Assembly: GCF_014863405.1 (NCBI RefSeq)
Contig: NZ_JACZZA010000015.1
Coordinates: 1 to 64,000 of the forward strand
DNA from: Dyella acidiphila
Lineage (GTDB): Bacteria; Pseudomonadota; Gammaproteobacteria; Xanthomonadales; Rhodanobacteraceae
DNA length: 64,000 nucleotides
Reading direction: 5' to 3'
Made by a program: the position numbers and the translations under genes. This document shows positions 1 to 64,000 of this stretch, piece after piece. Every line of letters begins with the position of its first letter. The first letter of the stretch is position 1. The notes under the pieces are model-generated. The model had not been told where the DNA came from and searched no databases. It saw only the letters and a program-made list of their open reading frames with translations.

Positions 1-184
1 AACACGGTTCGGCCGCATAGCGCGTTGAATTATCGGCCACCGGCTCCTGAAGCTGTCCTGCCAGCCATCCAGGATGTACATCTGAAGCTCGCTGCTTAAA
101 CTAACCCTACATCTGGACCAGTTAGTGCAGGCCACTCATGCCCAGCTGCCCGTCACTTCCACCCATGACTTCAGGCCCATGCAC

Positions 185-203
185 TAGTGTGAACCTCACA
201 CTA
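185..203. promoter_or_regulatory. Perfect palindrome, likely PadR operator
   Basis: The sequence TAGTGTGAACCTCACACTA is a perfect 8-bp inverted repeat with a 3-nt spacer. It is flanked by a further GCACT/AGTGC pair at 181-185 and 205-209. It lies 37 nt before the GTG start of a PadR-type repressor, where such regulators commonly autoregulate. Binding by that protein is inferred. Nothing else is recognisable in the first 240 bases. Confidence 0.55.
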
Positions 204-240
204 CAGTGCACTCCATCATAAGTGGAAGAGCGGGTCAGCC

Positions 241-609
241 GTGGACGATAGCGCGGGCCAACTCAAGAAGTTTCAGAAAGAGCTCTCCAGCGGCACGGTG
301 TCGCTGGTGCTGCTGGCGGTGCTTGGGCAGTCGCGGCAGGCGCTTTATGGCTACCAGATCGCCAAGCGGCTGGAAGAGCTGGGTGAGGCGGGGGTGCTGG
401 CGGGCAAGCAGAGCGCGCTGTATCCGGTGCTGCGCAACCTGGAGGCGAATGGGTTGCTGGGCAGCGAGGTGGAGCCTTCGGTGAGCGGGCCGCCGCGGCG
501 CTATTACCGCATTACGAAATTGGGGCGCGACGTGTTGCGTGAATGGATTGCGGCGTGGGAGGCCACGCGCGATTCGGTCGACAAAGTGCTACAGGGAGAA
601 TGGCGATGA
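241..609 (+). CDS. PadR family transcriptional regulator
   Basis: A 122-residue winged-helix repressor. Residues about 15-95 match the PadR core: a hydrophobic helix (VSLVLLAVLGQ), the YGYQIAKRLEELG segment, and the wing PPRRYYRITKLGRDVL. PadR proteins bind short palindromes as dimers and are often released by a ligand. The GTG start at 241 has a GGAAGAG upstream. The stop overlaps the ATG of the next gene (ATGA), so the pair is translationally coupled. Small PadR plus membrane HAAS-domain pairs are a recurrent arrangement in which the repressor controls its partner. The stimulus is unknown. Confidence 0.85.
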   Translation: MDDSAGQLKKFQKELSSGTVSLVLLAVLGQSRQALYGYQIAKRLEELGEAGVLAGKQSALYPVLRNLEANGLLGSEVEPSVSGPPRRYYRITKLGRDVLREWIAAWEATRDSVDKVLQGEWR

Positions 610-1544
610 CGATGGGCTCAACGGGAACGCCGCGCACGATCGCGGAGTACCTGGACCAACTGCGCGCTGCCTTGCGCGGCGCGGATCCTGCCTTGATCCA
701 GGATGCGCTGTACGACGCCGAGGAACACTTGCGCGCCGAACTGGCCGAGCAGCCGGGACGCAGCGAACCAGAGATGCTGGCCAAGGTGGTGAGCAGCTAC
801 GGCGCGCCGGAGGAAGTGGCGGAGCTTTATCGCGATCAGGAGATCAAGATCCAGCGCGCGCTGAGGCCGCCGCTGCCGCCGAAGCGGCGTTCCATCGCGG
901 GACGTTTTTTTGGCGTGGCGGCCGATCCGCGCACCTATGCGTCGCTGTTCTACATGGTGCTGTCGCTGGCTACCGGTATTTTCTATTTCACCTGGGCGGT
1001 AACGGGCATCTCGCTGTCGGCCGGTCTGTCGGTGCTGATCATTGGCCTGCCGTTTATCGTGCTGTTCTTCGGCTCGGTGCGTGTGCTTTCGCTGGTGGAA
1101 GGGCGCATGGTGGAATCGATGCTAGGCGTGCGCATGCCGCGCCGGCCGGCGTTTTCCACGCGCGGCATGTCGTTGTGGCGGCGCATCGGTGCGATGTTCA
1201 GCGATCCGCGCAGCTGGAGCACGCTGTTCTACATGCTGATGATGCTGCCGCTGGGCATTATCTATTTCACTCTCACGGTGACGCTGCTGAGCATTGCGCT
1301 GGCCTTTACCAGTGCACCGGCACTTAAGCTGGTGGCCGATGCCTGGGGCTATTACGACACCTGCGATGGCCCGTCCCGCCTGTGTGATCTGGTGATGTGG
1401 ATGCACGGCTGGGGTGGTGCATGGCTGCTGTGCATTCTCGGTGTGCTGCTACTGTTCGCCACGCTGCATATGGTGCGTACGCTTGGAATGCTGCATGGAC
1501 AGATGGCCAAGCATCTGCTGGTGACCGGCGCTGCGAGGGAGTGA
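606..1544 (+). CDS. HAAS/sensor-domain membrane protein coupled to PadR
   Basis: A 312-residue membrane protein starting at the ATG that overlaps the PadR stop. Residues about 10-85 are a soluble helical domain (TIAEYLDQLRAALRG, YDAEEHLRAEL, VVSSYGAPEEVAELY) of the DUF1700/HAAS type found beside PadR regulators. The rest is membrane embedded and contains an internal duplication: DPRTYASLFYMVLSLATGIF near residue 107 and DPRSWSTLFYMLMMLPLGII near residue 201, resembling the putative sensor domain seen in bacterial signalling proteins. It probably acts as a membrane partner in the PadR circuit. The biochemical activity is unknown. Confidence 0.7.
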   Translation: MTMGSTGTPRTIAEYLDQLRAALRGADPALIQDALYDAEEHLRAELAEQPGRSEPEMLAKVVSSYGAPEEVAELYRDQEIKIQRALRPPLPPKRRSIAGRFFGVAADPRTYASLFYMVLSLATGIFYFTWAVTGISLSAGLSVLIIGLPFIVLFFGSVRVLSLVEGRMVESMLGVRMPRRPAFSTRGMSLWRRIGAMFSDPRSWSTLFYMLMMLPLGIIYFTLTVTLLSIALAFTSAPALKLVADAWGYYDTCDGPSRLCDLVMWMHGWGGAWLLCILGVLLLFATLHMVRTLGMLHGQMAKHLLVTGAARE

Positions 1545-1549
1545 ACGTG

Positions 1550-2017
1550 ATGACGTCACTGCATGGCAACGATGTGCTGGCCGCGCTGGCGGGCGAATGG
1601 CGCGGAGAGGAAAGCATGGCTACCACGCGTTGGGGCCAGGGCGGTTCGGCCAGCGGGTATGCGCATGCGCGCTTCGAGTTGGGCGGCAAGGCGCTGTTGC
1701 AGGATTACCGGCAGGAGCGCGAGGGCAAGCCGTCGCTGCAGGCGCATGCGGTGTTCACGGCCGGGCAGGAACCGGGCGAGTTTGCGCTGTACTGGTTCGA
1801 TAGCTATGGCTTTGCACCCGGGCAGCCGGCGACGGGGCATTGGGATGGCAAACGCCTGGTGTTTCTGCGCAGTTCCACCCGTGGGCAGACGCGGCATATC
1901 TACGAATTTGTCGCGGATGGCGTTTACCGCCTGGGCTTGGAAAGCTCGTTCGATGGCGGTGTGAATTGGGAGCAGGTGATGCAGGGCGAGTATCGTCGTC
2001 TCGGCGATCTACCGTAG
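1550..2017 (+). CDS. DUF1579 family protein
   Basis: A 155-residue soluble protein without signal peptide. It begins 5 nt after the preceding stop, so it is probably the third gene of the PadR operon. The pattern LAGEWRGEESMATTRWGQGG, then HARFELGGKALLQDYRQ, a mid-protein YWFDSYGF and a late YEFVADGVYRLGLESSFDGG is typical of DUF1579, a small lipocalin-like beta-barrel domain of unknown function. The ATG at 1550 is preferred, although the GTG at 1547 is in frame. Confidence 0.75.
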   Translation: MTSLHGNDVLAALAGEWRGEESMATTRWGQGGSASGYAHARFELGGKALLQDYRQEREGKPSLQAHAVFTAGQEPGEFALYWFDSYGFAPGQPATGHWDGKRLVFLRSSTRGQTRHIYEFVADGVYRLGLESSFDGGVNWEQVMQGEYRRLGDLP

Positions 2018-2025
2018 CCATCATC

Positions 2026-2152
2026 GTAGGTTGGGTTATTCCGGACTTGATCCGGGGGTAACCCAACAAATCTCTTGCGTATTTGCTGGCCTGGGCTTGC
2101 CGTACCGATATAGATCGTCGGGTTACCCCCGGATCAAGTCCGGGGTAACCCA
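2026..2152. repeat. REP-like palindrome pair (family A)
   Basis: Two arms, 2026-2067 and 2118-2152, carry TTGGGTTATTCCGGACTTGA...GGTAACCCA and the inverted counterpart GGGTTACCCCCGGATCAAG...TAACCCA. They lie between the convergent DUF1579 and DUF1800 genes. Related copies occur near 25.3 kb and 29.0 kb. Such elements can act as transcription terminators or RNA stabilisers. Confidence 0.8.
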
Positions 2153-2170
2153 GCCAACGTGGTCCCGCCG

Positions 2171-3700
2171 TTAGCGGTAGTTGAGGTCGGGCGAGGAGAG
2201 CAGGAAGGTGTTCCACTCTTGCTGCGACGTTGCTTTGGCCAGCGCATCGCGCGTGGCGTTCGACAGGGTCGGCTCGATGGCGTCGTAATACAGGCGCGTG
2301 GTGAGCATGGGAAAGCCGGCGCCGCGCGCCGTGCTGCCGGCGGGTGTGAACAGCTGGTTGTTACCGGTGCCGATGGCGCGGGCGATATCGAAGCGCTTGG
2401 CCATCTGGCCGGAGCTGGACCAGCTCTGATTATCCAGCGGCCAGCCGTCGGGCGTGATGCGGCCGAACAGCGGCTGGTCGAGTTGGTTGAGCCAGCCTAC
2501 CAGCGGCTGCGCATTGGCAATCGGCGTGCCGTCGTAGGCCAGGCGCACGGATGACACCACGAACTGCGTGGGATCCTTGAATTTCTTGCCGGCATTGGCG
2601 ATCAGGTCGCGCGATTGGAACATCACCCGCACCACGGCGGCGATGTCGCCATCGGTGTGATGGAAGGTGCGGGCCATTTTGTCGACCAGCGCGGGCGGCG
2701 GATTGTCGGACACGAAATATTCGGCCAGCTTGCGCGACACGAACTGCGCACAGGCCGGCTGTTGCACGATCAGGTCCACCGCCTGCTGCACTTCGTCGTA
2801 GCCGCTGCCCTTGATCGGCTTGCCCAGCAGCACTTTGTCGCTGAAATCGTGGCGCTGCGGATTGAACTCGAACATGCCGCTCTTCACTACCAGCGGCGCC
2901 ATCTTTGGGCCGAACTTCTCCGGCTTGCTGTCGATGGGTGCGATGCCGACACCGGTAAGTATCAGCGCCAGTTGCTGCACATCCTGCTGGGTGTAGCCGG
3001 CATTGACGCCCAGCGTATGCAGCTCCATCAGCTCGCGGGCGTAGTTTTCGTTGACGTGGCCCTTGGCGTTCTGCGCGTTGTCGAGAAACTCCAGCATGGC
3101 CGGGCTTTGCAGGGTGGCCATGACCAGGTCGCGGAATTTGCCCAGCGCATGCGGGCGGATCACGTTTTGTTCGTAATCGGCCAGTTCCCAGCGCGCGCGC
3201 CCTTTGGCGGCGTAGACGCTGAAGTGGTTAAGCCAGAACCACACCAGCTGCTCCTTGAGCTGGTTGGGGCCGTAGATGGCGTGCAGCATTTCGGCCTGCT
3301 GCGCTTGCAGGCCGAGCTGGTTGCCGCGCGCCTGCAGGGCCTTGTTGGCGGCGGCCTTGTCGGGGCCCTCCGGCATGGCCTTGATCTGCTGCTGTTCTTG
3401 CTGGATGTCGCTGAGCAGTTGCGGCAACGATGTGTAGAAGGCTTCGTAGGAGGCGATCTGCGCGGTGATCGCCGGCGGCAGCGTATCGGCGATGCGTTCG
3501 CCGAGCTGGTTGGCCAGCAGTGTCTTGCGGCCGAGCGCGTGGTACTGCGCAACTGCGTTGGTATCGAGGCCGAAACCATCGCGCTTGAGCCACGCGGCGT
3601 CATCCGGGCCGAGCCCGGTGGAGTCGGTGGCGGCCAGCGGCGAGGCGGCGAGCAGCAAGCTCAGCGAAAGCAACAGGGGGTGCAGGGCATTCGAACGCAT
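2171..3700 (-). CDS. DUF1800 domain-containing protein (paralogue 1)
   Basis: A 509-residue exported protein with a signal peptide of about 24 residues (LLLSLSLLLAASPLAA). DUF1800 hallmarks are clear: the N-terminal WLKRDGFGLDTNAVAQY, WFWLNHFSVYAAKGRARWEL, NENYARELMELHTLGVNAGY, a GYTQQDVQQLALILTG segment and the late DGWPLDNQSW. The family is of unknown function. It is usually encoded beside a DUF1501 protein, as for the close paralogue at 7.4-9.0 kb. Here the DUF1501 partner is not adjacent, because a divergent membrane-protein gene intervenes, suggesting duplication within the locus. Confidence 0.85.
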   Translation of the reverse strand: MRSNALHPLLLSLSLLLAASPLAATDSTGLGPDDAAWLKRDGFGLDTNAVAQYHALGRKTLLANQLGERIADTLPPAITAQIASYEAFYTSLPQLLSDIQQEQQQIKAMPEGPDKAAANKALQARGNQLGLQAQQAEMLHAIYGPNQLKEQLVWFWLNHFSVYAAKGRARWELADYEQNVIRPHALGKFRDLVMATLQSPAMLEFLDNAQNAKGHVNENYARELMELHTLGVNAGYTQQDVQQLALILTGVGIAPIDSKPEKFGPKMAPLVVKSGMFEFNPQRHDFSDKVLLGKPIKGSGYDEVQQAVDLIVQQPACAQFVSRKLAEYFVSDNPPPALVDKMARTFHHTDGDIAAVVRVMFQSRDLIANAGKKFKDPTQFVVSSVRLAYDGTPIANAQPLVGWLNQLDQPLFGRITPDGWPLDNQSWSSSGQMAKRFDIARAIGTGNNQLFTPAGSTARGAGFPMLTTRLYYDAIEPTLSNATRDALAKATSQQEWNTFLLSSPDLNYR

Positions 3701-3897
3701 GCGTCAGTCCTAACGGCATGAGTGGCGAGAGGGGTGTTAAGCTCGATGCGGCAGGCCGCAGTTTTGCCTGCCACAGGGGCGCTTACAAGGGGTGGGCCGG
3801 CGCAGCAGACAGCGCACGTTGCCGTGCGAGCCATGCACGGCGAATCGACTGCGCAATCGAACGACAGGATGCTGAAAGCGAATACCGATGGGGCAGC

Positions 3898-6231
3898 ATG
3901 CATGAAAAGACCGGAGCGAGGGCGGTGCTCTTGAAGGACGAGCCACGGCGGATCCGCCCATGGTGGCTGGTCCATGCGGTTTTGCTGGTGCTGGTCACGA
4001 TCATGTGGTGGCCGGCCTTGTTCCGGGGCAAGAGCATCCTGCATGGCGATGCGCTGATTTTTAGTTTGCCCCTGCTGGAATTTCTCAAAAACTATCTGCA
4101 TGGCGGGCCATCGCCGCTGTGGGTGGGGCAAGTGCTAGGCGGGCATCCGCTGTTCGCCGAGGGGCAGGGCGCTTTTCTGGCGCCGCTCAATCTGCTGGTG
4201 GCGTGGCTGTTTCCGCCGGTACTTGGCAGCAATGTGTTCCATTACATGTGCATGCTGGGTGCCGGTATCGGCGTGATGCAGCTGTGCAGGCAGCTGGGCC
4301 GCAGCGCCTGGGCTGCCGGCGCGGCCGGCCTGACGGTGGTGTTTTCGTCCTGCTGGATCCACCAGCAACACAACATGACGATTGCGGGCGCCTTGCTATG
4401 GGTGCCCTGGCTGCTGCTGGCCTTCGAGCGCTGGCTGGCATCGCCCACCTTGCCGCGCGCCTTGTGCATGTCGGTGCTGGGTTGCCTGCTGGTGTTTGCC
4501 GGTTATCCGCAGGTGTTGCAGGCGTCGGGCCTGTTCATGCTGTGCAGTATGCCGAGCATGTTTTTTGCGCGTACGTGGACGCAGCATTGGCAGCGGCATA
4601 AACGCGCGTTTGTGCTTACTGCGCTGGTCGCGGGCGTGTTGTGCCTGGGATTTTCCGCGGTGCAGCTGCTGCCTACGCTGGAACTGGCGACGTGGTCGCA
4701 TCGGCGCGGCGGCGTTGAGCTATTTCCGTTTTTCCACGGCTTCAAGACGATTCTGCGTGGCCTGTTTTTCCCGCTTGCGGAAACAAGTGGAATGCCCGCA
4801 GCTGGCAGTCTGCTTGCATGCATGCTGGCCTGCCTGGGATTGCTGCTGCGCGCACCGGCAAGGGCGAAGGGCTACCTGATTTCGACCTGCGTCGTACTGG
4901 TGCTCAGTTTTGGGCCGAGCAGTTTGCTGTTCCGCTTGATCTATAGCGTGGGTATCGTTCCCGGGCTGCACTTTTTCCGGGTTCTGTTTGTTTATTCTGC
5001 CTTTGTAGCGCTGGGCATCGCCGTGCTGGCGGCGTTTGCGATCGATGCGCTGCGCACCTGGCTGCGCGATCATGCCGAGCTGCGCGCGTGGAGGCCTGCG
5101 CGCTGGCTGGGGCTGCTCGTGTTTCTTGCTGTGGGCGTGGCGCTGGCCTATGGCAGCCATCCCCTGCGAGGGCTGTGGACGACACTCCTGATCACGCTGG
5201 CGGCATGCGTGCTTGCATTGCTGCTCACGGCCAGCCGGCGCGTTGCGTGGCTGCCCGCAGCAATGTTCTTGCTAGTGATGCTGCAATGCATGCTGCTGGA
5301 CCTGCATACCATCCGGTTTTATGCCGCTCCCGCGCTGCCCACGCCAAGCCTATTGGATCGATTGGACGGCCCGGCGCCGCAGGACCGCAAGCTATGGGTA
5401 TCCAGTGTGATTGATGCTTACGGCATGCTCGATTCTCGCACGCATGGACTGGACCATCCTGCGCAGCGCGCCTTGGCCACCGATGCCGGCTTGAGCAATT
5501 TGTTGCGGGGAACCTGGTCGCTGAATGGCACGCTGGGCCTGGAACTAAGAAACCGCACGTTGATCGATGAGCCGGTGCGGCAGGAATTGCAAATGCATAC
5601 GGCGGCGGCGCCCGGCGCGCGCCTGATCGACCTGCTGGCGATTCGCTATATCGCGACCGACCACCTGTTGCACGCGCCGGGCCTGCAATTGTTCGGCCGG
5701 GATGCGACAGATTTCTGGGTGATGAAGAACACGTTTGCCCATCCGTTTCTGCAGGTCTACAAGGATGCGGCGGCGGTAGATTCGGCCGAGGCTGCGCTGG
5801 ACCGTTTGCATGCGGCTCAGGTACCGCAGCTGGTCGTGCAGAAGGATCCTCGCGATGCGCCGCTGCCGCCGCCCGATACGACGCCCGGCGACGTATCGCA
5901 AGTGCACACCGTGTTCGAACAGCGTCACTCCGACTATTACGCCATCGATGTGCAATCGCCATTTGCCTGCTGGCTGTTTTTGGCGGACGCCAATTATCCA
6001 GGCTGGCACGCCCAGGTAGATGGCCACCCCACCACAGTGTGGACCGCCCAGCTGCTGGGCAAGGCAATCCATGTACCGGCGGGCACGCACCACGTGGTGG
6101 TGGCATTTCGTTCCGACAGCTTCCGGCTGGGGGCGCTGATTTCGCTGCTGTCGTTGCTAACTGCCGCGGTGCTGTTGATGCTGCATGCAGCCAGGCAGCG
6201 CAGCCCGGCTGTCATGCAGGAGTCGGCTTAG
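3898..6231 (+). CDS. YfhO family membrane protein
   Basis: A 777-residue polytopic membrane protein. The N-terminal half has about a dozen hydrophobic segments beginning with WWLVHAVLLVLVTIMWWPAL. The FRGKSILHGDALIFSLPLLE loop and the C-terminal FLADANYPGWHAQVDG followed by VPAGTHHVVVAFRS and a final membrane helix are typical of YfhO-type proteins, relatives of GT-C glycosyltransferases thought to modify envelope glycopolymers with lipid-linked sugars. The reading frame stays open upstream to 3718, but the first stretch is not membrane-like, so the ATG at 3898 is chosen. The 3' end overlaps the convergent DUF1501 gene by 4 nt. Confidence 0.75.
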   Translation: MHEKTGARAVLLKDEPRRIRPWWLVHAVLLVLVTIMWWPALFRGKSILHGDALIFSLPLLEFLKNYLHGGPSPLWVGQVLGGHPLFAEGQGAFLAPLNLLVAWLFPPVLGSNVFHYMCMLGAGIGVMQLCRQLGRSAWAAGAAGLTVVFSSCWIHQQHNMTIAGALLWVPWLLLAFERWLASPTLPRALCMSVLGCLLVFAGYPQVLQASGLFMLCSMPSMFFARTWTQHWQRHKRAFVLTALVAGVLCLGFSAVQLLPTLELATWSHRRGGVELFPFFHGFKTILRGLFFPLAETSGMPAAGSLLACMLACLGLLLRAPARAKGYLISTCVVLVLSFGPSSLLFRLIYSVGIVPGLHFFRVLFVYSAFVALGIAVLAAFAIDALRTWLRDHAELRAWRPARWLGLLVFLAVGVALAYGSHPLRGLWTTLLITLAACVLALLLTASRRVAWLPAAMFLLVMLQCMLLDLHTIRFYAAPALPTPSLLDRLDGPAPQDRKLWVSSVIDAYGMLDSRTHGLDHPAQRALATDAGLSNLLRGTWSLNGTLGLELRNRTLIDEPVRQELQMHTAAAPGARLIDLLAIRYIATDHLLHAPGLQLFGRDATDFWVMKNTFAHPFLQVYKDAAAVDSAEAALDRLHAAQVPQLVVQKDPRDAPLPPPDTTPGDVSQVHTVFEQRHSDYYAIDVQSPFACWLFLADANYPGWHAQVDGHPTTVWTAQLLGKAIHVPAGTHHVVVAFRSDSFRLGALISLLSLLTAAVLLMLHAARQRSPAVMQESA

Positions 6232-7427
6232 ACCAGGTGCAGATCGCGCGGCTTTGCCTGCGGGAAAATGCTCTGCAGCTGGTTGCCGTTCAAGCCCCAG
6301 ATGCGCCCGAGCAGGCCGCTGTACACGTCGCGGTAGTTGTTGAGTACCTGGTAGTCGCGGTTCTGCAGCAGGTTCTGCTGATTCACCGCCATCTGCTCGC
6401 CGGCAATGCGGCCGCCGTTGACCTTGCCGCCCAGCACCCAGTGCACAGTGCCGTGGCCATGGTCGGTGCCGTGGTCGCCGTTTTCGCGGAAAGTGCGGCC
6501 GAATTCGGAGACCACCACCACGGTGGTGTTGTCCCACTCACTGCCTAGCGCCGCGGCGTAAGCGGCGAGGCCCTGGCCGAGATTGCGCAGATTGTTGGCC
6601 AGGCCGCCGGTGATGTTGCCCTGGTTGACGTGCGTATCCCAGCCGCCGACATCGACAAAGCCGATGCGGTACTGGTCGCGCATCAAGGTGGCGATACGCT
6701 GGGTTTCCTGCGCAAAGCCCGACGCATTCGGCGCGCCGCGGCTGGCCGCGACCATTTCGTTCTGCAGGTCCATCGACACCGTGCTGCGCAGGCTCAGGCC
6801 GTCGGCGGCGGCCGAGGCAAGCGAGGTGTTCTTGTACATGCCGGCGAGAATCGCCGACTGGCGTTCGTCGAAATGCGCCTTGGTATCGCCCTTGAGCGAA
6901 ATATTGGGGATGTCTTTGCTGGCGCCCTGGAAGCTCAGCGGCAGGCTGTTGGTGAAGGCGATCGCCGGCACGCCAGTCAGCGTGCCCGATAGCCGCGCCA
7001 TAAAGCCGGAGCGGAAGTTGCCGCCTTGTGTCAGCGGTTCGCCGCGCTCGATGCTGTCCTGCGTTTCGAAATGGCTGCGTGACAGATCGTCGGTGCCGGC
7101 GAAGGGAATAAAGGCCACCTGCTTCTTCTGCCACAGCGGATAGATCGAATCGCGCAGCACCGGATTGAGGCCCCAGTTGCCATCCAGCGCAATGGTGGTG
7201 TTGGGATTGTTGGGATCGGGCTTGGCGATGGCGATGGTAGGGCGCGATTCGTAGTAGAAGTCGCTGCTGTAGGGCACCAGCAGGTTGTTGCAGTCGTAGC
7301 CGCCGCGCAGGAATACGAACAGGAAGCGCGGCGAGCTTGGCGGCGCGGCAAACAGGCGGCCGGAGAAGGACAGCGCGGGAAGTGCGGCAGCGCCAGCGGC
7401 GGCAAGCAGGAATTCACGGCGTTTCAT
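6228..7427 (-). CDS. DUF1501 domain-containing protein, Tat-exported
   Basis: A 399-residue protein that opens with the twin-arginine signal MKRREFLLAAAGAAALPALS. DUF1501 signatures are FLFVFLRGGYDCNNLLVPYS, GFVDVGGWDTHVNQG, VVVVSEFGRTFRENGD and the histidine-rich GDHGTDHGHGTVHWVLGG, a fold related to alkaline phosphatase/sulfatase enzymes. It begins 9 nt after the DUF1800 stop, so the two are cotranscribed. DUF1800/DUF1501 pairs are widespread in environmental bacteria and have no proven activity. The substrate is unknown. Confidence 0.85.
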   Translation of the reverse strand: MKRREFLLAAAGAAALPALSFSGRLFAAPPSSPRFLFVFLRGGYDCNNLLVPYSSDFYYESRPTIAIAKPDPNNPNTTIALDGNWGLNPVLRDSIYPLWQKKQVAFIPFAGTDDLSRSHFETQDSIERGEPLTQGGNFRSGFMARLSGTLTGVPAIAFTNSLPLSFQGASKDIPNISLKGDTKAHFDERQSAILAGMYKNTSLASAAADGLSLRSTVSMDLQNEMVAASRGAPNASGFAQETQRIATLMRDQYRIGFVDVGGWDTHVNQGNITGGLANNLRNLGQGLAAYAAALGSEWDNTTVVVVSEFGRTFRENGDHGTDHGHGTVHWVLGGKVNGGRIAGEQMAVNQQNLLQNRDYQVLNNYRDVYSGLLGRIWGLNGNQLQSIFPQAKPRDLHLV

Positions 7428-7436
7428 GGCGATACC

Positions 7437-9002
7437 TCAGCGATAGTTGAAGTCAGGAGAGGACAGCAGAAAGGTGTTCCATTCCACCGGCGAATTGGCT
7501 TTGGCCAGGGCGTCGCGCGTGCTGGCGGAAAGGCCGGGCTGCAGTGTCTGCTGGAATAAGGCGCTATTGAGCAGCGGCGGCTGGCCGCGCACGCCGTCGC
7601 TGTCGTTGCCGGCGAACAGGCGATTGCGGCCGCTGCCGATCGCACGTGCTACGTCGAAGCGCTTGGCCATCTGGCCGGAACTGGACCAGCTGGCGTTGTC
7701 GGTGGGCCAGCCGTCCGGCGTGATATGTCCGTAGACCGGCTCGGCCATCTGGTTGAGCCAGTTCACCAGCGGGTCGGCGTTGCTGATCGGCTTGCCGTCA
7801 TAGCTCAGGCGCATCGCGGAGACCAGGAACTGGGTGGGATCCTTGAATTTCTGGCCGTGGCCGGCGGTGATGTCGCTGGACAGGAACATGGTGCGCAACA
7901 CCGCGGCGATATCGCCGTCGGTGCGCTGGAAAGTGGCGGCCATGGCATCGACCAGCTGCGGCGGCGGATTGTCGGCCACGAAGTATTGCGCGAGTTGGCG
8001 CGAAATGAATTTGGCGCAGGCCGGCTGTTGCACGATCAGGTCAACCGCCTGCTCGATCTCGCCGAAGCCGCTGCCCGGGATGCGATGGCCGAGAAATGCT
8101 TTCTCGGAGAAATCGTGCTTGCCCGGCGTGAATACGAACAGCCCATCGCGCACGATGCCGGGTCGCTGCCGGAAGAAGCCGCCGTCGACGCCGTTGACCA
8201 TGCCGGCGCCGCGCTGCGGCACCACGCCTGCGCCGGTCAGGATCAACGCCAGTTGCTGCACATCCTGCTGCGTATAGCCGGCGTTGACACCCAGCGTGTG
8301 CAGCTCCATCAGCTCGCGTGCGTAGTTTTCGTTGGTCTTGCCGCGCACGTTCTTGGCGTTATCCAGGTACAGCTGCATGGCGGGGCTTTCCAGCGTCGCC
8401 ATCACCAGGTCTTTGAACTTGCCCAGCGCATGCGGGCGGATCACGCTTTCTTCGTAGTCGGTAGTGAACAGACCCACGCCGCCTTTGGGCGCGTAGACGC
8501 TGAAATGGTTGAGCCAGAACCACACCATCTGTTCCTTCAGCTGGTTGCCGCCGTAGATGGCGCGCAGCAGTTCCACTTCCATGCTTTGCTTGTACAGTTC
8601 GCGGCGGTATTTCTGGAAATCCTTCTTGGCGTTGTCTTTGGCGCCGGTATCGGTGGCGTCCACATTTTTGGCTTTCTGCTGGTCGTCGCGGTATTCGGCT
8701 ACCAGCTGCGCGGGTGCGGTGTTGAATACTTCGTAGCTGTTGATCAGCGGTGCGACTGCCGGGGGCAGGGGATCGTCGCCGCCGGCCAGCTGTTCGTCGA
8801 GAAAGCGCGTGCGGCCCAGTTCGCGATAACGCTCGATGGTGGCGCTGTCCAGGCCGAAGCTGTCGCGGCGCAGCCATGCGATATCGTCGGCGCTCAACGG
8901 TGCGCTGGCGGCCTGCGCAACGCCGGCCAGGGCGAGGCCCAGCAGCGGGGCCAGCAGCAGCGCGCGTCGCGAGCGTGGTTTCGGGCGGTTCCGGGCGGGC
9001 AT
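7437..9002 (-). CDS. DUF1800 domain-containing protein (paralogue 2)
   Basis: A 521-residue exported protein. The start at 9002 is chosen because AGGGGAA lies just upstream and the protein then opens with a proper signal peptide (RRALLLAPLLGLALAGVAQAA). The frame extends further upstream without a good signal. It shares WFWLNHFSVYAPKGG, NENYARELMELHTLGVNAGY, QQDVQQLALILTG and DGWPTDNASWSSSGQMAKRF with the protein at 2.2-3.7 kb. The two are strongly similar paralogues. It heads the operon with the DUF1501 gene. Confidence 0.87.
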   Translation of the reverse strand: MPARNRPKPRSRRALLLAPLLGLALAGVAQAASAPLSADDIAWLRRDSFGLDSATIERYRELGRTRFLDEQLAGGDDPLPPAVAPLINSYEVFNTAPAQLVAEYRDDQQKAKNVDATDTGAKDNAKKDFQKYRRELYKQSMEVELLRAIYGGNQLKEQMVWFWLNHFSVYAPKGGVGLFTTDYEESVIRPHALGKFKDLVMATLESPAMQLYLDNAKNVRGKTNENYARELMELHTLGVNAGYTQQDVQQLALILTGAGVVPQRGAGMVNGVDGGFFRQRPGIVRDGLFVFTPGKHDFSEKAFLGHRIPGSGFGEIEQAVDLIVQQPACAKFISRQLAQYFVADNPPPQLVDAMAATFQRTDGDIAAVLRTMFLSSDITAGHGQKFKDPTQFLVSAMRLSYDGKPISNADPLVNWLNQMAEPVYGHITPDGWPTDNASWSSSGQMAKRFDVARAIGSGRNRLFAGNDSDGVRGQPPLLNSALFQQTLQPGLSASTRDALAKANSPVEWNTFLLSSPDFNYR

Positions 9003-9162
9003 GAGCGGTTCCCCTGTAATGGTCTTGCTTGCCTCAACGTACGGTATGGAACCACGCTGACGTGGCTGTTGCGAAATGTGAAGCGATATTCCGCTGTGAT
9101 TCACGTAGTGAGGCACGCGTGTTAACCCCGGGTTACCATGCCTGGCTTCAAGGAGCCCAACC

Positions 9163-9768
9163 ATGCGCAAAACTTACGACCAGGCGTACTTCGACAAGTG
9201 GTATCGCGACCCCCGCCATGCGGTGCGCTCCGCCGCGGCGTTGAAGCGCAAGGTGGCGATGGTGGTGGGGCAGGCGGAGTACTACCTGGGCCGGCCGATC
9301 CGCAATGTGCTGGATATCGGCTGCGGCGAAGGCGTGTGGCGCGCGCCGCTACGCGCCTTGCGGCCGGATCTTCACTACCGCGGTCTGGATTCCAGCGAAT
9401 ACGCGGTGCGCCGCTTTGGCCGCAGCCGCAATATCGGGCTGGCGCGTTTCAGCCAGCTGGCCGAGCTGCGTTTCGATACGCGCTTCGATCTGATCGTGTG
9501 CACGGATGTGCTGCATTACCTCAAGCCGGCGGAAATTCGCGCGGGGCTGATCGGCATTGGCGAGATGCTGGAGGGGGTGGCCTTTCTTGAGGTGTTTACC
9601 AATCGCGATGAGGTGGATGGCGATCACCAGGAGCTGCAGCTGCGCTCGCCGTCATGGTATTTGCGCGCGTTCCATGAGGTGGGTTTGTTGCCGTGTGGGT
9701 CGCAGTGCTATTTGGGGCCGCGGTTGGAGCGGCATATTGCGGCGTTGGAGCGGGCGCAGTTGTCGTAG
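9163..9768 (+). CDS. Class I SAM-dependent methyltransferase
   Basis: A 201-residue cytoplasmic protein with an AAGGAG ribosome site. Motif I, VLDIGCGEGVWRAPL, lies near residue 48, followed by an acidic residue in YRGLDSSEYAV (motif II) and FDLIVCTDVLHYL (motif IV region), giving a Rossmann-fold S-adenosylmethionine methyltransferase. The N-terminal YDQAYFDKWYRDPRHAV resembles small uncharacterised methyltransferases. The acceptor cannot be predicted. It stands alone, divergent from the DUF1800/DUF1501 operon. Confidence 0.85.
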   Translation: MRKTYDQAYFDKWYRDPRHAVRSAAALKRKVAMVVGQAEYYLGRPIRNVLDIGCGEGVWRAPLRALRPDLHYRGLDSSEYAVRRFGRSRNIGLARFSQLAELRFDTRFDLIVCTDVLHYLKPAEIRAGLIGIGEMLEGVAFLEVFTNRDEVDGDHQELQLRSPSWYLRAFHEVGLLPCGSQCYLGPRLERHIAALERAQLS

Positions 9769-9823
9769 GGTGGGTTGCCCTGGGGTTTTCGAGGGGAATG
9801 CAGCGCGCTTCAATGGGGGGATT

Positions 9824-9853
9824 GTTGGGTTACGCTGCGCTAACCCAACCTAC
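9824..9853. repeat. REP-like palindrome (family B)
   Basis: GTTGGGTTACGCTGCGCTAA followed by CCCAACCTAC is nearly self-complementary. The same unit recurs around 29141, 29661, 31959, 47324 and twice at 57592-57676, always outside genes. Here it sits between the methyltransferase and the convergent repressor gene and may terminate both. Confidence 0.85.
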
Positions 9854-9869
9854 GCTGCCCGATGTGGGG

Positions 9870-10676
9870 TTAGACCAGGGTTACTTTTACGCCGGCATTG
9901 CGTAGTGCATCCACCATTTCCGCGGGTGCGCTGTTGTCGGTGATGATGGTGTGCAGGTTTTGCACCGGGGTGATGACGGAAAGGCTGCGCTGGCCCAGCT
10001 TGCTGGCGTCGAATACCGCGATGGTTTCGCGCGATACGCGGATCATCAGCGCATTGAGCGAGGCTTCCAGCGGATCGGGCGTGGTTACGCCTACCACCGG
10101 ATCGAGGCCGTCGACGCCCAGGAACAGGCGGTCGGCGGAAATGCGCGACAGTGCCTGCTCCGCATCGGGGCCGACCAGTGAATAAGAGGTTTGGCGCAGC
10201 AGGCCGCCAAGCATCATCACGCGGATATTCGGCAGCCCCGACAGCTCCACCGCGATATTCAGCGCATTGGTCACTACGGTCAGTGACTCGAATTTCAGCT
10301 GGCGGATCTGCCGTGCGATTTCCACCGTGGTGGAGCCGGAATCGAGAATGATGGTTTCGCCATCCTGGATCAGCTTGGCCGCGGCCTGGCCGATGCGCAG
10401 TTTTTCCGGATGTGAACGACGCTCCTTGATGTTGAGCGGAATATCGTTGGTGGTGGCCTGGGTTACCGGCAGCGCGCCGCCGTGCGAGCGCGCGATGACG
10501 GCGTTGCGCGCCAGCGTTTCCAGATCGTTGCGGATGGTTACGGCGGAGGTGCCGAAGCGGCTGGCCAGTTCTTCCACGGTAGCGCGGCCGTTGCTCTCCA
10601 CGTATTCGACGATCAGGCGTCGGCGCTCCTCGACCAGCAGTCGCTGCGCGGGGACGGAGGCGCGGGCTTCATTCAT
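9870..10676 (-). CDS. DeoR family repressor of the sugar cluster (AgaR-type)
   Basis: A 268-residue regulator. Residues about 14-70 form the DeoR helix-turn-helix (RRRLIVEYVESNGRATVEELASRF, then TIRNDLETLARN and RSHGGA). The remainder is the sugar-phosphate-binding DeoRC domain (ILDSGSTTVEIARQI, TVVTNALNIAVEL, LFLGVDGLDP, VFDASKLG). Such repressors are relieved by a phosphorylated sugar. The ATG at 10676 overlaps the end of the amidohydrolase gene by 8 nt, so it is the last gene of the aldolase-amidohydrolase-repressor operon. TTTC-rich sites near 13.0-13.1 kb are plausible operators. Confidence 0.85.
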   Translation of the reverse strand: MNEARASVPAQRLLVEERRRLIVEYVESNGRATVEELASRFGTSAVTIRNDLETLARNAVIARSHGGALPVTQATTNDIPLNIKERRSHPEKLRIGQAAAKLIQDGETIILDSGSTTVEIARQIRQLKFESLTVVTNALNIAVELSGLPNIRVMMLGGLLRQTSYSLVGPDAEQALSRISADRLFLGVDGLDPVVGVTTPDPLEASLNALMIRVSRETIAVFDASKLGQRSLSVITPVQNLHTIITDNSAPAEMVDALRNAGVKVTLV

Positions 10677-11919
10677 GAGCAAGCTTCAAAAGTCGGGCGG
10701 CGTTGTCATGGTATATCTTGCGCAGCACCGTGTCTGGCAGGCCCACCCCATAGATCGACCAGCGGCCCTGCGGGGGCACCTCGGCGGGGGCGTAGTCGAA
10801 GTATTCGTCCTCGGTTTCCAGAAAACGGTAATAAATCTCATAAAGTTCGTCGCCAAACAGCTGCTGCGGCACGTCATCGCCGTAAGGTGACGGAACGGCG
10901 TCGGTGCCGAACAGGATCCGGTCCTGGTAGCGGTCGAAGAACCGCTGTGCGGCGCGTGGCTGGCGGCCGAGTTCGCCGATGCGTGCGCTGATGTCCACCA
11001 GGGTATTGGGGAAGCGGTCCAGGCAGTCGGCCACGGCGGCCAGGTTCTCCGCCCAGTTGCCCACGTGCATCAGCACGAAGGTGGTCTGCGGATGGCGTGC
11101 GATGACGCGATCGCGGGCGGCGAGGATCTCTTCGTTGCGGGGAAACTCCGGCCCGTAGAACGACCAGTCCGGATGATTGGCCAGTTCTTCGTAGCGCTCG
11201 TTGTATTGATCGGTGGGCAGGAAGAACGCTTCCGGGTCGGAAACATGCATGAACACCGGCATGTCGTGCGCGGCGCAGGCTTCCCACATTGCATCGAAGC
11301 GGCGGTCGTCCACCGGCACCAGCGGACCGCTGTCGACTTGTTCGCGCAGATACAGGCCCAGCGTTTTCAGCAGTTTCAGGCCGCGTGCGCCGACGCGATG
11401 CGCGTGCGCAATCGCATCGCCCTGCCGCTGCGCATAGTCGGGTTCGGGAAAATGCTCGTACGAAGGCTCGGTCAGCGTGATGAAGCGCCCCGGTGCCGCG
11501 CGGTCGAACATCTGGATACTTTGCTCCAGCCCCTTGCCGACGCCGCCGGTGAGATTGACCAGGGTACGCACGCCTTTGCGGTCCATCACCGGCAGCAGGT
11601 CTTCCGGCTTGGCGAATACGGTGATGTCTTCGCCCACCGATACGCCGTTGCGCACGCTGCGCGACCAGGTGAGATGCACGTGCGCGTCGATTACCGGAAA
11701 GCGCGGCTGTTCGATGCGGCTGCGGTGTCCGCGCAGCATGCTGCGCGGTTTGAAATCCTGCAGGCGCAAGTCGCCCTTGCTGGTATCGGGCGCGGTTTGC
11801 AGCGGATTCTTGCCGCTGGCACTGATGGTGCCGGCGCCCTGGGGCGGGGCGCAGCAGAAGCAGCCGGCGCGGGCGTGGGTGCGAAGGGACCAGGTTGGTT
11901 TGCGTTGGCTGTGCGACAT
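10669..11919 (-). CDS. Amidohydrolase family (amidohydrolase_2-like) TIM-barrel protein
   Basis: A 416-residue metal-dependent hydrolase. FPVIDAHVHLTWS near residue 75 gives the HxH metal pair. MPVFMHVSD and TFVLMHVGNWAEN supply further histidines, and RILFGTDAVPSP the conserved aspartate. This is the PF04909 type, which contains lactonases, decarboxylases and deacylases, rather than the NagA/AgaA type. In this cluster it could hydrolyse a sugar lactone or replace an N-acetylhexosamine-phosphate deacetylase; this is inference. The ATG at 11919, with GGGGGAAC upstream, is preferred over longer forms that would read through a REP repeat. Residues 1-60 are low in conserved features. Confidence 0.75.
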   Translation of the reverse strand: MSHSQRKPTWSLRTHARAGCFCCAPPQGAGTISASGKNPLQTAPDTSKGDLRLQDFKPRSMLRGHRSRIEQPRFPVIDAHVHLTWSRSVRNGVSVGEDITVFAKPEDLLPVMDRKGVRTLVNLTGGVGKGLEQSIQMFDRAAPGRFITLTEPSYEHFPEPDYAQRQGDAIAHAHRVGARGLKLLKTLGLYLREQVDSGPLVPVDDRRFDAMWEACAAHDMPVFMHVSDPEAFFLPTDQYNERYEELANHPDWSFYGPEFPRNEEILAARDRVIARHPQTTFVLMHVGNWAENLAAVADCLDRFPNTLVDISARIGELGRQPRAAQRFFDRYQDRILFGTDAVPSPYGDDVPQQLFGDELYEIYYRFLETEDEYFDYAPAEVPPQGRWSIYGVGLPDTVLRKIYHDNAARLLKLAHE

Positions 11920-11929
11920 CACGTTGTTC

Positions 11930-12083
11930 CCCCGCTCCCGGTGGGGAGAGGCTGGGGTGAGGGGCCAATCTTGCGAAGGGACTAGTTTATCGCCGGATAA
12001 AAGCGGCGAGATTCCGGCCCGGAGATGGGGGATGTGGCTGGAGCGGCCCCTCACCCCGGCCCTCTCCCCGGCGGGGAGAGGGG
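11930..12083. repeat. Inverted pair of REP-like elements (family C)
   Basis: Two copies of a unit rich in CCCTCACCCC and CTCTCCCC/GGGGAGAG (11930-11964 and 12046-12083) face each other in the gap between the aldolase and amidohydrolase genes. They can form strong hairpins and may reduce expression of the downstream amidohydrolase and repressor. Confidence 0.8.
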
Positions 12084-12093
12084 AAGGGCGGGG

Positions 12094-13011
12094 TCAGCGC
12101 GGGTATTTGGCCATGATCTGGTGCACCTGCCGCACCAGGCCGATCGCCTGGTCGAGCGGGCGCAGCCACATATTGCGGCCGAACATCACGCCGTTGGCGC
12201 CGGAGGCCATGTAGAACTCCACCTTGCGCAGCACGGCTGCGTCGTCATCGTTCTTCTCGCCGCCGGAGAACAGCACCATGGTGCGGCCGGCCGAGCGCAC
12301 CACGCGCTGCGTACGCGCAGAGGCGTCTTCCTGCAGCGTGTTGTAGGGCGCGGGCACGTTGGCGGTGTGGTCGTCCGGTTCGTGCAGCTTGACGATGTCG
12401 GCGCCCAGCTCCAGCGCCACGCGCGCGGCGTAATCCTGCGCATACAGGCTGCCCTTGCCGCCCTTGGCATCGATCGCCGCGCCACGCGGGTACGACCACA
12501 GCACCAGCGGCATGCCGTAGCGTTCGCAGTCCTGGCGCACCTTTTCGAACTGGCGGAATTCATCGTGCTGGCGCGGCGAGCCCACATACATGGTGTAGCC
12601 CACCGCATCGGCGCCCAGGCGCACGGCGTCTTCCACCGAGGCGAACAGCGGCGAGGTGGCGTCCGCGTCGCTGGGGATATTGGTCTTGCCATTGAGTTTG
12701 AGGATCAGCGGGATCTGCCCGCACCATTCGCCCAGATACTTCTCGGCCAGCCCCACCCCCAGCGCGATGGCGGAAAAATTACCCTCCACCGCGAGCCGGA
12801 ACTGATATTCCGGATCGATCGCTGGAGGGTTGGGGAAAAAATCGGTGGGGCCGTGTTCCAAACCCTGGTCCAGCGGCAGCACCAGCAGGCTGCCATTGCG
12901 CGGGCCGTGCCCGTACATCAGCCGCCACAGGCGGGTGCGCTTGCCGTGGGAAAGGGAAAGCTTGGAAAACTTTTCGGAAGCTTTCGAAAGGTGTTGTAAC
13001 TGATCTTTCAT
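12094..13011 (-). CDS. fbaB: Class I (DhnA/FbaB-type) aldolase
   Basis: A 305-residue Schiff-base aldolase. LLVLPLDQGLEHGP, IPLILKLNGKTN, SVEDAVRLGADAVGYTMYVGS, GMPLVLWSYPRG and GADIVKLHEPDD (the likely catalytic lysine) align with E. coli FbaB, and GVMFGRNMW closes the barrel. It cleaves fructose 1,6-bisphosphate or, given the neighbouring AgaS and LacC-like genes, tagatose 1,6-bisphosphate into triose phosphates. The ATG at 13011 fits the family's N-terminus; the longer open frame runs into the divergent gene. It is the first gene of an operon with the amidohydrolase and the repressor. Confidence 0.82.
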   Translation of the reverse strand: MKDQLQHLSKASEKFSKLSLSHGKRTRLWRLMYGHGPRNGSLLVLPLDQGLEHGPTDFFPNPPAIDPEYQFRLAVEGNFSAIALGVGLAEKYLGEWCGQIPLILKLNGKTNIPSDADATSPLFASVEDAVRLGADAVGYTMYVGSPRQHDEFRQFEKVRQDCERYGMPLVLWSYPRGAAIDAKGGKGSLYAQDYAARVALELGADIVKLHEPDDHTANVPAPYNTLQEDASARTQRVVRSAGRTMVLFSGGEKNDDDAAVLRKVEFYMASGANGVMFGRNMWLRPLDQAIGLVRQVHQIMAKYPR

Positions 13012-13098
13012 TTCGAATACTCTGGGGGCGTCATCGGATGGTTTCACATTCGAGCGAATTGAGCAAAATGTCAATACTTCAAAAGAAAACGAAAGAAG
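13006..13098. promoter_or_regulatory. Putative AgaR-type operators in divergent promoter region
   Basis: TTTCATTTCGAA at 13006-13017 and, on the reverse strand, CTTCTTTCGTTTTCTTTTG at 13098-13080 resemble the TTTCRTTTYRTTTY pattern known for E. coli AgaR. They flank the start region shared by the aldolase and AgaS genes. The second site lies just inside the AgaS frame, so either a roadblock mechanism or a later AgaS start is implied. Binding is inferred. Confidence 0.45.
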
Positions 13099-14270
13099 AA
13101 AAGATATTCGACACGCTTCGCACGGCAGTCCCGGCAGCGCAGCAGGCGGCCGGCTATGCCGATACCTTGCGCGAGATTCTGCAGCAGCCGGCGACCTGGC
13201 AGGGCACTTTCGATTTGTTGCGCAGTACCGCCGTGCGGCAGCAGGTGGCGCTGGCGCTGGCCGCACAACCTGGGCATGTGGTGCTGACCGGTTCGGGCAG
13301 CTCCATCTATATCGGCGAATGCCTGGCGCCGCTGCTGCAGGGCGGGCTGGGTATTCCGGTGCAGGCGATCGCCGCGGGCAATCTGCTGACGCATTGGCGC
13401 AGCGTACTGCCGCCGGGGCCGGGCCTGCTGATATCGCTGGCGCGCTCGGGCGACAGCCCGGAAAGCGGCGGCGTGGTCAGCCTGCTGCTGGAGCGGGCAC
13501 CGGCATGGCGCCACCTGGTGATTACCTGCAATGCCAACGGCAAGCTGGCTACGCATTATCGCGACGAGCCGCGCGTAAGCGTGCTGGTGCTGGACGAGCG
13601 CACCAACGACCGCAGCCTGGTGATGACCAGCAGCTTTACCAACCTGCTGCTCGGCGGCACCGCCTTGCTGCAAGGCACGCCGGCCGCACCGGCCGCAGGC
13701 GCGATAAGCGCCGCAGCGGCGGATGCGCAGCATCTGTTCGATACGCATGCCGACGCGATCGCCGCGCTGGCGCAGCGCAATTTCACCTCGGCGGTATACC
13801 TGGGCAGCGGCGCGGCGTTCGGCGCTGCCCGCGAGGGTGCGCTGAAAATGCTGGAGATGACCGGCGGCCAGGTGGTGACCATGGCCGAAACCTTCCTCGG
13901 CCTGCGCCATGGGCCGATGTCGTTCGTGCATCCGCAGACGGTGATCGTGGCCATGCTGTCGCCCGATCCGGCGGTGCGCCGCTACGAATGCGATCTGCTG
14001 CGCGAGCTCTCGCGCAAGCAGTTGGGCCTGGCCAAGCTGGTGATTGGCACCGAGGTGCCGGCGGATGTGCTGGCACCGCAGGATCTGGGCATCGTCACCC
14101 GCACGGTAGATGCCGGTGCGGAAGTTGCCGCCGTGCTCGACGGCGTGGTGGCGGCGCAATTGCTGGCGTTTTTTCGCTGCCTGCAGCTCGGCGCCAAGCC
14201 GGATACGCCTTCCGAAGGCGTGCTTACTCGCGTGGTGGAAGATTTTGCCATCCACGGAGCCGCGCCGTGA
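13038..14270 (+). CDS. agaS: AgaS-like sugar-phosphate isomerase/deaminase (two SIS domains)
   Basis: About 410 residues with tandem SIS domains. HVVLTGSGSSIYIGECLAP, LISLARSGDSPESG, ITCNANGKLA, VMTSSFTNL and AVYLGSGAAFGAAREGALKM followed by FLGLRHGPMSF align block by block with E. coli AgaS. AgaS deaminates and isomerises galactosamine 6-phosphate to tagatose 6-phosphate in the cytoplasm. The N-terminus is about 30 residues longer than E. coli AgaS if the ATG at 13038 is used (GGGGG upstream); the ATG at 13068 is the alternative. It overlaps the next gene by 4 nt (GTGA), so coupling is likely. Confidence 0.85.
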   Translation: MVSHSSELSKMSILQKKTKEEKIFDTLRTAVPAAQQAAGYADTLREILQQPATWQGTFDLLRSTAVRQQVALALAAQPGHVVLTGSGSSIYIGECLAPLLQGGLGIPVQAIAAGNLLTHWRSVLPPGPGLLISLARSGDSPESGGVVSLLLERAPAWRHLVITCNANGKLATHYRDEPRVSVLVLDERTNDRSLVMTSSFTNLLLGGTALLQGTPAAPAAGAISAAAADAQHLFDTHADAIAALAQRNFTSAVYLGSGAAFGAAREGALKMLEMTGGQVVTMAETFLGLRHGPMSFVHPQTVIVAMLSPDPAVRRYECDLLRELSRKQLGLAKLVIGTEVPADVLAPQDLGIVTRTVDAGAEVAAVLDGVVAAQLLAFFRCLQLGAKPDTPSEGVLTRVVEDFAIHGAAP

Positions 14271-15208
14271 GCACGCGCCAGCGCCCGGCCCGCATCCTGG
14301 TGATCGGCGAAATCAATGTCGATTTCGTGTTCAAGGGTTGCCACGCCGCGCCCACCCTGGGGCGCGAAGTGCTGGCCGACGATTTCGTGATGACGCCCGG
14401 CAGCTCGGCGATGATCTGCGCGATGGGGCTGGCGCGGCTGGGCAATCCGGTGAGCTTCCACGGCAAGCTCGGTACCGATGCTTCGGGCACTTTCTGTCTG
14501 CAGGCCCTGCGCGACGCGGGCATCGATGTGGCTTCGTTGAAACCGGATGGCGCGCTGCGCACCGGCGTTACCGCCTCGCTGTCCACGGCGCAGGATCGCG
14601 CGCTGGTGACGTTTGCCGGCGCCATGGCGGAACTGCGCGCGGACGATATCGACGATCGCTGGCTGAGCCACGCCGATCATCTGCATGTGTCCTCGTACTA
14701 CCTGCAGCAAGGCTTGCGTCCGGGCTGCCGGCAATTGCTTGCGCGCGCTACGGTAGCGGGCCTCACTACGTCGCTCGATCCCGGCTTCGATCCCGCGCAG
14801 CAGTGGGAAACGGATCTGCTCGATACCTTGCAGGCGGTCGACATCTTCCTGCCCAACGAGGAAGAACTGCTGGCGATTACCCGCCGCCGCGATCTGCATG
14901 ATGCGTTGCAGACGATACAGAACGGACGCACGCAGACCGTCGTCAAGCGCGGCCGGCAGGGCTGCGCCAGCTTGCACGACGGCAGCCTGATCGAAGTGAC
15001 CGCCTACGCGGTCGAGGCCATCGACAGCACCGGTGCCGGCGATTCCTTCGATGCAGGTTTTCTGCATGCGTGGCTGCGCGAGCAGCCGTGGCAGGAGTGC
15101 ATGCGCTGGGGTAGTGCCTGCGGCAGCCTGTCCACCCGCGGTGTCGGTGGCACTACGCGCCAAGCCACCGCCGAGGAAGCGCTGGCCTTGATGGCGGAGC
15201 ACGCATGA
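14267..15208 (+). CDS. PfkB family carbohydrate kinase (candidate amino-sugar kinase)
   Basis: A 313-residue ribokinase-type kinase. ILVIGEINVDFVF opens the fold, FVMTPGSSAMICAMGLARLG is the first PfkB signature region, and AIDSTGAGDSFDAGFLHAWL carries the catalytic aspartate and anion hole. The GTG start overlaps the AgaS stop. The substrate is not set by the sequence. Since AgaS needs a 6-phosphorylated amino sugar and no PTS system is present, phosphorylation of incoming GalNAc, galactosamine or another hexose is a reasonable inference (AgaK-like role). Confidence 0.85.
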   Translation: MSTRQRPARILVIGEINVDFVFKGCHAAPTLGREVLADDFVMTPGSSAMICAMGLARLGNPVSFHGKLGTDASGTFCLQALRDAGIDVASLKPDGALRTGVTASLSTAQDRALVTFAGAMAELRADDIDDRWLSHADHLHVSSYYLQQGLRPGCRQLLARATVAGLTTSLDPGFDPAQQWETDLLDTLQAVDIFLPNEEELLAITRRRDLHDALQTIQNGRTQTVVKRGRQGCASLHDGSLIEVTAYAVEAIDSTGAGDSFDAGFLHAWLREQPWQECMRWGSACGSLSTRGVGGTTRQATAEEALALMAEHA

Positions 15209-16137
15209 TTACCGTCGCCGGCTTCAACACCGCCATCGATCGCTATATCCGCCTCGATGCGCTGCAGCCGGGCGAGATCCATCGCGCACGCGCCGAGCAG
15301 GTCTATCCCGGCGGCAAGGGCGTGCATGTGGCACAGACCATTGCCGCACTGGGCGAACGCGTGCAGCTGATCGGCCTGGTCGATGCGCCGCACCGCAATC
15401 TGATCAGCCGCCGCATGAGCGAGCGCGGCGTGTTGTTTCATGGCGTGGAAGTGGCCGGCGAACTGCGCCATTGCATGGCGTTGCAGGAAGCCGGCGGCCG
15501 CATGACCGAGATCCTCGGGCAGGGGCCGCTGCTGAGTCCGCTGGAGCGCGATGCGCTGCTGCATGCATTTCGCCGCGCTGCCGAAGATAGCGAACTGGTG
15601 ATTCTCTCCGGCAGCCTGCCGCGCGGATTCGCCGCCACGCTTTACGCCGACCTTGCCGCGCACGTGCAGGCACACGGCATGCGTTGCCTGGTCGACGCCA
15701 GCGGCGAGGCGATGCGCCAGACGCTGCTGGCGCGTCCGCTCATGCTCAAGCCCAATCGCGACGAAATCAGCGAGCTGCTCGGCTATGCGGTTACCGATCT
15801 CGACGCCGCCACCCAGGCCGTGCTGGCCCTGCGCGCGCAAGGCATCGCCATGCCGGTGGTGACGATGGGCGAGCTGGGCGCAGTTGCCGCCGACGACAGC
15901 GGCGTGTGGTGCGCGCGCATCGACGCCATGCAGGTGGTGAACACGGTGGGCTCGGGCGATTGCTTTCTGGCCGGCATGGCGGTGGCGCTGGCCCGGCATA
16001 TGCCGCTGGAACATGCGCTGCGCCTGGGCGTGGCCTGCGGCGCGGCCAATGCGCAGGCGGAAGAAACGGGTTTTGCGGAGCGCGCGGCAGTCGACGCGCT
16101 GCTGCCGAATGTATCGGTTTACCGGATGCACGCGTAA
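15205..16137 (+). CDS. 1-phosphofructokinase/tagatose-6-phosphate kinase family protein (LacC/FruK type)
   Basis: A 310-residue kinase overlapping the previous stop by 4 nt (ATGA). VAGFNTAIDRYIRLDALQPG and VYPGGKGVHVAQTIAALG are the LacC/FruK hallmarks, with LILSGSLPRG-like VILSGSLPRGFAA, MLKPNRDEISELLG and NTVGSGDCFLAGMAVALA at the active site. These enzymes phosphorylate C1 of fructose-1-P-type or tagatose-6-P substrates. Between AgaS and a class I aldolase the best guess is tagatose 6-phosphate to tagatose 1,6-bisphosphate. Fructose 1-phosphate cannot be excluded. Confidence 0.82.
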   Translation: MITVAGFNTAIDRYIRLDALQPGEIHRARAEQVYPGGKGVHVAQTIAALGERVQLIGLVDAPHRNLISRRMSERGVLFHGVEVAGELRHCMALQEAGGRMTEILGQGPLLSPLERDALLHAFRRAAEDSELVILSGSLPRGFAATLYADLAAHVQAHGMRCLVDASGEAMRQTLLARPLMLKPNRDEISELLGYAVTDLDAATQAVLALRAQGIAMPVVTMGELGAVAADDSGVWCARIDAMQVVNTVGSGDCFLAGMAVALARHMPLEHALRLGVACGAANAQAEETGFAERAAVDALLPNVSVYRMHA

Positions 16138-16289
16138 GCGGGCAGGGATGCGGAAGTACAGGAGTCCAATGCACTGACCCACAGATCCGGCGCGTAAGGG
16201 GAGCTTTCGCCCGGATGCCAACAGATGCTGCGCACGTGGGATCCCACTGCCCCGTGACGCGGTGATACGCAACGGGAGGAGAGTTTTCA

Positions 16290-19200
16290 ATGTATGCGAA
16301 CAAGACGGGATGCCGCGACGCGAAGCGCGGCACTACGGGATCGGCTTGCCGTAAAAAAGAACTCGCACTGCAACTGGCGCTGGCCCTGCTGGGTTTGGCC
16401 TGCGCCGGCAGCGCGCTGGCGCAAAGCACGCAAACCGATACGGGGAGCGGGCAATCCGGCGACGGCAGTCAGCCGCAGGCCAAGAAAGCGGTGAATCTGC
16501 AGGCGGTGACCGTTACCGGTTCCAACATCCGCAGCGTGGATGTGGAAGATGCGCAGCCGGTGGTCACCATCAGTTCGCAGGACATCGAGAAGCAGGGCTT
16601 TGCCACGGTCGGCCAGTTGCTGCAGAACGTATCGTCGATGTCGCCGCCGGATTTGAGCCGTTCCGCACCGGGCGACCTGGGCCCGAACCAGGGCGGCAGC
16701 TTTATCGATCTGCGCGGTCTCGGCGCCATGCGCACGCTGGTGCTGGTCGATGGCCAGCGCATCGGTGCGGCGCATGGTGGCTACACCAATATCAATGTGA
16801 TTCCGACCTCGGTGGTCGACCACATCGATATCCTCGCCACCGGCGCCTCGGCGGTATACGGCTCGGACGCGATCGCCGGGGTGGTGAACATCATCACCAA
16901 GAAGAATTTCAACGGCGTGCAGCTGGATACCTATGACGGCGAATACATGCCGCATGGCGATGGGCGACAGACGCAGAACAGCTTCACCGCCGGCAAGAGC
17001 AACGATCGCGGCGGCATCATCTTCAGCGTGTCGTATCAGAACCAGAGCCCGGTATGGGCGTCCAACCGGCCGTTCTCCGCGTACCCGTATACGGCCGATC
17101 ATCCGTATTACGGCCTCAGTTCCTACGGCACGCAACCGCAGCTGCTCAATGCGCCCAGTTCGTTTGCGGGCGGCGGCCGGGTGGTGCTCAATCCAGGCGG
17201 CGATCCGATGAACCCGGCCGACTACCATCCCTTTACTTATCCGACGCTGGCGGCGAACGGCGACGTAATCAATCCGAACGACCAGAACTACAACAACAAT
17301 GCGGGGCGCCAGACCATGGTGCTCACTGCGGACAAGACCAAGAACCTGTACCTGGACGCGCACTACAAGATCACCGACAACATCACCTTCAAGTTCAACT
17401 ACGGCTACAACGCCGACTACGAATACGCCAAATCCGGCTCGCCGCTTTTCTATTCGGGCATGGGCGCCAACGACACCGCGTTCCCCTCGCTGCTGTCCAA
17501 ATACAGCTATTACAGTCCGCTCTACGGCGTGCAGGATCTGCAAGTGGCGCAGCGGATCGCACAGGAGAGCTACAGCAGCTTCAACGATCCGAAGAACTAC
17601 CGCTACAGCGCCGGCCTGGACGGGCTGTTCAACTTGGGCGATCACCAGTTCAACTGGGACGTCTACATGTACGACAGCAAGATCAGCGGCGTAAACGTAC
17701 GCACCGGCTATTTCAACCTGATCAATGTGGCCAATGCGCTGGGGCCGTCGTTCATGCAGCAGGGCACGGTGGTGTGCGGCACGCCGGGCCATGTGATCGC
17801 CGGCTGCGTGCCGATCAATCCGCTGGCGCCGCTGACCACGCAGATGCTTCGCTACATCTCGATCGACAGCGTGGAACATTACGGCAGCGAGGAGCGTGCC
17901 TGGAACGCCGACTTCGGCGGTGACCTGTTCGAACTGCCGGGCGGCGATTTCACCTTCTCCACTGGTGTCACCCATCGCGACGAATCCGGCTATGACGCGC
18001 CCGATCCGTTCGCCTACGCCGGCTATTCCACCGACGGCGGGGTAGGCCCCAACCATGGCGGCTACGATCTCAACGAAGCGTATGCGGAAATCAATGCGCC
18101 GCTGCTGAAAGACCTGCCCGGCGCGCAGGCATTAAGCCTGGACGTGGCCACCCGTTATTCGCACTACAGCAACTTCGGCAGCACCACCAACAGCTCGTTC
18201 AAGCTGACCTGGAAGCCGGTCAACGATGTGCTGGTACGCGCCAGTTACGGCACCGGCTTCCGCGCGCCTACGGTGAACGATCTGTACCAGGGTCGCTATC
18301 CGGCCGGTACATTCACCGATCCCTGCGATGCGCTGTACGGGGCTTCGGCCTACGGCAACAGTCCGCTGGTGGCGCAGCGCTGCCTGAGCGGCTACGGCGG
18401 CATCCAGGGCGTGCCGGCGAATTTCCGCCAGACCGACAACACCGGCCTGCCGATTACCGTGCCGAGCGGCGAGGGCGCGCAGCCCAGCACCAACTGGACC
18501 GGCGGCAATCCCAACCTGAAGCCGGAGACTTCGTATAACGGCGACGTCGGCATCGTCTACAGCCCGTCCTGGCTGCCGGGCTTCGATGCCACCATCGACT
18601 GGTGGACCTACAACATCCGCAACCTGATCACCGGCATCAGCAACGACCAGCTGCTGGCCGATTGCTACCAGTACAGCATCCAGACCGCGTGCAACCAGTT
18701 CAAGCGCGACCCCAGCACCGGGCAGATCTTCGACATGCTCAACCTGGAGACCAATGCGGGTTGGCTGAAGGAGCGCGGCTACGATTTCTCCTTCAACTAC
18801 CGCTTCCCGCAGACGCCCTACGGCAGCTTCAAGCTCGGCATGAACGGCACCTACATCGCCGCCTTCAATGAGCTGCCGACGATCGGCTCCAACATCATCT
18901 ACATGGCCGGCAATACGCAGAACTACTACACCTCCTGGCGTTTGCGCGACAACCTGACCTTGAGCTGGAGCAAGGGCAATTTCGGCGCCAGCTGGACGCT
19001 GCGCTACTTCTCGCCCTACAAGGTGAACTGTGCGTTCGATCCGTCCACCGGCATCACCGCCTTCCCCTGCACCTTGCCGAACTACTACGCGCCGGGCGTG
19101 GGCGTGATGCCGCAGACACAGATCGCCTCGATCACCTTCAACGACGCGCAGGTGTATTGGAATGCCCCCTGGCACGCGACCCTTTCGCTGGGCGTGAACG

Positions 19201-19325
19201 ATATCTTCAACCGCGTCAGCCCCAACGTGTATGGCGGCTACCAGAGCGGCGACACGCCGTTCGATTTCAATTCCTCGTACGATCTGGGGCGCTTCGTGTA
19301 CATGCGCTACCAGCAGCGGTTCTGA
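16290..19325 (+). CDS. TonB-dependent receptor (probable glycan importer)
   Basis: A 1011-residue outer-membrane receptor with a strong GGAGGAG site. A hydrophobic signal (LALQLALALLGLACAGSALA) precedes a TonB-box-like VTVTGSNIRSVDVED. The plug follows (VVTISSQDIEKQGFATVGQLL, SFIDLRGLGAMRTLVLVDGQ, ASAVYGSDAIAGVVNIITKK), then a long barrel ending in YMRYQQRF with the required terminal Phe. The NVSS/IDLRGLG type is common in Xanthomonadales carbohydrate utilisation loci. Placement between sugar kinases and two glycosidases supports oligosaccharide uptake. A 152-bp gap before it suggests its own promoter. Confidence 0.88.
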   Translation: MYANKTGCRDAKRGTTGSACRKKELALQLALALLGLACAGSALAQSTQTDTGSGQSGDGSQPQAKKAVNLQAVTVTGSNIRSVDVEDAQPVVTISSQDIEKQGFATVGQLLQNVSSMSPPDLSRSAPGDLGPNQGGSFIDLRGLGAMRTLVLVDGQRIGAAHGGYTNINVIPTSVVDHIDILATGASAVYGSDAIAGVVNIITKKNFNGVQLDTYDGEYMPHGDGRQTQNSFTAGKSNDRGGIIFSVSYQNQSPVWASNRPFSAYPYTADHPYYGLSSYGTQPQLLNAPSSFAGGGRVVLNPGGDPMNPADYHPFTYPTLAANGDVINPNDQNYNNNAGRQTMVLTADKTKNLYLDAHYKITDNITFKFNYGYNADYEYAKSGSPLFYSGMGANDTAFPSLLSKYSYYSPLYGVQDLQVAQRIAQESYSSFNDPKNYRYSAGLDGLFNLGDHQFNWDVYMYDSKISGVNVRTGYFNLINVANALGPSFMQQGTVVCGTPGHVIAGCVPINPLAPLTTQMLRYISIDSVEHYGSEERAWNADFGGDLFELPGGDFTFSTGVTHRDESGYDAPDPFAYAGYSTDGGVGPNHGGYDLNEAYAEINAPLLKDLPGAQALSLDVATRYSHYSNFGSTTNSSFKLTWKPVNDVLVRASYGTGFRAPTVNDLYQGRYPAGTFTDPCDALYGASAYGNSPLVAQRCLSGYGGIQGVPANFRQTDNTGLPITVPSGEGAQPSTNWTGGNPNLKPETSYNGDVGIVYSPSWLPGFDATIDWWTYNIRNLITGISNDQLLADCYQYSIQTACNQFKRDPSTGQIFDMLNLETNAGWLKERGYDFSFNYRFPQTPYGSFKLGMNGTYIAAFNELPTIGSNIIYMAGNTQNYYTSWRLRDNLTLSWSKGNFGASWTLRYFSPYKVNCAFDPSTGITAFPCTLPNYYAPGVGVMPQTQIASITFNDAQVYWNAPWHATLSLGVNDIFNRVSPNVYGGYQSGDTPFDFNSSYDLGRFVYMRYQQRF

Positions 19326-19395
19326 TGCCGACGGCGGCGAGGCTCAGCGGATGGGCCTCGCCGCGCCACCAAGCTTTCTGTGAGAGAGGTTCTGC

Positions 19396-21432
19396 GTGTT
19401 CCATCGATCCCTATTTCCCAAATCCGTGCGTAGCGTCCGCCTCAAGGCGATCAGCGCCGGTATTTTTTGCGCCTGCCTTGGCAGCGGCGCGTTGGCCGAC
19501 GATGCGGCGATCCTGCATCCAGGCGCGCCGCAGCTGGCCCATGCCGCCGGGCAGACCCGCTTCGGCAACGCCGCCATCGATGCCGCCTGGCAAGTTGCGG
19601 ACGGCAAGCTGGCCGGCTTCACCATCACCGATCGCGACAACGGCCAGGTGCTGCAGGTCGACGCGCCCTTTACGCTGATGCTGCCCAACAAGCAGGCGCT
19701 AAAGGGAAGCGATATGCGCTTGCTGTCCGCGCCCAAGGTGCAGGCGTTGCCGGTCGACGCAAAGGCTTCGAATCTCGCCGACCGCGTACCGGGCCAGGCA
19801 GTGACTGCCAGCTTCGGCGATGCCGACGGGCGTTTTCGCATCGACTGGCAGCTGCTGCAGCGCGAAGGCTCGGCCTATCTGCGCGAAGTGGTGACCATCA
19901 CCGCGCTGAAGCAGGACGAACCGCTGACCCGCGTGGACCTGCTGCCCTCCAGCATCGATCACGCCGAAGTGGACGGGGTGGTGAAGGGCTCGCCGGTGGT
20001 GGCGGGAAATATCTACCTGGGCCTGGAAAACCCGCTCTCCGACAGCGAGGTGCGCGGCCAGCACGTGCTGCTGTCGATGGCGCGCACGCTGCCGCTGCGC
20101 AAGGGCCAGCCGATCACCTATTCGGCGGTGGTGGGCGTCGCTCGCGCCGGACAGTTGCGGCGCGATTTCGCTGACTACGTCGAACGCGAGCGCGCGCATC
20201 CCTACCGGCCGTTCCTGCATTACAACTCCTGGTACGACATCGGCTATTTCACGCCCTATAACGAGAGCGAGGCGCTGGACCGGATCAATACCTTCGGCCA
20301 GGAGCTGAGCGTAAAGCGCGGGGTGAAGCTGGACTCCTTCCTGTTCGACGACGGCTGGGACGATCGCTCCGGCAGCTGGAATTTCAGCGCAGGTTTCCCG
20401 CACGGCTTTGTGCCGCTGCGCGATGCGGCGGCGAAATACGGCGCCGCGCCGGGCATGTGGCTGTCGCCCTGGGGCGGCTACGGTCCGCCCAAGGACGAGC
20501 GCGTAAAGAACGGCAAGGCGGCGGGCTACGAGATCATCGACGATGGCCTGGCTTTGTCGGGGCCGAAGTATTACCAGCGCTTCCACGATGTGGTGATGAA
20601 CCTGGTCGACAAGAACGGCATCAACCAGTTCAAGTTCGACGGCACCGGCAATGCCGACAGCGTGTTCCCGGGCAGCCGGTTCGACAGCGATTTTGCCGCA
20701 GCGATCGAGCTGATCAAGGACATCCGCGCCGACAAGCCCGACACCTACATCAACCTCACCACCGGCACCTGGGCCTCGCCGTTCTGGCTGCGCTACGCCG
20801 ATTCGATCTGGCGCGGCGGCGAGGACGACTGGCATGCCGGCGTGGGCACGGAGCGCGAGCAGTGGATTACGTATCGCGACCAGCAGACCTACGAGAACAT
20901 CGTGATCCAGGGGCCGCTGTTCCCGATCAATTCGCTGATGCTCCACGGCATCATCTACGCGCAGAAGAACAAGCGGCTGAATACCGATCCCGGGCATGAC
21001 TTCGCCAACGAAGTGCATTCCTACTTTGCCACCGGCACCCAGTTGCAGGAGATGTACATCACGCCCTCGCTGCTGAGCCAGCAGGATTGGGACACGCTGG
21101 CCGGCGCGGCCAAGTGGTCGCGCGCCAATGCCGAGGTGCTGCGCGATACGCATTGGATCGGCGGCGATCCCGGGCGTCTCGAGGTATATGGCTGGGCGGC
21201 GTGGTCGCCGAGCAAGGCCATCATCACCTTGCGCAATCCGGATGCGCATGCGCAGACGGCGGTGCTCGATCTGCAGCGGCAGCTGGAGCTGCCGGCCGAT
21301 GCGGCCGGTCATTTCACGGTGCGCGACGTATGGCATAGCGGTGGCGATGTGCCCGGCCAGCTCGATGCCGGCCGCGTGACCACCATCACGCTGGCGCCGT
21401 TCGAAGTATTGACCCTTGAACTGACGCCTTGA
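19396..21432 (+). CDS. GH36-like alpha-galactosidase / alpha-N-acetylgalactosaminidase
   Basis: A 678-residue exported glycoside hydrolase with an N-terminal hydrophobic signal ending near GALADD. A beta-sandwich N-terminal domain leads into a TIM barrel: LHYNSWYDIGYFTPY, DSFLFDDGWDDRSG, GMWLSPWGGYG and INQFKFDGTGNA. The KFD motif (D415) matches the clan GH-D nucleophile, and WRGGEDDW (D477/D478) the acid/base region. Relatives are sometimes misnamed enterotoxin. An exo-alpha-galactosidase or alpha-GalNAcase is proposed. The AgaS-type downstream pathway favours an amino-sugar product, by inference. It starts with GTG at 19396. Confidence 0.72.
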   Translation: MFHRSLFPKSVRSVRLKAISAGIFCACLGSGALADDAAILHPGAPQLAHAAGQTRFGNAAIDAAWQVADGKLAGFTITDRDNGQVLQVDAPFTLMLPNKQALKGSDMRLLSAPKVQALPVDAKASNLADRVPGQAVTASFGDADGRFRIDWQLLQREGSAYLREVVTITALKQDEPLTRVDLLPSSIDHAEVDGVVKGSPVVAGNIYLGLENPLSDSEVRGQHVLLSMARTLPLRKGQPITYSAVVGVARAGQLRRDFADYVERERAHPYRPFLHYNSWYDIGYFTPYNESEALDRINTFGQELSVKRGVKLDSFLFDDGWDDRSGSWNFSAGFPHGFVPLRDAAAKYGAAPGMWLSPWGGYGPPKDERVKNGKAAGYEIIDDGLALSGPKYYQRFHDVVMNLVDKNGINQFKFDGTGNADSVFPGSRFDSDFAAAIELIKDIRADKPDTYINLTTGTWASPFWLRYADSIWRGGEDDWHAGVGTEREQWITYRDQQTYENIVIQGPLFPINSLMLHGIIYAQKNKRLNTDPGHDFANEVHSYFATGTQLQEMYITPSLLSQQDWDTLAGAAKWSRANAEVLRDTHWIGGDPGRLEVYGWAAWSPSKAIITLRNPDAHAQTAVLDLQRQLELPADAAGHFTVRDVWHSGGDVPGQLDAGRVTTITLAPFEVLTLELTP

Positions 21433-21489
21433 GGTAGGCTCGGGCGCTCCCCGCGTTTGCCCGATCGCTGCATCGTGCCCGGTACTGCG

Positions 21490-21648
21490 CCCTCTCTCCA
21501 TCGGGGAGAGGGCGGGGGTGAGGGGCCACTCTTGCGAAGACCATGCATGCTTCGCAAGAGACCAACGGGCATGAGCATTGGTTCTTGCGATATCGATCAT
21601 GGCAAGCGCGGCCGCTCGCCCAACCCTCTCCCCGGAGGGGAGAGGGAG
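21490..21648. repeat. Two REP-like elements (family C)
   Basis: CCTCTCTCCATCGGGGAGAG with a following GGGTGAGGGG tail (21490-21526) and a second palindrome, CCCTCTCCCCGGAGGGGAGA (21623-21648), fill most of the 242-bp gap between the two glycosidase genes. They probably separate the two transcripts or protect their ends. Confidence 0.8.
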
Positions 21649-21674
21649 TAGCTCTGTGCAAAGGTAAAGGATCG

Positions 21675-23540
21675 ATGCAGCGACGCGACTTTCTTCGATT
21701 TGCAGCTCTTACGCCGCTGGCGGCTGCGATGCCCGCGGTACGTGCCGCCGTTGCGCCTGCAGCGAGCGAGCCGATTCCCGACGGCAAACACCACAGCTTC
21801 GCGCTGAGCCAGCAGCATTTTCTGCTGGACGGCGCACCGTTCCAGATCCGCAGCGGCGAAATGCATCCGGCGCGCATTCCCGAGGAATACTGGCTGCACC
21901 GCATCGGCATGGCCAAGGCGATGGGCCTGAATACCATTGCGGTCTACATCATGTGGAATGCGCTGGAGCAGGAGCCGGGCGTGTTCGACCTGAGCACCGG
22001 CCGCCGCGATTTCGCGCGCTTTATCCAGATGTGCCAGCAGCAAAACATGTGGGTGTATTTGCGCCCCGGTCCGTATGTTTGTGCGGAATGGGATCTGGGC
22101 GGCCTGCCGGCGTATCTGTTGCGCGATCCCAGCATCCGCGTGCGCAGCAAGGACGACGCGCGCTACATGGAAGCGGTAACCCGCTACATGGACGCGGTGG
22201 CGCCGCGCATCGCGCCGCTGATGGCCAGCCGCGGCGGCCCGATCCTGATGGTGCAGATCGAAAACGAATACGCCTCCTTCGGCAACGACCTGGAATATCT
22301 GTTGCGTCTGCGCAGCATGTGGCAGCAGCGCGGCATCGATGGACCGTTCTCCATTTCCGACGGACTGGGCCAGATCCAGAAAACCAAGACCTACGTGCCG
22401 GGTGCGGCCTTGGGCCTGGATGGCGACACCGACTTCGCCGCCGCCCAGCTGATTGCCGGCGAGGCGCCGGTGTGGGCGGGCGAGGCGTATCCGGGCTGGC
22501 TTACGCATTGGGGCGATCCGGATTTTCAGCGCGGCAACCTCACTGCTACCTTGCGCCAGCTGATGAGCGAAGGGCGCTCGTTCAATCTGTACGTGGTGCA
22601 CGGCGGCACCAATTTCGGTTTCAGCGCCGGCGCCAATGCGCATAACGACTACTCCGGCTTCGAGCCGGTGATCACCAGCTACGACTACGGCGCACCGATC
22701 AACGAACGCGGCGCGCCCACCAGCGATTTCCACGCTTTCCGCAAAATCATCGGCGCACATGTTGCGCATGCCTTGCCGGCCTTGCCGCCGCCGCCGGCCT
22801 CGGCGCATTTCGAGCAGGTTATCGCGCAGCCTCACGCCTGCATCTGGGACAACCTGCCGCCCGGACAGCACGTAGACAAGCCCGATCCCAACGAAATGCT
22901 GTTCGGGCAGAACCATGGCATGGTGGTGTACCGCAAGACGCTCACCACCGGCGGCATGCTGCATATCGAAGGCCTGCGCGACTACGGCACGGTATTCAGC
23001 CAGGGCAAGTACCTGGATTATCTGTCGCGCGTGAACAAGCCGGGCTTGCATGTCACCCAGCATGTGGACGTGCCGCCGCCAGCGAATGGCGCCGGCGCCA
23101 CCCTGGATATCCTGGTCGACAGCTTCGGTCATGTCGGCTACGGCCAGGCGATGTACGACTTCAAGGGCATCGTCGGCGCGGTCACGCTCAGCGGCGAGGA
23201 ACTGAAAGGCTGGCAGGCGCACAGCCTGCCACTGGACGAGAGCTATATCGCGGGCCTGCCGCCGATGGCGGATGCATCGTCGATCCGTCCCGGCATGTTC
23301 TTCAAGGCGGAGGTGATGCTGGAGCACACCGGCGATTGCTATCTCGATATGAGCGCGTGGGACAAAGGCTATGTGTGGGTGAACGGCCAGCTGCTGGGGC
23401 GCTATTGGCGCATCGGCCCGCAGCAGCGGCTGTTTTGTCCCGCACCGTGGCTGTGGCGCGGACGCAATGAAATCCTGGTGTTCGATATGCATCGCGTCAG
23501 CGCCACGCCGATTCGTTGCAGCGATCGATTGAGCGGCTGA
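21675..23540 (+). CDS. GH35 beta-galactosidase, Tat-exported
   Basis: A 621-residue enzyme beginning with a twin-arginine signal (MQRRDFLRFAALTPLAAAMP). GH35 landmarks follow: IRSGEMHPARIPEEYW, YIMWNALEQEPGVFDL, YLRPGPYVCAEWDLGGLPAYL, VQIENEYASFG with acid/base E198, VWAGEAYPGW with nucleophile E270, and VVHGGTNFGF. The C-terminal part has the beta-sandwich segments usual for the family. It hydrolyses terminal beta-galactosides in the periplasm or outside, and so complements the GH36-like enzyme of the same cluster. The ATG at 21675 is chosen because the longer frame reads through a REP repeat. Confidence 0.9.
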   Translation: MQRRDFLRFAALTPLAAAMPAVRAAVAPAASEPIPDGKHHSFALSQQHFLLDGAPFQIRSGEMHPARIPEEYWLHRIGMAKAMGLNTIAVYIMWNALEQEPGVFDLSTGRRDFARFIQMCQQQNMWVYLRPGPYVCAEWDLGGLPAYLLRDPSIRVRSKDDARYMEAVTRYMDAVAPRIAPLMASRGGPILMVQIENEYASFGNDLEYLLRLRSMWQQRGIDGPFSISDGLGQIQKTKTYVPGAALGLDGDTDFAAAQLIAGEAPVWAGEAYPGWLTHWGDPDFQRGNLTATLRQLMSEGRSFNLYVVHGGTNFGFSAGANAHNDYSGFEPVITSYDYGAPINERGAPTSDFHAFRKIIGAHVAHALPALPPPPASAHFEQVIAQPHACIWDNLPPGQHVDKPDPNEMLFGQNHGMVVYRKTLTTGGMLHIEGLRDYGTVFSQGKYLDYLSRVNKPGLHVTQHVDVPPPANGAGATLDILVDSFGHVGYGQAMYDFKGIVGAVTLSGEELKGWQAHSLPLDESYIAGLPPMADASSIRPGMFFKAEVMLEHTGDCYLDMSAWDKGYVWVNGQLLGRYWRIGPQQRLFCPAPWLWRGRNEILVFDMHRVSATPIRCSDRLSG

Positions 23541-23571
23541 AACGCTAGGCGAGCTGTCATCTCGCCTCACC

Positions 23572-23595
23572 GTCATCCCGGCAAGCCGGGATGAC
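23572..23595. terminator. Short palindrome between convergent genes
   Basis: GTCATCCCGGCAAGCCGGGA followed by TGAC is a perfect palindrome of the CCGG-type repeat family D. It lies between the convergent GH35 and monooxygenase genes and could end both transcripts, although no T-tract follows. Confidence 0.6.
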
Positions 23596-23600
23596 GCGAC

Positions 23601-25058
23601 TTACATCTCCGGTGCCCCAAACCAGGTATGTAGCGCCTGCTCAAGCGCCCGCTCCATCGCATCGCCCACCCACGCCACATGCCCATCGGGGCGCACCAGC
23701 ACCGCGCCGGGCGCTGGCACGCTGCCAAGTACCGGCAATTCCCACGCACCGGTGTAGCTCGCATCGACCATGCGCACGCGATGGCGCCACGGCGTGATGT
23801 CGATCCCGCCCGGTGCGCCGAAGTGGAGCAGCAATGGCTGCGCATCGTGCAGCAGCGAGAACACCCGCACGGTTCCCGCGGCGGTAAGCAGATCCAGATC
23901 GGGCATGCGGCGACCCAGCAGCGGATGTCCCTCGCCGAAGTCGTAATGCACATCCAGGCCGGACATCATGCCGACCAGCCGCTTGCGCGGTTCGTCCATG
24001 GCGAAGATGCCGCCCAGCAGATCGGCCAGCGCCTTGCTGCACGGATCCGGACGGCGCAGCGCCACCTGCGCCAGCGAGTTCTGCAGCACGCGCGCAGCGA
24101 CCGGATGGCGTTCGGCCTGATAGGTATCGAGCAGGCTTTCCGGCGATATCCGCTTGAGCACCTGCGCCAGTTTCCAGCCCAGATTCACCGCGTCCTGCAT
24201 GCCGAGATTGAGGCCCTGGCCGCCGAGCGGCGCGTGCACGTGCGCAGCGTCACCGGCCAGCAGCACGCGCTGCTGGCGGTAATGAGTGGCCTGGCGCGCC
24301 ATATCGTTGAAGCGCGACATCCGGCTGGGGCTGTGGATGCCGTAATCGGTGCCGTAGGTGGCGATCAGCGCGGCGCGAATATCCTGCAAGGTAGGCTGGC
24401 CCGATTCGAGTTGCCGCTCGGTCAACACGATCACCGCGCGATCGCCATCTTCCAGCTTGCCGATCGCATGCGTGCCGATGGCATCGTGGCGAAAACCCCA
24501 CACCGGCTCTTCGCGCAGTTCCGCCTCGACGATCAGCCAGCTGACCGTTGCATCGGCGCCGGCGAAATCGATGCCGGTCATCTTGCGGATCAGGCTGCGC
24601 CCGCCATCGCAGCCGACCAGATACTGCGCACGCAGCGACTGGCCATCGGCGAGTGTGATCTCCACCGCTTCATCGTATTGCGTGAAGCCGGTTACCTCGC
24701 GCTCGCGATAGATCGGCACACCCAGTTCGACCACCCATTCGGCCAGGATCCGCTCGACATGACGCTGCACCAGCCCCAGTACGTAGTTGTGCCGGGTGGG
24801 AAAGTCGCTGATGTCGAGCGGAATCTGGAAGTGCACCATGGGATAGGTGCGGCCCTGCGAGAGAAAGCGCTCGGCAATACCGCGCTGGTCGAGCACTTCG
24901 ATGCTGCGCGTATGCAGGCCGAGCGCGCGCGAGCCGATCAGTTCCTGGCTGCTGCGCCGCTCGATCAGGGCCACGTCGATACCCGCCAGCGCCAGCTCGC
25001 CCGCCAGCATCAGTCCGGTGGGGCCGGCACCGGCGATCGCCACGGCGTGCGCGCTCAT
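23601..25058 (-). CDS. FAD-dependent aromatic monooxygenase (PheA/TetX type)
   Basis: A 485-residue flavoprotein hydroxylase. VAIAGAGPTGLMLAGELALAG is the dinucleotide-binding GxGxxG, LVGCDGGRSLIRKMTG the DG motif, and RVLLAGDAAHVHAPLGGQG the GD motif. A C-terminal thioredoxin-like domain (residues about 400-485) is present. GLHTRSIEVLDQRGIAERFL resembles rifampicin monooxygenase and polyketide hydroxylases. These enzymes use NAD(P)H and O2 to hydroxylate phenols or polyketides. The substrate is unknown, and drug inactivation or aromatic catabolism are both possible. The start at 25058 is favoured, since it overlaps a small upstream frame (ATGA); 25064 is an alternative. Confidence 0.82.
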   Translation of the reverse strand: MSAHAVAIAGAGPTGLMLAGELALAGIDVALIERRSSQELIGSRALGLHTRSIEVLDQRGIAERFLSQGRTYPMVHFQIPLDISDFPTRHNYVLGLVQRHVERILAEWVVELGVPIYREREVTGFTQYDEAVEITLADGQSLRAQYLVGCDGGRSLIRKMTGIDFAGADATVSWLIVEAELREEPVWGFRHDAIGTHAIGKLEDGDRAVIVLTERQLESGQPTLQDIRAALIATYGTDYGIHSPSRMSRFNDMARQATHYRQQRVLLAGDAAHVHAPLGGQGLNLGMQDAVNLGWKLAQVLKRISPESLLDTYQAERHPVAARVLQNSLAQVALRRPDPCSKALADLLGGIFAMDEPRKRLVGMMSGLDVHYDFGEGHPLLGRRMPDLDLLTAAGTVRVFSLLHDAQPLLLHFGAPGGIDITPWRHRVRMVDASYTGAWELPVLGSVPAPGAVLVRPDGHVAWVGDAMERALEQALHTWFGAPEM

Positions 25059-25183
25059 CGCCATGCTCCGAACGGCCGTGCGTACAGCAATTCCTGGGCG
25101 CCGAATATGCACAACTGCAGTGCGAGCGCTGCCATGGGTTGAAAGATGTGGTGCGACACGTACGCCGATAACATCACACGCAT
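25055..25183 (-). CDS. Small hydrophobic peptide upstream of the monooxygenase
   Basis: A 42-codon frame with a GGGAG ribosome site 7 nt before its ATG, encoding a mostly apolar peptide (MAALALQLCIFGAQELLY in its second half). Its TGA overlaps the ATG of the monooxygenase in an ATGA, the arrangement of coupled genes. It may be a real small protein or a leader peptide. No family is recognised, and chance is not excluded. Confidence 0.35.
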   Translation of the reverse strand: MRVMLSAYVSHHIFQPMAALALQLCIFGAQELLYARPFGAWR

Positions 25184-25284
25184 TTCACGACTCCCGCTTC
25201 GCCGACTCCGGCATCGGCGGGCGATGCTGCGCCATGCACCCGGCCTTACGGCAAGCCCCATGGGGGGATATACTCTGAAGCGGG

Positions 25285-25309
25285 AAGGAGCTATTGAGCT
25301 CCTTTTTTT
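25285..25309 (+). terminator. Orphan intrinsic terminator
   Basis: AAGGAGCTATTGAGCTCCTT followed by TTTTT forms an 8-bp stem with a 4-nt loop and a run of seven T: a textbook Rho-independent terminator on the plus strand. No plus-strand gene ends here; the nearest one ends at 23540 and the region in between is transcribed the other way. It may close a small RNA. Confidence 0.7.
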
Positions 25310-25320
25310 GTGGGCTGGTG

Positions 25321-25413
25321 GTTCCGGACTGGATCCGAGGGTGAGCCAACCACGTTGGTCGCTAGGGCAGATATTTGTCGGGTTACCCCCGAATCAAATC
25401 CGGGGTAACCCAG
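25321..25413. repeat. REP-like palindrome pair (family A)
   Basis: Two half elements (25321-25350, degenerate, and 25379-25413, GGGTTACCCCCGAATCAAAT with a TAACCCA tail) lie downstream of the porin gene in an arrangement like that at 2026-2152. Confidence 0.7.
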
Positions 25414-25440
25414 CCTGCGCGTTAAGCGCTGGCCGCTTGC

Positions 25441-26787
25441 CTAGAACTCGATGTGGGCGCGTAGGCCGGCGAAGCGGGCCGGGCCGCGGTCGCGGTTGTA
25501 GCCGGGGTTGCGGATGAACTGGAAGTCCGGGCTGAGGCTGAGGTGATCGATCACGGCGACGTTGTAGTACAGCTCGGTAATCTGTTCGGGCCCATAATGC
25601 AGCGTGCCATCGCCCAGCAGGAAACCGTCGCCGCCCAATTGCAGGTAGTTGGCGTGGATGCGCGACAGGCCGTCGATCGCTACACCCAGGCCCAGGCGAT
25701 CGTCGGGACGATTCCAATGCACGCCCGATAGCTGGAAACCGCCGCTGAGCAGACGATCCACTTCGGTGAAGATGAAGGATTCGCTGTGGCCGTCGTTCCA
25801 GCCGGCGCGCATGAAGAAACCGGTGTCGCCATTGTCCGCCACCGGCAATTCACCGTTGATGCCGACACCGAACTTGTGGCGGCCCGGTGCATCGTCATCG
25901 TGCACATTCGGCAACTGGCCGGTGAGTTCGGCGATATCGATCGCCTGCTGGTAAAGACCCATGTTGCCCTTGTTGTAGAAACCAAGGAAACGCAGCGCCC
26001 AGCCGTCGGGATCGGGCTGCAGGGTAAGTTCCAGCTGCTGGCCGTTCGATTCGCTCAGCGAGGAAATCAGGCGCTGGCCGTTCGCTTCATACGGCATGCG
26101 ATAAATGCCGTAGCGCAGGCTCCAGCCCGGCATGATCCAGCCAAGCATCACGCCATAGGTGTAGCCGCGCGTATCGGCGGCGAAGTCCCAGGTAGTGTTG
26201 TTCCATAGCGACCAATTCATGAACTGCGTGCGCGTGGCATCGGCGTAGCGGTTCTTGTCGAAATCGTCGTTCACCGCCATCAGGCCGATTTTTGCTTCCA
26301 GGTGCTCGCTGGCTTCGCTGCCCGGCAGTTGATCCTGCGCGCGCTCGACCGGCTTGCTGTCGCCGCCCAGCGGCAGGGTCCAGCGCAGATAGCTGCGCGC
26401 GATATACGGCGTCTTGCCCAGGCTGGCCACGCCGGAGCGGATGATGTCGCCGTTGGTCAGGCCGCCCAGGCCGGTGGCGTTGCTGACGCCTTCGCCCTTG
26501 AACATTTCCACGTCGAGATAAAACTGCAGGTGTGCGGGGAGCTGCACGCCGAAGTAGGCGCCGAAGGTATGCGAGCGTGCGGTGGAAGTGTTCGGGTCGA
26601 GGCTGAGCGGGCCGCTATAGGGCGAGTGCACGCGAAATTGGTGCTGATCGACGAAGGTGTACTGGGCGCCGAGCCATTGGGGGACGAACAGCGGGGCGTC
26701 GTCGGCGTGGGCGGCGAGGGGCAGGGCGCCGAGCAGAAGGTATGGCAGGATTTTGCCTGGAATTGGGCGCTTGAGCGATTTGATCAT
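25441..26787 (-). CDS. OprB family carbohydrate porin
   Basis: A 448-residue outer-membrane barrel with a signal peptide ending after AAHA. AQYTFVDQHQFRVHSPYSGP, QLPAHLQFYLDVEMFKGEG, SYLRWTLPLGG, TGFFMRAGWNDGHSESFIFTEVDRLLSGG and a C-terminal AHIEF (terminal Phe) match carbohydrate-selective porins of the OprB group. These form trimeric channels for glucose and related sugars. It is monocistronic with its own promoter region (26788-26937) and no sugar transporter beside it. Confidence 0.82.
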   Translation of the reverse strand: MIKSLKRPIPGKILPYLLLGALPLAAHADDAPLFVPQWLGAQYTFVDQHQFRVHSPYSGPLSLDPNTSTARSHTFGAYFGVQLPAHLQFYLDVEMFKGEGVSNATGLGGLTNGDIIRSGVASLGKTPYIARSYLRWTLPLGGDSKPVERAQDQLPGSEASEHLEAKIGLMAVNDDFDKNRYADATRTQFMNWSLWNNTTWDFAADTRGYTYGVMLGWIMPGWSLRYGIYRMPYEANGQRLISSLSESNGQQLELTLQPDPDGWALRFLGFYNKGNMGLYQQAIDIAELTGQLPNVHDDDAPGRHKFGVGINGELPVADNGDTGFFMRAGWNDGHSESFIFTEVDRLLSGGFQLSGVHWNRPDDRLGLGVAIDGLSRIHANYLQLGGDGFLLGDGTLHYGPEQITELYYNVAVIDHLSLSPDFQFIRNPGYNRDRGPARFAGLRAHIEF

Positions 26788-26937
26788 GAGGAAAAGAGGC
26801 GAGCGTCCAGGGGAGTGCGTAGGCGATGTGGGTGCAGCGAAGTAGATGTTTGATGCCCGTTGTCGTCATTCCGGCAACGGCCTGAATGACCATCATGAAG
26901 CTTGTACGATCCAGCAAGCGCGTGCCAACAAACAGAA

Positions 26938-26966
26938 ATAAAAAGGCCGCCTTGCGGCGGCCTTTC
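26938..26966 (-). terminator. Intrinsic terminator of typA
   Basis: On the minus strand AGGCCGCCGCAAGGCGGCCT is followed by TTTTATTT: a 9-bp GC stem, a short loop and a T-tract, 23 nt after the typA stop. Confidence 0.85.
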
Positions 26967-26988
26967 ATCTACAGCACACAACAAGACA

Positions 26989-28818
26989 TTACGCGCTGCG
27001 CGAGGCCTTCTTGCGATCGTTCTCGGTCAGATGCTTCTTGCGCAGACGGATTTCCTTCGGCGTGACTTCGACCAGCTCGTCATCGTCGATAAAGTCCAGC
27101 GCCTGTTCCAGCGAGAACTTGGTGGCGGGCGTGAGCTGGATCGCATCGTCCTTGCCCGAGGCGCGCATATTGGTCAGCGGCTTGGGCTTGATCGCATTGA
27201 CGGTGAGGTCGTTGTCCTTGGCGTGGATGCCCACCAGCTGGCCTTCGTATACCGAGTCGCCTTCGGCGGCAAACAGCTTGCCGCGTTCCTGCAGCGGCCC
27301 CAGCGAATAGGCAGGGGTGGTGCCGGGGGCGTTGGCGATCATCACGCCGTTGAGGCGCTTGGCGATCTGGCCTTCTTCCTTCGGACCGTAATGGTCGAAC
27401 ACGTGGAACAGCAGGCCCGAGCCCTGGGTGAGGGTCTTGAACTGGTTCTGGAAGCCGATCAGGCCGCGCGCCGGAATCATGTATTCCAGGCGCACACGAC
27501 CCTTGCCGTCGGGTTCCATGTTCTTCAGCTGGCCCTTGCGCATGCCCAGGCGCTCCATCACCGGACCCTGGTGGTTTTCTTCCACGTCGACCACCAGCTG
27601 CTCGATCGGCTCCATCTTCTGGCCGTCGATATCCTTGATGATCACTTCCGGACGCGACACGGCCAGTTCATAGCCTTCGCGGCGCATGTTCTCGATCAGC
27701 ACCGACAAGTGCAGCTCGCCGCGGCCGGAAACCAGGAACTTGTCCGCATCCGAACCCTGTTCCACGCGCAGCGCCACGTTGTGCACCTGCTCGCGGTCGA
27801 GGCGGTCCTTCAGCTGGCGGCTGGTGAGGAACTTGCCGCCGGAGAGATCCTTGTTGCCGGCGAACGGCGAGTTGTTCACCTGGAAGGTCATGCTGATGGT
27901 GGGCTCGTCCACGGTCAGCGCGGGCAGCGCCTCGGGCGCGTCCAGCGCGCAGACGGTGTCGGAAATGGTCAGCTCCTGGATGCCGGAGATGGCGACGATG
28001 TCGCCCGCTTCGGCGCTGTCCTGCTCGATGCGCTCAAGGCCGAGGAAGCCCAGCACCTGCAGCACCTTGCCCTGGCGCTTCTTGCCGTGGCGGTCGATCA
28101 CCGCCACCGGCATGTTCTTCTTCAGCGTGCCGCGCTGGATGCGGCCGATGCCGATCACGCCCACGAAGTTGTTGTAGTCCAGCTGGCTGATGCGCATCTG
28201 GAACGGTCCGGTGGGGTCCACGTCCGGTTTCGGTGCGTGGTCCATGATCGCCTGGTAGAGCGGGGTCATGTCGCCTTCGCGGGCATGCTCGTCCAGCGAG
28301 GCATAGCCGTTCAGCGCCGAGGCGTAGACGATCGGGAAATCCATCTGTTCCGGCGTGGCGCCGAGACGATCGAACAGATCCCACACCTGCTCGACCACCC
28401 ACTCCGGGCGGGAGCCGGGACGGTCGATCTTGTTGATCACCACGATCGGCTTGAAGCCCATCGCGAACGCCTTCTGCGTCACGAAGCGGGTCTGCGGCAT
28501 GGGGCCGTCCATCGCGTCGACCAGGATCAGCACGGTATCCACCATCGACAGCACGCGCTCCACCTCGCCGCCGAAGTCGGCATGGCCTGGGGTGTCGACG
28601 ATGTTGATGCGGTTGCCCTGCCAGGTGATGGCGGTGTTCTTGGCCAGGATGGTGATGCCGCGTTCCTTTTCCTGGTCGTTGCTGTCCATCACGCGTTCGG
28701 CCAGCACGGTGCGCTCGGACAGGGTGCCCGACTGCTTCAGGAGCTGGTCGACGAGGGTGGTTTTGCCATGGTCGACGTGGGCGACGATGGCGATATTGCG
28801 CAGGTTTTCGATGGACAT
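26989..28818 (-). CDS. typA: Ribosome-associated GTPase TypA/BipA
   Basis: A 609-residue translational GTPase of the EF-G/LepA class. G1 is [14 protein letters not shown], switch II/G3 is [19 protein letters not shown], and G4 is [15 protein letters not shown]. The BipA-specific C-terminal part ([39 protein letters not shown]-like) ends in a basic tail. It assists 50S assembly at low temperature and under stress. The length equals the family standard. It is monocistronic, bounded by its own terminator and a 90-nt leader. Confidence 0.97.
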
Positions 28819-28880
28819 GAGTAAATGGCTTGGGCCGGCCGTAGGGCCGCCGCGCAGGTTTCGGTAGGGTTAACCTGCGG

Positions 28881-28886
28881 ATTATA
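28881..28886 (-). promoter_or_regulatory. Candidate -10 element of typA
   Basis: On the minus strand a consensus TATAAT lies 63 nt before the typA ATG. No good -35 (TTGACA) is visible 16-18 nt further upstream, so only the -10 is called. Confidence 0.45.
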
Positions 28887-28968
28887 CGGAGTTATGTGAC
28901 AGCTTGCTTGAAGTTGGCGCCGGGCCCGATTTGGCCCTTGCCCCAAGGCAGGCCAGACCGCCAGGCCG

Positions 28969-29012
28969 CGTAGGTTGGGTTTACCCCGGACTTGCTCCGG
29001 GGGTAACCCAAT
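28969..29012. repeat. REP-like palindrome (family A)
   Basis: GTAGGTTGGGTTTACCCCGG, ACTTGCTCCGGG and GGTAACCCAA form a nested hairpin. It marks the beginning of a repeat-rich gene desert that runs from the typA leader to the insertion sequence. No protein gene is credible between 28819 and 29799. Confidence 0.8.
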
Positions 29013-29057
29013 AGATGCCTGTTCCTTTGGCCTGATCGTGCACGTCGCGTCGATCTG

Positions 29058-29577
29058 CTCCCTCCCCTGCGTGGCAGGGGAGGGCTGGGGTGGGGTTGCC
29101 CGCGCTTGCCCCAACACCCATCACACCGCGATGCAGCTGCGTAGGTTGGGTTAGCGCAGCGTAACCCAACGGATGTCTGTTCCTTCGGCCTCAGGGGGCA
29201 TGTCGCCAGTTGGGGAGATTGCCTGCGGCGCTTTCGGCCCCTTCGGGCCCGAGTCACTTTCTCTTGCGTGCCCAAGAGAAAGTAACCAAAGAGAAGGGCA
29301 CCCCGAGGGAGCGCTTGATGGGCGTCCTGCCCATCAAGTGCGTGAAGGGTGGGAGGGGCTTTTCGAAAGCACATCCTGTGCTGACGAAAAGGCATGGGCA
29401 TCCGTGCCCATGCCCCCTGCGGGGCCTTGTCCTCCCACCCTTCACCGCTCCCCAGGGGCCCCGGGTAGAGCGGCGCGCCTTCCTGGCGCGCACTTTGTGC
29501 CGGTGCGTTGCACCGGTAAAAGCGTGGGGTTCTCCGCACGTTGTGTAGTGCGCCACATTCAATCTCGCGCCATCGGC
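29058..29577. repeat. Long repeat unit 1 of a tandem duplication
   Basis: About 520 bp that begins with a CTCCCCTGC/GCAGGGGAG palindrome, continues with a family B REP (29141-29170), then a stretch with several hairpins (TCGGCCCCTTCGGGCCCGA, TGATGGGCGTCCTGCCCATCA, GGCATGGGCATCCGTGCCCA). Unit 2 starts directly after it with the same order. Frames through it are open by composition only. Confidence 0.8.
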
Positions 29578-29945
29578 TCCCTCCCCTACGTCAGTAGGGG
29601 AGGGTTGGGGTGGGGTTGCTCGCGCTTGCCCCAACACCCATCGCACCGCGATGCAGCCGCGTAGGTTGGGTTAGCGCAGCGTAACCCAACGGATGTCTGT
29701 TCCTTTGGCCTTAGGGGGGGGCATGTCGCCAGTTTGGGAGATTGCCTGCGGCGCTTTCGGCCCCTGCGGGCCCGAGTCACTTTTCTTTGCGTGCCCAACG
29801 CTTAGCGGTGGCTGTTGCACAAACCTCATAGCTCCCAACAACGGTGGACGTGTCCGCGGGCGATGGGCTCGCTTTGATAAGCAAAGTGCGTACGTAAGCG
29901 GGCGCACCAAACTGCTGCCGCCATGTTCATGCCGTCGATGGCCTC

Positions 29946-30914
29946 TTGCGCACCTTCAGCGTAACCAGTGGAACACGCCTAGATGGCCACAAGCTATCGT
30001 TCCGGCAAATCATTCGTCTACTCATACATGCCGAGGCGTCTCCCAAGGGGACGACCTTGGTTGCGACATCGAATGCGGTCTGCATGGCTGAAAAATGCTC
30101 TCAGCAAAACATCATGAAAATTCGCGAGGCAATCATGGAGAATGCTAATGCCTCTAATCAACCGAAACTGTCAGGGACTATCCATATGGATGGCATGCAT
30201 GTATGCGGGAAATTTCGGCGTACGAATCGACGTATGAAAGCAACGGCCAATTCGGTTTTGACAGTACATGGTAACGCTGAGATCAAAAGGCGATTGCCGG
30301 CAATCAATCCTCATTCCAAAGACAACCAACGGCGTGCCAAGAACAAGCGTGTAGCGATTGCAATGGTTGAAGTGGATGCTCAGCATGGTGGAGCGAAACG
30401 CACCATTGTCGCTATGTGTCGATCGGAAAACGCCAGAGATGTGTTGCAACTTGCAAGGCAATACATTGAGCCAGGAGCACAAATTTTCACTGACGAAAAT
30501 CCAGCCTATAACGGACTCGGAGAATTGTTTGAACACTATGTTGTCAACCACAGTGTCGAGTATTCGACTCCTGAAGGCATTAACGAAAACTTGGCGGAAA
30601 GCTTCTTCTCCAGGGTAAGGCGCAGCGAATATGGGGTGCATCATGGTTTTCGCCCCACGTACATGACCTTCTATATGCACGAATACGCTTGGCGTGAAAC
30701 GCATAGACGTAAAACTCAGCACGAGAAGATTAAACAGCTCGCCACTTGGTTGCTTACCCCAACCTATTCCAGGTACTGGAGGGGATATCACTGCGGAAAT
30801 CGACGCAGTCACTTGCGACATCCGCGCCCGGAAATCGTCATGGGACCTGTGGATGCACCGTGGCAAGATGCCAGGAGCAAGGCTCGCGGGGGCCGCGATC
30901 GCGGGACTTCGTAA
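29946..30914 (+). pseudogene. ISXO2-like DDE transposase, probably lacking its N-terminal zinc ribbon
   Basis: Residues about 75-290 are a full ISXO2-like catalytic domain: HMDGMHVCGKF (D82), FTDENPAYNGL (D183) and NLAESFFSRVRRSEYGVHH (E218), a D-D-34-E arrangement. Family members normally start with a cysteine zinc ribbon of about 60 residues leading into a FSVTSGT motif. Here FSVTSGT is at residue 4, behind a TTG, and the upstream frame hits a stop at 29895. Cysteine-rich remnants (CSCRRW) are in another frame, so a frameshift is suspected. An internal ATG at 30084 also exists. Activity is doubtful. Confidence 0.75.
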
Positions 30915-31353
30915 GCATTCCGCGCGTAGCCATGTTGCATAGTCTCACCCGGACGTGAGCTTTAACGCGCTCTATCTGATCCAGGTCTGATCTCACATTT
31001 GAAGGCATGGCATCAAGTACGGTCGCCACGATAACCCTCGTGGTGGCCGTACCATTTTCAGATTGGCGCAAGACTCTATAAATCAAACGTGTGAGGCCAC
31101 CGCGTCCCAGCATGTATGGATTGTGCTGGGGCCGGATCGGACGCAATTCCTCAGCGTTGATTCTTATTTCATGCATTTGCATGACGGCCTCGATCTGCCG
31201 CTTCTGTTCTTGTAGTTCCCTAATTTCCTTGTCGAAAACAACTATTTGCTCCCTCATCTGGGCTAAATGATCCTGTTTACGCAGGATTTGGCCCGCAAGC
31301 CGGGTTTGCTTGTGTAGCAGCCATTTCAGTGATGATGGTGTCTTTGCGTGCAT
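30838..31353 (-). CDS. IS passenger protein: coiled coil plus winged-helix-like domain
   Basis: A 171-residue gene inside the insertion sequence, antisense to the transposase and overlapping its 3' end by 77 nt. Residues about 20-70 are highly charged and heptad-like (QMREQIVVFDKEIRELQEQK). Residues about 85-150 (GGLTRLIYRVLRQSENGTAT, VKAHVRVRLCNMATRGMLTK) look like a winged helix. No cysteines or catalytic motif stand out. It might be an accessory DNA-binding or regulatory factor of the element. The family is not recognised. Confidence 0.6.
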   Translation of the reverse strand: MHAKTPSSLKWLLHKQTRLAGQILRKQDHLAQMREQIVVFDKEIRELQEQKRQIEAVMQMHEIRINAEELRPIRPQHNPYMLGRGGLTRLIYRVLRQSENGTATTRVIVATVLDAMPSNVRSDLDQIERVKAHVRVRLCNMATRGMLTKSRDRGPREPCSWHLATVHPQVP

Positions 31354-31689
31354 CCCGAAAGATTAGGTCGATCATCTGGTCCAGTCTTGTGCAACAGCCA
31401 CCGCTAAGCGGTGCCCAAAGAAAAGTAACCCAAAGAAAGGGCACCCCAGGGGAGCGCTTGATGGGCGTCCTGCCCATCAAGTGCGTGAAGGATGGGAGGG
31501 GCTTTTCGACAGCACATCCTGTGCTGACGAAAAGGCATGGGCATCCGTGCCCATGCCCCCTGCGGGGCCTTGTCCTCCCACCCTTCACCGCTCCCCAGGG
31601 GCCCCGGGTAGAGCAGCGCGCCATCCTGGCGCGCACTGTTTGCCGGCTTGCGCCGGTAGAGCATGGGGCTCTCCGTAACGATGCCCTTC

Positions 31690-31913
31690 ACGGACTTGAT
31701 GGGCAGGACGCCCATCAAGCGCTCCCTCGGGGTGCCCTTTCTTTGGGTTACTTTTCTTTGGGCACGCAAAGAAAAGTGACTCGGGCCCGAAGGGGCCGAA
31801 AGCGCCGCAGGCAATCTCTCAAACCAGCGAAATGCACAACGAGGCGAGCGCATAACTCGAGGCAAGCGCGAGCAACCCCACCCCAACCCTCCCCTGCCGA
31901 GCAGGGGAGGGAG
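31690..31913. repeat. Inverted partial third copy of the long repeat
   Basis: From TTGATGGGCAGGACGCCCAT, through a GGGTTACTTTTCTTTGGGCA segment and CTCGGGCCCGAAGGGGCCGA, to the CTCCCCTGCC/GCAGGGGAG palindrome, this is the reverse complement of parts of unit 1 (29222-29335 and 29058-29100) with the middle missing. Together with unit 2 it can form a very long hairpin. No gene is seen between 31354 and 32065. Confidence 0.75.
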
Positions 31914-31958
31914 CAGGTCAACGTGGTATGCGCGATCAGGCCGAGGGCGCAAACATCT

Positions 31959-31985
31959 GTTGGGTTACGCTGCGCTAACCCAACC
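31959..31985. repeat. REP-like palindrome (family B)
   Basis: GTTGGGTTACGCTGCGCTAA followed by CCCAACC, the same unit as at 9824. It closes the repeat island on the permease side. Confidence 0.85.
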
Positions 31986-32065
31986 TGCGGTTGGCCGCTC
32001 GAAGAGGGAGCGGATCGCGCGCGATTCAACACCACGCAGTGCGGCTGGCCGCACATCAGCACACC

Positions 32066-33463
32066 TCAAACCACCCCGGCCAGATAAAACACCCCGATCA
32101 CCACCAGCACCGCCCCGGTCTTGATCAAGGTCACCGCAAAAATATCCCGATAAGACTGTCGATGCGTCAGTCCCGTCACCGCCAGCAAGGTGATCACCGC
32201 CCCGTTGTGCGGCAGGGTATCCATCCCCCCCGAAGCCATCGCGGCCACCCGATGCAACACCTCCATCGGAATCCCCGCCGCCTTCGCGTTGTGGATGAAC
32301 GTATCGGCCATCGCCGCCAGCGCAATGCTCATCCCGCCCGAGGCGGAACCGGTAATGCCGGCCAGTGCGGTCACCGATACCGCTTCATTGAGCAGCGGAT
32401 TGGGTACGGCATGCAGCGCGTCGGCTACGGTGCGGAAGCCGGGCAAGGCGGCGATCACGGCGCCGAAGCCGTATTCGGAGGCGGTGTTCATCGAGGCCAG
32501 CAGTGCGCCGGCAACAGCGCTCTTGCTGCCTTCGGCAAAATGCCGTGACACCGGCCGCCATGCCGACACCAGCACGCACAGGATGCCCAGCAACAACGCG
32601 CCTTCCACCGCCCAGATCGCGGCGATCTTGGATACCTCCTGTACCACCGGCGCCGCATGGCCGACTACCGCCGGTACGAACGATTGGGTGCTGCCGTACC
32701 ACTGCGGAATCCAGCGTGTGAACAGCAGATTGCCTACGCCGACCAGCACCAGCGGCAATAGCGCGAGCAAGGGATGCGCGAGTTTGCTGCCGTCGAACGG
32801 TGCCGGTTCGTTGAGCAGGCTGTCGCCATAGCCTTCGCCTGCGGCAAGCGCTTTGCGCCGGCGCGATTCGAGGTAAAGCATGCCGACGGCAAGAATGAAC
32901 AGCGCGCCCAGCGTGCCCAGCCAGGGCGCGGCCCAGGCGGTGGTGCCGAAGAACGCGGTGGGAATGATGTTCTGGATCTGCGGCGTGCCGGGCAGTGCAT
33001 CCATAGTGAAAGTGAATGCGCCCAGCGCGATGGTGCCGGGGATCAGGCGCTTGGGAATATCCGATTCGCGGAACAGTTCCACCGCGAACGGATAGACCGC
33101 GAACACAACCACGAACAGCGATACGCCGCCATAGGTCAGCAGCGCGCACACCAGCACGATCGACAGCATCGCGCGGCTGCGTCCGACCAGGCCGATGGTG
33201 GATGCGACGATGGCCTTGGAAAAGCCGGACAGCTCGATCAGCTTGCCGAATACCGCGCCCAGCATGAAGACCGGGAAATACAGCTTCAGAAAGCCGACCA
33301 TCTTGTCCATGAACAAGCCGGTGAAGATCGGCGCCACCAGCCGCGGATCGGTGAGCAGCACGGCGCCCAGCGCGGCGATCGGGGCGAACAGGATCACGCT
33401 GTAACCGCGGTACGCCGCCAGCATCAGAAAGCACAATGCCGCCAGCACGATAAGAAAGGCCAT
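32066..33463 (-). CDS. GntP family permease (candidate 3-hydroxybutyrate transporter)
   Basis: About 465 residues and at least twelve hydrophobic segments, starting FLIVLAALCFLMLAAYRGYS. ASMNTASEYGFGAVIAALPG, GITGSASGGMSIALAAM and MASGGMDTLPHNGAVITLL are GntP-family signatures. The family moves gluconate and other small hydroxy acids with protons; some members are D-3-hydroxybutyrate permeases. The neighbouring PHB depolymerase and oligomer hydrolase make 3-hydroxybutyrate the best guess. The ATG at 33463, with AAGGA upstream, is preferred; ATGs at 33472 and 33481 are possible. It is divergent from a TonB receptor. Confidence 0.82.
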   Translation of the reverse strand: MAFLIVLAALCFLMLAAYRGYSVILFAPIAALGAVLLTDPRLVAPIFTGLFMDKMVGFLKLYFPVFMLGAVFGKLIELSGFSKAIVASTIGLVGRSRAMLSIVLVCALLTYGGVSLFVVVFAVYPFAVELFRESDIPKRLIPGTIALGAFTFTMDALPGTPQIQNIIPTAFFGTTAWAAPWLGTLGALFILAVGMLYLESRRRKALAAGEGYGDSLLNEPAPFDGSKLAHPLLALLPLVLVGVGNLLFTRWIPQWYGSTQSFVPAVVGHAAPVVQEVSKIAAIWAVEGALLLGILCVLVSAWRPVSRHFAEGSKSAVAGALLASMNTASEYGFGAVIAALPGFRTVADALHAVPNPLLNEAVSVTALAGITGSASGGMSIALAAMADTFIHNAKAAGIPMEVLHRVAAMASGGMDTLPHNGAVITLLAVTGLTHRQSYRDIFAVTLIKTGAVLVVIGVFYLAGVV

Positions 33464-33536
33464 TCCATCCATCCTTTGCATGGGCCTGAAGCACAGGCGC
33501 CATGCAGTATCCCCACAGCCTTGCACGGCACGGCAC

Positions 33537-33550
33537 TGTACGAAGGTACA
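33537..33550. promoter_or_regulatory. Palindromic motif TGTACGAAGGTACA (site 1)
   Basis: The perfect-arm palindrome TGTAC-GAAG-GTACA sits midway between the divergent permease and TonB-receptor starts (74 and 78 nt away). A nearly identical site lies between the response-regulator and oligomer-hydrolase genes at 41388-41402. It is proposed as the operator of the local LuxR-type regulator. Confidence 0.55.
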
Positions 33551-33628
33551 AGTGTCGGTTGGCGCGCTGCTGCCTAAGCTGCGCAGCATGGGCATCCGTG
33601 GGCGGATGCACGCACCGCGAGGGGAAAC

Positions 33629-35869
33629 ATGAAGCGTAGCCATTTGAGTCTGGCGATAGGTCTGGCCGTGGGCCTGGCCGGTGCCGCGCCGCTGTATGCG
33701 CAGCAGACCAGCAGCACCGACAACAGCGCGAGCCAGACGCAGGGCAATGCGAGCCCGAGCAGCGCGAAGAAGCTCGACCAGGTCACCGTCACCGCGCGCA
33801 AGCGCGAGGAAACGCTGCAGGATGTGCCGATTGCGGTGACCGCGCTTACCGCGCAATCGCTCTACAACCAGAACGTGCAGGATCTGAGCGATCTGCAGGG
33901 CAAGGTGCCGGATATGCAGATCTATGCGGCGCGCGGTTCCAACACCACGCTTACCGCTTATATCCGCGGCATGGGCCAGGCCGATCCCACCTGGGGCTTC
34001 GATCCGGCGGTGGGCATCTATCTGGACGATGTATACATGGCACGCCCGCAGGGCACCTTGCTGGATGTGTTCGACGTGGACCGCATCGAAGTGCTGCGTG
34101 GTCCGCAGGGCACGCTATACGGCAAGAACACCATCGGCGGCGCGATCAAGTACGTGTCCAAGCCGCTGCCGACCAAGACCGAAGGCTCGGTGGAAGTCAC
34201 CACCGGTACGCACGGCGAGAAGGATGTGAAGGCCGCGCTGGGCGGCGCCTCGGCCGATGGCGTGTGGCGCGGGCGGGTGGCGGTGGCCAGCGAGCACAAC
34301 AATGGCTTCGGCACCGATGTGCTTACCGGCAGCCGCAACGGCAACAAGAACACCAATGCGGCGCGCGCCACGCTGGGCTTCTTCCCCACCAGCAATTTCA
34401 ATGCGCAGCTGGAAATTGACGGCATGCACGACAATTCCAATCCGCGCGGCGCGAAGATGCTGGTGGCCAACAGCTTCTATCCGCAGTACCAGCCGCTATC
34501 CAGCGATTACGACACGCGCAGCGGCATGTCGCAGCTCAACTGGACGCGCATGAAGGGCGCGGCGCTGACCATGAACTGGATTGTCAGCCAGAACTGGACG
34601 CTGAAATCGGTAAGTGCGTACCGCTCTTCCAGCACCGAAAGCAATATCGACTTCGACACCTTGCCGGTGGCCGTGGCGGACGTGGGGGCGATCTACAAGG
34701 ATCACCAGTTCTCGCAGGAAATCCAGGCCAACTACGATGCCGGCGGCGCCGTGCATGGCGTGATGGGCGTGTACTACTTCAACGGCTCGGCTTCCGGCGA
34801 TATCGACAATATCTTCCTCGGCTCGCCGCCGTACAGCACGTTGGGGCTGGCCGAGTACGGCAATACCGGCGGCAGCATGGGTACGCGCAGCTATGCCGGC
34901 TACGGCGATTTCACCTGGGACATTAGCCCGCTGTGGAGCCTGGACGTGGGTGCGCGCTACACCGACGAAACCAAGACGGCGGTGATCCAGAACTACGCTT
35001 ATTCCAATGCCAACTTCAATGTGCCGATCGCGGTGCTGGCCAATTTCGCCGGCTCGCACGCATCGCATAATATTTCGCCGAAAGTCTCGCTCGATTACAG
35101 CGCCAGCGAGCAAGTGAAGTTGTATGCCAGCTACAGCGAGGGCTTCCACTCGGGCGGCTACAACATCCGCGCCAACTGCGCCGAAATTCCCAGCTCCTGC
35201 CGGCCGATCGCGGACGAGAACGTGAAGTCCTACGAGCTGGGCAGCAAGATGAGCTTCTTCGACGACAGCCTGATGTTGAACACCGCGCTGTTCCACAACA
35301 TCTACTCGAACATCCAGCTGTCGGTGTTCAGTTCCTACACCGAGCCGAACGGAAGCCAGGGGTTCTTCGGCGATTTTACCAACGCCGGCAAGGGCCATAT
35401 CGACGGTATGGAAGAAGAGTTTGCCTGGTATCCCTCGCAGCAGTGGACCATCAGCGGCAACTTCTCCTACCTGCATACCAAGTACACCGAGTTCTACAGC
35501 GAAGGCGTGAATATCGCCAATACGCAGTACTTCACCAATGCGCCGAAGTGGTCGGGCGCACTGAACCTGCAGCGCTCGTTCCCGCTGGGTGCGTATGGCG
35601 ATCTCAGCGCGCGTCTGAGTTACCAGTACCAGACCTCGGTATGGCCGGAGACTACGCTGTCGCCGCTGATCAAGCAGGGCTCGTATGGGCTGATCAACGC
35701 CGGCCTGATCTGGCAGATCGACCAGCCGTGGTCGCTCAGCCTGCAGGGCACCAACCTGGGCGACAAGTCGTATCGCACCACCGGCTACAACATTGCGGCG
35801 CTGGGTATTGTCACCGGTTTCTACGGGCCGCCGCGGATGGTGACTTTGTCGGCCAAATACACGTTCTGA
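33629..35869 (+). CDS. TonB-dependent receptor (PHB/3-hydroxybutyrate locus)
   Basis: A 746-residue outer-membrane receptor with a GGGGAAA ribosome site and a signal peptide ending at PLYAQQ. LDQVTVTARKREETLQDVPI is the TonB box and start of the plug, with LRGPQGTLYGKNTIGGAIKY typical of the FecA-like class, then a barrel ending in AKYTF. ARKREETLQDVPIAV is common in receptors for non-siderophore organic molecules in Sphingomonadales and Xanthomonadales. With its divergent permease partner it may import hydroxybutyrate oligomers. Iron or other ligands remain possible. Confidence 0.87.
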   Translation: MKRSHLSLAIGLAVGLAGAAPLYAQQTSSTDNSASQTQGNASPSSAKKLDQVTVTARKREETLQDVPIAVTALTAQSLYNQNVQDLSDLQGKVPDMQIYAARGSNTTLTAYIRGMGQADPTWGFDPAVGIYLDDVYMARPQGTLLDVFDVDRIEVLRGPQGTLYGKNTIGGAIKYVSKPLPTKTEGSVEVTTGTHGEKDVKAALGGASADGVWRGRVAVASEHNNGFGTDVLTGSRNGNKNTNAARATLGFFPTSNFNAQLEIDGMHDNSNPRGAKMLVANSFYPQYQPLSSDYDTRSGMSQLNWTRMKGAALTMNWIVSQNWTLKSVSAYRSSSTESNIDFDTLPVAVADVGAIYKDHQFSQEIQANYDAGGAVHGVMGVYYFNGSASGDIDNIFLGSPPYSTLGLAEYGNTGGSMGTRSYAGYGDFTWDISPLWSLDVGARYTDETKTAVIQNYAYSNANFNVPIAVLANFAGSHASHNISPKVSLDYSASEQVKLYASYSEGFHSGGYNIRANCAEIPSSCRPIADENVKSYELGSKMSFFDDSLMLNTALFHNIYSNIQLSVFSSYTEPNGSQGFFGDFTNAGKGHIDGMEEEFAWYPSQQWTISGNFSYLHTKYTEFYSEGVNIANTQYFTNAPKWSGALNLQRSFPLGAYGDLSARLSYQYQTSVWPETTLSPLIKQGSYGLINAGLIWQIDQPWSLSLQGTNLGDKSYRTTGYNIAALGIVTGFYGPPRMVTLSAKYTF

Positions 35870-35900
35870 GATTGGACACCGTGCCATCCCTCACTAGCCC

Positions 35901-35976
35901 GTCATCCCGGCGAAGGCCGGGACCCAGCGTCTTTCACGCGGCGAAGCCACTGGGTCCCGGCCTTCGCCGGGATGAC
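35901..35976. repeat. Long hairpin, REP-like (family D)
   Basis: Two perfect 27-bp arms (35901-35927, beginning GTCATCCCGGCGAAGGCCGG, and 35950-35976) with a 22-nt loop follow the TonB-receptor stop. A second copy with one mismatch is at 37171-37246, after the depolymerase gene. It probably acts as a terminator or RNA barrier. Confidence 0.85.
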
Positions 35977-36090
35977 GGTGAGGGTTTGGAATAGATTGCC
36001 GCGAGCCCGCAGCTGATGTATTCGCAAACATCCAGTCAAGCGGGCATGACGGCCTCAGCGGTGTCCCACTTTTCGGCAAGGAGCGTAATC

Positions 36091-37119
36091 ATGCGTACCA
36101 TCACAAAACTATGTATGGCCGTGATATTCGCTGCCGCCGCCGCACACGCCGATGATGCCGTGCAGCCGCTGCCACATCTGAAGCTCGATCCCGCGCGTGT
36201 CGCCGTGGCTGGCTTGTCTTCCGGCGCGTATATGGCGACCCAGATGCAGCTCGCCTATCCGGATATTTTCCCCAATGCGGCCTTGGTGGCCGGCGGCCCC
36301 TACGCCTGCGCCCAAGGCAAGCTGCAGCTGGCGCTGAGCACCTGCATGAAAGGCACGCCCGCACCGGATCCCGTGGCCTTGTTGGCCACGGCCAAGCAAC
36401 GTGCAGCGGCAGGGCAAATCGGTCCGCTGCAGGATCTCGCGCATGGCCGCGTGTATCTTCTGCACGGCACCGCCGACACCGTGGTGGCGCCGGCGGTCGC
36501 GGAAGCGGCGGCGCATTTCTACCAGGCACTGCATGACGAGCCGGGCATGTCGGGCTTGCAGGTGGTGGACGATGGGCAACGTGCCTTCAGCCATAACCTG
36601 CCGCTGGCGGCGAGTGGCGACGATTGCGGCAAGTCCGTTTCACCGTATCTGGGGCACTGCGGTTTCGATGCGGCGGGCGCGATCTTTACGCAAATGTTCG
36701 GTGCAGCACCACACGCTGCCGCTGCGCAGGCACAAGGCGAATTGCGCCGCTTCGATCAGGATGCATTGCGCCAGGGCGGCAAGGATGCCTTGCTGGCGAC
36801 GACCGGTTATCTGTACGTGCCACCCGCTTGCGCTGCCGGCAAGCCGTGCGGCCTGCTGGTGGCTTTCCATGGCTGCAAGCAGAATGCCGAAGCCGTCGGT
36901 CAGGCCTTCGTCAAGGATGCCGGCTTCAACCGCTGGGCGGACGTCTACAACGTCGCCATCCTGTATCCTCAGACGCGCGCAAGCTTTGCGCCTTTGAATC
37001 CGCAGGCATGCTGGGATTGGTGGGGATATTCGGGCAGCGACTACGACACGCGGCACGGTGTGCAGCCGGCGTGGGTGGTGGCTGCGGTGAGGGCGCTGGG
37101 GTTGCCGCTACGGCATTGA
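36091..37119 (+). CDS. Secreted PHB depolymerase family esterase
   Basis: A 342-residue exported serine hydrolase with an AAGGAG site and a signal peptide ending AAAAHA. VAVAGLSSGAYMATQMQLAYP holds the lipase box GLSSG (S43). VYLLHGTADTVV and the late GLLVAFHGCKQNAEAVGQAF, AILYPQT and CWDWWGYSG are characteristic of polyhydroxybutyrate depolymerases acting on amorphous or released PHB. Products would be 3-hydroxybutyrate and its oligomers. The reading frame extends upstream to 36016, but the signal peptide fixes the start. It is flanked by two copies of the family D hairpin. Confidence 0.85.
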   Translation: MRTITKLCMAVIFAAAAAHADDAVQPLPHLKLDPARVAVAGLSSGAYMATQMQLAYPDIFPNAALVAGGPYACAQGKLQLALSTCMKGTPAPDPVALLATAKQRAAAGQIGPLQDLAHGRVYLLHGTADTVVAPAVAEAAAHFYQALHDEPGMSGLQVVDDGQRAFSHNLPLAASGDDCGKSVSPYLGHCGFDAAGAIFTQMFGAAPHAAAAQAQGELRRFDQDALRQGGKDALLATTGYLYVPPACAAGKPCGLLVAFHGCKQNAEAVGQAFVKDAGFNRWADVYNVAILYPQTRASFAPLNPQACWDWWGYSGSDYDTRHGVQPAWVVAAVRALGLPLRH

Positions 37120-37170
37120 TACACACCCGCGCCGCTTTCTTTTCGGGAAAACGGCAATCCTCCACAACCC

Positions 37171-37246
37171 GTCATCCCGGCGAAGGCCGGGACCCAGTGT
37201 CTTTCGCGCGCCGAAGTCACTGGGTCCCGGCCTTCGCTGGGATGAC
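37171..37246. repeat. Long hairpin, REP-like (family D)
   Basis: Arms 37171-37197 and 37220-37246 match with one mismatch. The unit is nearly the same as that at 35901-35976, so the depolymerase gene is bracketed by two of them. Confidence 0.85.
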
Positions 37247-37330
37247 GGGTGAGCGTGCGTTTTGCAGATATCCCGTGGCCGCTGGCATGTGGGCGCGACT
37301 TCAAGTGCCTGCAGGTTGTTGGGCCAGGAC

Positions 37331-40300
37331 ATGCTGAGCACTGGCACCATCGCCACTGCCGCACTGATCTGGCTCGGCCTGCTGTTCGGCGTGGCGCTCA
37401 CCGGCGAACGTCGCCCGCAGCTGTTCGAAAAACGCTGGGCGATCATCTACGCGCTGTCGTTGGCGATCCACTGCACCTCCTGGACCTTTTACGGCACGGT
37501 CACTCAGGCCAGCCGTTCCGGCTGGTGGCTGCCGCCTACGTTTGTCGGCGCGATCCTGATGTATGTGTTTGCAGTATCGGTGCTGCGTCGCCTGGTACAG
37601 CTGGCGCGCGAATACAACGCCGGCTCGATTGCCGACCTGATCGTGGTGCGGCTGGGGCGGCATGCTGGCCTGGCCGCGCTGGTCACGGCCGTGGTGTTGG
37701 TCGGCATCGTGCCGTATATCGCCTTGCAGCTGAAAGCAGTGGCGATGAGCTACACCCTGCTGCGCACGGGACAACTGGCCGAATCCGCACCATGGCACGA
37801 CAGCGCGCTGTACGTGGCGTTGCTGATGGCGCTGTTCGCCATGCTGTTCGGCACGCGCCGCGCCTCGGCGATGGCGCACAACCGCGGCCTGGTGTTGGCG
37901 ATGGCGTTCGAGTCGCTGTTCAAGCTGGGCGCGATGCTGGCGCTGGGCAGCTTGCTGTTCACGCCGCTGCCGGCGGGTGCGGCGATCGGTGCGCCGCCGC
38001 CGCATGACAGCAGCGGCTTTCCCGCGCTGATCCTGCTCGGCGCACTGGCGATGTTTACCTTGCCGCACCAATTCCATGCCGGCGTGGTGGAGTGCCGTGA
38101 CAGTTCGCATGTGCGTACCGCACGCTGGCTGTTTCCGCTGTACATGCTGCTGATCGCCTTGCCGATCCTGCCGCTGGCGAAGATGGGCGATGCGTGGCTG
38201 GCGCCCAGCGGCGTGCCGTCCGACCTGTACGTGCTGGCGTTGCCGCTGGCGCGCAACCAGCACGGGCTGGCGCTGGTCGCGTTTCTCGGCGGCCTGAGTG
38301 CGGCGACCAGCATGGTGGTGGTCGCCACGCTGGCCTTGAGCCTGATGGTGGTCAATCACTTCATCGCACCCTTGCGCGTGCGCGCCGGCTGGGGCCGCGA
38401 CGAGCGTGGCGATTTGCGTGGCGAAGTGCTCAACCAGCGCCGTGTGGCGATCCTCGCGGTGATCCTGCTGGCTTGGGCATACAGCCGCCTGCTTGCGCGC
38501 AACGATGCCTTGGCGGATATCGGTGCGCTGTCCTTTTCCGCGCTGGCGGGATTGGCGCCCGCATTACTGGCTGCGGTATATCGCCCGCAACTTGGGCCGC
38601 GCGCGGTGGTATGGGGTTTGGCGATCGGCACGCTGGTGTGGTTGTACGTGTTGTTGCCCGCCGGCGTGGCGCAATTGCCGGCATGGCTGCAGCAGGCGCC
38701 ACGCTGGCTGACGCCGGATGGCTTTATGGGGCTGGACGATTGGAGCCGCCTCGGCCGCGCGGTGGCGATGAGCCTGGTGGTCAATGTGCTGGCCATGCTG
38801 GCGGTGGCCAATACGCGTTATGGACGCCGGCGCTGGACCGCAGGCGTGGGCCATGTCAGCGTGGCCGAGCTGCGCGCGCTGGCCGAACGGTTCCTGCCGC
38901 ACGAACGGGTGGAGCGTCTTTTTATCGGCACCGATGCGCAGCGCGCCGCCGGCAATGCGCGCATCGCCGAAGTGGAACACGAACTGGCGGCGGTGATCGG
39001 CGCCGCTTCCGCCCGCCTGCTGCTGGAAGTAGTGCATCGGCAAGGGCGCGCGGAACTGGATGCGGTTGCCGCGATCGTCGGCGAGGCCGCGCAGGATCTG
39101 CATTTCAGTCAGCGCGTGCTGGAAGCGGCGCTGGAAAACATGAGCCAGGGTATCTGCGTGGTGGATAGCGAATTGCGCCTGGTGGCGTGGAATAGCCGCT
39201 ATGCCACGCTGTTCGGTTATCCGCTGGAACTGCTGCAGGTGGGGCGTCCGGTGGCTGACTTGATCCGCCGCAATATCGCCGCCGGCATCATCGGCCCCGG
39301 CGATGTGGAGGCGCGCGTGCGGCGGCGCCTGGCACATATGCGCGCCGGCACCGAGTTGCTGTCCGAGCGGCGTTTTCCCGATGGCACGGCGGTGGAGATC
39401 CGCGGCCATCCGATGCCCGGCGGCGGCTACGTGGCAACGTTCACCGATGTCACTGCATTCCGCGAAGCCGAACACGCCTTGACCCTGGCCAACGAGACGC
39501 TGGAATTGCGTGTGGCCGAACGCACGCGCGAACTGGCGCAGGCGAGTGCGCAGGCGCATCGCGCGAATGCGGCGAAGAGTCATTTTCTGGCTGCCGTCAG
39601 TCACGACCTGATGCAGCCGCTGCATGCAGCCCAGTTGTTTGCGCATGCGCTGGGCGAGCGGGGCTACGACGCGGCGCATGTGCGCCATCTCAACGATTCG
39701 CTGGCTGCGACCGAAGGCCTGTTGGCCGGCTTGCTGGATATTGCACGCCTGGAAGGCGGCCGCCTGCATCCGCAGCCGCGCGATTTTCCGCTGGCGGAAG
39801 TGTTCGAGCCGCTGGCGGCGGAATTTCGCGCACTGGCCAGCGACCGTGGGGTGAAGTTGCGAGTGGCGGAGAGCCGCGTCTGGGTGCGCTCCGATCCTCT
39901 GTTGCTGCGCCGTGTGCTACAGAATTTTCTTTCCAATGCGTTGCGCTACAGCGAGCGCGGGCGGGTGCTGCTCGGCTTGCGGCGGCACGCGCAAGGCCTG
40001 CGCCTGGAAGTGTGGGATACCGGCCCGGGAGTGGCCGAAGAAGAGCGCAGCCTGATCTTCGAGGAATTCCGGCGTGGCAGCACAGCGGGCGGGCAGGGGC
40101 TCGGCCTGGGTTTGTCGATTGCGCAGCGCGTGGCCGCCTTGTTGGAACATCCGCTCGGTTTGCGCTCATGGCCTGCGCGCGGCAGCGTGTTCTATATCGA
40201 TGTGCCGCGTGCGCACACTGTGTATCACGCTGCGGCGCCGACCGCGGCCGAGCTGAGCCCGGTACCGTCAGGACGCGCGCTGATTCTCGATAACGAACCG

Positions 40301-40642
40301 GCAGCCTTGGCGGCGTTGAAGGCACTGCTGCATAGCTGGGATTGGCAGGTGCATGCAGCATCGCAGGCCGAGCATGCGCTGGCGGTGCCGTGGCAGCCGG
40401 ATCTGTGTGTGCTCGATTACCACCTCGATCGCGGCCAGACCGGCTTGCATGTGCTCGACGCGCTGCGCGATCGCTATCCCGCCATGGCCGCGGTGGTGCT
40501 TACCGCCGATCGCGATGGCGAGCTGCGCCAGCGCCTGCTCGAAGCGGGCGCCGTGGTGCTGTACAAGCCGCTCAAGCCGCTGGCATTGCGGCAGGTGATG
40601 CAGCGGGTGATGGCGGCGCGCGATGTGACGTCGGCGCAGTAG
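37331..40642 (+). CDS. CrbS-like hybrid: SSF transporter domain, PAS, histidine kinase, receiver
   Basis: About 1103 residues. Residues 1-500 are a sodium:solute symporter-like membrane region (WAIIYALSLAIHCTSWTFYG, SIADLIVVRLGRHAG, FTLPHQFHAGVVE). Then come a PAS domain (LENMSQGICVVDSELRLVAWN, near 600), a dimerisation domain with H758 (FLAAVSHDLMQPLHAAQLF), an ATPase domain (GQGLGLGLSIAQRVAAL) and a C-terminal receiver with D1029 (LCVLDYHLD). CrbS proteins pair with LuxR-type CrbR and control acetate use in vibrios and pseudomonads. It is convergent with its likely regulator (13 nt apart). Short-chain acid sensing is inferred. Confidence 0.87.
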   Translation: MLSTGTIATAALIWLGLLFGVALTGERRPQLFEKRWAIIYALSLAIHCTSWTFYGTVTQASRSGWWLPPTFVGAILMYVFAVSVLRRLVQLAREYNAGSIADLIVVRLGRHAGLAALVTAVVLVGIVPYIALQLKAVAMSYTLLRTGQLAESAPWHDSALYVALLMALFAMLFGTRRASAMAHNRGLVLAMAFESLFKLGAMLALGSLLFTPLPAGAAIGAPPPHDSSGFPALILLGALAMFTLPHQFHAGVVECRDSSHVRTARWLFPLYMLLIALPILPLAKMGDAWLAPSGVPSDLYVLALPLARNQHGLALVAFLGGLSAATSMVVVATLALSLMVVNHFIAPLRVRAGWGRDERGDLRGEVLNQRRVAILAVILLAWAYSRLLARNDALADIGALSFSALAGLAPALLAAVYRPQLGPRAVVWGLAIGTLVWLYVLLPAGVAQLPAWLQQAPRWLTPDGFMGLDDWSRLGRAVAMSLVVNVLAMLAVANTRYGRRRWTAGVGHVSVAELRALAERFLPHERVERLFIGTDAQRAAGNARIAEVEHELAAVIGAASARLLLEVVHRQGRAELDAVAAIVGEAAQDLHFSQRVLEAALENMSQGICVVDSELRLVAWNSRYATLFGYPLELLQVGRPVADLIRRNIAAGIIGPGDVEARVRRRLAHMRAGTELLSERRFPDGTAVEIRGHPMPGGGYVATFTDVTAFREAEHALTLANETLELRVAERTRELAQASAQAHRANAAKSHFLAAVSHDLMQPLHAAQLFAHALGERGYDAAHVRHLNDSLAATEGLLAGLLDIARLEGGRLHPQPRDFPLAEVFEPLAAEFRALASDRGVKLRVAESRVWVRSDPLLLRRVLQNFLSNALRYSERGRVLLGLRRHAQGLRLEVWDTGPGVAEEERSLIFEEFRRGSTAGGQGLGLGLSIAQRVAALLEHPLGLRSWPARGSVFYIDVPRAHTVYHAAAPTAAELSPVPSGRALILDNEPAALAALKALLHSWDWQVHAASQAEHALAVPWQPDLCVLDYHLDRGQTGLHVLDALRDRYPAMAAVVLTADRDGELRQRLLEAGAVVLYKPLKPLALRQVMQRVMAARDVTSAQ

Positions 40643-40655
40643 GAGGGCTCGGTGA

Positions 40656-41321
40656 TCAGGCCGAGGGAAGCGTTGCCGGTTCGCTCAGATCCAGCGAACG
40701 CAGCAGCACCCCCGCCTGCGTGCGATTGCGCACGCCAAGCTTTTCGAAGATCGCCGTGGCATGCGCTTTCACCGTGCGCTCCTGGATATTCAGGCGATCG
40801 GCGATCTGCTTGTTGAGCAGGCCTTCGGCCAGCAGGTTCAGTACGCGGTATTGCTGTTCGGTGAGCCGCGCCAGGCGTGCGGCGAGATCGGTGTCGGCGG
40901 GGTGGCTGGGCAACGCGGCTACGCTGCGCGCCAGTTCCGGCGGCAGCCAGCTGCCGCATTCGAGCACCGCGGCGACCGCTGCGCTGATTTGTGCGGGATC
41001 GGCGCGCTTGGGAATAAAGCCCGCCGCGCCGTGATCGAGCACGCGCCGCACTACCTGCGGCTCGTCGTGCGCCGACACCACCAGCACCGCCACCGCCGGA
41101 TATTGCCCGCGCAGGGCGGCCAGCCCGGACAAACCCTGGCTGCCGGGCATATGCAGATCCAGCAGCACCAGGTCCAGCTCCGGATCGGCGGACAGTGCGT
41201 CCATCACGCCGGGCAGATCGCTGGCTTCCAGCACGCTGCACGCATCCAGGTGCTCGCTGGCCGCCTGGCGCAGGGCAGCGCGGAACAGCGGGTGGTCATC
41301 GGCAATCAGCAGGCGCGGCAT
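40656..41321 (-). CDS. LuxR/NarL-type response regulator (CrbR-like)
   Basis: A 221-residue regulator. The receiver has LLIADDHPLFRAALRQ, DLVLLDLHMPGSQG (phosphoacceptor aspartate), VLVVSAHDE and AAGFIPKRADP. The output domain is LuxR-type (LTEQQYRVLNLLAEGLLNKQIADRL, then RTVKAHATAIFEKLGVRNRTQ). It starts at 41321, or at 41333 with four more residues. It faces the hybrid kinase tail to tail and is divergent from the oligomer hydrolase, with which it shares a 119-nt promoter region containing the GTACGAA palindrome. Confidence 0.88.
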   Translation of the reverse strand: MPRLLIADDHPLFRAALRQAASEHLDACSVLEASDLPGVMDALSADPELDLVLLDLHMPGSQGLSGLAALRGQYPAVAVLVVSAHDEPQVVRRVLDHGAAGFIPKRADPAQISAAVAAVLECGSWLPPELARSVAALPSHPADTDLAARLARLTEQQYRVLNLLAEGLLNKQIADRLNIQERTVKAHATAIFEKLGVRNRTQAGVLLRSLDLSEPATLPSA

Positions 41322-41387
41322 GACGCGCACCATAGCGGTGCCTGCGCGCAACGTCGAGGTGAAAAGCGGCCCATCGCAAGTTATCGC

Positions 41388-41402
41388 TGTTGTACTTTCG
41401 TA
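41388..41402. promoter_or_regulatory. Palindromic motif TTGTACTTTCGTACG (site 2)
   Basis: Read on the minus strand it is CGTACGAAAGTACAA, differing at one internal position from the GTACGAAGGTACAA at the permease/TonB promoter. It lies 38 nt before the hydrolase ATG and 66 nt before the response-regulator start. Confidence 0.55.
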
Positions 41403-41440
41403 CGATGGCCGCGCGGTGCAGGCTTGCCTATGGTGGGCGG

Positions 41441-43270
41441 ATGAATATCCGCACATGTCTGGTTGGGATCGCCATGCTGGCTGCCGGCGTGGCGCAGGCG
41501 TCTTCGACGGAGCCTTCGATGCAAGGGATCGAGTTTGTGCAGGGTGAGGTGCGCGTCACCACGCATCGCGGACAGGACGACCTGCTCAGCGCCGGCCTCG
41601 GCTTGGCTGGCTTGAAAGCGGCGCCGTCGCCGTTCGCGGATGCGCAGCATCCCACCGCGCAGGAATTGCGCCGGCGCGCGATCCAGGCCAGTTGGAAAGG
41701 CATTGCCGATCTTGGTCCGCTGGGCGGCTTCGGCAGTGTCTATGGCGCGGTGCCGGATGTGCCCGGTCGCGAATACCAGGCCTTCGCCAGGATTCCCGGC
41801 GCGCATGCGCCACATCGCGTGCTGGTGCAGGTGCCCGACAAGTTCGACCAGGCACATCGCTGCCTGGTGGTAACGGCGTCCTCCGGTTCGCGCGGTGTCT
41901 ACGGTGCGATCGCCCTGGCCGGCGCCTGGGGCCTGCCGCGCGGTTGCGCGGTGGCCTATACCGACAAGGGCACCGGCTCGGGCTATTTCGATTACGGCGA
42001 CTACAGCGGCGTCGCACTGGACGGCACACGCGCAAAACGCGGCACGGCGCTGCTGGAATTCGAACCTGCGGCGAACGGCGAAGGCATCGCCGTCAAGCAT
42101 GCGCATTCGGGCGACAACCCCGAGGCCGACTGGGGCCGGCACGTGCTGCAGGCCGCGCAGTTCGGCCTGGCCATGCTCGATCGCGCCTTTCCCGAGCAGG
42201 CGCCCTTCACGCCGCAGAACACCCGCATCATCGCCACCGGTCTTTCCAACGGCGGTGGCGCCGTGCTGCAGGCGGCCGGCATGGACGATGCGCACATGCT
42301 CGCCGGGGTGGTCGCGCTGGAGCCGAATGTGCACACGCCCGGCCACGGCCGTGCGCTGTACGACTATATGAGCGAAGCAGCGCTGTGGCTGCCGTGCGCG
42401 CTGCTCGATGCACGCTTCAACACCACGCCGTTCGCACGCGACGCGCATGGCGCGCCGCATGCGGCGTGGCTGACCCGCTGTGCCAGCCTGCATGCGCAAG
42501 GCTTGCTCACTGCGACCACGCCCGACGCGCAGGCGCAGGAAGCGCTCGCGCATCTGCACCGCAGCGGCTGGACCGATCAGGCCATGGCCACCGCCGCATC
42601 GTCCACCGCGCTCGATCTGTGGCGCGTGATCGGCGCGGCATACGCCTCGGCGTATCTGCGCCGCGGCGCAGGCGGCATGCCTTGTGGCTATCGCTACGCC
42701 GCGCTGGTCGATGGCAAGCCAGGCGTCGCCGACGCGGCCACGCGTGCGAGCTGGTGGGCGGATGCCTCGGGCATTCCACCGGGCAATGGCGTGGGCCTGT
42801 TCGGCGGCACCGATGGCAGCGCCGATCCGCAGCTGGCCGGCATCACTTGCCTGCGCCACCTGTGGAGTAGCGACGATGCCGACGCACGTGCCCTGCACGC
42901 CGCGGTGCAGGCACTCGCCGTGCGACTGCCGCGCCGTGATCTGCCCCTGTGGGTGCTGCACGGCGCCGACGACGGCCTGCTGCCTACGGCATTCACCTCG
43001 GAGCCTTACATCGCATGGTTGCGCGCCGAGCAGCGCCAGCCGCTGTACTGGAAGGTGCCGCACGCGCAGCACTTCGATGCGTTCCTGGCGCTGCCGGGCT
43101 TCGGCGATCGCCATCTGCCGCTGCTGCCGTATGGCTACGCGGCGCTGGATCGGCTGTGGGCGCATTTGTTCCAGGGCCAGCCGTGGCCGGCGCAGCTGCC
43201 GGTGCCGGAGGGGCAGGCGCGTGGGGCAGGGGCTCTGCAACGCGGCATGTTGGGTATGACAGGTACGTAA
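41441..43270 (+). CDS. D-(-)-3-hydroxybutyrate oligomer hydrolase
   Basis: A 609-residue exported hydrolase with the signal [20 protein letters not shown]. The family pattern is clear: [62 protein letters not shown] and [18 protein letters not shown] (S269), with HGADDGLLP (D510/D511) and [10 protein letters not shown] (H541/H544) completing a triad. The enzyme cuts soluble hydroxybutyrate oligomers made by PHB depolymerases into monomer. Its length fits the family. The weak ribosome site makes the exact start less sure. It belongs functionally with the depolymerase at 36 kb. Confidence 0.88.
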
Positions 43271-43358
43271 GCATTCCCCATCCATCCATGCAGGGGTATC
43301 CTTGCCGATTCGTCGCCCGGCCTCGGGCGCCCGTCTGCTTCTGATTGAAGGAATACCC

Positions 43359-43868
43359 ATGGCCATCAACGTCACGTTCACCACCAATCGCGGCCCCATC
43401 CACCTGCGCCTGCACGACGACAAGACCCCGGTGACGGTGGCCAACTTCGTCAATCTGGCGCGCCGCGGTTACTACGATGGTTTGTCGTTCCACCGCGTGA
43501 TCGCCGATTTCATGGTCCAGGGCGGCTGCCCCGAGGGCAGTGGCCGCGGTGGTCCGGGCTATCGTTTCGAAGACGAGTTCGACGCCTCCCTGCGCCATGA
43601 CAAGCCCGGCATCCTGTCGATGGCCAATGCCGGTCCGCGCACCAATGGCAGCCAGTTCTTCATCACCCATGGCCCCACGCCGTGGCTGGACGGCAAGCAC
43701 AGCGTGTTCGGCGAAGTGCTGGGCGCGGACGACCAGAAGGTGGTCGATGCGATCCGCCAGGGCGACACCATCGAGAAGGTTACCGTGGAAGGCGACGTGG
43801 ACGCCCTGCTGGATGCGCAGTCCGTGCGCCTCAAGGAGTGGAACGCGGTGCTCGACCAGCGCGGCTGA
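43359..43868 (+). CDS. ppiB: Cytoplasmic peptidyl-prolyl cis-trans isomerase B
   Basis: A 169-residue cyclophilin without signal peptide and with a GAAGGAA site. [59 protein letters not shown] and [12 protein letters not shown] hold the active-site Arg, Phe, Gln and His residues. It accelerates proline isomerisation during folding. The longer upstream frame lacks a ribosome site. A Rho-independent terminator follows. Confidence 0.95.
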
Positions 43869-43893
43869 GTCTGCGCCTCCGGGTGTGGATACC

Positions 43894-43926
43894 AAGGCCG
43901 CCGCGGTTTGCCCCGGCGGCCTTTTT
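43894..43926 (+). terminator. Intrinsic terminator of ppiB
   Basis: AAGGCCGCC pairs with GGCGGCCTT across a 12-nt loop and is followed by TTTT, 25 nt after the ppiB stop. Confidence 0.8.
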
Positions 43927-44005
43927 CACGCCTTCGTTACCTCTGTGTCTTACTCGCGGACATAGAATTCACGGGTTGGACACCCTCACTACAAGGAGCA
44001 CTGCA

Positions 44006-44437
44006 ATGTCCTTACTCGGCGGTTTGAGCAGTCTGTTGGGCGGTGGCGAAGAAGGCGGTGCCTCCTCGCTGGTGAATGTTGCGGGCCAGCTGATCCAGCA
44101 GGCGGGCGGCCTGCAGGGTCTGGCCAGCACGCTGCAGCAGCATGGCCTGGGCGATGCGGTGCAGTCCTGGGTCGGCAATGGCGCCAACCAGCCCATTTCC
44201 GGCGACCAGTTGAACCAGGTGCTGCAGAAGGCGGGGCTGGACTCGGTGATCAACAACGCCGCCGGCAAGCTGGGCGTGGATCCGGGCCAGCTGATGAGCC
44301 AGGTGGCGCAGGTGCTGCCGCATGCGGTGGACCATGCCACGCCGGACGGCCAGGTGCCGGCCAGTGGCGGTGGCGGCTTCGATCTGTCGATGCTGGGCGG
44401 CCTGGCCGAGAAACTGCTGGCGGCGCATACCGCCTGA
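44006..44437 (+). CDS. YidB-like (DUF937) protein
   Basis: A 143-residue protein with an AAGGAG site. The start MSLLGGLSSLLGGGEEGG, the central GQLIQQAGGLQGLASTLQQHGLGDAVQSWVG and ISGDQLNQVLQKAGLDSV, and LMSQVAQVLPHAVDHATPDG are the YidB/DUF937 pattern. A Gly-rich linker precedes the tail. Function is unknown in all organisms. It is monocistronic, with a bidirectional terminator behind it. Confidence 0.85.
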   Translation: MSLLGGLSSLLGGGEEGGASSLVNVAGQLIQQAGGLQGLASTLQQHGLGDAVQSWVGNGANQPISGDQLNQVLQKAGLDSVINNAAGKLGVDPGQLMSQVAQVLPHAVDHATPDGQVPASGGGGFDLSMLGGLAEKLLAAHTA

Positions 44438-44452
44438 GTCCGGTCATGTCCG

Positions 44453-44492
44453 TAAAAAAGCACGGCGCGGAGAACCGGCCGTGCTTTTTTTA
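44453..44492. terminator. Bidirectional terminator
   Basis: AAAAAAGCACGGC pairs with GCCGTGCTTTTTTT between the convergent YidB-like and YeaQ-like genes. T-tracts are present on both strands. Confidence 0.88.
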
Positions 44493-44510
44493 TGCCGGAA
44501 TCCGGCCCGC

Positions 44511-44771
44511 TCAGTGCTGGACGAAGCGCAGCAAGTACAACAGCACGATGGCGCCCACGATCGACATCAGAAAGCCGGCCGCGTGGAATTTCTGCCCCGG
44601 CTCCGGCTTCTTGAACAGCATGCCGATAAAGCCGCCGATCACCGAGCCGACGATGCCGACGATGGTGGTCATGATGAAACCCATGTGCTCGGCGCCCGGC
44701 ACGATCCAGCGGGCGATAAGGCCGACGATGAAGCCGACGATGATGGACCAGATAAGGCTGAACATAGACAT
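44511..44771 (-). CDS. GlsB/YeaQ/YmgE family stress-response membrane protein
   Basis: An 86-residue protein with three hydrophobic helices: IWSIIVGFIVGLIARWIVPG, MTTIVGIVGSVIGGFIGML and a last one LMSIVGAIVLLYLLRF. Gly-rich transmembrane segments with the ARWIVPG turn define the family, which is linked to envelope or acid stress in enterics. AAGGAG precedes two possible starts (44771 and 44765). Confidence 0.9.
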   Translation of the reverse strand: MSMFSLIWSIIVGFIVGLIARWIVPGAEHMGFIMTTIVGIVGSVIGGFIGMLFKKPEPGQKFHAAGFLMSIVGAIVLLYLLRFVQH

Positions 44772-44959
44772 CTTCTCCTTGCGTCTGTGGCGAGGCTGCT
44801 GATCAGATGACTTCCCCTCCGCCCGGGCCCTGCGGCGGCATCCGCATCATGCCAGCGCAACTTCCCGGCGCAATAGGAGTTTTTCGGCCAGGTCGATGAC
44901 GCACCGCCACATGCTAAAATCGCCCGGTTTGCTGCCTCCTGTCCCCCTCCGAGGAAACC

Positions 44960-46159
44960 ATGCCCCAGCTCGCCCAGCGTGTCGGCCGCGCCAAACCCAG
45001 CGCGATCATGGTCATTGCCGAAAAGGCCAAGCAGCTCAAGGCTGCCGGCCGCGACATCATCAGCTTCTCCATCGGCGTACCGAATTTCCTGCCCGGCGAA
45101 CATGTCTATGCGGCGGCGCGCGAAGCGCTCTCGCACGATAGCGGCCAGTACGGCAGCAACCGCGGCGCCGATGCGCTGCTGGATGCCTTTCTCAAGCATA
45201 TCGAAGCGCTGGGTTTCAGCGGCTATACCCGCGCCAATCTTTCGATCGGCATCGGCGCCAAGCAGGTGCTGTACAACCTGGCCGAGGCCTTCCTCAACGA
45301 AGGCGATGAAATCTGCTTCGCCGCGCCGTACTGGACCACCTATCACGATATCGCCGATATCGTCGGCGCCAAGGCCAACGTGCTGCACTGCGGTCCGGCG
45401 CAGAACTACAAGCTCACGCCGCAGCAACTGGATACCGCCCTGGCGCGCAAGCCCAAGGTGTTCCTGTTCAACAATCCGTCCAACCCCACCGGCATGGTCT
45501 ACACGCGCGAGGAAATCGCCGCGCTGGCCGACGTGCTGGCCAAGTATCCGGATACCTGGATCATCACCGACGACATCTACAACTCGATGGTGTTCGACGG
45601 TATCGGCTATCACAACTTCGTATTTGCGCGGCCCGAATTGCGCGAGCGGCTGGTGTTCGTCGATTCGGTCTCCAAGACCTACGGCATGCCCGGCTGGCGC
45701 GTGGGCCTGATCGCCGGCCCCGAATCGGTGGCCAAGGCGATCACCACGCTCAATTCCAATCACATCACCAGCGTGCCGGAAGTGATCACCGCCGCGGCGG
45801 TTGCCGCCTTCAGCGGTCCGCAGGACATTCCTGCGGCCAAGTGCGAGGAATTTGCCGGCAAGCGCGATATCGTGCTGGCCGCGCTGGCCAGGATTCCCGG
45901 CGTGGTGTGTCCGCGTCCGCAGGGCGCGTTCTACGCTTTTCCCGATATCTCGGTCGCGTTCGGCAAGAGCCATAACGGCAAGCGCATCGAGAACGACGTG
46001 GAACTGTGCGCGGCGCTGCTGGAAGCCAAGGGCGTGGCCTGTGTGCCGGGCTCGGCTTTCGGCGAACCGCGCGCGCTGCGTATTTCCTATACCTGTCCTA
46101 CCGCCCAGCTCGAACCCGGCCTTGCGCGCATCGTCGAGTTCTTTGCTGAATTGACCTGA
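44960..46159 (+). CDS. Class I pyridoxal-phosphate aminotransferase (AspB type)
   Basis: A 399-residue fold-type I aminotransferase. DIISFSIGVPNFLPGEHV, YGSNRGADALLDAF, NNPSNPTGMVYTREEI, ITDDIYNSMVF, DSVSKTYGMPGWRVG (PLP lysine) and PGSAFGEPRALRISY (substrate arginine) are all present. It most likely transfers amino groups between aspartate or a similar acidic amino acid and 2-oxoglutarate. Exact specificity is not fixed by sequence. A TAAAAT at 44915-44920 may be its -10. It ends in a hairpin terminator before mdh. Confidence 0.88.
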   Translation: MPQLAQRVGRAKPSAIMVIAEKAKQLKAAGRDIISFSIGVPNFLPGEHVYAAAREALSHDSGQYGSNRGADALLDAFLKHIEALGFSGYTRANLSIGIGAKQVLYNLAEAFLNEGDEICFAAPYWTTYHDIADIVGAKANVLHCGPAQNYKLTPQQLDTALARKPKVFLFNNPSNPTGMVYTREEIAALADVLAKYPDTWIITDDIYNSMVFDGIGYHNFVFARPELRERLVFVDSVSKTYGMPGWRVGLIAGPESVAKAITTLNSNHITSVPEVITAAAVAAFSGPQDIPAAKCEEFAGKRDIVLAALARIPGVVCPRPQGAFYAFPDISVAFGKSHNGKRIENDVELCAALLEAKGVACVPGSAFGEPRALRISYTCPTAQLEPGLARIVEFFAELT

Positions 46160-46170
46160 TTCTTCTCCGG

Positions 46171-46199
46171 CCTGCATCACGCGATGCAGGTCTTGTTTT
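46171..46199 (+). terminator. Intrinsic terminator between aminotransferase and mdh
   Basis: CCTGCATCACGCGATGCAGG with TCTTGTTTT behind it: an 8-bp stem, a 4-nt loop and a T-rich tail, 11 nt after the aminotransferase stop. Confidence 0.8.
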
Positions 46200-46222
46200 A
46201 TGCACCTGAAGGAGTTGCCACG

Positions 46223-47209
46223 ATGAAAGCCCCCGTTCGTGTTGCCGTGACCGGCGCTGCCGGCCAGATCGGTTATGCCTTGCTGTTCCGTATCGCCGCC
46301 GGCGACATGCTCGGTCCGGACCAGCCGGTGATTCTGCACCTGCTCGAAATCACCCCGGCGCTGCCCGCACTGCAGGGCGTGGTGATGGAACTCAACGACT
46401 GCGCCTTCCCGACCCTGGCCGGCATTGTCGCCACCGATGACGTGAACGTGGCCTTCAAGGATGTCGACTACGCCCTGCTGGTGGGCGCGCGTCCGCGCGG
46501 CCCGGGCATGGAGCGCAAGGACCTGCTGGAAGCCAACGGCGCAATCTTCTCGCCGCAGGGCAAGGCGCTGAACGATCACGCCAAGCGCGACGTGAAGGTG
46601 CTGGTGGTGGGCAACCCGGCCAACACCAATGCGCTGATCGCGCAGCAGAACGCCCCGGACCTGGATCCGAAGTGCTTCACCGCGATGGTGCGCCTGGACC
46701 ACAACCGTGCGCTGTCGCAGCTGGCCGAAAAGACCGGCAAGCACACCACCGACATCAAGAAGGTCACCATCTGGGGCAACCACAGCTCCACCCAGTACCC
46801 GGACCTGCACCACGCCAGCGTCGGCGGCAAGGCTGCGCTCAGCCTGATCGACCAGGGCTGGTACGAGAAGGATTTCATTCCGACCGTGCAGCAGCGCGGC
46901 GCCGCCATTATCAAGGCGCGCGGTGCGTCGTCGGCCGCCTCGGCCGCTTCGGCGGCGATCGACCATATGCGCAACTGGGCGCTGGGCAGCACGGACGGTG
47001 ACTGGGTGTCGATGGGCATTCCGTCGGATGGCTCCTACGGCATCGCGCCGGGCGTGATCTACGGCTATCCGGTGACGGTGAAGAACGGCAAGTACGAGAT
47101 CGTGCAGGGCCTGGAAATCAACGAATTCTCGCGCGCCCGCATGGACGCCACCGAGAAGGAACTGCGCGAAGAGCGCGCTGGCGTCGAGCATCTGTTCGCC
47201 AAGAAGTAA
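46223..47209 (+). CDS. mdh: Malate dehydrogenase
   Basis: A 328-residue NAD-dependent dehydrogenase of the type found in Xanthomonadales and Burkholderia. [19 protein letters not shown] binds [21 protein letters not shown] is the mobile loop with substrate arginines, [13 protein letters not shown] and [14 protein letters not shown] follow, and [12 protein letters not shown] contributes the catalytic histidine (H187). It oxidises malate to oxaloacetate in the TCA cycle. It has AAGGAG upstream and is monocistronic. Confidence 0.97.
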
Positions 47210-47228
47210 GTTTCGTTTTACTGCTGCA

Positions 47229-47263
47229 GAAAAAGGCCACCTCGCAAGAGGTGGCCTTTTTTG
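47229..47263. terminator. Bidirectional intrinsic terminator of mdh
   Basis: AAAAAGGCCACCTC-GCAA-GAGGTGGCCTTTTTTG contains a 13-bp near-perfect stem with T-tracts on both strands, 20 nt after the mdh stop. Confidence 0.92.
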
Positions 47264-47323
47264 TGCCTGAGTTGGGCTGTGCCGGATTCGATCCGGGGTC
47301 ACTCATCGGTGTAGGCAAGATCC

Positions 47324-47353
47324 GTTGGGTTACGCTGCGCTAACCCAACCTAC
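47324..47353. repeat. REP-like palindrome (family B)
   Basis: The GTTGGGTTACGCTGCGCTAA unit again, preceded by a degenerate family A piece (GGATTCGATCCGGGG, 47284-47299). The rest of the gap to 47539 shows no gene. Confidence 0.85.
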
Positions 47354-47539
47354 AGGTGGTTTGGTGGTGGGCTTGCGCAACACTAATCGCAATCCTATCG
47401 ATGCATCAGGCTTCGCCGACAGCCATGCGGATGGGCACATGAGAAGGTTTTACGGCCGGGCGCGATCACGCTGACGCGAGTCCGCGCTTGTGCAGAAAAC
47501 TCATCGCAGAGCGATGCCCCTTTTCAACAGGAAGTTTCC

Positions 47540-48544
47540 ATGCTGACGAACAACCAACCGAGCTTCACGATGCGCCCTGCCGCTGCCACGCGGCAAACGG
47601 GTTTAAGCCGCTGCATTCTTGCCCTGCTGCTGGGCTGCCTGACGTGGCCGGTCGCCGCGCACAACATCTATGTCGCCAATTCGGACGACAACACAGTCTC
47701 GATCATCGATGCCGCAACCAACAAAGTCAGCGCAACGCTGGCGGTGGGGAAGACTCCCCTGAGCGTGGCGTTTACGCCGGGCGGTGACAAGGCGTATGTG
47801 GCCAATGGCGATGCCAATACCGTGTCGGTGATCGATACGGCCAGCCATACCGTGACTGCCACGGTGAAGGTCGGGAAGAGCCCTGCCGACGTGGCGATCA
47901 GCCCCAACGGTGCGCGTGCCTATGTGGCCAACGAGAGCAGCCGGAACGTCTCCGTGATCGATACTGCCACCATGAAAGTCGCGGCCAAGGTGACAGTGGG
48001 TGGCTACCCGGTCGGCATTGCGGTGACGCCCGATAATCGCCGGGCCTATGTGATCCACGAAGACAGCCGCAACATCACCGTGATCGATACCGCCCGCAAC
48101 ACCGTTGCCGCGGTCATCAAGGTGGCAGGCATCCCCGGTGAGCTGGCGTTCTCTCCCAATGGTGCGCAGCTGTACGTGACCGATTTCTGGTCGCGTAACG
48201 TCTATGTGATCAATACCGCGATCAATGCCGTCGTAGCTACGATCGAGGTGGGCACTCAGCCGTATGGCATCGCGGTTACGCCGGATGGTGCCCGTGCGTA
48301 TGTGGCCAATTACTACGATGACACGGTGTCGGTTATCGACACGCGCAGCAACGCAGTGACGGCCACGCTCGACGTGGGGCGCTTTCCGATTGGCGTGACG
48401 ATCAGTCCGGATGGCAGTCGGGTATACGTGTCCAACAACTATTCCGATACGGTATCCGTCATCAGCACGGCTACCGATACGGTTGTCGACACCGTCGAAG
48501 TGGGGCAGTCGCCGACCGGCATGGCCGCGCAGCCAGCTGCCTGA
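47540..48544 (+). CDS. Exported YVTN/YncE-type beta-propeller protein
   Basis: 334 residues: a signal peptide (CILALLLGCLTWPVAAH) then seven to eight repeats of about 42 residues, each like IYVANSDDNTVSIIDAATN followed by V.ATLAVGKTPLSVAFTPGG. This is the YVTN seven-bladed propeller seen in YncE and surface-layer proteins. It is likely periplasmic and a ligand-binding scaffold; no catalytic residues are evident. The DNA shows the corresponding 126-bp periodicity. AGGAAG precedes the ATG. It stands alone. Confidence 0.87.
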   Translation: MLTNNQPSFTMRPAAATRQTGLSRCILALLLGCLTWPVAAHNIYVANSDDNTVSIIDAATNKVSATLAVGKTPLSVAFTPGGDKAYVANGDANTVSVIDTASHTVTATVKVGKSPADVAISPNGARAYVANESSRNVSVIDTATMKVAAKVTVGGYPVGIAVTPDNRRAYVIHEDSRNITVIDTARNTVAAVIKVAGIPGELAFSPNGAQLYVTDFWSRNVYVINTAINAVVATIEVGTQPYGIAVTPDGARAYVANYYDDTVSVIDTRSNAVTATLDVGRFPIGVTISPDGSRVYVSNNYSDTVSVISTATDTVVDTVEVGQSPTGMAAQPAA

Positions 48545-48616
48545 GGATGCGGGGATGTAATGCAGGCTTGCGGCCATCTCTGATGAGATGGCCGCTTTTG
48601 CTCTGCAGGGATAGCT

Positions 48617-50302
48617 TCAGTGCAGCTGATAGCTGAAAGAGAAATCCACGCGCGGTTCGCGGTGCGGCGCCTCGAACGGTACGTCGCCAACCGGTTCGGC
48701 GAAGGTGAGGTCAAACGTGTAATAGCGCTTATCCGACCAGCGCACGCCTAAGCCGGCAGTGCCGAGCTGGGCCGTAGTGGGCGCACCCACATTGAGATAC
48801 ACGCGTGCATATTGTCCGATCAGATACGGCGTTACCTGTTTCACCCAGCGGGTGGACACGTCGAACGAGCGGTTCACTTCCATCGATGCGCCCCAGCCGC
48901 TGTCGCCGGCGGTTTCGCCCGGATCGTAGGCCAGGCCATAGCGCGGCCCGCCGAAGCTGACCTGTTCGGTGGTAGGCAAGGTGTTGTTGCTGTATTGCCC
49001 GGTGATGTTGAACACCGTGCCGAAGTGATGCGGCCAGACATTGCTCTGGATAAAAGTGGCGTCGTAGCGGGTGAACTGCGGATCGGCCGGCACCGCTTCG
49101 GCCAGGTTGCCGACGCGCACGACGGTGCTGGCATTGGCGCCCAGGGCATCCAGTCCATGGGCGATTTCCAGATTCACTTTCTGCACGCTGGTGTCGCCGG
49201 CCTTGATCCAGTCCATCTTCGCATCGAGCACGCGCAGCCCGTACTGCTGGATCAAGCGCGCACCGGTGACGGTGTTGGTGTAGGTCTCGTTGAGCGTAGT
49301 CGCATAGGCGCCGCCGGTGGCGGTGAGGCTGTGGTGGTTGTCCAGCAGCAGCGGATAGCTGAAGGAAAATGTGTATTGGTCCTGATGCATGTTCTGCTGC
49401 AGGTAAGAGGGCAGTTGGTCGTCGGTATCGGGATTGCCCTGGTAGTGCGAGGCGTTCACGTGCAGCATCAGGCCGTCCGACCACAGCGGCTGCAGATAAG
49501 CCAGCGCGTACAGGCGCTGATCGCCGGGGCCGGACGGTAGCAGGGTGGAGAAGCCGACTTGTTCGGCCTGTCCCAGCAAGCCATTCTCGGTAACGCCGGT
49601 GAGGCCTTGCACGCCCGGATGATCGAAATCGATGCCGGTGGTGGCATTGAAGCGCGTGCGCTTCACGCTCAACTCCAGGCGCGTGGCGCCGTCGGTGGTG
49701 GTGGGTGCGGGCACGTTCGCATCGATGTGCAGGCCGGGCAGCATGCCCAGCACCTGCAAATAGCGTTCGAAGGTTTTCTGGCGCAGCGGGCGGTCCTTGG
49801 CGATGTGCTGCGCGATGGCGCGAATCTTCGGGGCCATATTGCCGGCGTCGCCGGTAATGTCCACCGTAGCCACATAGCCTTCCACGATGGTGATGTGTAC
49901 GTCGCCGTTGGCAAAGTCCTGGGTGGGCACAAAGCCGAACGACAGCGCATAACCGTGTGCCTTGTACACGTCGCTGACCTTGTTGGCGGCAGCGAGCACA
50001 TCGGCCACGTGCACGTTCTTGCCGGTCATCGGGCTGAACAGCGCGGCGATTTCCTTGAACGGCACGGCATGCACGCCGACCACATCGAAGCGGCGTGGCG
50101 TAATGGGGGTGGCTAGCAAGGCGGCCAGGCGTGGATTGGGTGCCTGTTTTTGCACCTGCTCGTTGACGCGCGGCGTCACCGGCGTTTCTACGCGCGGCAG
50201 GTTTTGCAGCGGATTGGCGGTGGAGGGCGGACGCACCTGTGCATCCACCTGCAGTGACATCGCGATGGAAATGCCGAGCGCCGGGCCGATCCATGCCTTC
50301 AT
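48617..50302 (-). CDS. ShlB/FhaC-type two-partner secretion transporter (TpsB)
   Basis: A 561-residue outer-membrane protein. After the signal peptide and a Pro-rich linker, residues about 95-240 hold POTRA domains (FDVVGVHAVPFKEIAALFSP, ALSFGFVPTQDFANGDVHITIVEGYVATV). The rest is a barrel with the GLLGQAEQVGFSTLLPSG start and a GVRWSDKRYYTFDLTFAEPV end. The last residue is His rather than Phe. Such proteins export one partner encoded next door; here that is the repeat lipoprotein upstream. GGGGG precedes the ATG at 50302. Confidence 0.85.
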   Translation of the reverse strand: MKAWIGPALGISIAMSLQVDAQVRPPSTANPLQNLPRVETPVTPRVNEQVQKQAPNPRLAALLATPITPRRFDVVGVHAVPFKEIAALFSPMTGKNVHVADVLAAANKVSDVYKAHGYALSFGFVPTQDFANGDVHITIVEGYVATVDITGDAGNMAPKIRAIAQHIAKDRPLRQKTFERYLQVLGMLPGLHIDANVPAPTTTDGATRLELSVKRTRFNATTGIDFDHPGVQGLTGVTENGLLGQAEQVGFSTLLPSGPGDQRLYALAYLQPLWSDGLMLHVNASHYQGNPDTDDQLPSYLQQNMHQDQYTFSFSYPLLLDNHHSLTATGGAYATTLNETYTNTVTGARLIQQYGLRVLDAKMDWIKAGDTSVQKVNLEIAHGLDALGANASTVVRVGNLAEAVPADPQFTRYDATFIQSNVWPHHFGTVFNITGQYSNNTLPTTEQVSFGGPRYGLAYDPGETAGDSGWGASMEVNRSFDVSTRWVKQVTPYLIGQYARVYLNVGAPTTAQLGTAGLGVRWSDKRYYTFDLTFAEPVGDVPFEAPHREPRVDFSFSYQLH

Positions 50303-50360
50303 CACTGCCCCCTGTTTTGTCGCGTCTTGCAAAAGCGCGCGGCGTGCGCGCCGTTGATAA

Positions 50361-50390
50361 GGTGGAGGCGGCTCCATGGCCGCCTCCACT
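50361..50390. terminator. Strong hairpin between lipoprotein and TpsB genes
   Basis: GTGGAGGCGGC and GCCGCCTCCAC form a perfect 11-bp stem with a 6-nt loop. No T-tract follows, so partial read-through into the transporter gene, or RNA processing, is more likely than full termination. Confidence 0.6.
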
Positions 50391-50425
50391 TCAACGCGTG
50401 TTGCTTTTTGTTCGAGCGCAGCCTG

Positions 50426-51844
50426 TTACAGGCCGGTCTTGCCGAGTACGCCAGCCAGTCCGTTGCCCTTGCTGCTGCCGCTGCTGCCGCCGGAAAGGCC
50501 GCTGGTCACCGAGCCGAGCAAGCCACCGCTGCCACTGGTGCCGGTAATACCCGCCACACCATTGACCACGTTGCTGACCGCCTGCGTTACGGGTGACAGC
50601 GGTCCGTTCACGGCGCCCGTAGCATTGGCGCCAACCACGGCGACGGCACCGCCTGCGGTGGTGACTACGTTGCCGACCAGGCTGGTCACCGGATTGAGTG
50701 CCGCGGCAGGGCCCGAACCGAGCGCGCTGATGGCGGCGCCCGTACCGGCGACGGTCGCGCCGACGCCAGTCACGGCACCGGTGGCACCGGCCAAGGTCAC
50801 GCCGACCGGATTGCTGATGCTGCCCGCATGGCCGAGGCCGGCGGTGACACCATCGCCGAGCGTGGTTACCGAGCCGCCCAGGCCCGCCACGGTACCGCCG
50901 AGCAAGGATGTAACCGGTGCTGCCGGCGTGCCGGCGCCAGCGCCGCTGACTTGCGTGCCGACCGACGACACCAGGCCGCCGACGCCCGCGGTGGCATTGC
51001 CGCCGACGGTCGATACGGCAGCGACGAGGTTGCCGCTGTTGGTATTGCTGAGGCTGGAGGCGAGCGGATTGAGCAGGTTGCTGGCATCCTGCGTCACCGT
51101 CTTCACCAGGCCGGTGCTGAGCGCGCCATCCAGCGGCACGCTGCCGGCGGACACTGCATTGCCGAGGGTGGATACCGCGCCGCCGAGGGTGGAGGTGATC
51201 GGTTCGATCGGCGAGCCCTGGAAGTCGCCGACGCTGATGACGGTCTCGCCCAGGCTGTTGACTGCTTTGCCGGTATCGTCCACGACGCCGCCGACGCTCT
51301 GCACCGTGGTGCCGACCGGATCGCTGGTATTGCCCAGCTGGCCGAGCCCGCTGCTGACGCCATTACCCAGCGTGCTGACCGCATTGCCGGTGTTCTCGAC
51401 CACGCCGGCCAAACCTTGCGTGGTGCCGTTGTTGCCCAGCGGCGTATTGGTGAGCTGCGAGCCGACCGTGCTGACCGCACCGCCCAGGCTGGAGACGACA
51501 TTGCCGGCACCGGTCGCGACCGCGCCAAGCACGTTGGACGGCGCCGCGCTCGGCGTGGGCGTTGGGGTGGGCGTCGGTGTCGGCGTGGGCGTGGGCGTCG
51601 GTGTGCCGCTATTGCCGCCGCTGCCGGAAATCCCGCTGCCGCCGCCACTGCTGCTGCCACTGCCACTACCGCTGGAACCTGAGCCGCTGGAGCCGCTGCC
51701 GGACGGGCCGACCGAGGTGCCGCCGCCGGAAGGAGAACGTACCGATCCCGAACCGCTGCAGGCGGCCATGGAGACCACCGCGGCCAGGATCAGACTGGAA
51801 AGAAGGGTCCGCTTGAGGACATTGCCCGAAGAAAGATTGCGCAT
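50426..51844 (-). CDS. Repeat-rich lipoprotein, likely TpsB partner
   Basis: 472 residues. A lipoprotein signal (LLSSLILAAVVSMAAC) gives a lipidated Cys. Then follow a Gly/Ser-rich stretch, a (PT)n linker, and about 330 residues of degenerate repeats built on GLxxVVxxxGNAVSTLGNGV and GxVSSLGGAVSTVGS, without Cys or aromatic residues. Similar genes are labelled collagen-like, but there is no Gly-X-Y register. It precedes and probably shares a transcript with the ShlB-type transporter. No TPS haemagglutinin domain is present. The ATG at 51844 fits GGAG spacing; 51850 is an alternative. Confidence 0.75.
   Translation of the reverse strand: MRNLSSGNVLKRTLLSSLILAAVVSMAACSGSGSVRSPSGGGTSVGPSGSGSSGSGSSGSGSGSSSGGGSGISGSGGNSGTPTPTPTPTPTPTPTPTPSAAPSNVLGAVATGAGNVVSSLGGAVSTVGSQLTNTPLGNNGTTQGLAGVVENTGNAVSTLGNGVSSGLGQLGNTSDPVGTTVQSVGGVVDDTGKAVNSLGETVISVGDFQGSPIEPITSTLGGAVSTLGNAVSAGSVPLDGALSTGLVKTVTQDASNLLNPLASSLSNTNSGNLVAAVSTVGGNATAGVGGLVSSVGTQVSGAGAGTPAAPVTSLLGGTVAGLGGSVTTLGDGVTAGLGHAGSISNPVGVTLAGATGAVTGVGATVAGTGAAISALGSGPAAALNPVTSLVGNVVTTAGGAVAVVGANATGAVNGPLSPVTQAVSNVVNGVAGITGTSGSGGLLGSVTSGLSGGSSGSSKGNGLAGVLGKTGL
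51554..51603 (-). repeat. Short tandem repeat encoding a Thr-Pro linker
   Basis: About eight imperfect GGCGT(G/C) units (minus strand ACGCC) encode alternating Thr and Pro in the lipoprotein. Hexanucleotide slippage would lengthen or shorten the stalk in frame. Confidence 0.75.
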
Positions 51845-52132
51845 GATCATCACTCCACGAACGCAGTGCGTTCCACCTGTAGTGGATGCGTGAAAGTAGA
51901 CATCTATCCCTCCCGACCGGCTCATGCGTACCGGTTGATTCGGAGCCTGGAATGGATGGGCGGCCTCCTTTACGCCTGGATGCCTAAACATGAGTAAGGA
52001 TCGGGCGAAAGCGATGCTGCGAGCACTCACGTGAAGCCGCCGTGCAAGCGGCGTCTACAACTTCCGCACAAAATGTGACGCAGCGTTCTAAACGAAGTGT
52101 TGCCTGGCGTGAGACGTGCCGTTTGGCACGAT

Positions 52133-52858
52133 CTATTCCCGCAGAGCCTGTAAATCCAGGCTTTTTAGATCGATTTTAAGAACCGATCCCTGTTCATACC
52201 AGTCGCCAAGGACGATGCGCTTGGCCGTATGGCCGTCCAAATTCAGGGGGTGGATGGCGGGGCGGTGGGTGTGGCCGTGGACCAGCCGGGTCACGCCGGC
52301 CGTGCGCATGGCCTGGGCCACGGCGTCGGCATTGACGTCCATGATGGTCTCGTGGGTGCTGCCGGTATGGGCGCGGCTGTCCTCGCGCGCCTTGGCGGCG
52401 AAGGCGCGGCGTGCCTCCAGCGGCATCGACAGCACCTGCGCCTTCCATGCGGGCGTGCGTACGTTGCGGCGCACCGCCTGGTAGGCGACGTCGTCGGTGC
52501 ACAGCACGTCGCCATGCATCAGCAGCGTGGGCGTGCCGTACAGGTCATGCACGGTGCCGTCGTCGAGCAGGGTGAAACCGGCGCGCTCGGCAAATGCCTC
52601 GCCAAGCAGGAAGTCGCGATTGCCGGCCATGAAATACACCGGCACGCCGGCATCGCGCACGGCGCGCGTGGCGGTGGCGATGCGCTTGGGCAGTTGCGCA
52701 TCGTCGTCGTCGCCGATCCATGCTTCGACCAGGTCGCCGAGGATGTACAGCGCGTCGGCACGGCGCACCTCCTCGCTGGCGAGGTAGTGTTCGAACAAGC
52801 TGGTGATCTGGGGGCGGCTATCGTCGAGATGCAGGTCGGCGATAAACAGCGTGCTCAC
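52133..52858 (-). CDS. lpxH: UDP-2,3-diacylglucosamine diphosphatase LpxH
   Basis: A 241-residue metallophosphoesterase. FIADLHLDDSRP, YILGDLVEAWIGDDD, YFMAGNRDFLLG, LLMHGDVLCTDD and LVHGHTHRPAIH give all metal ligands of the LpxH family. It removes UMP from UDP-diacylglucosamine in lipid A synthesis at the inner membrane. The GTG start overlaps the stop of the upstream cyclophilin gene by 4 nt, so the pair is coupled. A gap of 288 nt with no gene separates it from the lipoprotein gene. Confidence 0.95.
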   Translation of the reverse strand: MSTLFIADLHLDDSRPQITSLFEHYLASEEVRRADALYILGDLVEAWIGDDDDAQLPKRIATATRAVRDAGVPVYFMAGNRDFLLGEAFAERAGFTLLDDGTVHDLYGTPTLLMHGDVLCTDDVAYQAVRRNVRTPAWKAQVLSMPLEARRAFAAKAREDSRAHTGSTHETIMDVNADAVAQAMRTAGVTRLVHGHTHRPAIHPLNLDGHTAKRIVLGDWYEQGSVLKIDLKSLDLQALRE

Positions 52859-53532
52859 TGTGCAGCCTTGCCGACGGCTGCCGTGGACGAGCTGGCCGGC
52901 GCCGGCGTGGGCTCGCCGTTGATGGATACGCTTTCGATCAGCACCGGCGGATTGGGCACGTCGGCGGCAAACGGGCCTTGGCCGTGAGTGGGCAGCGCGG
53001 CGATCTTGTCCACCACGTCCATGCCTTTCACCACCTTGCCGAATACGGTGTAGCCCCAGGTGAGACCGCTCTGGTTGCCGACGTAGTCGAGGCGGCGGTC
53101 GTCCACCAGGTTGATGAAGAACTGCGAGGTGCCGGAATTGGGATCCGCGCCGCGCGCCACCGCAACCGTGCCGCGCAGGTTGGACAGGCCGTTGTCGGCT
53201 TCGCTCTGCACCGGCGTATGCGTGCGGCGCGGCTGCAGATCCTTGGTGTACAGGCCGCCCTGGACCAGATAGCCGGGAATCGCGCGATGAAAGGTGGTGC
53301 CGGCGTAGAAGCCTTCATGCGCGTAGCGCAGGAAGTTGGCCACGCTCTTGGGCGATTTGTCCGCGAACAGCTCCAGCTCGATATCGCCTTGCGAGGTATG
53401 CAGCAGCACGACCGGATCGCTCGCCGAAGTCGCCGTGGCAGTGGCGGACGGCTTGGCGGTTTGCGCGATGGCAAGCGGGGTGACGAGCAGGCTGGTCAGG
53501 AGAAGCGAGGCAGTCAGCAGGTGCTTGGGCAT
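52855..53532 (-). CDS. Exported cyclophilin-type peptidyl-prolyl isomerase
   Basis: 225 residues: a signal peptide (LLTASLLLTSLLVTPLAIAQ), a Thr/Ala-rich linker, then the cyclophilin domain (LLHTSQGDIELELFADKSPK, FYAGTTFHRAIPGYLVQGGL, GTVAVARGADPNSGTSQFFI, LTWGYTVFGKVVKGMDV). It folds proteins in the periplasm, PpiA-like, and has a low-complexity C-terminal tail rich in Ala and Pro. It is the first gene of a pair with lpxH. Confidence 0.92.
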   Translation of the reverse strand: MPKHLLTASLLLTSLLVTPLAIAQTAKPSATATATSASDPVVLLHTSQGDIELELFADKSPKSVANFLRYAHEGFYAGTTFHRAIPGYLVQGGLYTKDLQPRRTHTPVQSEADNGLSNLRGTVAVARGADPNSGTSQFFINLVDDRRLDYVGNQSGLTWGYTVFGKVVKGMDVVDKIAALPTHGQGPFAADVPNPPVLIESVSINGEPTPAPASSSTAAVGKAAQ

Positions 53533-53710
53533 GGCGAAATGAGGGGGCGCGGCGGAAATATCCGCGCATGATACGCGGCTGCGGGAGCTTGTGGCTTAAA
53601 GCGGCGGGAACAGGGGGCGGGAGCGGGCAGGAAATTGCGGAACTGCGCCAGCTGTTTCCCCGGTATGCAGCAGGGCTGGATGGCTCCGCATGAAGCCATC
53701 GTCACTCCTC

Positions 53711-53815
53711 TCACCGTCATTCCGGCGAAGGCCGGAGTGACGGTGAGGGGCAGTGTGGTGAGCGGCAAGCGCTGGCAACCCCACCCCGGCCCTCCCCTGC
53801 CAGGCAGGGGAGGGG
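53711..53815. repeat. REP-like elements (families D and E)
   Basis: TCACCGTCATTCCGGCGAAG with its inverse to 53747, and CCCTCCCCTGCCAGGCAGGG with flanks (53776-53815), occupy most of the 300-bp gap between ppx and the cyclophilin gene. No gene is seen in 53533-53834. Confidence 0.8.
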
Positions 53816-53834
53816 GCAAGGCAAGGATTGCGCT

Positions 53835-55352
53835 TTATTGCGCCGACAGCGCCAGCGCCAGGCCCAGTTCCGACAGCGGCGTCACTTCCTGCTCCAGGTC
53901 GGCCTGGCTGAGCGGATGCTGCTCCAGCCATCCGGCCGGCAGCTGCAGCGTAAGGCGCTGGCTGGCGGCGCTCAGGCGCATGGCCGGCAGCGATTCGGCG
54001 CGGCGGGCGCGGCGGAACAGCACGGACAGGCGCAGCAGCGCGGTGATGTGCTTGGCCAGCTGGCGGTAACGCTGGGGCAGGGTGGCGAAGGTGGCTTTGT
54101 CCGGCTTGCGGCGATGCGCTTCCACGATCGCCGCCAGCAGGTGCTGTTCCTGCTTGGAGAAGCCAGCCAGATCGGCGTTGCGCAGGATATAGGCGCCGTG
54201 GTGGTGGTATTGGCTGTGCGCGATGGCCAGGCCGATCTCGTGCACGCGCGCAGCCCAGGACAACCATTCGCGCGCTTCCGCATCGAGCTTCCAGGTGGCG
54301 GCGATCTGGTCGAACAGCATCAGCGCGGTGGATTCCACGCGCCGCGCCTGCGCGCGGTCGACGCCGTAGCGGTTGGCCAGCGCATCGATGCTGGCGGTGC
54401 GCGGATCGCTGCCGCCGGCACGGCCGATCAGATCCCACAGCAGGCCTTCGCGCATCGAGCTTTCGCATACCTGCAGGCGCTGGATGCCGAGCGCGGCGAA
54501 CGCAGCCTCGAAGATCACCATCGCGCCGGCGAATACCGGTGCGCGCTCCTCGCCCAGGCCGGGCAGCTTGAGCGAGCCGATCTGGCCCTGGTCGAGCATG
54601 GCGTCGCGCAGCGTGGCGAGCGAGGCGGGCGTGACGCCGTCATCGGACAGCTTCATGGCCTGCACCACGGCGCCGATCGCCTTGGCGCTGCCGGATGAGC
54701 CATAGGCGTCGGTCCAGCCGGCTTCCAGGTATTCCTCGGAGAACTGCTGCAGCAGCACGCCGATTTCGTCGCGCGCACGCTGCCAGCGCTTGCGCGTGAG
54801 CTTGCCGCCGGGGAAGAAGCGCTGGGTGGAAGCGATGCAGCCGACCTGCACGCTTTCCGTATGCATCGGCGCCAGGCCGCGGCCGATGATGAATTCGGTG
54901 CTGCCGCCGCCGATGTCGATCACCAGCCGCGGGTCGCGTGAGGCGGACAGATCGTGCGCCACGCCCAGAAAGATCAGGCGCCCTTCCTCGCGGCCCGACA
55001 CCACTTCCACCGGATGCCCCAGCGCCGCTTCGGCTGCGGTCAGAAAGGCCTGCGGCGATGCCAGGCGGCGCACCGTATTGGTGGCTACCGCGCGCACGCG
55101 CACGGTAGGGATGCCGGCGATGCGCTGGCCGAACTTGGCCAGGCAGTTGAGCGCGCGGGCACGGTGTTCGGCGTCCAAGGTGCCGTCGGCGCGCAGGCCG
55201 GCCGCCATGCGCACGGTTTCGCGCAGGCGGTCGATCACGCGCGGCTCGCCGTGTTCCATGCGCGCCACCACCATATGAAAACTGTTGGAGCCGATATCGA
55301 CGGCGGCCATCAGCTCGCCGTCCTTGATCTGCATCGGGTCGCCGAGGCTCAC
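53835..55352 (-). CDS. ppx: Exopolyphosphatase Ppx/GppA
   Basis: 505 residues. MAAVDIGSNSFHMVVARM, VVSGREEGRLIFLGV and VIDIGGGSTEFIIGRG form the ASKHA ATPase-like active site, and the C-terminal HD-type helical domain follows (AARVHEIGLAIAHSQYHHHG). It releases phosphate from polyphosphate ends or hydrolyses pppGpp. It starts with GTG 12 nt after the ppk1 stop, in the same operon, so synthesis and breakdown of polyphosphate are encoded together. Confidence 0.93.
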   Translation of the reverse strand: MSLGDPMQIKDGELMAAVDIGSNSFHMVVARMEHGEPRVIDRLRETVRMAAGLRADGTLDAEHRARALNCLAKFGQRIAGIPTVRVRAVATNTVRRLASPQAFLTAAEAALGHPVEVVSGREEGRLIFLGVAHDLSASRDPRLVIDIGGGSTEFIIGRGLAPMHTESVQVGCIASTQRFFPGGKLTRKRWQRARDEIGVLLQQFSEEYLEAGWTDAYGSSGSAKAIGAVVQAMKLSDDGVTPASLATLRDAMLDQGQIGSLKLPGLGEERAPVFAGAMVIFEAAFAALGIQRLQVCESSMREGLLWDLIGRAGGSDPRTASIDALANRYGVDRAQARRVESTALMLFDQIAATWKLDAEAREWLSWAARVHEIGLAIAHSQYHHHGAYILRNADLAGFSKQEQHLLAAIVEAHRRKPDKATFATLPQRYRQLAKHITALLRLSVLFRRARRAESLPAMRLSAASQRLTLQLPAGWLEQHPLSQADLEQEVTPLSELGLALALSAQ

Positions 55353-55364
55353 GCGGGGCTCCTG

Positions 55365-57524
55365 TTAATGGCTTGCTGCAGTTCCCTCTCCCCGCGGGGA
55401 GGAGGGCGCAATGCTGGCGCTGAGATTCGCCAGCAAGGTTTCCTGCGCCGAATGCGGCGGCTGTTCGCCGGGCGTGGCGCGGGTGTAGCGGCCCTGGCTA
55501 TCCAGCAGCCAGGCTTGCGTATTGTCGGCCAGATAATTGGCCAGCGTTTCGTCGTAGACGCGCTTGGCCAGCGCCGGATCGAGGATCGGAAAGGCCACCT
55601 CGATGCGGCGCATCAGGTTGCGTTCCATCCAGTCGGCGCTGGCGCAGTAGATTTCCGGCTGGCCGTCGTTGCCGAACCAGTACACGCGACTGTGTTCCAG
55701 GAAACGCCCGACGATGGAGCGCACGCGGATCCGCTCGGATCCGCCCACAATGCCCGGCCGCAAGGTGCACGCGCCGCGCACGATCAGGTCGATTTCCACG
55801 CCGGCTTGCGCCGCGGCGTACAGGGCTTCGATCACATGCGCCTCGTTCAGCGCATTGAGCTTGGCCACAATGCGCGCCGGACGCCCATGGCGTGCATGCT
55901 CGGCTTCGCGCTCGATCTTCGCCACCACGCTCTTGTACAGCGTGAACGGCGAATGCAGCAGGCGCTTGAGGCTGATGGTGGGGCCCAGGCCGGACAGCTG
56001 CTGGAATACCTTGTGCAGGTCCTCGCCGATTTCCGGATCGGCGGTCATCAGGCCGATATCGGTGTACAGGCGGCTGTTGCTCTGGTGGTAGTTGCCGGTG
56101 GACAGATGCACATAGCGGCGCAGATGGCTGTTCTCGCGCCGCACGATCAGCATCATCTTGGCGTGCGTCTTGAAGCCCACCACGCCGTATACCACCTGCA
56201 CGCCGGCTTCCTGCAGGCGCTCGGCCAGGCGGATATTGGCTTCTTCGTCGAAGCGCGCGCGCAGCTCGATCACCACCGTGACATCTTTGCCGTTGCGCGC
56301 CGCTTCCACCAGCAGGTCGACCAGCGGGGTGTCCTTGCCGGCGCGGTACAGCGTCTGCTTGATCGCCAGCACGTCCGGATCCTGCACGGCTTCGCGCAGC
56401 AGGTCGATCACCGCGTTGAAGGATTCGTAGGGGTGGTGCAGCAGGATGTCGCGCTGGCTGAGCGTATCGAACAGGCGCTTCTTGACCGGGCCGAAGGCGG
56501 CCGGGATCGATGGCGTAAAGCGCGGGAATTTCAGCTCCGGGCGCTCGATTTCGTCGTACACCAGGCCCAGGCGGATGATGTTGACCGGGCCGTCGCAGCG
56601 GTAGACGTCGGTTTCTTCCAGCTCGAAGTTGCTGATCAGCATCGACACGATCGACTGCGGGCAGTCGTTGCCGATTTCCAGCCGCACCGGACGCGCATAG
56701 CCGCGGCCGACCAATTCTTCGGTGAGCGCGCGCGCCAGGTTGTCGACTTCTTCTTCAACGATCAGCTCGCTGTTGCGCGTGACCCGGAACTGATACGCGC
56801 CGGCTACCTTGAAGCCGGGGAACATCAGGTCCGCGAAGGCCTGCAGCAACTCGGCCAGGAATACGAAGTGATCGCCCTCGCCGCTGACTTCGTTGGGGAT
56901 GCGGATGATGCGCGGCAGCGAGCGTGGCGCGCGCACCAGCGCCATATGGCCCTCATGGCCGAACGCATCGCGGCCTTGCAGCACCACGGCGATATTGAGC
57001 GTCTTGTTGAGAATGCGCGGGAACGGATGCGCCGGATCCAGGCCCAGCGGCGACAGCACCGGCAGCACTTCGTTTTCGAAATAGCCTTGCAGCCAGCGGC
57101 GCTGGCGGCTGCTCCACTGCTTGTGCGTGAGGAAATGGATATTTTCGGCGGTGAGCGCCGGGCCCAGTTCTTCCTGCCAGGCGGCATATTGCGCGCGGGT
57201 CAGGTCCAGCACGCCCTCGCGGATCCGCGACAGCAGTTCGCCGGAGGCGATGCCGTCGGGCCCCGGGGCGGCAGAGCCGAACTGATGGCGCTGTTTGAGC
57301 ATGGCCACGCGCACTTCGAAGAACTCGTCGAGGTTGCTGGCCACGATGCTCAGGTAGCGCAGGCGCTCCAGCAGCGGAATGCCCGGATCGCGCGCCTGCG
57401 CGAGCACACGGACATTGAATTCCAGGGCGCCCAGTTCGCGGTTGAGAAACAGCTCGGGCTGGGGCGGTTCGGTGATGACGGGTTGGATGGCTTGGCGGCG
57501 CGGCATCCGGCCATTTTTACTCAT
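55365..57524 (-). CDS. ppk1: Polyphosphate kinase 1
   Basis: 719 residues. FLNRELGALEFNVRVLAQA opens the protein, VTVVIELRARFDEEANIRLAE and YVHLSTGNYHQSNSRLYTD carry catalytic elements (autophosphorylated His region), and SIVGRFLEHSRVYWFGND the second conserved His. It makes polyphosphate from ATP at the membrane. The last residues (SSPRGEGTAASH) are encoded by a family C REP (55383-55407), so the natural C-terminus was altered by a repeat. No ribosome site is visible and the ATG sits in the loop of a perfect 8-bp hairpin (57507-57532). Confidence 0.95.
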   Translation of the reverse strand: MSKNGRMPRRQAIQPVITEPPQPELFLNRELGALEFNVRVLAQARDPGIPLLERLRYLSIVASNLDEFFEVRVAMLKQRHQFGSAAPGPDGIASGELLSRIREGVLDLTRAQYAAWQEELGPALTAENIHFLTHKQWSSRQRRWLQGYFENEVLPVLSPLGLDPAHPFPRILNKTLNIAVVLQGRDAFGHEGHMALVRAPRSLPRIIRIPNEVSGEGDHFVFLAELLQAFADLMFPGFKVAGAYQFRVTRNSELIVEEEVDNLARALTEELVGRGYARPVRLEIGNDCPQSIVSMLISNFELEETDVYRCDGPVNIIRLGLVYDEIERPELKFPRFTPSIPAAFGPVKKRLFDTLSQRDILLHHPYESFNAVIDLLREAVQDPDVLAIKQTLYRAGKDTPLVDLLVEAARNGKDVTVVIELRARFDEEANIRLAERLQEAGVQVVYGVVGFKTHAKMMLIVRRENSHLRRYVHLSTGNYHQSNSRLYTDIGLMTADPEIGEDLHKVFQQLSGLGPTISLKRLLHSPFTLYKSVVAKIEREAEHARHGRPARIVAKLNALNEAHVIEALYAAAQAGVEIDLIVRGACTLRPGIVGGSERIRVRSIVGRFLEHSRVYWFGNDGQPEIYCASADWMERNLMRRIEVAFPILDPALAKRVYDETLANYLADNTQAWLLDSQGRYTRATPGEQPPHSAQETLLANLSASIAPSSPRGEGTAASH
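55383..55407. repeat. REP-like element (family C) inside the ppk1 3' end
   Basis: CCCTCTCCCCGCGGGGAGGA followed by GGGCG is a member of the CTCTCCCC/GGGGAGAG family. It is the one copy that lies in a coding sequence and supplies the last codons of ppk1. Confidence 0.75.
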
Positions 57525-57591
57525 ATGGCCGGTGGCGACTATGTCTTTGCAAGAAATGATTCAAAATTTTGTAACGACTCAATAGCGCCGC

Positions 57592-57676
57592 CGTAGGTTG
57601 GGTAAGCGCAGCGTAACCCAACGATCTGTCTTCGTAGCGACATCGTTGGGTTACGCTGCGCTTACCCAACCTACGC
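57592..57676. repeat. Head-to-head pair of family B REPs
   Basis: CGTAGGTTGGGTAAGCGCAG...AACCCAACG and its inverse (57643-57676) with about 20 nt between them form an 85-nt near-perfect palindrome between phoR and ppk1. It probably isolates ppk1 from phoBR transcription. Confidence 0.85.
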
Positions 57677-57694
57677 CGGCTATGGCGTTCTCGG

Positions 57695-58999
57695 TCAGTG
57701 GCTTTCCAGCGTCTTGGTCTCGTGCACCTCAGGCGCCAGCAGACGCTCGCGCCCGAAGCAGCAGGTGAAGGTGGAGCCCTGGCCCGGCGTGCTGCGGATA
57801 TCCAGTCGCGCCTGATGCAGCCCCAGTACGTGTTTGACGATCGACAGGCCCAGTCCGGTGCCGCCGCTGTCGCGCGAACGGCTGGACGACACGCGATAGA
57901 AGCGTTCGGTCAGGCGCGACAGGTGATCGGCCGGAATGCCGTAGCCGGTATCGCTCACCGAGTAATTGGCGCCGTCGGCAGTGCGTTCCCAACGAATGGT
58001 GATGCGCCCGCCGGTGGGGGTGTAGCGCACGGCATTGCTGACCAGGTTGGACAGCGCGCTGTGCAGGTCCTTGGGCGAGCCGAGCAGATCCAGTTCGGCG
58101 GAGGATTCCAGGCTGATGCTGTGACGGCCTTGGCTGAGCGCTTCGGCTTCCTTGCGCAAGGTGGCCAGCAGCGGCGCCATCGGCACGCGCTCCTCGCTGA
58201 CGTGATCCTGCGTTTCCAGGCGCGAGAGGGTCAGCAGGTCTTCCACGATCTGGCCCATGCGCTTGGACTGCGCACGCATTTCGTTGAGTACCGGCGCCAG
58301 ATGCGGCACATCTTCCGGATCGAGCAATTCCAGATAACCGTGGATCACCGTCAGCGGCGTGCGCAATTCGTGCGACACGTTGGCGACGAAATCGCGGCGG
58401 ATCTGCTCCAGCCGCGACATGTGGCTGATATCGCGCGCCAGCAGCAGGCGCTGGCGCTGGCCGAACGGCAGCATGGTCACGTTGATGTGGCGGCTGGGCT
58501 GCCCGGGCGCGCTGACGTCGTTGAGCGGCTCCGGCGAGGTTTCCTGCAGCCAGCCGGCCAGTTCGGAATTGTGCAGCTTGTCTTTCAGCACCACGCCGCG
58601 GTCCTGCGGACGGCGCAGGCCGAGCAGGCTTTCGGCGGCATGATTGAACCAGCGCACATGCTGCTCTTGGTCGAGCAACACGATCGCATCCGGCAGGCTG
58701 CCGGCGGCGCGGCGCAGGTCATGCAGGTTGGCGGCTAGGCGACGGGAACGCATCATGAATCGGTCATGCCGGGGTTGGTCGGGGTCCACGTAGGGTTCGG
58801 GGGAGCGCGAACTCATCATGGGCTTAGCAATGTGACGCAAGTGCGTCAGTAGCAAGACAATCTCTGCTACAGCGACCGCCGCCACACCGGCTGTCGCGTG
58901 ATTGCCCAGGAGCCAGCCGAGCACGCCGCCGGCGAGCAGGCCGGCAAGCAGTGCAAGCGGAAGTTTCCAGGCGTTGGAGGCTGGGGACATGGGCGGCAT
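57695..58999 (-). CDS. phoR: Phosphate regulon sensor histidine kinase PhoR
   Basis: 434 residues. Two N-terminal membrane helices (LPLALLAGLLAGGVLGWLLG and the following AGVAAVAVAEIVLLLTH) are followed by a charged region, a PAS domain (LPDAIVLLDQEQHVRWFNHA), the dimerisation helix with its His (DFVANVSHELRTPLTVIHGY) and the ATPase domain (SGGTGLGLSIVKHVL). It phosphorylates PhoB when phosphate is scarce. The ATG at 58999 is used; a GTG precedes it. It is cotranscribed with phoB. Confidence 0.93.
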   Translation of the reverse strand: MPPMSPASNAWKLPLALLAGLLAGGVLGWLLGNHATAGVAAVAVAEIVLLLTHLRHIAKPMMSSRSPEPYVDPDQPRHDRFMMRSRRLAANLHDLRRAAGSLPDAIVLLDQEQHVRWFNHAAESLLGLRRPQDRGVVLKDKLHNSELAGWLQETSPEPLNDVSAPGQPSRHINVTMLPFGQRQRLLLARDISHMSRLEQIRRDFVANVSHELRTPLTVIHGYLELLDPEDVPHLAPVLNEMRAQSKRMGQIVEDLLTLSRLETQDHVSEERVPMAPLLATLRKEAEALSQGRHSISLESSAELDLLGSPKDLHSALSNLVSNAVRYTPTGGRITIRWERTADGANYSVSDTGYGIPADHLSRLTERFYRVSSSRSRDSGGTGLGLSIVKHVLGLHQARLDIRSTPGQGSTFTCCFGRERLLAPEVHETKTLESH

Positions 59000-59092
59000 C
59001 ACCGGGAACGGAGGAGCGTGGGGCGGGAATGGTAGAAGCTTTTGCAGTCCCGACTTGTCACGCTATCCGATCTCCGGTTGCTGATGCGCACC

Positions 59093-59782
59093 TTAAGGGC
59101 TGGCCGAGAACCGATAGCCGGCGCCGCGCACGGTCTGCACCATCTCTTCCAGCTTCCACGGCTCCAGCGTCTTGCGCAGGCGGCGGATATGCACGTCGAC
59201 CGTGCGCTCCTCCACATACACGCTGCCGCCCCATACATGGTCGAGCAGCTGCGCGCGCGAGTAGACGCGCTCCGGATGGGTCATGAAGAAATACAGCAGG
59301 CGATATTCGGTGGGGCCGATCGGTACCGGCTCGTCGCCCGCAAACACGCGGTGCGCCGGGCCATCGATGCGCAGCCGGCCCAGTTCCACCATGCCCGAAC
59401 CATCGTCGCCCTGGCTGCGGCGCAGCACGGCCTTGATGCGGGCGATCAGCTCGCGGGTGGAGAAGGGCTTCACCACGTAGTCGTCCACGCCTGCTTCCAG
59501 GCCGTTGACGCGATCCATTTCCTCGCCGCGGGCGGTGAGCATGATGATCGGCACTTCGCGGCTCAGTTCTTCCTTGCGCAGGCGGCGGGCCAGATCCAGG
59601 CCGCTGGTGCCGGGCAGCATCCAGTCCAGCAGGATCAGATCCGGCACCTGCTCGGCAATCGACATCTGGGCGGTGCGTGCGTCGGCAGCCTGGGCGGTAT
59701 CCATGCCGGCCTTGCGCAGGGCGAAAGCGACCATGTCGCGGATGGAGGCTTCGTCTTCAACAATAAGGATGCGTTTGTGCAC
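59093..59782 (-). CDS. phoB: Phosphate regulon response regulator PhoB
   Basis: 229 residues. The receiver has [36 protein letters not shown] (phosphoacceptor Asp about 53), [11 protein letters not shown] and [10 protein letters not shown]. The winged-helix output domain reads [20 protein letters not shown] through [18 protein letters not shown] and [15 protein letters not shown] is diagnostic for PhoB. The GTG start lies 91 nt before the stop-side neighbour bepA. It activates Pho-box promoters, likely including ppk1-ppx downstream. Confidence 0.95.
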
Positions 59783-59890
59783 GCTGGGTCCGGTCGGGGT
59801 GGCCTATGACGCAAATATTGCAGCGGTGAAATGTTACGCGGCAATGACAATGCCAGAAAAAGCCGTCACGGACAGGAATATTCACCTACA

Positions 59891-61591
59891 TTAATGCACC
59901 ACATCGCCCAGGCCGTAGCAGATTTTGCCGCTGCATGACGTCTTGGCGTCGAGTTGCTGGCCCTGGTTGTTGCCGTCCGGATTGTCGTCCGTGGCCACCC
60001 GGCGCTTGCGCAATTCCATCACCAGCGGGGTGATTTCGGCGATATGCGCCTGGATGCGGGCGCGGGCGTAGTAGTCCAGGTCCGGGCGCTTGAGCAGGCC
60101 CTTGAGCTGCTCCATCGCATCGAACGGCCGGCCGGACAGATAACTGGCCTGGGCGTAGGCCTCCCCGGAGCGCACGCTGTCGCCGGCCTTTTCGCTGGCC
60201 TTGGCGTAGGCGGTAAACAGGTCCGGTTCGTCGGTGTCTTCCAGCATCGGGCGCAGCATGCCGGCGGCCTGCGCGGCCTGGGCCTTGCTGCCGCCCACGG
60301 TCAGCGCATTGGCGTAGGCCACGCCGATCGCCTTGTTGCGCGGGGACTGGGCGTTCAGGGTGGCGTAGAGGTCCAGCGCCGCACTGCGCTCCCCGGCCTG
60401 CAGGCGGGCATCGGCCATGGCCAGGCGCAGCACCAGGCTATTGGGGAATTTGGCCAGCAGCGGCTGCAGCTGGGGAACGGCTTTGGCGCCCTGGCCGCTG
60501 CGGGTCAGGGCCAGGGCGTAGCCGTAGTAGTTCTCGGGCGTGCGATAGGCGCCATCCTGGCGGGCCAGCAGGTCGCCGTAATACGTGCTCATGCGGTACG
60601 GGTCGTCGGACAGCACACGCACGCGCTCGCGCATCAGCAGGTACGTATTCGGGCCCGGCGTGCTGCCGGTGGCGGCGGCGAGGGTGGTGGGATCCTTCAC
60701 ATAGGCGATCGGCGCGGTCTGCTGCGACCAGCTTTTCTTGTCGAGCAGGTTGCCGGTGGGCTGCGATTTCTGCTCGGCGATCAAGGTATCGGCACGTGCC
60801 TTGGCGTCGGCGATGCGCTGGGCGGTGACCGGGTGATCCTGCAGCAGCGAGGGCACGTTGATGCCGCCGGAATCGGCGCTCATCACGTCTTCCATGCGGC
60901 CGAAAAAGCCGGCCATGGCGTTGGGATCGAAGCCCGCCTTGGTCAGCGTGAGAATGCCGGTGCGGTCCGCCTCGGCTTCATCCTTGCGGGTGAAGTTGAT
61001 TTCTTTCTGCATGATCGCGCCCTGGCCGCCCAGCAGTGCGGCCGCTGCCGCCTGGCCGCCCGCCGCGCCGCCCGCGGCAATCGCACCGAGCGCCACCAGC
61101 GCCATCAGCGGCGTGTCCTTCTTGGCTGATTCGTAGGCGCGCTGCAGATGGTTCTGCGTGATGTGGCCGATTTCGTGCGCCATCACCGCAGCCAGCTCGT
61201 CCTCGTTGCGGGTGATGATGATCAGGCCCGAATTGATGCCGATATAGCCGCCCGGCGCGGAGAACGCGTTGATCTCCGGATCCTTGGCGATAAAGAACGC
61301 GAAGTGATCCTTGGGCTTGGCCGAATTAGAGACCAGGCGGAAGCCGAGGCTGTTGATGTAGTCGTCCAGCAGCGGATCGTTCACCACCATGTCCAGCGCG
61401 CGCATCTGCTGCAGCATCATCGCGCCGTAGTCCTGCGCCTCCTGCGGCGAGATCAGTGCATTGGCCGAACTGCCCAGGTCCGGCAGGCGGATGTCGTCCG
61501 GCTTGTCCTGGGCGCCGGCCGCCGTGGTCAGGCCGGCCATCAGCAGCACGGTCAGCAGGTGTTTACGGAGGTGTCGTGGTGCCATGGTCAT
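59891..61591 (-). CDS. bepA: M48 metalloprotease with TPR repeats (BepA-like)
   Basis: 566 residues with a signal peptide (LLTVLLMAGLTTAAGAQ). VMAHEIGHITQNHLQRAY is the zinc HExxH, with the third ligand in DEAEADRTGILTLTKAG. The C-terminal half is TPR-like (LALTRSGQGAKAVPQLQPLL, AGERSAALDLYATLNAQ). BepA clears stalled LptD and other barrel proteins in the periplasm. It is about 80 residues longer than E. coli BepA and ends with a Cys-containing tail. Starts at 61591 or 61585 are equally possible. Confidence 0.88.
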   Translation of the reverse strand: MTMAPRHLRKHLLTVLLMAGLTTAAGAQDKPDDIRLPDLGSSANALISPQEAQDYGAMMLQQMRALDMVVNDPLLDDYINSLGFRLVSNSAKPKDHFAFFIAKDPEINAFSAPGGYIGINSGLIIITRNEDELAAVMAHEIGHITQNHLQRAYESAKKDTPLMALVALGAIAAGGAAGGQAAAAALLGGQGAIMQKEINFTRKDEAEADRTGILTLTKAGFDPNAMAGFFGRMEDVMSADSGGINVPSLLQDHPVTAQRIADAKARADTLIAEQKSQPTGNLLDKKSWSQQTAPIAYVKDPTTLAAATGSTPGPNTYLLMRERVRVLSDDPYRMSTYYGDLLARQDGAYRTPENYYGYALALTRSGQGAKAVPQLQPLLAKFPNSLVLRLAMADARLQAGERSAALDLYATLNAQSPRNKAIGVAYANALTVGGSKAQAAQAAGMLRPMLEDTDEPDLFTAYAKASEKAGDSVRSGEAYAQASYLSGRPFDAMEQLKGLLKRPDLDYYARARIQAHIAEITPLVMELRKRRVATDDNPDGNNQGQQLDAKTSCSGKICYGLGDVVH

Positions 61592-61708
61592 AGATCGACG
61601 ACAATATCAGCTGGGACCTTTCGATTGGGTTGCAGTTCAGTCTCAACCGCTTGTTTTGCAGGCCTGCCACCGCCATTTACGGCGCAAGTAATTCCGGAGT
61701 TTTTCGCG

Positions 61709-61972
61709 ATGTCCAAGATCGAAGTCTATTCCACCGCGGTATGCCCTTACTGCGTGGCCGCCAAGAACCTGCTGAAGGCCAAGGGCCTGCATTGGGAGGA
61801 GGTGCGCGTGGACACCGATCCGGCGCAGCGCGACGCCATGCTCCAGCGCAGCGGCGGCCGCCGCACGGTGCCGCAGATCTTCGTCAACGATCAGTACGTG
61901 GGCGGTTATGACGACCTGGTCGCCGCCGATCGCAGCGGCAAGCTGGCGCAACTGCTGGGAGAGTCTGCATGA
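61709..61972 (+). CDS. grxC: Glutaredoxin 3
   Basis: 87 residues: a thioredoxin fold with the dithiol active site CPYC (C12, C15), RTVPQIFVNDQYVGGYDDL (cis-Pro and glutathione site) and a short last helix. It reduces protein and glutathione mixed disulfides. It overlaps the next gene by 4 nt (ATGA), suggesting a joint redox function. Confidence 0.94.
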   Translation: MSKIEVYSTAVCPYCVAAKNLLKAKGLHWEEVRVDTDPAQRDAMLQRSGGRRTVPQIFVNDQYVGGYDDLVAADRSGKLAQLLGESA

Positions 61973-62358
61973 GCGCCGAGAAGGACCGCGTCGCCGAATT
62001 CACCGCCTTCCGCCAGCGCATGAACGAACGCATCCTGGGCGAAGACAACCAGGTAGTACGCCGCTTCTTCGCACTCGATACGCAGACCTACAAGGCCGGC
62101 GCACTGGATGTGAAGACCAAGGAAATGCTGGGCCTGGTGGCGTCGATGGTGCTGCGCTGCGACGACTGCATCAGCTATCACGTGGCCCAGTGCAAGGAAG
62201 CGGGCGTGAATCGCGAGGAGTTCTTCGAAGTATTCAGCGTGGGGCTGGTGGTGGGCGGGTCGATCGTGATTCCGCATCTGCGCCGCGCGGTGGATTTTCT
62301 CGACAAGCTCGAAACCGGTGACGCAGGGCAGGCGGAAAGCTGCGGCGACCACGCCTGA
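61969..62358 (+). CDS. Carboxymuconolactone decarboxylase/AhpD-like protein
   Basis: 129 residues. VKTKEMLGLVASMVLRCDDCISYH holds the CxxC...H motif of AhpD-type alkylhydroperoxidases, and EEFFEVFSVGLVVGGSIVIPHLRRAV is the second helical half. Such proteins reduce peroxides with thiol partners. The overlap with glutaredoxin supports a role in peroxide defence rather than true decarboxylation. A Cys near the C-terminus (ESCGDHA) is unusual. Confidence 0.87.
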   Translation: MSAEKDRVAEFTAFRQRMNERILGEDNQVVRRFFALDTQTYKAGALDVKTKEMLGLVASMVLRCDDCISYHVAQCKEAGVNREEFFEVFSVGLVVGGSIVIPHLRRAVDFLDKLETGDAGQAESCGDHA

Positions 62359-62365
62359 GCTTTTC

Positions 62366-62501
62366 TCCCTCTCCCCGGCGGAGAGAGGGCTGGGGTGAGG
62401 GGGCGCGCTCGCGACCAAGGTGAATCGGAGCGTCGCTTCGATGTGGCTCAGGGCAAGCCTTGTCCCCCTCACCTCAATCCTCTCCCCGCAGGGGAGAGGA
62501 G
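62366..62501. repeat. Inverted pair of REP-like elements (family C)
   Basis: TCCCTCTCCCCGGCGGAGAG with a GGGTGAGGG tail (62366-62403) and the inverse copy CCCCTCACCTCAATCCTCTC with CCCGCAGGGGAGAGG (62464-62501) form a 136-nt hairpin. The rest of the gap to 62699 holds the icd promoter region; no gene is seen. Confidence 0.82.
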
Positions 62502-62699
62502 GCGAATGCGAAAGGCCCGTTTTTTGTATTGAAGCGAGCCATCATTCGATTTGAAGCAATGCTCCATACGAGTATTTGCAACGCTTCCCGGCTTCTTCGG
62601 ACTGTTCGCCGACAGGCGTATCGGCGATAATTGAGCGGATTTCGACCAGGCGCCTCACCCATGCGCCGGTTCCCCGCTTTATTCCAAGGAGTTCCCCCC

Positions 62700-63713
62700 A
62701 TGAGCAAGACCATTGCGGTGATCCCGGGCGATGGCATCGGCCCGGAGATCATGACCGCCACGCTGCGCGTGCTCGATGCGCTGGATTGCGGTCTCAGCTA
62801 CGACACGGTCGAAGCCGGCATGATCGCGCTGGAAAAGCACGGCGATCTGCTGCCCAAGGCCACGCTAGACGCGATCGCCAAGCACCAGGTGGCGCTGAAG
62901 GGCCCGCTGACCACGCCGGTGGGCGGCGGCTTCACCTCGATCAACGTCACCCTGCGCCGTCACTTCGACCTGTATGCGAATGTGCGTCCGGCGATCAGCT
63001 TCCCGGGCACCAAGGCGCGCTACGACAACATCGACATCATCACCGTGCGCGAGAACACCGAAGGCGCCTACCTGGCCGAAGGCCAGACGCTGTCCGAAGA
63101 CGGTGAAGTGGCTACCTCGATGATCCGCAACACCCGCAAGGGCAGCGCGCGCATCGTGCGCTATGCGTTCGAGATGGCGGTGAAGAAGGGCCGCAAGAAA
63201 GTCACGGCCGTGCACAAGGCCAACATCATCAAGACCGCTTCGGGCCTGTTCCTCAATGTGGCGCGCGAAATCGCCAAGGAATACCCGCAGATCGAGTTCA
63301 ACGAGATGATCGTGGACAACGCCTGCATGCAGCTGGTGATGCGTCCGGAACAGTTCGACGTGATCGTCACCACCAACCTGTTCGGCGACATTCTGTCCGA
63401 CTTGTGCGCCGGCCTGGTTGGTGGCCTGGGCCTGGCCCCGGGCGACAATATCGGCGAGCACGCGGCGATCTTCGAAGCGGTGCACGGCTCGGCGCCGGAT
63501 ATCGCGGGCAAGGGTGTGGCCAATCCCTGCGCGTTGCTGCTGGCGGCGGCCGACATGCTCGATCACCTGGGCATGGTGGAGAAGGGCACCAAGCTGCGCG
63601 ATGCGATCCGCGACACGATGGCGAACGATCGCGATCACGTCACGCCGGATCTGGGTGGCAAGGGTTCGACCCAGAGCTTTGGCGAAGCGATCGCCAAGCG
63701 CGTAAAGGGCTGA
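62700..63713 (+). CDS. icd: Isocitrate dehydrogenase (NAD-type)
   Basis: 337 residues with AAGGAG upstream. AVIPGDGIGPEIMTATLRVL, INVTLRRHFDLYANVRP, DIITVRENTEGAYLAEGQ, VTAVHKANIIKTASGLFL, NCMQLVMRP-like DNACMQLVMRPEQFDVIVTT and NLFGDILSDLCAGLVGGLG match the isocitrate/isopropylmalate family, of the short NAD-dependent type described from Xanthomonas. Isopropylmalate dehydrogenase is less likely because of the DLYANVRP and RENTEGAY forms. It converts isocitrate to 2-oxoglutarate. Confidence 0.9.
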   Translation: MSKTIAVIPGDGIGPEIMTATLRVLDALDCGLSYDTVEAGMIALEKHGDLLPKATLDAIAKHQVALKGPLTTPVGGGFTSINVTLRRHFDLYANVRPAISFPGTKARYDNIDIITVRENTEGAYLAEGQTLSEDGEVATSMIRNTRKGSARIVRYAFEMAVKKGRKKVTAVHKANIIKTASGLFLNVAREIAKEYPQIEFNEMIVDNACMQLVMRPEQFDVIVTTNLFGDILSDLCAGLVGGLGLAPGDNIGEHAAIFEAVHGSAPDIAGKGVANPCALLLAAADMLDHLGMVEKGTKLRDAIRDTMANDRDHVTPDLGGKGSTQSFGEAIAKRVKG

Positions 63714-63727
63714 GTTATCGCTGTCCG

Positions 63728-63757
63728 CAAAAAAGCCGCCCATGGGGCGGCTTTTTT
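63728..63757. terminator. Bidirectional intrinsic terminator
   Basis: AAAAAAGCCGCCC-ATG-GGGCGGCTTTTTTG between icd and the convergent AhpD-like gene: a 7-bp GC stem extended by A/T pairs, with T-tracts on both strands. Confidence 0.92.
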
Positions 63758-63777
63758 GTTTTCAGTGCGTCGGCGTT

Positions 63778-64000
63778 TCAGGCCGCTTTGTGCTTCGCCG
63801 GCTGAAAGTTGCCGGGCTCTTGCTTCGACGGTATCGCGATGCGGTTCCAGCCGTTGATCATGATCACCAGCAGGTTCAGATCGATCAGCTCGCGCTCGCT
63901 GAACTGGGCGCGCGCCTGCTCGTACACGTCGTCCGGCACACCATGCACGGGATCGAGCCGCGTCACCGCTTCGCACCAGGCGAAGGCGGCGCGTTCGCGC
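63778..64000 (-). CDS. AhpD/carboxymuconolactone decarboxylase family protein, C-terminal part
   Basis: The last 73 residues of a gene that runs off the right edge. RERAAFAWCEAVTRLDPVHG, PDDVYEQARAQFSERELIDL and NLLVIMINGWNRIAIP are the second half of AhpD-type alkylhydroperoxidase-like proteins. The CxxC motif would lie outside the window. It is convergent with icd and ends at the shared terminator. Confidence 0.8.
   Translation of the reverse strand, partial: RERAAFAWCEAVTRLDPVHGVPDDVYEQARAQFSERELIDLNLLVIMINGWNRIAIPSKQEPGNFQPAKHKAA

Follow-up and report, generated by a model that had tools for sequence, protein, structure and literature searches.

A jointly inherited gene cluster of Dyella acidiphila that probably serves the use of external poly-3-hydroxybutyrate or its fragments under a CrbS/CrbR-type two-component pair

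The window analyzed here is a stretch of 64,000 nt from Dyella acidiphila (Rhodanobacteraceae), in which six ORFs lie together at 32066..43270, all at the positions given by the initial annotation. A gene for a GntP-like permease (32066..33463, minus strand; second possible start at 33472) diverges from that for a TonB-dependent receptor (33629..35869, plus strand), and the plus strand continues with genes for a type-2 short-chain PHA depolymerase (PhaZ; 36091..37119) and a CrbS-like hybrid kinase (37331..40642). The gene for a CrbR-like LuxR-type response regulator (40656..41333, minus strand; second possible start at 41321) diverges in turn from that for a 3-hydroxybutyrate (3HB)-oligomer hydrolase (41441..43270, plus strand). 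Each divergent promoter contains a predicted regulator box: GTACGAAGGTAC at 33538..33549, with the conserved form GTACN4GTAC, between the permease and receptor genes, and GTACTTTCGTAC at 41392..41403, found with a matrix from the other promoter, between the regulator and hydrolase genes. A −10-like TATGGT (41429..41434, plus strand) is located 20 bp past the GATGG of the second box. REP-like inverted repeats lie between the receptor and depolymerase genes (35901..35976) and between the depolymerase and kinase genes (37171..37246), and an IS1595-type transposase gene is located 1.2 kb beyond the permease gene.

The family assignments of the receptor and both enzymes were borne out; for the depolymerase, which had been called a secreted poly-3-hydroxybutyrate (PHB) depolymerase, this applies to the family. 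The receptor matches PF00593 (8.5e-38) and PF07715 (8.7e-20), and the hydrolase matches PF10605 (410.8 bits, E 1.4e-122). The depolymerase reaches 322.5 bits against NF050059 (cut-off 280), covering profile positions 1–304 of 305, and also matches PF10503. Its match to the PHB depolymerase of PDB 2d80 (5.3e-49) relates it to a single-domain fungal enzyme attacking the polymer, and one Ser, one Asp, and one His, presumably the catalytic residues, are the same in all 14 sequences aligned, that of the window included. Visual inspection suggests a signal peptide, but the Pfam and NCBIfam models gave no match to a substrate-binding domain; thus, the depolymerase could possibly be periplasmic and act on oligomers. 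Both enzymes may act on soluble oligomers only, in the periplasm, with the receptor feeding in fragments that other microbes release; the regulon would then be real, in a cell without attack on the polymer. We give this explanation a chance not far below even: the recurrence of the TonB receptor in the locus and the missing binding domain favor it, as do the hydrolase of one relative (L264), which starts with a lipoprotein-like signal as judged by eye, and a Rhodospirillum rubrum PhaZ, periplasmic despite resembling extracellular ones according to a title cited in PMC7204398. Against it stands 2d80, the closest relative of solved structure, which carries the name of PHB depolymerase.

No match of the permease to Pfam or NCBIfam models was obtained. 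Its tentative placement among the GntP permeases, as claimed earlier, goes through an Alteromonad protein of 33% identity (blastp 9.7e-55), whose first 130 residues match PF02447 at 35.4 bits (cut-off 22.5). Relatives of the permease are present in 91 of 197 family genomes. The AlphaFold model of this protein (mean pLDDT 46) was too poor for use, as was that of the membrane part of the kinase (mean pLDDT 51).

The description of the two-component pair as CrbS/CrbR-like agrees with the domain layout. The kinase consists of a transporter-like membrane part with 11 hydrophobic segments followed by PAS_7, HisKA, HATPase_c, and receiver domains, with PAS_7, HATPase_c, and Response_reg above cut-off and HisKA at 26.4 bits versus a cut-off of 26.9. 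The transporter half has no Pfam match, and its profile matches PDB 10ed_A, a "histidine kinase" (7.7e-58, residues 7–529); no STAC model is among the matches listed for the kinase. The description is qualified by the regulator (REC and GerE domains), which belongs to a separate branch, and by acs, which carries no box. The regulator scores 213.3 bits against the ErdR model NF041830, under a cut-off of 390 so strict that 1 of 185 class genomes passes, and lies outside the branch of the one passing sequence. The regulators of the orders of Rhodanobacteraceae and Alteromonadaceae form one clade (support 95/91), in a tree without the remaining CrbR copies from G200 and G204 or the third ones from G198 and G199; five further members of this clade are all encoded in permease–receptor–kinase clusters with the hydrolase and/or 3HB dehydrogenase. 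Judged from sequence, the regulator represents its own branch among CrbR-type regulators. A single origin of the kinases of both orders was considered and is unsupported by the kinase tree, which splits the two orders and places acetate-type and dCache kinases nearer to the Rhodanobacteraceae branch than the Alteromonad kinases; the kinase–regulator pair may therefore lack a single origin.

The permease, type-2 depolymerase, SLC5-type kinase, and hydrolase occur together in 80 of 197 family genomes, with kinases counted as listed matches of at least 56% identity among three candidates scored per genome, and with a group at ~46% excluded as a different kinase. In these 197 genomes, the permease, depolymerase, and kinase genes, when on one contig, are at most 15 kb apart every time, and the depolymerase co-occurs with the kinase at a Fisher p of 1e-35, a statistic that ignores kinship; in the scan of named contigs, 80 of the 135 relatives were retained. 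Genomes of the genus either have the block or lack it as one unit, the receptor and regulator having been sought at the locus and the kinase, depolymerase, and permease genome-wide in block-less genomes. At least four state changes of the block are forced by well-supported branches of a genus tree that contains the hydrolase itself and in which the G125 row covers 31% of columns; on this tree, the block state is no more clustered than in 83 of 500 shuffles. The grouping of the genes is not due to chance, and scattering in close relatives, named beforehand as evidence against a regulon, was not observed: the block is linked and inherited as a unit. The hydrolase is present in 149 of 197 genomes, and 49 of the 197 have it while lacking the depolymerase, kinase, and permease, indicating that its occurrence does not depend on this regulon.

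Of the 67 distinct orthologous regions at the permease/receptor promoter, 64 contain GTAC-N4-GTAC (83 of 87 loci, with some genomes counted twice), and a matrix from this promoter alone finds the box in 38 of the 51 distinct regions at the regulator/hydrolase promoter. The full sets of 105 and 96 box sites include some genomes twice, and the main claims rest on distinct-sequence counts. The second box lies 19 bp (36 regions) or 20 bp (one region) from a −10, that is, in 37 of 41 distinct boxed regions, with no such −10 in the other four. Among the gaps inside the block (60 and 61 distinct ones), none has the box at the 99.9% null, and 2 of 61 have it at 99%. The exact GTACSAARGTMC occurs at only two sites in the 5.07-Mb genome, both in this locus, and the strict twelve-base pattern has no genome site beyond these two. 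Elsewhere in the genome, the box matrix shows no site of note at bdhA, at the gene for a second PhaZ-like protein, or at that for the CrbR paralogue. A reversed control of the GTACSAARGTMC pattern, which was derived with the locus sites in view, also gave two sites, so that the place of the sites, and not their number, is the finding. The box resembles the published CrbR (ACTU) site and is a candidate site for the regulator. With an ACTU matrix from the five sites printed in PMC5715377, applied to the window only, the second box ranked 18th and the first fell outside the top 25; this matrix alone would thus have missed both.

In genomes with the hydrolase only, no box was found upstream of the hydrolase gene in 20 of 20 (from the 49 such genomes); L194 shows a partial form of it, and one of the 20 scores higher than the 99% null. 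Nine block-less genomes of the same genus have the exact box in one case (G145), an altered box in three, and none in five. G145 retains a 27-residue regulator remnant beside its box, and its sister G104 carries the block. As 3 of these 9 promoters score above the 99.9% matrix null and 4 above 99%, the box has been lost only in part where the block is gone. That the genes come and go as a block, along with the nearby transposase gene, would also fit a mobile island without joint control, with the box as an unrelated conserved element. This is highly improbable, however, given that many loci occupy one chromosomal place between the same flanking genes, that one box keeps a steady 19–20 bp from the −10, and that most promoters of regulator-less genomes lack this box or have it in altered form.

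The same promoters bear on the possibility that the pair is the acetate CrbS/CrbR of this genome, located beside PHB genes by descent and controlling acs rather than the block. The shared domain layout, acetyl-CoA being an end product of PHB use, and the fact that a search at 1e-120 gave no other such kinase in the Dyella genome (three candidates scored) are consistent with this. Yet the box matrix gives nothing of note at acs (best upstream score, −21.3); the box lies in the block promoters, its exact form being gone in 8 of the 9 block-less genomes; the regulator falls outside the ErdR-passing branch; and many relatives carry this pair plus a second, ~46%-identical CrbS. An acetate pair is accordingly very unlikely.

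Beyond the family, a rearranged version of the cluster with the same box and a 3HB dehydrogenase gene was found in Alteromonadaceae. The regulator, receptor, and permease genes lie beside PhaZ in 10 of 21 out-of-family depolymerase loci (Alteromonadaceae) and are not nearby in another 10 of 21, two of which are on contigs of at most 10 kb; three of the genomes concerned carry the cluster at another place, where PhaZ is missing from it. The box is present in 11 of 11 Alteromonad permease/receptor gaps, with 0 of 11 passing the 99.9% null of the Rhodanobacteraceae matrix and 6 passing 99%. These loci also bear on the substrate. GntP permeases and TonB receptors are broad in substrate, type-2 esterases could cut other polyesters, and in one genome (G038) a porin and an iron alcohol dehydrogenase replace the receptor, depolymerase, and kinase, all of which would suit another polyester or hydroxy acid. 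We regard such a substrate as unlikely, since PHB/3HB families co-occur above curated cut-offs: NF050059 and PF10605 in Dyella, NF050059 and TIGR01963 (3HB dehydrogenase) in an Alteromonad (L188), where tested, and TIGR01963 beside a PF10605-type hydrolase in L263.

Building on the gene identities, their joint inheritance, the recurrence with a 3HB dehydrogenase gene in a second order, the boxes with their −10 spacing, and the regulator clade, we consider it probable that the locus serves the use of exogenous PHB or its fragments under a dedicated CrbS/CrbR-type pair. PhaZ and the oligomer hydrolase, presumably exported at least to the periplasm, would cut PHB or oligomers to 3HB; the TonB receptor would import oligomers across the outer membrane, and the GntP-like permease would take 3HB inward. 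The pair may sense the substrate or a product, upon which the phosphorylated regulator would bind the GTAC-N4-GTAC box and activate the permease gene and a putative receptor–depolymerase operon; via the second box, it would turn on its own gene and that of the hydrolase. Oxidation of 3HB would begin with a 3HB dehydrogenase encoded elsewhere: the one enzyme of this type in the genome to exceed the cut-off is encoded on another contig, and its gene has no box. The proposed regulon thus stands as one jointly inherited PHB/3HB set with a common box that recurs in another order, but, contrary to the earlier claim, it is not self-contained. A candidate for acetoacetate activation (L106) was set aside, its best matches pointing to a long-chain acyl-CoA ligase. 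With no PhaC_N match in the genome, the bacterium is predicted not to make a class I/II storage polymer itself; PhaC_N may miss class III/IV PhaC enzymes. More tentatively, and with rather less than even confidence, the cluster may represent a polyester utilization locus, a PHB equivalent of the polysaccharide utilization loci, under its own branch of SLC5 transporter-kinases whose transporter part senses 3HB or short oligomers, in at least two orders of Gammaproteobacteria.

A type of pair so far linked to acetate use would thereby be found at the PHB genes of a soil bacterium. If true, this would provide a named regulator, DNA box, and receptor for the uptake of polyester fragments, and would add a new substrate for transporter-kinases beside acetate, histidine, pyruvate, and a few others. 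The signal of this sensor class would become testable with a defined substrate, and the regulator clade together with the box would be a marker for likely PHB users in genomes.

Polysaccharide utilization loci combine a receptor, exported hydrolases, an inner permease, and their own regulator in one inherited locus. The Dyella cluster resembles them in joining a receptor, hydrolases, permease, and regulator in this manner, and differs in its predicted substrate, a polyester rather than a glycan, and its putative SLC5-type two-component control. The depolymerase aligns over 309 residues, with identical motif order, to the single-domain PHB depolymerase 2d80/2d81; the relation is distant (170 bits), and the Dyella enzyme sits in a putatively regulated bacterial cluster. 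Among the matches listed from open-licence papers, in the passages available, none was found that connects external PHB use with an SLC5-type kinase or with any dedicated two-component system. In Sinorhizobium fredii RpuS/RpuR, an SLC5/STAC kinase and a LuxR-type regulator act on a carboxylate transporter gene (PMC9100948). The pairing of such a kinase with a LuxR-type regulator is as predicted for Dyella, whereas the target is a pyruvate symporter, with no depolymerase, receptor, or hydrolase named in the accessible passages (PMC9100948). CrbS/CrbR (MxtR/ErdR) of Vibrio and Pseudomonas shares the transporter-like part, PAS, kinase, and receiver domains and the LuxR-type regulator, and has an inverted-repeat box just before an RpoD promoter (PMC5715377). 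In contrast, the Dyella regulator belongs to a separate clade (ErdR score 213 versus the cut-off of 390), its predicted box is GTAC-N4-GTAC versus approximately TAC-N4-GTC, acs is without a box, and both the neighboring genes and the boxes point to PHB/3HB genes.

All six genes named in the initial annotation at 32066..43270 are real and complete, as judged from open reading frames and family-model searches of the window. The GntP-like permease (-) is divergent from the TonB-dependent receptor, the type-2 PHB depolymerase (PhaZ), and the CrbS-like kinase, all on the (+) strand, and the CrbR-like regulator (-) faces the kinase gene and is divergent from the 3HB-oligomer hydrolase (+); this layout yields two divergent promoter regions, permease/receptor (33464-33628) and regulator/hydrolase (41334-41440). 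For the depolymerase, the curated model of type-2 short-chain enzymes gives a match above its cut-off, the alignment to the PHB depolymerase structure 2d80 spans 309 residues, and PF10503 matches in two pieces of swapped order, as is expected for type 2 depolymerases. The hydrolase passes PF10605. No family model matched the permease itself; an Alteromonad relative from a similar cluster passes the GntP model. The kinase contains PAS_7, kinase, and receiver domains, and the profile of its membrane half matches the solved 10ed_A, a 'histidine kinase'. REP-like inverted repeats occupy the receptor/depolymerase (35901-35976) and depolymerase/kinase (37171-37246) gaps, and an IS1595-type transposase gene (29946-30914) lies in a lower-GC stretch just beyond the permease.

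Both divergent promoters contain GTAC-N4-GTAC, the putative regulator box, or a close form. The exact box was found in 64 of 67 distinct permease/receptor gaps. A matrix built from these gap sites alone detected a box in the regulator/hydrolase promoter above 99.9% of the null in 38/51 distinct regions (41/51 at 99%); in the gaps inside the block, 0/60 and 0/61 exceeded the 99.9% level, with 0 and 2 at 99%. Among 1.65 Mb of loci, the plain pattern occurs at 105 sites, 96 of them within the two divergent promoters (some genomes contributing twice). The window's genome contains GTACSAARGTMC twice, each time in a block promoter, and two sites also fit the reversed control pattern. A TATGGT-like -10 element lies 19 or 20 bp past the box in 37/41 distinct hydrolase promoters. 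Presuming a start site 7 bp downstream of the -10, the box centre would be near -42, a position similar to that of the ACTU box in front of Pseudomonas acs (-52 to -36, PMC5715377).

Joint inheritance was examined in 197 Rhodanobacteraceae genomes, the window's own included, with Dyella, Rhodanobacter, Luteibacter, Frateuria, Fulvimonas, and Oleiagrimonas among the named relatives. Of these genomes, 149 have the hydrolase, 97 the kinase, 91 the permease, and 90 the depolymerase; 80 have all four and 44 have none. When on the same contig, the genes for depolymerase, kinase, and permease always lie within 15 kb of each other (depolymerase-kinase 75/75, depolymerase-permease 78/78, kinase-permease 74/74), and pairs with the hydrolase do so in 58/60, 76/78, and 60/63 cases. 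The hydrolase occurs without the other three in 49/197 genomes and must therefore have another use or control. In all 20 such genomes examined (of 40 outside the genus sample), no box was found within about 1.6 kb upstream of the hydrolase (1.05 kb in L211); one of these loci, L194, has a partial form. In a record titled as a Chitinophagaceae MAG (L123), the permease, receptor, depolymerase, and kinase are present at 73-86% identity, which probably points to a misbinned or mislabelled record.

Within the genus sample, 6/16 genomes carry the block, 9 lack it, and one (G038) is partial. In the nine, the depolymerase, kinase, and permease were not found genome-wide at the cut-offs used, nor were a receptor or full regulator seen at the inspected locus, and in 8/9 no more than 1 kb separates the hydrolase from the gene normally beyond the permease. 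In a genus tree of four neighbouring proteins, well-supported branches force the block to have switched state at least four times; block state clusters equally well in 83/500 shuffles. Before the hydrolase of the nine, pattern matching gave one exact box, three altered forms, and five promoters without a box; by matrix, three promoters exceed 99.9% of the null and four exceed 99%. The exact box belongs to G145, sister of the block-bearing G104 (support 100/99), where a 27-residue remnant resembling the regulator start (81% identity; L044:7058-7138) lies beside it, the locus having lost the remainder of the block; sister and remnant make this look like a recent loss. In G038 (L107), the regulator and a 70%-identical permease flank a porin and an iron alcohol dehydrogenase, which stand in place of the receptor, depolymerase, and kinase, and the orphan regulator keeps an intact box.

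A second lineage is found in Alteromonadaceae. Among 21 out-of-family loci recruited by depolymerase (L170-L190), 10 have the regulator, receptor, and permease beside it, one (L174) shows the receptor and permease where its contig ends, and in the remaining 10 none of the three is nearby. The order in the three loci with listed ORFs (L170, L186, L188) is kinase, regulator, receptor / permease, MetX-like esterase, depolymerase, short-chain dehydrogenase; L188 was the single locus tested against family models, where TIGR01963 (3HB dehydrogenase) matches its dehydrogenase above cut-off, NF050059 its depolymerase, and GntP its permease. GTACN4GTAC is present in 11/11 permease/receptor gaps examined; under the Rhodanobacteraceae matrix, six of these score above 99% of the null and none above 99.9%. 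Here the regulator and receptor share direction, reading away from the same box; given the box's position relative to the regulator gene, autoregulation would be expected in both lineages. Three Rheinheimera-type genomes (L261, L262, L266) have two boxes 82 bp apart in this gap and no adjoining depolymerase.

In a tree of 63 regulators, block copies from both orders form one clade (95/91), which excludes L243 (the only sequence to pass the ErdR model) as well as all eight other Alteromonad copies of CrbR that the tree contained. Five further clade members, fetched as a test, all lie beside a permease, receptor, kinase, and hydrolase and/or 3HB dehydrogenase (that of L264 misses TIGR01963 and passes NF009093 of the same name), and a sixth copy, in G209 and absent from the tree, has the same kind of neighbourhood. 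A single origin of the kinases is not supported: their tree gives separate clades for the two orders, with Rhodanobacteraceae kinases of the acetate and dCache types branching closer to the local block clade. On contig C1 of the window's genome, a CrbR paralogue (53%) adjoins a kinase with dCache replacing the transporter part (L102:9089-12412).

The window's genome has no PhaC_N match, one acs, and one 3HB dehydrogenase over cut-off, the last on another contig, and no box at either gene. As it would make no class I/II polymer itself, the organism most likely encounters PHB from outside. A second depolymerase-like gene, 36% identical, lies on contig C3 without a box (L105:8255-9484). Many acyl-adenylating domain matches in very long open frames on contigs C2 and C24 are probably large peptide-synthetase clusters. 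Overall, the sequence comparisons agree in part with the PHB-scavenging regulon initially proposed: the block is most likely a regulon for external PHB or PHB fragments, controlled by a CrbS/CrbR-type pair of a separate branch, and the predicted PhaZ target may be the polymer or oligomers alone. The block's pair would, by analogy, work in the same way as CrbS/CrbR; with a regulator score under the curated ErdR threshold and no box at acs, it may not be that family's acetate system.
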